Position numbers and translations under genes: made by a program. The notes below the pieces were generated by a model. It ran no database searches and was not told the DNA's origin. It was given only the letters and a program-made list of their open reading frames with translations. From NCBI GenBank assembly GCA_028287225.1, contig JAQBPZ010000382.1, positions 1 through 33,529 of the forward strand: 33,529 nt of DNA. The letters are read 5' to 3'. Positions 1 to 33,529 of the stretch are shown in pieces (within the stretch, counting starts at the first letter, position 1; each line of letters starts with the position of its first letter). Origin of the DNA: Gemmatimonadota bacterium. GTDB lineage: Bacteria; Gemmatimonadota; Gemmatimonadetes; Gemmatimonadales; Gemmatimonadaceae.

Positions 1-21
1 GCTCGGGACGCTCTGCTGTTC

Positions 22-56
22 TTACTCGATATTCGTTACTCGTTACTCGTTACTCG
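22..56. repeat. Heptamer tandem repeat (TTACTCG / GAGTAAC)n at 3' end of the 50..1066 gene
   Basis: cttactcgatattcgttactcgttactcgttactcg; TTA (TAA on minus strand) at 22, 36, 43 and 50. Confidence 0.85.
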
Positions 57-1066
57 TTCTGCAGTTCCACCTCCACCTCGTACTCCTCCGTCTTCCGCAC
101 CGCGCGCATGACGGTGCTGCCTGCCGCGATGGCGCCGAGGAGGATGTAGATGTAGAAGGTGTAGAAGCGCCACCAGACGAGCGCGGCGGCGAAGAGGGAC
201 GCGGGGATCGCGCTGCCGAGTGCGGCGCGGAAGGCCATCTCCACCGCGCCGCCACCGCCGGGGGCCGGCACCACGGCCGCGCCGTACAGGAAGCCGAGCG
301 GCCAGAGCGCGAGCGGGGCGAGGGGCACGCTGGCGGCGCTCGTCAGCACCAGCGCGGGCAGCACGCCGAGGCGGATGCCGACGTGAACCACCGACGCGAG
401 GAGGGCCGAGATCGCCGCGCGAGGGTCCACGTGCTCCACGGAGTCGATCGTCGAGCGCAGCTTGCGCAGCGCGCGCTGGACGGTGCGCCAGCGGCCGGCG
501 TCGAGGCGCAGGCGTCGCGCCCATCGTGGCGGCGGGCCGCTCGCGTTGCGTCGCGAGAGGTACAGCGCGCTCGCGCCGACGCCGAGCACCACGGCCGCGT
601 ACCCGCCCACGATGCTGGTGAGCGTGATGACCACGGCTCCCGCGTGGCGGAAGATGATCGCGACGACGGCGACGACGGTGGCCAGCGAGAAGACCTCGAG
701 GAACAGCTCGGCGTAGAGGATCACGAGCACGCCGGCCGAGGGGAGCCCCGCTTCCGACAGGATGAAGAAGCGCGCCGGCTCGGCTCCGCTGCGGGCGGGG
801 GTGATGGCCGCGCCGAAGTCGCCGCCGAGGCAGGTCCGGACCGCCGTGCGGAAGGGGAGGTCGATGCCGACGGCCCGCGCGCTCCACCGGATCTTCAGGG
901 CGCGGGCCGTCACCTCGATGGCCACCGCGGCGAGCGCGAGCAGGTGCGCCTGCGGGGGCAGCAGGAGCGACATCCCCTGCTGCGACCACCCCACGACCAT
1001 GTAGATGGAGACCCCGATTGTCGCGATGAACGAGAGCGCGGTGATCAGCCAGCGCGAGGCGGTCAT
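50..1066 (-). CDS. YbhN / lysylphosphatidylglycerol synthase TM-region-like membrane protein (flippase-like)
   Basis: 338-aa ORF with many hydrophobic helices; family-like motif LGGDFGAAITPARSGAEPARFFIL and C-terminal GGGGAVEMAFRAAL. Stop codon lies inside a GAGTAAC repeat. Confidence 0.82.
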   Translation of the reverse strand: MTASRWLITALSFIATIGVSIYMVVGWSQQGMSLLLPPQAHLLALAAVAIEVTARALKIRWSARAVGIDLPFRTAVRTCLGGDFGAAITPARSGAEPARFFILSEAGLPSAGVLVILYAELFLEVFSLATVVAVVAIIFRHAGAVVITLTSIVGGYAAVVLGVGASALYLSRRNASGPPPRWARRLRLDAGRWRTVQRALRKLRSTIDSVEHVDPRAAISALLASVVHVGIRLGVLPALVLTSAASVPLAPLALWPLGFLYGAAVVPAPGGGGAVEMAFRAALGSAIPASLFAAALVWWRFYTFYIYILLGAIAAGSTVMRAVRKTEEYEVEVELQNE

Positions 1067-1127
1067 GCGGCGGGGAGGATCGGCATCGAGAAAAAGTAAT
1101 GCGAGGGGGGCGTGAGAGCTTCCCAGG

Positions 1128-1153
1128 CTGCAACTGCAACTGCAACTGCAACT
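1128..1153. repeat. Hexanucleotide tandem repeat (CTGCAA)4
   Basis: ctgcaactgcaactgcaactgcaact directly read; abuts palindromic element E1. Confidence 0.9.
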
Positions 1154-1154
1154 A

Positions 1155-1377
1155 CTTCAACGCAGAGGGCGCCCCGATACTTCGTGCGGGGTAAGCTCCG
1201 GGGAACGGCGAGGGCACAGAGGAACTGCCGCTCAGACGTTCCCCTCTGTGCCCTCCGTGTCCTCCGTGGTAAAACGCCCTTGAAAAGCATTTTACCACGG
1301 AGGACGCAGAGGGCACGGAGGTGAAAATGCACTCCTCTGCGTCCTCGCCGTTCCCCTCGGCGCCCTCTGCGTTGAAG
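1155..1377. repeat. Palindromic intergenic element E1 (CAGAGG family)
   Basis: Arms cttcaacgcagagggcgcc... and ...ggcgccctctgcgttgaag; inner stem CTCCGTGGTAAAA / TTTTACCACGGAG. Confidence 0.85.
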
Positions 1378-1427
1378 CCGTTGACCTTTCAAGAGCGCGG
1401 GCGACATTCTTGCCCCGTCGCGCCATC

Positions 1428-2189
1428 ATGGCCCGCCATCCGTTCACCGCCGACATCCGTCGCACCACGCGCCTGCCGCGCGGGACCGAGCAGCGGCTCG
1501 ACCTGGTCTACGGGCGCGAGACGGTGCCCGCGCTCTGGCTCACGCCATCCGCGCCGCCAGGCCCGCGGCCGGCCGTGCTGCTCCTGCACGGGTTCTCGAG
1601 CAGCAAGGAGCGCATGGCGCAGGCGATCGGCCGCGCGCTGCTGGCGCGTGGCGTCGGCTCCCTCGCCCTCGACCTGCCGTTCCACGGCGAGCGCGTCTCG
1701 GCCAGCGGCGGCATCCCGAAGAACCCGCTGGTGCTCGTGGGCGCATGGCGCGGCGCCGTGAGCGAGGCGCGCGAGGCGGTGACCTGGCTCGCGGGCCAGG
1801 AGGACGTCGACGCCAGCCGCCTGGGCATCCTCGGCTACTCGCTCGGCGGCTTCCTGGCGCTGATGACGGCGGCCGACGAGCCTCGGCTGCGCGCGGTCGC
1901 GCTGGCGGCCGCGGGGGACCTCCCCGACCAGACGCCGTACGCCGCGATGGTGCGCGGCCTCGTGGACCCCCCGCGCGCCGCGCGCAAGCTGGACGGGCGA
2001 CCGCTCCTCCTCGTGAACGGGCGACGCGACACCACCACGCGCCCCGCCCAGGCCGAGCGCCTGTTCGCCGCCGCGAACGAGCCGAAGGAGCTCGTGTGGT
2101 ACGAGGGAGGACACTGGCCGCCCCCCGCGGCGATCGACGGCGCGGCGGAATGGCTGGCGGGGAAGCTGGCCGTCGGTGGTGCCGGCTGA
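1428..2189 (+). CDS. alpha/beta hydrolase family protein
   Basis: Nucleophile elbow LGYSLGG, N-terminal LLLHGFSSSKE, late His in EGGHWPP. Start chosen at 1428 (MARHPFTADIRR). Confidence 0.88.
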   Translation: MARHPFTADIRRTTRLPRGTEQRLDLVYGRETVPALWLTPSAPPGPRPAVLLLHGFSSSKERMAQAIGRALLARGVGSLALDLPFHGERVSASGGIPKNPLVLVGAWRGAVSEAREAVTWLAGQEDVDASRLGILGYSLGGFLALMTAADEPRLRAVALAAAGDLPDQTPYAAMVRGLVDPPRAARKLDGRPLLLVNGRRDTTTRPAQAERLFAAANEPKELVWYEGGHWPPPAAIDGAAEWLAGKLAVGGAG

Positions 2190-2207
2190 CGCTCACGACC
2201 AGGGCAT

Positions 2208-2436
2208 TTCACCGCGGAGGACATCCGCTCGGGACGCATCCAGACGGGCCGGTTCGGACCGGATGCAGCGAGTGCACCGAAAACTGCCGGATCACTTCTG
2301 GTGCGCATCGGCTACCTGCGCGCCCGGCAGGAATCCGGCAGTTCTCGTTTCAATTCGGTCCATTCGGTCCGAACCGACGCCTCGTGTGGCCGGCCCGAGC
2401 GGCCGTCCTCCGCGTCCTCCGCGTCCTCTGCGGTGA
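2208..2436. repeat. Palindromic intergenic element E2 (CCGCGGAGG arms, GCTCGGGACGCATCCAGAC module)
   Basis: ttcaccgcggagga ... tcctctgcggtgaa; inner IRs ggttcggaccggat / attcggtccgaacc and aactgccggat / atccggcagtt. Confidence 0.8.
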
Positions 2437-2444
2437 AACGCTGT

Positions 2445-3458
2445 TCAGGAGCCCGGATGAACCTGGGGCGCCTCCTCGAGCCGCGCGTACAGCTCGAACC
2501 AGGGCGCCAGCGGCAGGTCGTCTCCGCCCACGCCGGCCACGGCGCCGATCGCCGACTTCACGACGCGCTCCTCGACCGCCGCCCACGGGCGCGTCCACTT
2601 GTCGGCGATCGGGACCAGGACGTCGCCCTCCACGTGCTCCACGCGGAATCCGAGCCGCTCCACGAGGCGCGTTGCCGAGCCGGGGGTGAAGCCGTATCGG
2701 TAGGGAAAGCCGAGCAGGTTGTTCTGGGCGAGCCAGCCCCGGGCGACGCCGGCCAGCGGCCCGTCCAGGAGGGGTCGCATGGCGGCGTAGCAGGCCCCGT
2801 TCGGGACGCGGATGGACACCATCCCCCCGGGCGCGAGGTGGCGTCGCGCGGCGGCGAGGGTGCCGGCCGGGTCGGCGAGCTGGTCGAGGCAGTTCCAGAT
2901 CGCGACCACGTCCACGCGCGTGCCGGCGTCGAACGACTCCAGCGGGCCGTCGTGCACGTCGAAGCCGAGGGAGCGGGTGAAGCGGTTGGCGGACTCGCTC
3001 ACGTCCACCCCGGTGAACTGCCAGCCCGCGTCGCGCGCCGCGGCGAGGAAGGCCCCGACATAGCTCCCGACCTCGATCCCCCGTCCACGGCGCCCGAAGA
3101 CGGTCGTCAGCCGTTCGGCCTGGGCGGCATACGACGCCCGCTGGGTCTCGTGCAGCGCGCGGAGCACCTCGGTGGTCGGCCCGGCGTCCTGATAGATGGC
3201 CGCGAGCTCCGTGGCGCGCTCGATCGGGTTGCGGTAGACCAGGCCGCAGTGCCGGCAGCGCACCACCCGCAGGGGCGCATGCTGCGAGAACGCGACCCGG
3301 TCCATCAGGTGGTCGGCGGGGATCCCGGGCTGGAGCCGGCGCGAATGGAACTCCCACAGGGACTCCACCTCGGCACGCATCGACTCTGCGGTCGCGAGCT
3401 CGTCGGCGTCGGACTCGCCGCACGCGGCGCAGCTGGTGAGCTCATAGGAGGGCGTCAT
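2445..3458 (-). CDS. class I SAM-dependent methyltransferase with N-terminal Cys-pair (zinc-ribbon-like) region
   Basis: GIEVGSYVGAFLAAARDAGWQFTGVDVSE SAM motif; CAAC...CRHCG pairs. Confidence 0.88.
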   Translation of the reverse strand: MTPSYELTSCAACGESDADELATAESMRAEVESLWEFHSRRLQPGIPADHLMDRVAFSQHAPLRVVRCRHCGLVYRNPIERATELAAIYQDAGPTTEVLRALHETQRASYAAQAERLTTVFGRRGRGIEVGSYVGAFLAAARDAGWQFTGVDVSESANRFTRSLGFDVHDGPLESFDAGTRVDVVAIWNCLDQLADPAGTLAAARRHLAPGGMVSIRVPNGACYAAMRPLLDGPLAGVARGWLAQNNLLGFPYRYGFTPGSATRLVERLGFRVEHVEGDVLVPIADKWTRPWAAVEERVVKSAIGAVAGVGGDDLPLAPWFELYARLEEAPQVHPGS

Positions 3459-3522
3459 CGCCCTCCAGGAAGGCAAAAGCGGTGCGAACGCCCCATGCTG
3501 CTCTCAGTGAGCGCGCCTGGCT

Positions 3523-3751
3523 GGTCACTCAGTCGAAAGGGGGACAAACGATCGAACGGAGGGGGGGGAGCAGGACGGATACCTCTATCGGTCGGCCACG
3601 GCGCACCGATCCGGGCCCTGCAGCATCCAAACTCATGGGCGTTTTTGGGGGTGTGGCGCTGTACCCCTCCAGGAGGAGTCAGCCCGAGGACGTCATCCGT
3701 CCTGGTCCGTCCCCTCCGTTCGATCGCTTGTCCCCGTTCGACTGAGCGGCC
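3523..3751. repeat. Palindromic intergenic element E3 (PAL-B family; core opposite in orientation to E10/E12)
   Basis: ggtcactcagtcgaaagggggacaaacgatcgaacggagggg ... cccctccgttcgatcgcttgtccccgttcgactgagcggcc. Confidence 0.88.
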
Positions 3752-3911
3752 ATCAGGTCCGCTCGTGGCGCCACTGGCGGCGCGGGTTTCAGCGGGTGTA
3801 CAGCGCTGGGGCCCCGGGAGCCGTTATCAGCCTGTGCGCTGCACCTTGCGCCTCCACGATTTCCGCGCCTGATTCGCGTGGCAGTCGGACCCTACCCGGA
3901 GTGAACCGCCC

Positions 3912-6900
3912 GTGATCCGTTTTCCCCACCGCACCACCCTCGTCGCGCTCCTTGCCCCCGTCGCGCTCGCCGCGCAGGGTCGCACCGCCGACGTGGCCCC
4001 CGCCTCGCGCGGGCCGATGACCATCGACACCACCGCGCTCAACACCCTCAAGTGGCGCGAGCTCGGGCCCTTCCGCGGTGGCCGGAGCGCCGCCGTCGCG
4101 GGCAGCGTCGCCCGTCCGATGGAGTACTGGATGGGCACCACCGGCGCCGGCGTCTTCAAGAGCACCGACGCCGGCCAGTCGTGGGCCCCGATGACCGACA
4201 AGTACTTCGGCGGCACCATCGGCGCCATCGCCGTGGCGCAGTCCAACCCGGACATCGTGTACGTGGGCGGCGGCGAGGCCCCGATCCGCGGCAACGTCTC
4301 GCACGGCGAGGGCGTCTGGCGCTCCAACGACGCCGGCAAGACGTGGACGTCGCTCGGATTGAAGGCAACCAGACAGATCTCGCGGGTGCGCGTGCACCCC
4401 ACGAACCCCGACATCGCGTACGTCGCGGCCGAGGGCAACGTGTGGGCCCCGACCCCCGATCGCGGGGTCTATCGCACGCGTGACGGCGGACGGACCTGGA
4501 CGAAGATCCTCTTCCGCAACGACTCCACCGGCGTGAGCGATCTCGCCATGGACCCGAAGGATCCCAACACGCTCTACGCCGCCTTCTGGCAGGCGGGACG
4601 CACGCCGTGGATGCTCGTGTCCGGCGGCGCGGGCAGCGGCATCTTCAAGACCACCGACGGCGGCGACCACTGGACCGAGATCACCCGCAACCCCGGCCTG
4701 CCGGCGGGCACGCTCGGCAACATCGCCGTGACGGTGTCGCCGGTGAACTCCAGCCGCCTGTTCGCGCTGATCGAGGCGGATTCCGGCGGCGTGTATCGCT
4801 CCAGCGATGCCGGCGCCACGTGGCAGCGGATCAACAGCGACCGCGCGCTGCGGCAGCGTGCCTGGTACTACACCAAGATCCACGCCGACCCCGTGGACTC
4901 CAACGTCGTCTACGTCAACAACGTCAACTTCATGAAGTCGACGGACGGCGGGCGGAAGTTCACCCCCGTGCGCGGCATCCCGCATGGCGACTCGCACGAC
5001 TTCTGGGTCGCGTCGAACGACAACCGGCGGATGATCGAGGGCGACGATGGCGGCGCCAGCGTGTCCGTGGACGGCGGGCGCACGTGGAGCGAACAGGACT
5101 ACGCGACCGCGCAGTTCTATCACGTGACGACGACGACGCACTTCCCCTATCACGTCTGCGGCGCGCAGCAGGACAACAGCACGCTCTGCGGCCCGAGCCG
5201 CAAGGCCGGCGGCATCGACCAGTCCGACTGGATGGAGGCGGGCGGCGGCGAGTCGGGCTACATCGCGACGCGCAAGGACAACCCGGACATCACGTACGCG
5301 GGCAGCTACGGCGCGCTGCTCACGCGCAAGGACATGCGCACGGGGCTCACGCGCAACATCAACCCCGCGCCCGACAACCCGATGGGTCATTCCGCGGCCG
5401 ATCTCAAGTATCGGTTCCAGTGGACCTTCCCCATCGTGCTCTCGCCGTTCAACGACAACGTGATGTACGCGACGAGCAACCACGTCCATCGCACGACGAA
5501 CGACGGACAGAGCTGGGAAGTCATCTCGCCCGACCTCACGCGCAACGACCCCAAGACGCTCGGCCCCTCCGGCGGTCCGATCACCAAGGACCAGACGTCG
5601 GTGGAGTACTACGGCGTGATCTTCGCCTTCGCCGAGTCGCCGAAGCAGAAGGGCGTGCTGTGGGCGGGGTCGGACGATGGGCTCGTGCACGTGTCGCGCG
5701 ACAACGGCAAGACCTGGCAGAACGTGACGCCGCCGGACATGGCGGCCTACACGCGCGTGTCGATCATCGAGCCCGGCCAGTTCGCGCCGGGCACCGCGTA
5801 CATCGCCGCCAACCGGTACCAGCTCGACGACATGCGCCCGTACCTCTGGAAGACGACCGACTTCGGGCGCACCTGGTCGCGCATCGATGCCGGGATCGCG
5901 CCGACGGAGTTCACCCGCGTGATCCGCGAGGACCCGGAGAAGCGGGGCATGCTCTACGTGGGCACCGAGCGCGGCGTGTGGTTCTCGCCGAACGACGGCA
6001 CGAGCTGGCAGCCGCTGCAGCTCAACCTGCCGCCGGTGCCGGTGCATGACCTGGCCATCAAGGACGGGGACCTGATCGCGGCGACGCATGGCCGCAGCTT
6101 CTGGGTGGTGGACGACCTGTCGCCGCTTCGCCAGCTGAGCCCATCGGTGACCTCGTCGGAGGCGCACCTGTTCGTGCCGCGCGACGCGTACCGCGTGAGC
6201 TTCGCGGGCCGAGGGCGCGGGGGGGCAGGCGCGGGCGCAGCGGCCGGACCGGCAGTGCATCCGATCGCCACGAGCCCGAGTGGCGGGCCGGTGGTGAACT
6301 ACTGGCTGAAGCGCGGCAGCCGTGAGGTGGTGCTGCAGTTCCTCGATGCCAACGGCACGCTGATCCGCTCGTTCACGAGCCGGCAGGATTCGGCGACGGC
6401 GGCGGACTCGGTGACGCGCGCGGGGCGCACCCGCGCGCGCGTCGACTCGCTCTCGGCCACGGGCATCCCGCGCGACAGCGCGGAGCGGATGGTGCGTCGC
6501 CGGGCGGATGCCGTGCCGGGCGAGGTGCAGGGTGGCGGCGAGGACGAGGACGGCCCGATCCGCGTGCCGCCACCGCCGCGCGCGCCGAACAAGGCCGGCA
6601 TCAACAGCTTCAACTGGAACATGCGCTACCCCGATGCCTCGAGCTTCGACGGGCTGATCATGTGGGCCGCCGGCACGCAGGGTCCCGTGGCGCCGCCGGG
6701 CACGTACCAGGTGCGGATGCTGGTGGACGGGGCGCTGATCGGCACCGAGCGCTTCGTGCTGCGCAAGGACCCGCGGTCCACCGCGACGCCGGCCGACCTC
6801 GCCGCGCAGTTCGCCTTCCTGACGCAGGTGCGCGACCGGACGACGGCCGCGAACGACGCCGTGAAGACGATCCGCTACGTGAAGGCGCAGCTCACCGATC

Positions 6901-7280
6901 GCGAGGGGAAGCTGAGCGGCGCGCCGCTGGAGCAGCTGCGCGCGCTGGACGTGCCGTTCCGCATGGAGCTCAGCTCCGTGGAGGATTCGCTCTACCAGAC
7001 GAAGAACCAGAGCGGGCAGGATCCGCTCAACTACCCGATCCGCCTCAACAACAAGATCGCCGCCCTGGCCGGCGTCGCGGGCAGCGCGGAAGCCCGCCCG
7101 ACGGACCAGACGGTCGTCGTCTTCAACCAGCTCTCCACGCAGCTGTCCGGTGAGCTCGCGCGGCTCCGGCGCGTGATGGACGGCACCCTGCCGCGCGTGA
7201 ATGCCCTGCTGCGCGCGAACGGGCAGCCGGAGATCGTGCCGGCGGCGAAGGAAGTGCCCAAGCCGACGGTCGTGATGTGA
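3912..7280 (+). CDS. secreted Asp-box/BNR-repeat (VPS10/sortilin-like beta-propeller) protein
   Basis: 1122 aa; signal-like MIRFPHRTTLVALLAPVALAAQ; about ten Asp-box-like motifs (STDAGQSW, SNDAGKTW, TRDGGRTW, TTDGGDHW, SSDAGATW, SVDGGRTW, TTNDGQSW, SRDNGKTW, TTDFGRTW). Confidence 0.92.
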   Translation: MIRFPHRTTLVALLAPVALAAQGRTADVAPASRGPMTIDTTALNTLKWRELGPFRGGRSAAVAGSVARPMEYWMGTTGAGVFKSTDAGQSWAPMTDKYFGGTIGAIAVAQSNPDIVYVGGGEAPIRGNVSHGEGVWRSNDAGKTWTSLGLKATRQISRVRVHPTNPDIAYVAAEGNVWAPTPDRGVYRTRDGGRTWTKILFRNDSTGVSDLAMDPKDPNTLYAAFWQAGRTPWMLVSGGAGSGIFKTTDGGDHWTEITRNPGLPAGTLGNIAVTVSPVNSSRLFALIEADSGGVYRSSDAGATWQRINSDRALRQRAWYYTKIHADPVDSNVVYVNNVNFMKSTDGGRKFTPVRGIPHGDSHDFWVASNDNRRMIEGDDGGASVSVDGGRTWSEQDYATAQFYHVTTTTHFPYHVCGAQQDNSTLCGPSRKAGGIDQSDWMEAGGGESGYIATRKDNPDITYAGSYGALLTRKDMRTGLTRNINPAPDNPMGHSAADLKYRFQWTFPIVLSPFNDNVMYATSNHVHRTTNDGQSWEVISPDLTRNDPKTLGPSGGPITKDQTSVEYYGVIFAFAESPKQKGVLWAGSDDGLVHVSRDNGKTWQNVTPPDMAAYTRVSIIEPGQFAPGTAYIAANRYQLDDMRPYLWKTTDFGRTWSRIDAGIAPTEFTRVIREDPEKRGMLYVGTERGVWFSPNDGTSWQPLQLNLPPVPVHDLAIKDGDLIAATHGRSFWVVDDLSPLRQLSPSVTSSEAHLFVPRDAYRVSFAGRGRGGAGAGAAAGPAVHPIATSPSGGPVVNYWLKRGSREVVLQFLDANGTLIRSFTSRQDSATAADSVTRAGRTRARVDSLSATGIPRDSAERMVRRRADAVPGEVQGGGEDEDGPIRVPPPPRAPNKAGINSFNWNMRYPDASSFDGLIMWAAGTQGPVAPPGTYQVRMLVDGALIGTERFVLRKDPRSTATPADLAAQFAFLTQVRDRTTAANDAVKTIRYVKAQLTDREGKLSGAPLEQLRALDVPFRMELSSVEDSLYQTKNQSGQDPLNYPIRLNNKIAALAGVAGSAEARPTDQTVVVFNQLSTQLSGELARLRRVMDGTLPRVNALLRANGQPEIVPAAKEVPKPTVVM

Positions 7281-7288
7281 AAGGGAAA

Positions 7289-7482
7289 AACGAGTAACGA
7301 GTAACGAGTCAGCGCATCATCGGAGCATCCCGGGCGGATGTCATCCCATGAGCGAAGCGAATCGGGATCCATCATCCCCGCGGATTGGCCAGCCAATCCG
7401 CGGAGATGGTGGATCCCGATTCGCGCTTCGCGCTCATGGGATGACCGGGACGCCTCTCGGCTTACTCGTTACTCGTTACTCG
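7289..7482. repeat. Nested palindrome E4 between convergent genes; outer GAGTAAC heptamers, inner ~48-bp arms
   Basis: cgagtaacgagtaacgag ... ttactcgttactcgttactcg; inner atcccatgagcg...gcggattggc / gccaatccgcgg...cgctcatgggat (7343-7442). Confidence 0.88.
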
Positions 7483-8374
7483 CCTGTTCTGCCACCGCCA
7501 TCCCCATCGTGTGGAAGCCCTTGTCGACGTAGACCGTGGAGCCCGTGATCCCGCTGGCGAGCGGGGAGCACAGGAAAGCCGCCGTCGTGCCGACTTCCTC
7601 GGCAGTGAGGTGCTCCGTGAGCGGGGCGTTGCGGCCGACGTAGTCCACCATCTTGCCGATGATGCCGATCGCGCTCGCGGCGCGTGAGGCGTACGGGCCG
7701 GCCGAGACGGTGTTGACGCGAATCCCCCACTTGCGCCCCGCCTCGAACGCCAGCGTGCGGGTGTCGCTCTCCAGCGCGGCCTTGGCGCTCGACATTCCGC
7801 CGCCGTAGCCGGCGATCACCCGCTCGCTCGCCATGTACGTGAGCGACGCGACCGCGCCACCCTCGCGCATGAGCGGGCCAAGGCGCGAGACCATGCTCAC
7901 GAGCGAGTAGGCGCTCGCGCTCACGGCCGCCAGGTAGCCGCTGCGGCTCGTCTCGAGCAGCGGCTTCTTCACCTCGGGGCCGTTGGCGAGCGAGTGCACC
8001 ACGATGTCCAGTGGACGCTCGCCGAAATCCGCCACGAGCTGCGCCGCCAGCCCGTCGATGGAGAAGTCGCCCAGCTCCTTGTACCGCTTGCTGGTGCGCA
8101 CGTCGTCCGGCACCGAGTCGAGCGTGTCGTAGACCGCGTCGAGCGGATAGATCTTCTCGAAGGTGAGCAGGGAGCCGTCGCTGAGGCGGCGGGACTCGTC
8201 CATCTTCCCCCGCTCGAGCAGGTTCAGGAAGATGTTCAGGGCGGGCGGCCAGGTGCCGACGACCACGCTCGCGCCCGCTTCAGCGAGCGACTTGGCGATC
8301 GCGAACCCGAATCCGCCGTCGTCCGCCACGCCGGCGACCAGCGCGCGGCGTCCGGTGAGATCGATGTTGAGCAT
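7469..8374 (-). CDS. fabI: enoyl-[acyl-carrier-protein] reductase (NADH), FabI
   Basis: [34 protein letters not shown]...; [45 protein letters not shown]. Start set at internal ATG 8374, not the 595-aa ORF start. Confidence 0.95.
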
Positions 8375-8540
8375 CCTCGATATAACGATGAAGCCCCCCT
8401 CCCCGGCAAGCCCTTCCCTCCATGGGGTCCGCAGGTGAATCTCCAGCGGGGATCCTGGCGTTGCCTTGCGGACGGGCGCTGTTGCCGCGCACGCGACCCG
8501 GATCACGACGGGGCGCACGACCGCCGCCCCAAGGAGCCGC

Positions 8541-8978
8541 ATGGCCACCCTGCTGTACGTGGACGACGAGGAGATCATCGGGCGCGCCGTCGCGCGCTGG
8601 TTCGGCCGGCGCGGCCACACGGTGCACGTCGCGTCGTCCGTGGCCGCGGCGCGGCGGGTCCTGACGGAGCACGATCCCGACGTGCTCTTCGTCGACGTCT
8701 GGCTGGGCACCGAGAGCGGCTTCGAGCTGATGAGCTGGATCGAGGACTCCCGTCCCGAGCTCGCGTCGCGCGTCACCTTCGTGACCGGCGAGCTCGCGGA
8801 GGAACCCCGCAGCGACCGGGTCTGGCGCACCCTGGGCCGGCCGGTGCTCCAGAAGCCCTTCGATTTCGCCCAGCTGGAGGAGCACACGGCCATCGCCGTG
8901 GAGCGCGCGGGGTCGCCGGACACGATGCCCGAGCCTCCGGACTCGCCCCCGGATGCGGAGCGGCGCGCAGGCACGTAA
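8541..8978 (+). CDS. single-domain response regulator (REC)
   Basis: [18 protein letters not shown] phospho-acceptor Asp; FVTGE Thr; LQKPF Lys; no output domain. Confidence 0.9.
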
Positions 8979-8990
8979 CGTGTACGGATC

Positions 8991-10259
8991 GTGCGATCCG
9001 TGCCTCCCACCATTCCCGCTTCCACCGTGTCCGTCAACCCGGCCGAGGTCTCGCCGGCCGGCGTCGCGCCCCCCGCGTCCCCTCCCGCTGCAGCACCCGT
9101 TCCCGTGGCGCCCGACCGCCGGCTCACAGGGCCGGGCAGCGGGCCCGCGTTCGCGCGCGGCCTCTGGCGCATCGCCGCGGCCGACGTGTCCAGCGGCAAC
9201 CGGGTAGCACTGCTGCACGACGGGCCGGCCACCTTCGACGCGATGTGCGCGGCCATCGACTCGGCACGCGAGACGATCGTCCTGGAGGTCTACATCCTCC
9301 GGTCCGACGAGACGGGCCAGCGCATCGGCCAGGCGCTCGTCACCGCGGCCGCCCGCGGGGTGAAGATCCGCCTCCTCTCCGACTGGATCGGGATGCGCGG
9401 CATCAAGGGCAGCTACCTCGCGTGGCTGCGCCAGGCGGGGATCGAGCACCGTGTCTTCAATCCCCCGGGCCTCCGCGCCTGGTTCGGGCTCATCCCGCGC
9501 GATCACCGCAAGCTGCTGGTCGCCGACGCCGCGGTGGGGATCACGGGCGGCGTCGGCATCGGCAACGAATGGGTCGGCAAGACGGAACGCCACCGCGGCC
9601 ACTGGCGCGACACGGCCGTCCGCATCGAGGGGCCGGCCGCGCACGACATGCAGCTGGCGTTCGAGACGATGTGGGAACGCGCCCACAAGCGCGAGCGGCG
9701 CGGCTCCCACCGGCTCACGCGACGCATGGCGCGCGGCGCGCACCTGGACCCCGCCACCGCGGAGCCGGCGCTCGTCGGCATCGTGGAAGGCGAGCCCCTG
9801 CGCCTCCGCATCGCACGCGCCCTCCAGACCCAGGCCATCTCGGCGGAGCGCACCATCTGGATCGCGACCGCCTACTTCGCCCCGAGCTGGTCCGAGGTGG
9901 AAGCGCTCACCGGCGCCGCCCGCGACGGGGTGGACGTCCGCGTCCTCGTCCCCGCGCGCAACGACCACCGCTGGGTCACGTTCATCACGCGCCGCTACTA
10001 CCGCCGGCTGCTCACCAACGGCGTGCGCATCTTCGAGTGGAAGAACACGATGATGCACGCGAAGACGAGCGTCGTGGACGGCCGCTGGGTCCGCGTGGGC
10101 TCCACCGACTTCAATCCGCTCGGCGTCGCCATCAACTACGAGCTCGACGCCGTGATCGAGGACGCCGTCCTCGGCGCCCAGGCGGAAGCGATGTTCCTGA
10201 ACGACCTGGAGCACTCCACCGAGATCACGATGAAGAATCGCACGCGGCGGAAGTCGTGA
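8991..10259 (+). CDS. phospholipase D / cardiolipin synthase-like protein
   Basis: Two HKD-type motifs: [17 protein letters not shown] and [22 protein letters not shown]. Confidence 0.92.
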
Positions 10260-10286
10260 CAGGTCAATCGCTCCAACGGCCAACTG

Positions 10287-10529
10287 CTTCAACGCAGAGG
10301 ACGCCCCGACACTTCGTGCGGGGTAAACTCCGGGAACGGCGAGGACGCAGAGGACTGCATTTCCCCTCCGCGTCCTCCGTGTCCTCCGTGTCCTCTGTGG
10401 TCAAATGCTCTTCAACAGCGTCTAACCACAGAGGGCACAGAGGGGGACGCCTGAGCGGCCTTCCTCTGCGTCCTCGCCGTTCCCGGAGTTTACCCCGCAC
10501 GAAGTGTCGGGGCGACCTCTGCGTTGAAG
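10287..10529. repeat. Palindromic intergenic element E5 (CAGAGG family; 68-bp near-perfect arms)
   Basis: 10287-10354 versus 10462-10529: reverse complements with one mismatch by eye; inner stem CCTCTGTGGT / ACCACAGAGG. Confidence 0.92.
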
Positions 10530-10569
10530 CCGTTGATCTTCTGGAGCGCCAACACTCGATCGCACGGGT

Positions 10570-11409
10570 ATGAACCAGGCTCGATCCTCGCTGCTCGCCA
10601 TCCTCCTCCTCGTCTCGACGACTGTTGCCCCCGCGCTGCAGGCGCAGGCCGACTCCACCCGCTCGCGGCCGCTGTTCACCACCGGCGACGCGGCCCTCGT
10701 GGCTGGCATCCTGCTCGGCGCGCGGCTGATCCACCCGCTCGACGAACACTACCGGCTCCGGCTGCAGGACTCGTCGACGCAGGCGAACAAGAAGCTGCAG
10801 ACGCTGTCGGCCGCGGTGCGCGTGATCGCCGCGCCGGGCGCGTACATCATCGGCGGCACCCTCTACGGCGCCGGCCGCCTGGCGAAGAACCCGAAGCTCG
10901 CCCGGCTCGGCCTGCACGGCACCGAGGCGCTGATCGTCGGAGAGATCACCGCGACCACGCTCAAGGGGCTCATCGGCCGCGCGCGGCCGTACGTCGGCGC
11001 CGGGCCCGACGACTACGGGTTCATGCGCGGCTTCTCCAACAACGCCTTCAAGTCCTTCCCCTCCGGCCACTCCGTCGCCGCCTTCGCCGCCGCCGCGGCG
11101 GTCACGAGCGAGACGTCGCGGAACGCGCCCAGCACGCGCTGGATCGTGGGCACGGCCATGTACGGCGGCGCGGCGCTGGTGGGCGCGTCGCGCATGTACA
11201 ACAACCAGCACTGGGCCAGCGACGTGATCGTCGGCGCGGGCATCGGCACCCTCGCCGGCCTCAAGGTGGTGCGGTACCACGACTCGCACCCCGGCAACCT
11301 CGTGGACCGCTGGCTGCTCGCGGGCTCGCTCGTCCCCAACGGCCAGGGCGGCCAGTCGGTGCGCTGGTCCGTGATGCCGGACCTGTCGTCGCGACCGGCC
11401 GCTCGCTGA
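10570..11409 (+). CDS. PAP2-family phosphatase, exported/membrane
   Basis: KGLIGRARPY, SFPSGHSVAAF, SRMYNNQHWASDVI signature motifs; hydrophobic N-terminus. Confidence 0.94.
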   Translation: MNQARSSLLAILLLVSTTVAPALQAQADSTRSRPLFTTGDAALVAGILLGARLIHPLDEHYRLRLQDSSTQANKKLQTLSAAVRVIAAPGAYIIGGTLYGAGRLAKNPKLARLGLHGTEALIVGEITATTLKGLIGRARPYVGAGPDDYGFMRGFSNNAFKSFPSGHSVAAFAAAAAVTSETSRNAPSTRWIVGTAMYGGAALVGASRMYNNQHWASDVIVGAGIGTLAGLKVVRYHDSHPGNLVDRWLLAGSLVPNGQGGQSVRWSVMPDLSSRPAAR

Positions 11410-11423
11410 GCCGCGACGACCGC

Positions 11424-11960
11424 ATGGCGAGCCGGATCAAGAGCGGGATCTTCATCATTGCCGAGATCACCGGCACCGAGGGCGAGCGAATCGTGGCCCT
11501 TCAGGCCGCGTACGATCCGCGCCTCCTGAAGCTGGGCCGCCCGCACGTGACGCTCGCCGGCTCCTCGGGGATGGGACCGATCGCGCCCGACACGACGGTG
11601 GCGGAGCTGGAGGAGCGCCTGCTGCCGATCGCGACGACGACCCCGCCGATCGTGCTGCGCTTCGGGCGCCCCACGCAGTTCATGCAGACGGAGATCGTGG
11701 TGCTCCCGCTCGATCCGCATGGACCGCTGCGCACGCTGCACGAGCGCATCAAGACGAGCGGTCTCCGCGCCGCCCCGCCGCGCTTCTTCTTCACCCCGCA
11801 CGTGACGCTCAGCCTCTACCGCGAGCAACCGCGCGACGTCCTCGCGAAGCTGCTCCGCGAGCGCTTCGACGAGCCGGTCACGATCGACCGGATCGAGTGC
11901 CACCTCACGAAGGACACCGGCGAATCGCGGCACCTCATCACGCTGCCTCTGTCGGGATAA
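11424..11960 (+). CDS. 2'-5' RNA ligase-like / 2H phosphoesterase family protein
   Basis: Two HxTx motifs (RPHVTLAG and TPHVTLSLY) in a ~178-aa protein. Confidence 0.85.
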   Translation: MASRIKSGIFIIAEITGTEGERIVALQAAYDPRLLKLGRPHVTLAGSSGMGPIAPDTTVAELEERLLPIATTTPPIVLRFGRPTQFMQTEIVVLPLDPHGPLRTLHERIKTSGLRAAPPRFFFTPHVTLSLYREQPRDVLAKLLRERFDEPVTIDRIECHLTKDTGESRHLITLPLSG

Positions 11961-11968
11961 CGTCAGCT

Positions 11969-12183
11969 GCCTCAACGCAGAGGGCGCCGAGGGGAACGGC
12001 GAGGACGCAGAGGACTGCCTTCGTACATTTGTTCTCCTGTCCTCTGTGTCCTCCGTGTCCTCTGTGGGAAAACGCTGTCGAAGAGCATTCAACCACAGAG
12101 GACACGGAGGGCACAGAAGGGAATGCCTGAGCGGCCTTCCTCTGCGCCCTCGCCGTTTCTCTCTGCGCCCTCTGCGTTGAAGC
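11969..12183. repeat. Palindromic intergenic element E6 (CAGAGG family)
   Basis: gcctcaacgcagagggcgccgaggggaacggcgaggacgcagagga ... tcctctgcgccctcgccg...ctctgcgttgaagc. Confidence 0.85.
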
Positions 12184-12218
12184 AGTGCGCAGCCTGCGGT
12201 CAGCCTCCTGAGCTCATC

Positions 12219-13676
12219 ATGCCAGATACTCCATCGATCCTCGCCGACCTCGAAGCCGACACCAGCATCGCGGCCGCCAATCTCTTCACGGCGCTCGCCA
12301 CGGAGTATCTCGCCGAGACGGCGACGCGCGAGGGGCCGGTGAGCACCGGGCGCACGCGTGCCGAATTGAACCTGCGGTTCGACGAGCCGCTGCCGCGCGG
12401 CGGGATGGCGCTCGAGGCGGTGGTCGCACGGCTTCGCGACGAGGTCCTGCCAGACTGCAACCGCCTCTATCATCCGCGCTACGTCGGCCACCAGGTCTCG
12501 GCGCCGCTGCCGGCCGCCATCTGGACCGAGTCGCTCACCGCGGCGCTGAACCAGTCGTTGGCCGTCGCCGAGATGTCGCCGACCGCCACGGCGCTGGAGC
12601 ACCGCGTCGTCCGCTGGATGTGCGACCTCGTCGGCTACGGCGCGGCGGCCGGCGGCACGCTCACGAGCGGCGGCACCGAGGCCACCCTCACCGGGCTCCT
12701 GGCGGCCCGCTCCGCCGCCATCCCCGACGTGTGGACGAACGGCATCGGCGCCGATGCGCCCGTCGTCGTCTGCGGCGAGCACGCCCACTACGCGGTCTCT
12801 CGCGCCGTCGGTGAGATGGGACTCGGCCTCAGGAACATCGTCGTGATCCCCTCGCGTGACTGGCGCATGGATGTCGAGGCGCTCTCCACGACGCTCGACA
12901 CCCTGCTCCGGGACGGCCGCCGCGTGATGGCCGTGGTCGCCACCGCGGGCTCCACCGCCACCGGATCGTTCGACGACCTGCATGCCATCGGGACCCTCTG
13001 CGAGCGGCATGGCATCTGGCTGCACGTGGATGGCGCCCACGGCGCGTCGGCGCTGCTCAGCGGCACGCATCGCCACCGGCTGCGCGGGATCGAGCTGGCG
13101 CGCTCCATCGCGTGGGATCCGCACAAGATGATGCTCCTCCCCCTTTCCGCGGGCCTGGTGCTCGTGCGCGAGGAGCGCGACCTGGAGGGCGCCTTCGCGC
13201 AGCGCGCGCCGTACCTCTTCCACGGCGCCGACGAAGGCGAGCGGGTCTGGGACCAGGGCGTCCGCAGCTTCCTGTGCTCGCGCCGAGCCGACGTGCTCAA
13301 GCTCTGGGTCGCGCTGCAGCGGTACGGCGCCGACGGGCTCGGCCGTCTCTACGATGGCCTCTGCGACGTCGCCCGGGCGATGCACTCGGCCATCGAGGCG
13401 CATCCGTCGTTCGTCGCGCTGCATGCGCCGGAGTCCAACATCCTGTGCTTCCGCTGGATCGGCGACGGCAGCATGGGCGACGACGAGCTGGACGTCGTCA
13501 ACCGCGGCCTGCGCGAGCGCTACAACCGATCCGGCGCCGGCTGGATCACGGCGACGAACCTCGCGGGGAGGCGAGTCCTGCGCGTGACGATCATGAATGC
13601 CCGCACGACTGCCGCTGACGTCGAGGAAGTGATCGCCGGTCTGGCGCGCGAGGCCGGCGCGATGGGCGCTGTGTAG
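12219..13676 (+). CDS. pyridoxal-dependent decarboxylase family protein
   Basis: 485 aa; [18 protein letters not shown]-lysine motif, [25 protein letters not shown]. Start chosen at [12 protein letters not shown]. Confidence 0.92.
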
Positions 13677-13681
13677 AACGA

Positions 13682-13767
13682 TTGAACCGCGGAGGACGCG
13701 GAGGACAGCCGCTCGGGACGCATCCAGACCGGCCAGTTCGGCCATCCTCCGCCTCCTCCACGGTCAA
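13682..13767. repeat. Short palindromic intergenic element E7 (related to E2)
   Basis: ttgaaccgcggaggacgcggagga...gctcgggacgcatccagaccggcc...cctccgcctcctccacggtcaa. Confidence 0.75.
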
Positions 13768-13845
13768 AGGCTGTTGCCGCGAACAGGATGGAACCCGACT
13801 TGCCGAGCGCGGATACGCTCATCTCACCCTGAATCCAATCGCCTC

Positions 13846-14769
13846 GTGCTCGCCAACTCGATCCTCGACACCATCGGCAACACGCCCCACGTCCGCGTGA
13901 ATCGCCTGTTCACGGGCCTCAAGGCCGGCGCGTCGGTCTGGCTCAAGCTGGAGCGCGCGAATCCCGGTGGCAGCATCAAGGACCGCATCGGCATCGCGAT
14001 GATCGACGCGGCCGAGTCGGCCGGGCTGATCGGGCCGGGCAGCACCATCATCGAGCCCACGTCGGGCAACACCGGCATCGGGCTCGGCATGGCCGCCGCG
14101 GTGAAGGGGTACAAGCTCATCGTCGTGATGCCCGAGTCGATGTCGGTGGAACGGCGGCGCCTGATCACGGCGTACGGTGCCGAGCTGGTGCTCACGCCCA
14201 AGGAGCAGGGGACCAAGGGCGCCATCGCCCGCGCGCAGGAGCTCGTCGACGCCACGCCCGGCGCGTGGATGCCGATGCAGTTCGACAACCCCGCGAACGT
14301 GGAGATCCATCGCAGGACGACCGCACAGGAGATCCTCCGCGACTTCCCCGACGGCCTCGACTACCTGATCACCGGCGTCGGCACCGGCGGCCACATCAGC
14401 GCGGTGAGCGAAGTCCTCAAGGCGGCCTATCCGGGCTTCACCACGATCGCGGTGGAGCCGGCGAAGTCGCCCGTGCTGAGCGGCGGGACACACACGCCGC
14501 ACAAGATCCAGGGCGTGGGCGCGGGCTTCGTCCCGAACAACTTCAACCCCGCCGTGGTCGACGGCTTCGTGCAGGTCACGGAAGAGGCAGCCTTCACCTA
14601 CGCCGCCCGCGCCGCGCGCGAAGAGGGAATCTTCCTCGGCATCTCCTCCGGCGCGACGCTCGCCGGCGTCGCCCAGATGCTGCCAACCCTGCCGGAGAAC
14701 AGCCGCGTGCTCGCCTTTTGCTACGACACGGGCGAACGATATCTCAGCATGGAAGGATTGTTTGCATGA
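13846..14769 (+). CDS. cysK: cysteine synthase A (O-acetylserine sulfhydrylase)
   Basis: GTG start inferred ([18 protein letters not shown]); [33 protein letters not shown]. Confidence 0.93.
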
Positions 14770-14825
14770 CTCGGTCGCTCGGCGCGAAGCGCCGAAGCGT
14801 CCGGAAGCCATTCACAGGAGTCCGC

Positions 14826-15812
14826 ATGAAGCACCGCAAGCTCGGCAAAGACGCATTGACCGTCTCGTCCCTCGGTCTCGGTTGCATGGGGATGTCCGAC
14901 TTCTATGCCGGACGTGACGACGCCGAGTCCATCGCGACCATCCATCGCGCGCTCGACCTCGGCGTGACGTTCCTGGACACGGCCGACATGTATGGGCCGT
15001 TCACCAACGAGGAGCTCGTGGGGCGCGCGATCCGCGGGCGCCGTGACCAGGTCGTCCTCGCCACGAAGTTCGGGAACCAGCGCTCGGCGGACGGAGCATT
15101 CCTCGGCATCCGCGGCTCGCCGGAGTACGTGCGCAGCGCGTGCGACGCCTCGCTGAAGCGGCTCGGCGTCGATCACATCGACCTCTACTACCAGCATCGC
15201 GTGGACAGCACCGTGCCCATCGAGGACACCATCGGCGCGATGGCCGAGCTGGTGACCGCGGGCAAGGTGAAGCACCTCGGCATGAGCGAGGCATCGGCCG
15301 CCACGATCCGCCGAGCGGTGGCCGTGCATCCCATCACCGCGCTCCAGACCGAGTACTCGCTCTGGAGCCGCGACGTGGAAGACGAGATCCTCCCCACCTG
15401 TCGCGAGCTCGGCATCGGCTTCGTGCCCTACAGCCCCCTCGGCCGCGGCTTCCTGACCGGGCGGTTCACGTCGTTCGACGACCTGCCCGCCGACGACTAC
15501 CGCCGCAACCAGCCGCGCTTCCAGGGCGACAACTTCAGGAAGAACCTCGACCTCGTGGACCTCATCACGCAGCTCGCGTCGGCCAAGGGCTGCACGCCCT
15601 CGCAGCTCGCCCTCGCCTGGCTGCTCGCCCAGGGCGACGACATCGTCCCGATCCCCGGCACGAAGCGCGTGAAGTACCTGGAGGAGAACCTCGGTGCGCT
15701 CCACGTCACGCTGTCGAAGGACGACCTGCGCCGCATCGACGACATCGCGCCGAAGGGCGTGGCGGCGGGGACGAGATATCCCGAAGCGGGAATGGCAACG
15801 GTCAACCGCTGA
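14826..15812 (+). CDS. aldo/keto reductase
   Basis: [62 protein letters not shown]. Confidence 0.94.
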
Positions 15813-16075
15813 CAGCCGGGCGGCGCGCGCTCCGCGCGACGCCTTGGCGGGCGGGTCGCGTGGAACGCGACCCTTGGCGGACGCGTGACCGTCGCTGCGC
15901 TCGGTCTACCGCTTGGCGGGCGCTCGCGATGCTCGCTTGACGGAAACCCCTCAGCCGTGCCGGCAAGGGCGGCGTAGCCGCCCGCCCGCCAAGGCGTAGT
16001 CCCGTCGGCGCCGCAGGCGCCCGGGACAGCCGCCCGCCAAGCACGACCGCGAAGCGGTCGAGCGCCCGGCAGTCA
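15810..16075. repeat. Multi-hairpin array E8 with CTTGGCGGGCG linkers, stop-to-stop between convergent genes
   Basis: Ends TGACAGCCGGGCG / CGCCCGGCAGTCA; linkers cttggcgggcg, cttggcggacg, cttggcgggcg then inverted cgcccgccaag x2; intervening hairpins (ggtcgcgtggaacgcgacc, gggcggcgtagccgccc, gtcccg...cgggac, gaccgcgaagcggtc). Confidence 0.88.
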
Positions 16076-16567
16076 AAGCGCTTTTCGGATCGCCGCGTCG
16101 AGGTCCTGCGTCCCGCCGACGCCCGTGTACACGACCTTTCCGTTCCGCCCGACGACGACGACGTGCGACGTCGCCGGCACGTCCCAGTTCCCGGTGGCCG
16201 CGCCGCGCGTGTCGTAGAGCTGGATGCCGGGCACCTTGTACTTGGCGACGTGGAGCTGCACGCGCCGCGGACTCTGGTTCACGTTCACCGAGACGCCGAT
16301 GAACTTCACCCGGCTGCCGTACTTCGCGTAGGACTTCTGGAGCGTGGGGAGCAGATGCTCACAGTTCTCGCACCAGGTGGCCCAGAACTCCACCACCGCG
16401 GGTCCCTTGCCGACGAGCTGCGCCAGGTCCACCGGCTTGCCGTCGAGCGTGGCGAGCAGGGCGCTCGGAGCGGCGCTGCCCAACGGAAGGCCGGATTCCT
16501 GGGCGCGGGCCGCCGCGGGAAGGGCGAACAGGGTGGCCAGGGCGAGGCAGCGGAGGGTCGTCGTCAT
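16073..16567 (-). CDS. TlpA/thioredoxin-like redox protein, exported
   Basis: Signal-like N-terminus; VVEFWATWCENCEHLLP CxxC motif; 4-bp overlap (ATGA) with upstream ccdA-like gene. Confidence 0.9.
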   Translation of the reverse strand: MTTTLRCLALATLFALPAAARAQESGLPLGSAAPSALLATLDGKPVDLAQLVGKGPAVVEFWATWCENCEHLLPTLQKSYAKYGSRVKFIGVSVNVNQSPRRVQLHVAKYKVPGIQLYDTRGAATGNWDVPATSHVVVVGRNGKVVYTGVGGTQDLDAAIRKAL

Positions 16568-17271
16568 ATCAGCAGTTGTCCCATCTTCACGAGGTAGTAC
16601 TCGGCAGCGCCGAGCATGACGAGTGCGAACACCTTTTTTACCGTCACCATCCACGCACCAGCGCGAGGTAATCGCGCCAGTGACCCGCTCGACAGCCCAA
16701 CGACGATGAGCAGGGTGCACATCCCGATGGAGAAGGTGAGCAGGTAGAGAAAGCCCAGCGCGGCGCTGTGGGTCACCGTCACCCAGGTCAGCACCGCGGC
16801 CATCACCGGCGCCGAGCAGGGCGCGGCCACCAGCCCCGACATGGCCCCCATCCCGAACGCCCCCGAGAACCGGCCGGCGGTGCCCAGGTTGGCGGCGCGG
16901 GCCATGATACCCGCCGGCAGCCGTACCGGTACCACGTCCAGCATGCTGAGCCCCGCGAGGATCAGCACGTTCGCCATGGCGAAGTACAGCCAGGGATTGG
17001 TGCTGACGCTCCCGAACAGCGTCCCGGTGAGGCCCGCGAACACCCCGAGTGCCGAGTACACGAGCGCCAGGCCAAGGACGTAGGTGAGCGTCAGGAGCAC
17101 CGGCCGGACGCGGGACGCCGGCTCCCCGGCCGCCTGCCCGCCCACGATCGCGGCGGTGATCGGGATCATCGGGTAGACGCACGGCGTGAGGCTCGTCACC
17201 ACCCCACCCAGGAACAGCGCGGGAAGGGCGAGGGCGGGATTGCCGTTCAGAAGCTGGGCGAGATCGGACAC
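16564..17271 (-). CDS. cytochrome c biogenesis protein CcdA / DsbD transmembrane-like
   Basis: TPCVYPMIPIT and AAPCSAPVMAAVL motifs; polytopic. GTG start inferred at 17271. Confidence 0.9.
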   Translation of the reverse strand: MSDLAQLLNGNPALALPALFLGGVVTSLTPCVYPMIPITAAIVGGQAAGEPASRVRPVLLTLTYVLGLALVYSALGVFAGLTGTLFGSVSTNPWLYFAMANVLILAGLSMLDVVPVRLPAGIMARAANLGTAGRFSGAFGMGAMSGLVAAPCSAPVMAAVLTWVTVTHSAALGFLYLLTFSIGMCTLLIVVGLSSGSLARLPRAGAWMVTVKKVFALVMLGAAEYYLVKMGQLLI

Positions 17272-17362
17272 AGGGAGGGGTGCGGGATGCTGGAAGCTAC
17301 CGGAAACGATGCCACAAGGCAGCGTTCGGTGCCCGAGCTCGTCTCGCCCTTCATCCCTTTCA

Positions 17363-17503
17363 GTACGCGACTTTCGCCGAATGGGTGGCGAATCCTCGCG
17401 ATTTCCTCCTCGGGGAGCACGTGGAGGCAAGGTGAATCAGGGGTGAGCGGCTGCCCGGATGTGATCATGAAAATTCGCCACCCATTCGGTGAAAGTCGCG
17501 TAC
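17363..17503. repeat. Inverted-repeat element E9 (GTACGCGA family), 31-bp arms
   Basis: gtacgcgactttcgccgaatgggtggcgaat (17363-17393) and attcgccacccattcggtgaaagtcgcgtac (17473-17503); one mismatch. Confidence 0.9.
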
Positions 17504-17580
17504 GCAGACCGGGAAGGGGAGGGGAAGCGTTAACTCCTCGAGCGCTCGATCGTCTTCCCTGTACCCCAGCCGGGAGTCCG

Positions 17581-18396
17581 ATGTCGTTTCGCGCCCGTAC
17601 GCCGCTCCTGCTCGCCGTGGTCATGGCCCTCATCGGGCTGCTGACGCTCGCGACACGCGTCCGGGCGCAGGCGCCGGCGCACGTCCACCCCGCCGAGCCG
17701 TCCGACTCTCTGCGCGCCGTGGCCGCGGGGGCAGTGGAGGCCGCGCTCGCGCGGAATGCGGCGCTCCACATGGAGGTGACGCCGGTCATCAAGGGCGACG
17801 CCGCGGATTCGGCGAAGGCCGCGCGGATCGCCCGCGAGCTGCGCGCCGCCCTGGCGCCGTTCAGGGACACCGCCGCCGCCGTCGCCGCCGGGTACCGGAT
17901 GTTCGCGCCGCAGCTCGGGACCCAGCGCCTGTACCACTTCACGAACAAGTGGCGCGCCGTGCAGGAGGGCTTCCGGTTCGACGCCACGCGTCCCACGTCG
18001 CTTCTATATACCAGGGGAGTGGACGGCAAGCTCTCCCTCGTGGGGGCGATGTATACGGCGCCCACCCGCTTCGGCTACGACCGGCTGGATGCGCGCGTCC
18101 CGCTCAGCGTCGCCCGCTGGCACCGGCACGTGAACTGGTGCACGCCGCCGCGCGGCAAGACGGCACGCTGGCTCGAGCGCCGGGATGGCGCGCCGGTGTT
18201 CGGTCCCGAGAGCCCGATCGCCACGAAGGCCGAATGCACCGCGGCCGGCGGCGTCTTCCACGCGAAGCTGTTCGGCTGGATGCTGCATGCCAACGTCGTC
18301 ACCGGCACCGACGCGATCACGATCTGGGGCGACGATCACGCCGCCCACGCGATGCACGATGGCATGACGATGGACGCCATACACCCGATGCCATAG
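17581..18396 (+). CDS. hypothetical secreted protein
   Basis: 271 aa; signal-like MSFRARTPLLLAVVMALIGLLTLATRVRAQA; His-rich C-terminus (GDDHAAHAMHDGMTMDAIHPMP). Confidence 0.75.
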   Translation: MSFRARTPLLLAVVMALIGLLTLATRVRAQAPAHVHPAEPSDSLRAVAAGAVEAALARNAALHMEVTPVIKGDAADSAKAARIARELRAALAPFRDTAAAVAAGYRMFAPQLGTQRLYHFTNKWRAVQEGFRFDATRPTSLLYTRGVDGKLSLVGAMYTAPTRFGYDRLDARVPLSVARWHRHVNWCTPPRGKTARWLERRDGAPVFGPESPIATKAECTAAGGVFHAKLFGWMLHANVVTGTDAITIWGDDHAAHAMHDGMTMDAIHPMP

Positions 18397-18424
18397 CGGC
18401 TCCCTGTCTGGTCGCTCCCCGTCT

Positions 18425-18660
18425 GGTCCCTCAGTCGAAGGGGAGAAACGATTGAACGGAGGGGACTGACCAGAACGGATACGGCACAGTGCCATCCCTC
18501 GGGCTGACTCCGCACGCAGGGTACAGCGCCATACCCTCAAAACTCCCATGAGTTGTGGATGCTGCAGGGCCTGGATCGGTGCGCCGTGGCCGACCGAGGG
18601 AAGTATCCGTCCTGGTCAGTCCCCTCCGCTCGATCGTGTGCTCCCTTCGACCGAGTGACC
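18425..18660. repeat. Palindromic intergenic element E10 (PAL-B family)
   Basis: ggtccctcagtcgaaggggagaaacgattgaacggagggg ... cccctccgctcgatcgtgtgctcccttcgaccgagtgacc. Confidence 0.88.
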
Positions 18661-18774
18661 AGCAGGCGGCAATGGTGCCTGCCCGCTCGCCGGTCGGCTC
18701 AGTGAATGGGACTAATTGTCTCATGAACACCAGAAAAGCCCGATCTTCTCTCAGGAGCGTGCCGTGCGTCGAGA

Positions 18775-21700
18775 ATGAGACGACACATGGCAACAGGCGA
18801 CGACAAGGGGATCGGGCAGGTGCGGCAGTTGCAGCCCTCGGAACGGTACATCGTGGAGACGGCGCTCCGGGACTCCGAGGCGCGCCATGAGCTCCTGTTT
18901 CACAGTGCGCCCGGGCCCATGTGGGTGCTGGACGTGGAGTCCATGGCGATCCACGCCGTGAACGACGCGGCGCTGGCGCAGTACGGGTACAGCCGCGACG
19001 AGTTCCTCCAGCTGACCCTCCGCGACCTGCGCACCCCGGGCTCCCGTGCCGCCTTCTGGCGCGTCCAGCGGGCCATGCTCGCCGGACAGGACGTGCACGG
19101 CATCTACAAGCACCGCCGACGCGACGGCTCCGTGCTCGACGTCGAGGTCCGCACCAGCACCCTTCCCATCGGCGACGGGCGCCTGCGCCTCATCCTCGCC
19201 ACCGACGTCACCGAGCCGAAGCGCGGCGCCGATTCCGCGCGCTTCCTCGACAAGGCCAGCGGCATCCTCATGGCCTCGCTCGAGCACGATTTTCTCTGCC
19301 GCAACCTCGCCACCCTCGCCGTCCCCGCCCTCGGCGACTGGTGCGTGGTGCATCGCCACATGGACGGTGACACGCTCGCGCTCTGCGGCTACGCGCACGC
19401 GCTCCCGGCCGGCCAGGCGCTCATCGGCGAGCTGTTCGACGACCGCGTGCGCCCCGCGGCCGGCACGCCCCTCCATCGCGCGTGGCGCGACGCCAGCGTC
19501 ATCGAGCTCACCGGCGCGGCGGCGTACGCTGCCGTCAGCGCGTCGCTCGGCGAGCCCAGCGCCGAACGCCTCCGGCTGCTGACCATCGAGGCGGTGCTCT
19601 TCGTCCCCATCATCGGGCGTGGAGGCACGCTCGGCGTCCTCGAGTGCGTGATGGGCGGCACGGAGCGCTCGTTCGACGCCGCCACCCGCGCCCTCGCCAT
19701 CGCCCTCGCGGAGCGGGCCGCGCTCGCGATGGGCAACGCGCTCCGGTATGCCGATGCGCGCGCCGCGGCCATCGCACGCGTCGCACCGGTGCCGCAGTCG
19801 CACGACGCGGCGCAGTCGGCGGCGTGGATGGCCGAGAGCATTCCCGACGGGTACATGGCCCTCGACGCCACGTGGACCCTCACCTACGCGAACAGCGAGG
19901 CCGAGCGGATCTTCGGCCGGCCGCGCGAGGAGCTGGTGGGCCACACGCTGTGGACGCTCTTCCCCGAGGCGGTCGGCAGCGTCTTCGAGGTGGAATACCG
20001 CCGCGCCCGCGACGAGCAGCGCCCCGTGATGTTCGAGGCGTACTACCAGGGGCTCGACATGTGGTTCGAGGTGCACGCGCGCCCCACCCCGCAGACGCTC
20101 GCCGTCTTCTTCCGGGACATCACGCGCCACCGCCGCGCGCTGGCGCGCCAGGCGGAAGACGAGGCGCAGTACCGGGACCTGGTGGAGTCGGCCAACGACC
20201 TGATTCACATGCTCTCGCCCGACGGCCGCGTCCTCTACGCCAACCGCGCATGGCGTGACACCCTGGGCTACACGGAGGAGGAAGTCCGGAAGCTCACCGT
20301 CGCACGGGTGGTGGCGCCGGAATCGCTCGCGCTGTCGCTGTCACGTCAGGCCGAGGCGATGAAGGGGGGCACGCCGAGGGATACGGACCTCACCGTGGTC
20401 CGAAAGGACGGCACGCGCCTGGTGGTCCGCGGGCGCAGCAACTGGCGCTTCGTCGACGGCGTGCCGGTGAACACCCGCAGCATCTACCGTGACGTGACCG
20501 CCGAGGTGCAGGCGCGCGAGCTGCTGGCCCGGGCGCAGCGCACCGAGGCGTCCGCCTATCGTGCGAAGACTGCCTTCCTCGATCGCATGAGCCACGAGAT
20601 GCGCACGCCGCTCACCGCGGTGCTGGGCTTCGCGGGCATCCTCGAGCACAACCGCGCCGGCACCCTCTCGGCGCGCGAGGTGGACTTCGCACGCCGCATC
20701 GGCGTGCAGGCGCGCACGCTGCTCGGGCTGATCGAGGACGTGCTCGCGTACGCCGACATCGAGGCGCGGCGCGTCGACCTCCTCGTCACCCGGGTGGATG
20801 TGCACGCGCTCCTCCGGGAAGTGACGTCGCTCTACCGCGAGGATGCGGCGCGCGCCACCGTCGAGCTGTCCCTGGAGCTGCCCGACGAGCCAGTGGAGGT
20901 GGAGACCGATCGCACGGTGCTGCAACGCGTGATGCGCTACCTGTTGAGCGACGCGGTTCCGCGCGCGGAGGGCGGGCGCGTCGTCGTGCGGCTCGCGCCG
21001 CCCGCCGAGGGCGGGACGTACACGATCACCGTGCGCGCCGAGTCGCGTGACGCCGACCTGCACGCGGGCACGCCGGTGGACGCCACACAGCCGGCCGAGC
21101 TCTCGCTGACGATCGCCGAATCGCTCGCCGCCCTGCTCGGCTTTCCGCTGACGCTGCGGCAGCTGGGGCGCGGCATCACCGAGAGCACCGTGCGCCTGGG
21201 TGGGGAGACGGCGCGCCCGGTGGCGTCGGGCGACAACAGCGCGAAGACGCTGCATGCGATCCTCGTCGCGTCGCCCCTGCCGATCATCGCGTTCGATCCC
21301 GACTGGACCGTGCGCGTCTGGAATGAGGCGGCGGAGGCGCTCTACGGGTGGACGCCGCGAGATGTCATCGAGCGGCGGCTGCCGATGCTGCGCGGGGAGG
21401 ACGACGAGGCGTTCCGCGCGCTGCTGCGGCAGGCGCTCGAGGCGCCGCGCGGCATTGCCGACGTGCCCGCCGTGCACCGGCGGAAGGACGGCACGGTGGT
21501 GGACGTGCACGTCTCGCTCGCGCCGCTCCGCGCGCCCGACGGGCGACTGCGCGGGTTTCTCGGCATCGTCACCGACGTCTCGGAGCGCACCCGGCTGGCC
21601 GACGAGCTGCGGCAGGCCCAGCGGATGGAAGTCATCGGCCGGCTCGCGGGCGGGATCGCGCACGACTTCAACAACCTGCTCACCGTCATCTCGACGCACG

Positions 21701-22701
21701 CGCAGTTCCTGATGCAGGACCTGCCCGCCGAGAGCCCGCTGATGGAGGACGCGGAGGCGATCCAGGAGAGCTCGGCGCGCGCGGCCGCGCTCACGCGTCA
21801 GCTGCTCCTCTTCACGCGCAGGCAGTCGCCGATCCGTCGGCTGGTGGACCTCAACACGATGCTCGCGAACGTCGACCGCATCCTGCGTCGCATGCTCGGG
21901 TCGCACGTGGAGTTCGTGACCCTGCCGTTCCGCGTCGGCGTGTGCGTGGAGGCGGACCCGGGGCAGATCGAGCAGGTCATGATGAACCTCATCCTCAACG
22001 CGCGCGACGCGATGCCGTCGGGCGGCGCGCTGGTGGCGGAGGTGGGCAAGAGCGAGGAGGGGGGCCGCCACTTCGCGACGCTGACCGTGAGCGACACCGG
22101 CATCGGCATGGATGCCGCGACGCAGGAGCGGATCTACGAGCCGTTCTTCACCACGAAGGGGCCGGATCGCGGGACCGGGCTGGGGCTCGCGACGGTCTAC
22201 AGCATCGTGACGGAGTCGGGTGGAGGGATCGACGTGGACAGCCAGCCGGGCGTCGGGACGACGTTCAGGGTGCGCTTCCCGCTGGCCGAGGGGGCGATCC
22301 CGTCCCCCGTCGCTGCGGATGACGAGGGCTCCCTGCTCGGCGCGGAGACCGTGCTGCTGGTGGAGGATCAGGATGCCGTGCGGACCGTGGCGGCGCGCGC
22401 GCTCCGCGCGTACGGGTACACCGTGCTGCTGGCGCGCCATGGCCGGGATGCGCTGGAGGTGCTGCGGACCGCGCCGGCGGTGCACCTGCTGCTCACGGAC
22501 CTGATGATGCCGGAGATGTCGGGCAGCGAGCTCGCGGAGCATGTGCGGGCCCTGCGGCCCGAGGTGCGCATCCTGTTCATGTCCGGCTACTCGGAGACGC
22601 CGGTGTCGCTGACCGATGGACATGCGGACATCCCGCTGGTGCGGAAGCCCTTCGCGGGCGACACGCTGGCGCGCGCGGTTCGGGAGGCGCTGGACGCCTA
22701 G
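18775..22701 (+). CDS. hybrid sensor histidine kinase/response regulator (PAS-GAF-PAS-PAS-HisKA-degenerate HATPase-PAS-HisKA-HATPase-REC)
   Basis: H-boxes DRMSHEMRTPLTAVLG and GGIAHDFNNLLTVIS; NLILNARDAMPSGG, SDTGIGMD, FFTTKGPDRGTGLGL; C-terminal REC LLTDLMMPEMSG. Start could be 18787. Confidence 0.93.
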   Translation: MRRHMATGDDKGIGQVRQLQPSERYIVETALRDSEARHELLFHSAPGPMWVLDVESMAIHAVNDAALAQYGYSRDEFLQLTLRDLRTPGSRAAFWRVQRAMLAGQDVHGIYKHRRRDGSVLDVEVRTSTLPIGDGRLRLILATDVTEPKRGADSARFLDKASGILMASLEHDFLCRNLATLAVPALGDWCVVHRHMDGDTLALCGYAHALPAGQALIGELFDDRVRPAAGTPLHRAWRDASVIELTGAAAYAAVSASLGEPSAERLRLLTIEAVLFVPIIGRGGTLGVLECVMGGTERSFDAATRALAIALAERAALAMGNALRYADARAAAIARVAPVPQSHDAAQSAAWMAESIPDGYMALDATWTLTYANSEAERIFGRPREELVGHTLWTLFPEAVGSVFEVEYRRARDEQRPVMFEAYYQGLDMWFEVHARPTPQTLAVFFRDITRHRRALARQAEDEAQYRDLVESANDLIHMLSPDGRVLYANRAWRDTLGYTEEEVRKLTVARVVAPESLALSLSRQAEAMKGGTPRDTDLTVVRKDGTRLVVRGRSNWRFVDGVPVNTRSIYRDVTAEVQARELLARAQRTEASAYRAKTAFLDRMSHEMRTPLTAVLGFAGILEHNRAGTLSAREVDFARRIGVQARTLLGLIEDVLAYADIEARRVDLLVTRVDVHALLREVTSLYREDAARATVELSLELPDEPVEVETDRTVLQRVMRYLLSDAVPRAEGGRVVVRLAPPAEGGTYTITVRAESRDADLHAGTPVDATQPAELSLTIAESLAALLGFPLTLRQLGRGITESTVRLGGETARPVASGDNSAKTLHAILVASPLPIIAFDPDWTVRVWNEAAEALYGWTPRDVIERRLPMLRGEDDEAFRALLRQALEAPRGIADVPAVHRRKDGTVVDVHVSLAPLRAPDGRLRGFLGIVTDVSERTRLADELRQAQRMEVIGRLAGGIAHDFNNLLTVISTHAQFLMQDLPAESPLMEDAEAIQESSARAAALTRQLLLFTRRQSPIRRLVDLNTMLANVDRILRRMLGSHVEFVTLPFRVGVCVEADPGQIEQVMMNLILNARDAMPSGGALVAEVGKSEEGGRHFATLTVSDTGIGMDAATQERIYEPFFTTKGPDRGTGLGLATVYSIVTESGGGIDVDSQPGVGTTFRVRFPLAEGAIPSPVAADDEGSLLGAETVLLVEDQDAVRTVAARALRAYGYTVLLARHGRDALEVLRTAPAVHLLLTDLMMPEMSGSELAEHVRALRPEVRILFMSGYSETPVSLTDGHADIPLVRKPFAGDTLARAVREALDA

Positions 22702-22714
22702 CCTGGCGGTGGCT

Positions 22715-23268
22715 GGCCACTCAGCCTCGAGCACTCCCGCGCTCGCCATCTCCTGTTCAACTGCGTCGTCCTCTCCTGTTCAACAGCTTCAACACAGAGG
22801 ACGCGGAGGAACTGCAACAGCCGCGGAGGGACGCGGAGGTCGGGCGGGCTACTGATGGAATGGAAAGGTCCAGCCGGACCTGGAGAGCGTATCGTTTCTG
22901 GGGGGTGCGCCACGTGAAGCTGTGCTTGGCGCACTCCCAAAACACCCCCGCTCTGCACTTCACATGAACTTGTTTGGCCAGGACGGAGCTCGTCGCCGCC
23001 TCTGCGTCCCTCCGCGGCTGTTGCAGTTCCTCTGCGTCCTCTGTGTTGAAGCTGTTGCCAAGTACGAGATTGAAGCTCTTGCCAAGCACGAGGTTCAGGC
23101 CTTCTCGCGTCGGGAACGAGCCGTGCGTTCGAATGGATGGGGCGGACCAGAACGGATGCAGCACCTGGTTGTCCTTCACGCTGCTCAGACCGTGGCCGGC
23201 TGAGGGAAGCATCCGTCCAGATCCGTCTCCTCCGTTCGATCGTTTGTCCCCCTTCGACTGAGTGGCCA
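22715..23268. repeat. Composite nested palindromic element E11 (PAL-B ends with CAGAGG-family palindrome inside)
   Basis: Outer ggctggccactcag / ctgagtggccagcc; inner 59-bp arms 22781-22839 / 22999-23057 with two mismatches. Confidence 0.85.
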
Positions 23269-23285
23269 GCCAACGCGACAAGCGC

Positions 23286-24194
23286 TCAGCGCGAGGGAGC
23301 CGAACGGAGGCGCAGGAGCAGGTCGCGTGTGGTTCCCTGGTCCGTGATGAGCAGGAGGATGCGCCACCGGTCCGTCCCTTCGGATTTCTCCAGCGTCGCC
23401 GCGGCCATCGCAGCATTGGCGAGGGGCGCGGCGGTCCTTGCCCAGCCGAGCGATTCGAGCTGTGCCGTGTAGTGGGCGAGCAGCTTGTCCGCCGGGATCG
23501 TCGTCGTCATGGTGAGCTGCGAGCTGACCTCGCCGCCCGACGCGTAGGTCCGCGAGCCCTGCTTCTGCTCGACGCCGGCAGGCGGCGTGAGCGTGGGGAG
23601 ATCGACCGGCGTGCCACTCGCGGTCTGCAGTCCGATCGGGATTCGGCGCACATGGCTCGTGGTGTCGCACACGGGGGAGAAGCTTCCATCGCCTCCCCTG
23701 TTGAGGACGACGTTCACCACCGTCCCCACACCGGCGGTGTCGCCGGTCCTGAGGAAGAGGTACTCGCCGCCGTGGCAGTAGACGCTGGCGGCCGGACGCT
23801 CCGGAGCCGGCTGGAACCCGCCCGGCACCGGGGGCTTCGGCGGCGCGAACCATCCGGCACGCTCGAGGACCGTTGCATATTGCGTGATTGCCGACGCGGG
23901 GCGCGCCGGGGTGTCGAAGGTGAGCGTCGTGAGCACCGCTGACGACGCGCCGCCGAGGACCCTGGCCGGCGCCGGGGGCAGGAGGGCCGCCGGCCAGTCG
24001 CCTGGCGCACGGTCCGCGGTGAACTCCAGCTCGCCCACGAATCCGGCGAGCAGCCCGGTTACGGACCGCACCACCTCGATGGGCACCATGCGCGGCGACG
24101 TGCGCGGCGACGTGCGTGTACCCTGGGCGACCAGCGGAGACGCCGGCGCCACGAGCGCGGCGAGGGTGAGCATGCAGCGTGTGGCGGCGTTCAT
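23286..24194 (-). CDS. hypothetical secreted protein
   Basis: 302 aa; signal-like MNAATRCMLTLAALVAPASPLVAQG; no family recognised. Confidence 0.75.
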   Translation of the reverse strand: MNAATRCMLTLAALVAPASPLVAQGTRTSPRTSPRMVPIEVVRSVTGLLAGFVGELEFTADRAPGDWPAALLPPAPARVLGGASSAVLTTLTFDTPARPASAITQYATVLERAGWFAPPKPPVPGGFQPAPERPAASVYCHGGEYLFLRTGDTAGVGTVVNVVLNRGGDGSFSPVCDTTSHVRRIPIGLQTASGTPVDLPTLTPPAGVEQKQGSRTYASGGEVSSQLTMTTTIPADKLLAHYTAQLESLGWARTAAPLANAAMAAATLEKSEGTDRWRILLLITDQGTTRDLLLRLRSAPSR

Positions 24195-24326
24195 GGTTTC
24201 TCCGGTGGTGACATGCGGAGCTGAACGCTCCCTCGTTCGTCGCGAGTGCGCAAGGCGCGTCGTCTCGTCCCAGTTCCCAGTCATCCTGAGAAACTTTTAA
24301 GGATGCGCTCATGGCCGTGCGGGGCT

Positions 24327-24552
24327 GGCCGCTCAGTCGAAGGGGGCAAACGATTCGACGGAGGGAATGGACCGGGACGGATGACACCTTCCGGCTGACT
24401 CCTCACGAAGGGGTACAGCGGCACATCCCCAAAAACTCTCGTGAGTTTGGATGCTGCCGGGCCTGGACCGGCGCGCCGTGGCCGGCTGAGGGAAGGATCC
24501 GTCCTGCTCCGTCCCCTCCGTCGAATCGTTTGCCCCCTTCGGCTGAGGGACC
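24327..24552. repeat. Palindromic intergenic element E12 (PAL-B family)
   Basis: ggccgctcagtcgaagggggcaaacgattcgacggaggg ... cccctccgtcgaatcgtttgcccccttcggctgagggacc. Confidence 0.88.
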
Positions 24553-24636
24553 AGCCGAGCGCCATCGAGGCGAAGAGCCCGGGCACGAAGCGTGAACTGA
24601 CGTACCGGGAGCGACCGACATCAACCGGAGGGCTCC

Positions 24637-24846
24637 ATGGCCGATCAGGACAGGCAGTCGAAGGACGAACCGTCCGCACGCGATGCATCCCGCGCCAACA
24701 GCGAGCAGAGCGGCTCCGAGGCCGGCGGAGCTGGCTCAGCCCGGTCGGCGGGGAGCGCCGACAATCCCCAGGACGGGAGCGACACCGGGGTAGCGGGCGC
24801 GTCCCGCCCCCGTGGGAAGACCGAGGATCCCGATATCACGCTGTAG
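24637..24846 (+). CDS. small, probably disordered hypothetical protein
   Basis: 69 aa, Ser/Gly/Asp-rich; GGAGGG upstream of ATG at RBS-like distance. Confidence 0.5.
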
Positions 24847-24983
24847 GGGCCGCATGGCCATGGCGGGACCGAACGGGCTCGACGTGCGGGGCGCGTGGGA
24901 TGACAGCGGGGGCATTAGATTCAGAGGCTGCACCCCGGCGCGACAGGCGCCCGGTGCCCGACCTCACCAGCAGACCCCGCCCC

Positions 24984-26654
<1,671 letters not shown>

Positions 26655-26665
26655 CTGGTCAGAGC

Positions 26666-26705
26666 ACCCGGGCCCCTCCAGCGAACAGCCTGGAGGGGCC
26701 CGGGT
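26666..26705. terminator. Strong hairpin between convergent genes (candidate terminator)
   Basis: ACCCGGGCCCCTCCAG-cgaacagc-CTGGAGGGGCCCGGGT, 16-bp perfect stem; no clear T-tract. Confidence 0.7.
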
Positions 26706-26720
26706 CGTTGGAGCATCGAG

Positions 26721-27298
26721 CTACGCGGTCTTCAAGGGCCCGGCGACCTTGTACGACGTGAGGATGACGCCCGTGGGCATCGCTCTCGTGCTCACGAGCT
26801 CGAACGTGCGTGCCGGAGTGCCTTCAGCAAAGAAGCGCTTTCCCGTGCCCAACAGCACCGGGTAGACGATCAGCAGGACTTCTTCCGCGAGCCCATGTTC
26901 GAGCAGCGTCGATGTCAGCGTGGAGCTCCCTGAGAGAATCAGGTCCGGACCGTCCTGCGACTTGATGCGGCGAACGCCCGCGATGAGGTCCGGGCCAACG
27001 CTCTCGAACGGGCCCCATTCGAGGCTCTCCGGACGGTGGGTCACCACGAACTTCCTTGCCGCGTTGAGGCGATCCGCGAACGGCATGCTCGGCGCCTTCG
27101 GCCAGAAGCCCGACCACATGTCGTAGGTCCGACGGCCAAGCAGCAGATCGAACCGCTCACCATGCTCGGCGAGCAGGGCGTCTCGGCCAGCGGGGGTGCG
27201 GTAGGGCGTGGTCCATTCGGCGTACGGGAAGTCGTCTTGCCGGAGCTCTGGATCACGCCGTCCAGCGAGATGTGTTCGATGATCCTGAGCTTTCTCAT
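26721..27298 (-). pseudogene. dihydrofolate reductase family (RibD C-terminal-like) gene with apparent -1 frameshift
   Basis: N-terminus MRKLRIIEHISLDGVIQSSGK (ORF 27041..27298) continues as DDFPYAEWTTPYRTPAGRDALL... (ORF 26721..27437) in another frame; junction near 27236. Confidence 0.8.
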
Positions 27299-27564
27299 TC
27301 GAGTCTCGTGTCCTGCGGTTGGAAGTTCGACGCCTGGGCATTGCGAGGAGCTCAGGCGGGTACTCCGCTAGGCCGTCACCTTTACGACGAACGGCCAGGC
27401 CCGCAGCGGACACGCCGCAGGGAAACCGCGCCAGCACCAGGGCACCTTGAGACGTTCGCAGGACGAGAAGGGCGACGGAGGTCGCGCGGGTCGCGGATGA
27501 TGATATCCTTGCAGTCCGTCGGCGCCCGCCGGCTTCCTGTCGTCACCCGCCCCCGGACAACCTC

Positions 27565-28263
27565 ATGCCAGACACTGCTCCCGCAGCACCGCTCTCCGTC
27601 GGCATGCTGCTCTTCGACGGTGTCACCCAGCTCGATCTGACCGGTCCGTACGAGGTTCTCGCGCGGATGCCGAACACGCGCGTCAGCCTCGTCGCCGAGC
27701 ACCCGCGGCCCGTGCGCACCGAGTGGGGGCTGACGATCACGCCCGACGCCTCGTTCGACAGCGTGCCGGAGATCGATGTCCTCGTCGTGCCGGGCGGATG
27801 GGGCGTGGATGCCCAGCTCGAGAACGCGCGCGTGCTGGAGTTCCTGCGGTCGCGCGGCGCGCAGGCGAAGTACGTCACCTCCGTGTGCAGCGGCGCGCTC
27901 CTCCTCGGCGCGGCGGGCCTGCTCCGCGGCTATCGCGCCACCACCCACTGGCTCTCCCTCCCGCTCCTCGCGCAGTTCGGCGCCGAGCCGGTCGACGAGC
28001 GCGTCGTGCGCGACCGCAACCGCATCACCGGCGGCGGCGTGACCGCGGGCATCGACTTCGCGCTCGTCGTGGCATCGGAGCTCTTCGGCGCCCCCGTCGC
28101 ACAAGGCATCCAGCTGGCGATCGAGTATCGTCCGTCGCCCCCCTTCGACAGCGGGTCGCCGAGCACCGCGCCGAGCGACGTGGTGGAACGTGTACGGCAA
28201 TCGAGCGCACAGACTCTCGCGCGCCGGACGGCCATAGTCGAGCGCATCGGCCGCTCGCTATAG
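27565..28263 (+). CDS. DJ-1/PfpI family protein (isonitrile hydratase-like)
   Basis: LSVGMLLFDGVTQLDLTGPYEVLARMP; nucleophile region TSVCSGALLLGAAGLL; ATTHW. Confidence 0.9.
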   Translation: MPDTAPAAPLSVGMLLFDGVTQLDLTGPYEVLARMPNTRVSLVAEHPRPVRTEWGLTITPDASFDSVPEIDVLVVPGGWGVDAQLENARVLEFLRSRGAQAKYVTSVCSGALLLGAAGLLRGYRATTHWLSLPLLAQFGAEPVDERVVRDRNRITGGGVTAGIDFALVVASELFGAPVAQGIQLAIEYRPSPPFDSGSPSTAPSDVVERVRQSSAQTLARRTAIVERIGRSL

Positions 28264-28309
28264 CAGTCAGGTCGCCGCGAGAACCCTGGTTGCTGTCCCG
28301 GCGTGCTCG

Positions 28310-28354
28310 GCCCTCCCCGCGCCCTCCGCGTTCTCCGCGGTCAAATGCTGTTGA
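28310..28354. repeat. Solo CAGAGG-type arm remnant E13
   Basis: ccctccccgcgccctccgcgttctccgcggtcaaatgctgttgac matches right-arm consensus; no left partner found. Confidence 0.6.
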
Positions 28355-28382
28355 CTGTCACTTCGCAGTCGTGGGTGTCCCC

Positions 28383-29792
28383 TCAACGCCTCGCGCGATC
28401 ACCCAGCTCGGCGTCCCGGAGAAACTGCGCGCGCTCCAGGGCGAGCGCGCACTGGTCGCCGAGTGCGTTGAAGAACGACCGCTCATCCTCGCTGAAATCA
28501 TGGGCGTGCTCGAAGACGAATGTGAGCGCTCCGATCGGCCCGCGCTGGGTCCGCAGCGGGACTGCCGCCCGCGCGCCCGTCCATGGCCGCACGCGCCAGA
28601 CGTCGACGGTCGGGTACGCGGCGAGATAGTCCTCGAAGTTCATGAACAGCGCGCCCGCCTCGAGCACGTCGCGCGCCATGCATGGCGTGGCGCGCGGAAA
28701 GCGATCGAACCGTTCCGCGATGTGCGACTGGATGCCCGCCTGGCGCAGGGTGATGAACTCCGTGCCGTCGTCGCTCAGGACGACCACGCCGCCGCCGAAC
28801 GCTCCGGAGGCCGCGAGTGCCTCGGTGATCACCACCTCCGCCACATCTGCATCGGTGACCGTGGCGCAGAGCGCGCTGGTCACGCGCTGCAGTCGCGTGA
28901 GGAGGTCGGTGGCGGCCTGTGCATGCAGCTCCGCCAATGCGGCGCGCGTGCGTTCGACGCGCTCGCTGTCGTTGAGGCGTGCGCGGTGCATCGCCTGCCC
29001 GCAGAGCTGCCCCAGCGTCACGACGAAACGACGCTCGGTCTCATCGAACAGGTGCGGTGTCGTGAAGCTGATCGCGAACACCCCCCTGACGTCCGTGCCG
29101 GTGCCGAACGGCACGGCGGCGATGGCCTGCGAGCGCATGCGCCGAACAGGATCGTACGCCGGCGCGTACCGTGCCCGGATGGCGTCGAGCGACTCCAGGA
29201 AGACCGGCGCCTGCTCGTGCCAGGCCGCGACGATCGGAAGCGACGCATCCAGCGGGATGCGCGCGAACTCCCGTCGCGTCTCCCCCGGTACGTCGACCGA
29301 CCCTACCATCTCCAGCGTGTCGCCGAACCGGCTCGGCATGAACACCGCGGCCATGTTGGCGCCAAGCGCATCCAGGGCCTCGGTGGCGACCGTGACGGCC
29401 ACCGCGTCCGACGCGAGCGCGTCCGAGAGCGCGGCGGCGATCCTGGCGATGGCCGCCGCCTGGCGAGCGAGCGCCGTACCGAGCTCGTGCTCGTCGGCGC
29501 GGGCGGCTTCGAGCCCGGAGGCGCGGGCCGCCAGCCCGTACAGCCGGTGCTCCACGTCGCTGGACAGATGGAGGAGACGGATGAATTGCCCGTGCGGGGC
29601 CGAGGATTCGCTCGACGCCAGGCGGAGCACTTCCTCCGCCACCCGCTCGGCACCCTCATGGGCCCGCTCGACCTCCTGGCCGAACGAACGCGAAACAGAT
29701 GGTTCGGCGGCATGGCCGGCCGCACCGTCAACAGGGGTCATGAACCTCGCCGGGATCGCATTGATATGCATGAGTTTTCCCGCAGAGCCCAT
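28383..29792 (-). CDS. tandem GAF-domain protein without recognisable output domain
   Basis: Two GAF-like segments (LASDAVAVTVATEALDALGANMAAVFM...; VAEVVITEALAASGAFGGGVVVLSDDGTEF...); ends LGDQCALALERAQFLRDAELGDRARR. Exact start uncertain. Confidence 0.8.
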   Translation of the reverse strand: MGSAGKLMHINAIPARFMTPVDGAAGHAAEPSVSRSFGQEVERAHEGAERVAEEVLRLASSESSAPHGQFIRLLHLSSDVEHRLYGLAARASGLEAARADEHELGTALARQAAAIARIAAALSDALASDAVAVTVATEALDALGANMAAVFMPSRFGDTLEMVGSVDVPGETRREFARIPLDASLPIVAAWHEQAPVFLESLDAIRARYAPAYDPVRRMRSQAIAAVPFGTGTDVRGVFAISFTTPHLFDETERRFVVTLGQLCGQAMHRARLNDSERVERTRAALAELHAQAATDLLTRLQRVTSALCATVTDADVAEVVITEALAASGAFGGGVVVLSDDGTEFITLRQAGIQSHIAERFDRFPRATPCMARDVLEAGALFMNFEDYLAAYPTVDVWRVRPWTGARAAVPLRTQRGPIGALTFVFEHAHDFSEDERSFFNALGDQCALALERAQFLRDAELGDRARR

Positions 29793-29895
29793 GCCTCGGC
29801 GCGCGGGCCCACCATGGTAGTGCTATCCGTTGCTGTGATCGTACCCGACTTACCTCGAAAACCCCCGCGCCGCTTCCACCCGGCATTCGAGGAGA

Positions 29896-29936
29896 TCGCG
29901 AAGGTTCGCTGCCCATTCGCTGGAATTCGCGTACGA
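29896..29936. repeat. Solo GTACGCGA-family end E14
   Basis: gatcgcgaaggttcgctgcccattcgctggaattcgcgtacg resembles the right arm of E9. Confidence 0.6.
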
Positions 29937-30047
29937 TGACCGCCCAGGCCGCGTGGCACAGGGCGGCAGGGTCGACGACGCTTGCCGCTGCGATGCCCGG
30001 CCGCCATATACTGCGCCTGAGACACTCACCCCGAGCACCGAACCGCC

Positions 30048-31568
30048 ATGCGCATCCAGGCTACCGCCCTCTGCCTCCTCGCCGCCCTCCCCGCCGCCGC
30101 CCAGACGGCGCGCCGAGGGGAGATCCCGCCCGCATTCGCCGCCGTGCGCGAGGCCGACCTTCGGCGCGACGTCGGGGAGATGGCGTCGCCCGGCATGCGC
30201 GGGCGCGAGGGCGGCACGAAAGACGAGCTGCGGGCATCCATGTGGCTTGCCGAGCGGTATCGCCGCATCGGGCTCGTGCCGATGGGCGAGGACGGCAGCT
30301 GGTTCCAGTGGTTCGACATGACGCGCACGCGCGTCTCCACCACCGCGAGCCACGCACGCATCGGGGGGCAGACGCTGACCCTGTTCGGCGACTTCATCCC
30401 GACGGGCGTCGTGCCCGCAGAGGCCAGCGGCGCCGTGCTGTGGGTGCAGGATGCGCGCGACACCACCGCCGACGTGCGCGGTCGGATCGTCGCGACACCG
30501 CTGCTCGCGCCCGCGCCGGCGACCATCCGCGCGAACAGCTACACCTACGCCACCCGGTACGCCGACGCCGCGATCGGCGGAACGCTCGCCCGCTTCGCGC
30601 GCCGCGGGGCGGCGGCGGTGATCCTCGTCGCGGACGCTCCCGTCGACAGCGCGTTCGCGGTCGTGTCCGACGCGCGCGTGCGCGGCGCCTACGACGTGGA
30701 CCGCGCCATCCCGCGAGCGGCGAACGGCTCCGACCGCGTGGCACCGCCGCCCGCGCTCGGCACCGGCCCAACGCCCGGCTTCCTCGTGCACGCCTCGATG
30801 CGCGAGGTGCTCGCCCAGCAGCCGCAGGCCGAGCTGTCGATCCGGCTCGAGCGGTTCACCGCGCCGTCGGTGAACGTGATCGGCATGGTGCGCGGCACCG
30901 ATCCGAAGCTGCGCGACGAATACGTGATCTACAGCTCGCACCAGGACGCCAACGGCGTGCGCGCCACCATGGAGGGTGACTCGGTGCACGCCGGTGCCGA
31001 CGACAACGCCTCCGTGAGCGCGGCCGGCCTCGCCGCGGCGCGGGCGTTCGTGCGCCAGCCGGGCAAGCGGTCCGTCCTGTTCATCAACCACGGCTCCGAG
31101 GAGCGCGGCCTGCTCGGCTCGCGCTACCATGCGGCGCATCCCGTCGTGCCGCTCGCGAAGGTCGTCGCGGTCCTCAACGGCGACATGATCGGCCGCAACA
31201 ACCCCGACTCGGCCGCGCTCCTCGGCACGCAGCCCCCGCATCGCAACTCGACCGACCTCGTGACGATGGCGCTGCGCGCGAACGCGCTGACAGGGAAGTT
31301 CATCCTCGACACGCTGTGGGATCGTCCGACGCATCCCGAGGGATGGTACTTCCGCAGCGACCACGTGCCGTACGCGCGCCAGAACGTGCCGGCGCTGATG
31401 TACACGACGAACCTGCATGAGGACTATCACACTCCGCGCGACAATCCGGAGAGCATCGACTACCCGAAGCTCACGCGTATGGCGCAGTGGATGTATCTCA
31501 CCGGGTGGTTCGTTGCCAACGCGGCCGAGCGGCCAAGGGTTGATCCCGGGTTCAAGCTGGAGCGTTAG
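30048..31568 (+). CDS. M28 family peptidase, exported
   Basis: Signal-like MRIQATALCLLAALPAAAQ; SSHQDANG, GADDNASVSAAG, EERGLLGSRYH, NLHEDYHTPRD. Confidence 0.9.
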   Translation: MRIQATALCLLAALPAAAQTARRGEIPPAFAAVREADLRRDVGEMASPGMRGREGGTKDELRASMWLAERYRRIGLVPMGEDGSWFQWFDMTRTRVSTTASHARIGGQTLTLFGDFIPTGVVPAEASGAVLWVQDARDTTADVRGRIVATPLLAPAPATIRANSYTYATRYADAAIGGTLARFARRGAAAVILVADAPVDSAFAVVSDARVRGAYDVDRAIPRAANGSDRVAPPPALGTGPTPGFLVHASMREVLAQQPQAELSIRLERFTAPSVNVIGMVRGTDPKLRDEYVIYSSHQDANGVRATMEGDSVHAGADDNASVSAAGLAAARAFVRQPGKRSVLFINHGSEERGLLGSRYHAAHPVVPLAKVVAVLNGDMIGRNNPDSAALLGTQPPHRNSTDLVTMALRANALTGKFILDTLWDRPTHPEGWYFRSDHVPYARQNVPALMYTTNLHEDYHTPRDNPESIDYPKLTRMAQWMYLTGWFVANAAERPRVDPGFKLER

Positions 31569-31585
31569 CTACGCGAGCTTGGAGA

Positions 31586-31902
31586 GTACGCGAATCGTGC
31601 GAACCTTCGGAGCGAAGTGTCGCGCTCCTCTGAAAGTGCCTTAACGCAGAGGTCACAGAGGGAATACCGAGGGCGCAGAGGACTGCACTCGGGCGGCTCT
31701 GGTGCACTGATCCAACCTCCACATCCCCAGAACACCTTGATGCATTTTGGGGGTGCGAGAGCATGGCTCGGTGCGCAGAAGCCGACTGACGCAGTCCTCT
31801 GCGTTCCTCGCTGTTTCGCTCCGCGTCCTCTGTGTTGATGCAGTTCGCAGTTCCAAGAGGATCGCGAGAATTCGCTCCGAAGGTTCGCAGACATTCGCGT
31901 AC
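31586..31902. repeat. Composite palindromic element E15 (copy A, flanks tesB)
   Basis: ~45-bp termini gtacgcgaatcgtgcgaaccttcggagcgaa... / ...ttcgctccgaaggttcgcagacattcgcgtac; inner CAGAGG arms; cattttgggggtgcg core. Confidence 0.92.
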
Positions 31903-31926
31903 CCTCCAAGCACGCGGAGCGAACAG

Positions 31927-32781
31927 CTATTTCGAGCCGACCCGGATAAGCCCTTCCTGTGCCACCGAGGCCACCAGCTCGCCCGACTGCGAGTGGATCG
32001 TCCCGCGCACGAAGCCGCGGGCACCGGCCGCGACGGGGCTGTCGGTGGAGTAGAGCAGCCACTCGTCGGCGCGGAAGGGCCGGTGCATCCAGAGCGAGTG
32101 ATCGAGCGACGCGAGGCGCAGACCCGGCGCGCGGTAGGCGATGCCGTGCGGCTGCAACGCCGTCACGAGCAGCCCGTAATCCGACGCATACGCCAGCACC
32201 GCCTGGTGGATCGCCGGGTCGTCCGGCAGGCGCCCATCCGCCCGGAACCACGCTCGGCGCACCGCCTCACGCGTCTCCGTCCCGTACGGGTGGATCGGCC
32301 GGACGTCGATCGGGCGGTCCTGGGTGACGACGCTGCGCAGGGGCTCGGGAATGCTGCTCGCGCGCTCGCGCAGCACCGTCAGCTCCGGGACGGTGCTCTC
32401 CGGGTCCGGAACCTCCCCCATCTCGATCTGGTGCTCGGGCCCGGGCTCCGTCACGTGGAAGGAGACGGAGAGGTTGAAGATCGCCTGCCCGTGCTGGATG
32501 GCCGTGACGCGCCGCGTCGTGAAGCTCCGTCCGTCGCGCAGGCGATCGACGAAGTAGACGATCGGCGCGGCCAGGTCGCCGGGGAGGATGAAGTAGCCGT
32601 GGGCGGAGTGGGCCTCGCGACCATCGGCGACGGTGCGACGGGCCGCGACGAGGGCCTGGGCGAACACCTGGCCGCCGTAGACCTGGCCGGTGCCGAGGTC
32701 GCGATTCTGGCCGCGGTAGATGTTGACCTCGAGGGGCTCGAGGTCGAGGAGGGCGACGAGTTCTGCGAGTGGCTTGGACAT
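31927..32781 (-). CDS. acyl-CoA thioesterase II (TesB-like)
   Basis: MSKPLAELVALLDLEPLEVNIYRGQN...VYGGQVFAQAL; ASLDHSLWMHRPFRADEWLLY; RGTIHSQSGELVASVAQEGLIR. Confidence 0.93.
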   Translation of the reverse strand: MSKPLAELVALLDLEPLEVNIYRGQNRDLGTGQVYGGQVFAQALVAARRTVADGREAHSAHGYFILPGDLAAPIVYFVDRLRDGRSFTTRRVTAIQHGQAIFNLSVSFHVTEPGPEHQIEMGEVPDPESTVPELTVLRERASSIPEPLRSVVTQDRPIDVRPIHPYGTETREAVRRAWFRADGRLPDDPAIHQAVLAYASDYGLLVTALQPHGIAYRAPGLRLASLDHSLWMHRPFRADEWLLYSTDSPVAAGARGFVRGTIHSQSGELVASVAQEGLIRVGSK

Positions 32782-32831
32782 GCGAGCAATGTCGCCGGTC
32801 GCTTGTGGCGTTGCCAGCTGGGGCTCTGGTC

Positions 32832-33139
32832 GTACGCGAATCTTGCGAGCCTGCGGAGCGAATTGACGCGATGCCTTGGCAAGAGCATCAACACAGAGGA
32901 CGCAGAGGGAAACAGCGAGGAACGCAGAGGACTGCGTCAGTCGGCTTATGCGCACCGATCCATGCTCTCGCACCCCCAAAATGCATCGAAGTGTTTTTGG
33001 GCCGCGGGGTCGGATCGGTGCACCGGAGCGCGCCCGATGCAGTCCTCTGCGCCCTCGGTATTCCCTCTGTGACCTCTGCGTTAAGGCACTTTCAGAGGAT
33101 CGCGACACTTCGCTCCGAAGGTTCGCACGATTCGCGTAC
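32832..33139. repeat. Composite palindromic element E16 (copy B, inverted relative to E15)
   Basis: Reverse complement aligns end-to-end with E15 by eye; ORF track gives AVLCALGIPSVTSALRHFQR(S/I)ATLRSEGSHDSRT from both. Confidence 0.92.
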
Positions 33140-33163
33140 GAAGAAGGCCCGGCTGTGGCGGCG

Positions 33164-33505
33164 CTAATGCGGCGTGATGCTCCGCGGCGCCATCAGCTCG
33201 CCCGCGGCCCGGCGCGCGGGGAGCGACTCGCTCAACAGCCCGACCATGAACCGCTGCGCCTCCGAGATCCGCTCCACCTCGATGGCGATCGCGTCGACCG
33301 CTGCCTCGAGCCGCTCCTGGCGCTCCTCGTCGTGCGGGGCGCCGATCGCCGTCTTCCTCGGTGAGCCGAGGCGCCAGAGGACCCGGGCGCCGAGCCCGAT
33401 GGCGACGAGCGAGGCGATGCTGACGACGATGATCGTCATCACCTGGGCGAACTGCTGGACGTCTGATTCCATGGAAGGGCTCCGGGGGGTACTGTTTTCC
33501 TGCAC
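33164..33505 (-). CDS. small membrane-anchored hypothetical protein
   Basis: Single hydrophobic helix (VMTIIVVSIASLVAIGLGARVLW) then charged, helix-prone region; start may be 33472. Confidence 0.65.
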   Translation of the reverse strand: MQENSTPRSPSMESDVQQFAQVMTIIVVSIASLVAIGLGARVLWRLGSPRKTAIGAPHDEERQERLEAAVDAIAIEVERISEAQRFMVGLLSESLPARRAAGELMAPRSITPH

Positions 33506-33529
33506 TACGGGCCCGGGGCGGGGGAAGTT

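Follow-up and report, generated by a model that had tools for sequence, protein, structure and literature searches.

Concentrically layered, MITE-like palindromic elements around a tesB-like gene in a Gemmatimonadaceae-type genome

In the 33.5-kb window considered here (the whole stretch of DNA analyzed, 33,529 nucleotides), a tesB-like acyl-CoA thioesterase gene lies between two palindromic elements, E15 and E16. Both belong to a family of small elements that has received little description, and a gene for a putative nuclease, GxxExxY, is found in some of its members. The two are best read as MITE-like, with an unusual concentric layering, and as gene-free relatives of the GxxExxY elements. 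On the account that is considered probable as a whole, E15 and E16 would be copies of a small element that lacks a gene and consists of concentric layers, part of a heavy intergenic load of such elements in a Gemmatimonadaceae-type genome. Their position beside tesB would be incidental, sequence would have been converted between the inverted copies, new elements would insert at palindrome centers, and relatives bearing GxxExxY would belong to the same system.

The inverted pair and its patchy identity

E15 (31586-31902, plus strand) is a composite near-palindrome from a four-copy family, located between the convergent genes for an M28 peptidase (30048-31568, plus strand, upstream of E15) and the thioesterase (31927-32781, minus strand). 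E16 (32832-33139, minus strand) is a second, inverted copy, found between the start codon side of tesB and the next minus-strand gene; a 102-aa ORF lies beyond it (33167-33472, minus strand). The tesB ORF is intact, and its 284-aa product matches Pfam Acyl_CoA_thio (E = 3e-41) and NCBIfam tesB (E = 2e-85, just under that model's cut-off). It is separated from E15 by 24 bp and from E16 by 50 bp, as the initial annotation had estimated (about 25 and 50 bp). That annotation had also described E15 and the reverse complement of E16 as composite palindromes, alignable over their whole length and nearly identical over the first 100 bp or so, and this description stands. The two align end to end, with 283 of 318 columns identical (89%, 11 gap columns) and a single mismatch within the first 102 nt. 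Comparison of either element with its reverse complement also yields an alignment (242/336 for E15, 238/316 for E16), which shows both to be imperfect palindromes. An independent repeat search recovered the inverted pairs 31586-31717/33008-33139 (92%) and 31725-31841/32885-33001 (93%). The opposite orientation noted for the two elements does hold but is weak, as a near-palindrome looks much the same in either direction, and direct alignment still gives 240/325. In a search of the whole draft genome (3.75 Mb, 415 contigs), E15 and E16 matched each other with E = 9e-112. Only two further full-length copies were found (C156 and C389, at 75%), together with tens of partial ones, and many of the partial matches carry CAGAGG units.

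Both elements are predicted to fold into one long stem of about -232 kcal/mol. It could thus be proposed that the palindromes are kept for a function, their RNA forming highly stable intergenic hairpins at which transcription stops or RNase III is attracted, and the location of E15 between convergent genes would suit such a role. However, E16 lies between two same-strand genes, just ahead of the tesB start, and neither element shows a U-tract at its ends. Moreover, a full-length E15-like element was detected in 0 of 59 relatives at E <= 1e-10, so the layered element is specific to this lineage, and a hairpin function is considered improbable. No Rfam match was obtained in the window, and a known RNA family was accordingly rejected for the palindromes.

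Identity between E15 and E16 is uneven along their length, at 98, 94, 74, 96, 81 and 75% in six successive bins, so that near-identical patches sit on an otherwise 75% background. Other pairs of copies share 58-81% identity without such patches, and in 20,000 shuffles of the differences, no stretch with a single difference was as long as the observed one of 102 nt. This pattern looks like past gene conversion or template switching between inverted copies, the simplest account, rather than a unit that moved whole. After their arrival, the inverted elements would have exchanged sequence by recombination or template switching, leaving the patches. It had been suggested, as an inference, that recombination between E15 and E16 would invert the gene; the patchy identity supports recombination, and an inversion of tesB by the same route is possible, but an inversion switch is not supported. 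Such a switch, in which recombination flips tesB and changes its expression, could draw on the inverted copies and their 102-nt stretch. However, no transposase or recombinase was found nearby among the window proteins scanned with Pfam, in line with the earlier remark that no recombinase is visible, no promoter-type asymmetry was shown, and the tesB genes of relatives have no such repeats. The short upstream region of tesB also lies inside the inverted segment, and a flip therefore need not alter expression. This possibility is regarded as very unlikely.

Concentric layers and exchanged interiors

The outer layer of E15 has its left arm at 31586-31630 (GTACGCGAAT...TTCGGAGCGAA) and its partner arm at about 31858-31902. 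It encloses a CAGAGG layer (31644-31834) that is concentric with it, the two centers lying at 154 and 158.5 within E15; in E15, E16 and C389, outer and inner centers are within 0 to 5 nt of each other. Three or more kinds of interior are found inside outer arms with GTACGCGAA and TTCGGAGCGAA: CAGAGG arms with a TTTTGGGGGTGCG-like core (E15, E16, C156 and C389), a GACGACGGGCCGG hairpin (C316 and C187), and a double CAGAGG (C276 and C343). The CAGAGG layer is itself the outermost one in many other elements. The genome contains 14 occurrences of the outer motif of E15, TTCGGAGCGAA, versus 2 of its reversed control, and one of the 14 is in an arm of the GxxExxY locus on C235.

The DNA just outside E15 is also self-complementary (CGCGAGCTTGGAGA/CCTCCAAGCACGCG, within 31564-31924; score 14 versus a null maximum of 12 in 3000), which places E15 at the tip of a hairpin that lies between convergent genes. 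Flanks complementary beyond 3000 random pairs were observed for two of the five outer-layer copies (E15 and C316); those of E16 are marginal and those of C156 and C389 show none, so that these three are not clearly different from random. It is likely that new elements insert at the centers of palindromes, and insertion at or near the center of existing ones would account for the layering. Palindromes are known as landing sites for other elements, since the insertion sequences IS1397, ISKpn1 and IS621 target REP palindromes (PMC1525189), but here the newcomer would itself be a palindrome, placed concentrically.

Density of palindromes and the position of tesB

A palindrome finder returned 12 palindromes in the window, about one per 2.8 kb. 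Nested palindromes of the CAGAGG type are present at 1149-1395, 10269-10548 and 11959-12200, and another at 22781-23069 has CAGAGG outer units and a different interior. A second type, with ATCCGTCC/GAACGGAGGGG arms, has four copies (3540-3735, 18423-18662, 23126-23254 and 24323-24556). Two more strong palindromes (7291-7482, between convergent genes, and 17363-17503) show little similarity to the other types. The catalog of palindromes covers the window and 20 further stretches, picked for holding CAGAGG matches. Local hopping as a rule was considered, since 9 of 41 elements have their nearest relative on their own contig versus 4.5 expected (p = 0.036), and was not relied on, as the sample of the second type comes from the window only. 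At L179 (2886-2947) and L180 (2155-2466), ORFs extend into the repeats and gain peptides such as TTEDTEGTE or HRGHRGH; run-on of this kind is a likely source of misannotated protein ends.

The contigs C186 and C187 (loci L229 and L198) both start with an identical, perfect 66-nt hairpin. The assembly is therefore interrupted by palindromes, and the count of them is too low. This observation, and the 415 contigs of the draft, could also suggest that inverted near-identical repeats were wrongly joined in a short-read metagenome bin. Against this, the near-identical stretch of E15 and E16 is only about 102 nt long, and the mutually complementary outer flanks of E15 would not be created by a wrong join. 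An assembly artefact is thus judged highly improbable.

Palindromes also flank single genes unrelated to tesB at a similar distance, namely a Cof-type HAD hydrolase gene (C400) and a 326-aa ORF (C343). With palindromes so dense, the flanking of single genes is common and needs no special cause. The flanking of tesB by E15 and E16 is thus probably incidental, the two elements being found on both sides because such elements are dense and not because tesB is a cargo.

The main alternative is that E15, tesB and E16 form a composite unit, in which two non-autonomous elements mobilize the gene between them as in TIME-COMPs, composite units with Tn3-derived miniature elements at their borders (PMC4133298, PMC13367494). 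The resemblance lies in two miniature elements flanking a gene, but no Tn3-type parent and no sign of the unit having moved were found here. E15 and E16 are by far mutually closest (normalized score 0.73 versus 0.38 for the next), which would be expected of a unit, but elements on different contigs reach a similarity of 0.71, and parts of E15 and E16 are no more alike than the background of unrelated copies. Two GxxExxY loci in the genomes of relatives (L159 and L168) have inverted composite palindromes around one gene, as tesB does, and in one of these genomes, G004, the two flanking palindromes are each other's best match; pair-plus-gene units may therefore exist. The distribution of tesB is patchy (three of nine other genomes of the genus, with varying neighbors). 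However, its identity tracks taxonomy, with 77-85% within the genus and 71-72% in the family, which argues against recent transfer. The nearest named records by tesB are from Gemmatimonadaceae and other Gemmatimonadota bins. In the relatives examined, tesB occurs without palindromic elements, and its neighbors vary rather than being fixed. The 102-aa ORF has homologs in the family, in relatives not adjacent to tesB, and the M28 gene, tesB and this ORF were never neighbors in the relatives examined, which thus offered no site for an empty-site proof. Neither a second copy of the unit nor an empty counterpart of an occupied site was found in the genome and the relatives examined, and no relative has tesB beside the same neighbors. 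Altogether, the density of elements suffices for chance flanking, and a composite unit is considered unlikely. The mobilization of a one-gene cassette, as initially put forward, is not borne out, given this density, the other flanked genes, and a tesB that follows taxonomy and is bare in relatives.

Gene-bearing relatives and known systems

GxxExxY genes (TIGR04256; Pfam PDDEXK_3) are present in this genome, and arms of the kinds seen in the palindromes surround two of them. On C349, the gene lies between CAGAGG arms that match the inner layer of gene-free palindromes, including that at 1149-1395, far above shuffles. On C235, it lies between arms that recur without a gene at 2213-2456 of the window (score 37 versus a shuffled maximum of 23) and on C282. 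The outer arm of E15 shares only a short similarity with the C235 arm (score 18 versus a shuffled maximum of 15), and the kinship of this layer is therefore weak. For the putative active site of GxxExxY, D...ELK can be read directly in the C349 copy, and the C235 copy reads ELR. GxxExxY was detected in 42 of the 59 genomes of the family. Of 31 GxxExxY loci, 18 have inverted-repeat flanks that exceed the 99th percentile obtained for mismatched pairs and 13 lack flanks above this cut-off, compared with 1 of 20 tesB control loci that exceeds it. At C40:967-1283 (L027/L028), the gene is in two pieces and possibly decayed. Searches with GxxExxY returned no match to a defense system and, by sequence, no relative of solved structure; the literature searched hardly mentions it, one paper naming it in passing. 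The encoded proteins, a family that Pfam names as PD-(D/E)XK nuclease, would be the best candidate for the enzyme moving the elements. More speculatively, although with some plausibility, GxxExxY proteins, a widespread family, may supply the nuclease for a class of mobile palindromic elements. Insertion at the center of existing palindromes would then build "Russian-doll" repeats, forms without a gene, E15 and E16 among them, would be moved in trans, and a pair might sometimes enclose and carry a host gene such as tesB.

Compared with known systems, E15, E16 and their like resemble MITEs in being short, gene-free, multi-copy and intergenic, with inverted termini and with gene-bearing relatives that share their arms. 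Their ends (GTACGCGAAT.../...ATTCGCGTAC) are terminal inverted repeats in E15 and E16 and recur with small changes in C156 and C389, and four full-length copies and tens of partial ones exist without a transposase gene. A candidate gene-bearing parent with the same ends, of putative mobility, is found for other layers at C235 and C349 and, as a weak match, for the outer layer of E15. Unlike MITEs, no target-site duplication is seen, inspection of the flanks of E15, E16, C156, C389 and C316 having revealed no direct repeats, the palindromes are nested concentrically, and the gene in the relatives is GxxExxY and not a known transposase. Abundant intergenic palindromes are also a feature of REP/REPIN systems with RAYT, but the elements described here are about ten times longer than a REP. 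The Y1/RAYT transposase domain PF01797 had no match in the draft genome (92% complete; controls matched in 5 of 14), and a RAYT-driven REPIN was thus rejected.

Genes for four-helix-bundle proteins (23S_rRNA_IVP, PF05635) were found in 47 of 59 genomes, and inverted repeats, mostly tandem heptamer arrays, flank 21 of 28 of their loci beyond the 99th percentile of controls. These loci (L199-L219, L221, L223, L029 and L030) lie outside rRNA, and the heptamer varies from one to another. Intervening sequences of 23S rRNA carry an S23/four-helix-bundle ORF (PMC4990558), a small ORF inside a long stem in a pre-existing helix, and chromosomal genes related to this ORF are, in the family, likewise flanked by inverted repeats. 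The elements considered here differ in being located outside rRNA, and no such ORF is present in E15 or E16.

The arrangement around tesB is probably incidental, and the weight lies on the system behind it, that is, nested palindromes about every 3 kb together with forms bearing GxxExxY. The same inverted-flank design surrounds the four-helix-bundle genes, whose products form another unexplained family and are familiar chiefly from the intervening sequences of 23S rRNA. GxxExxY and four-helix-bundle proteins are both frequent in this bacterial family and have no known role, and a link with small mobile palindromes provides a testable hypothesis about what that role may be.
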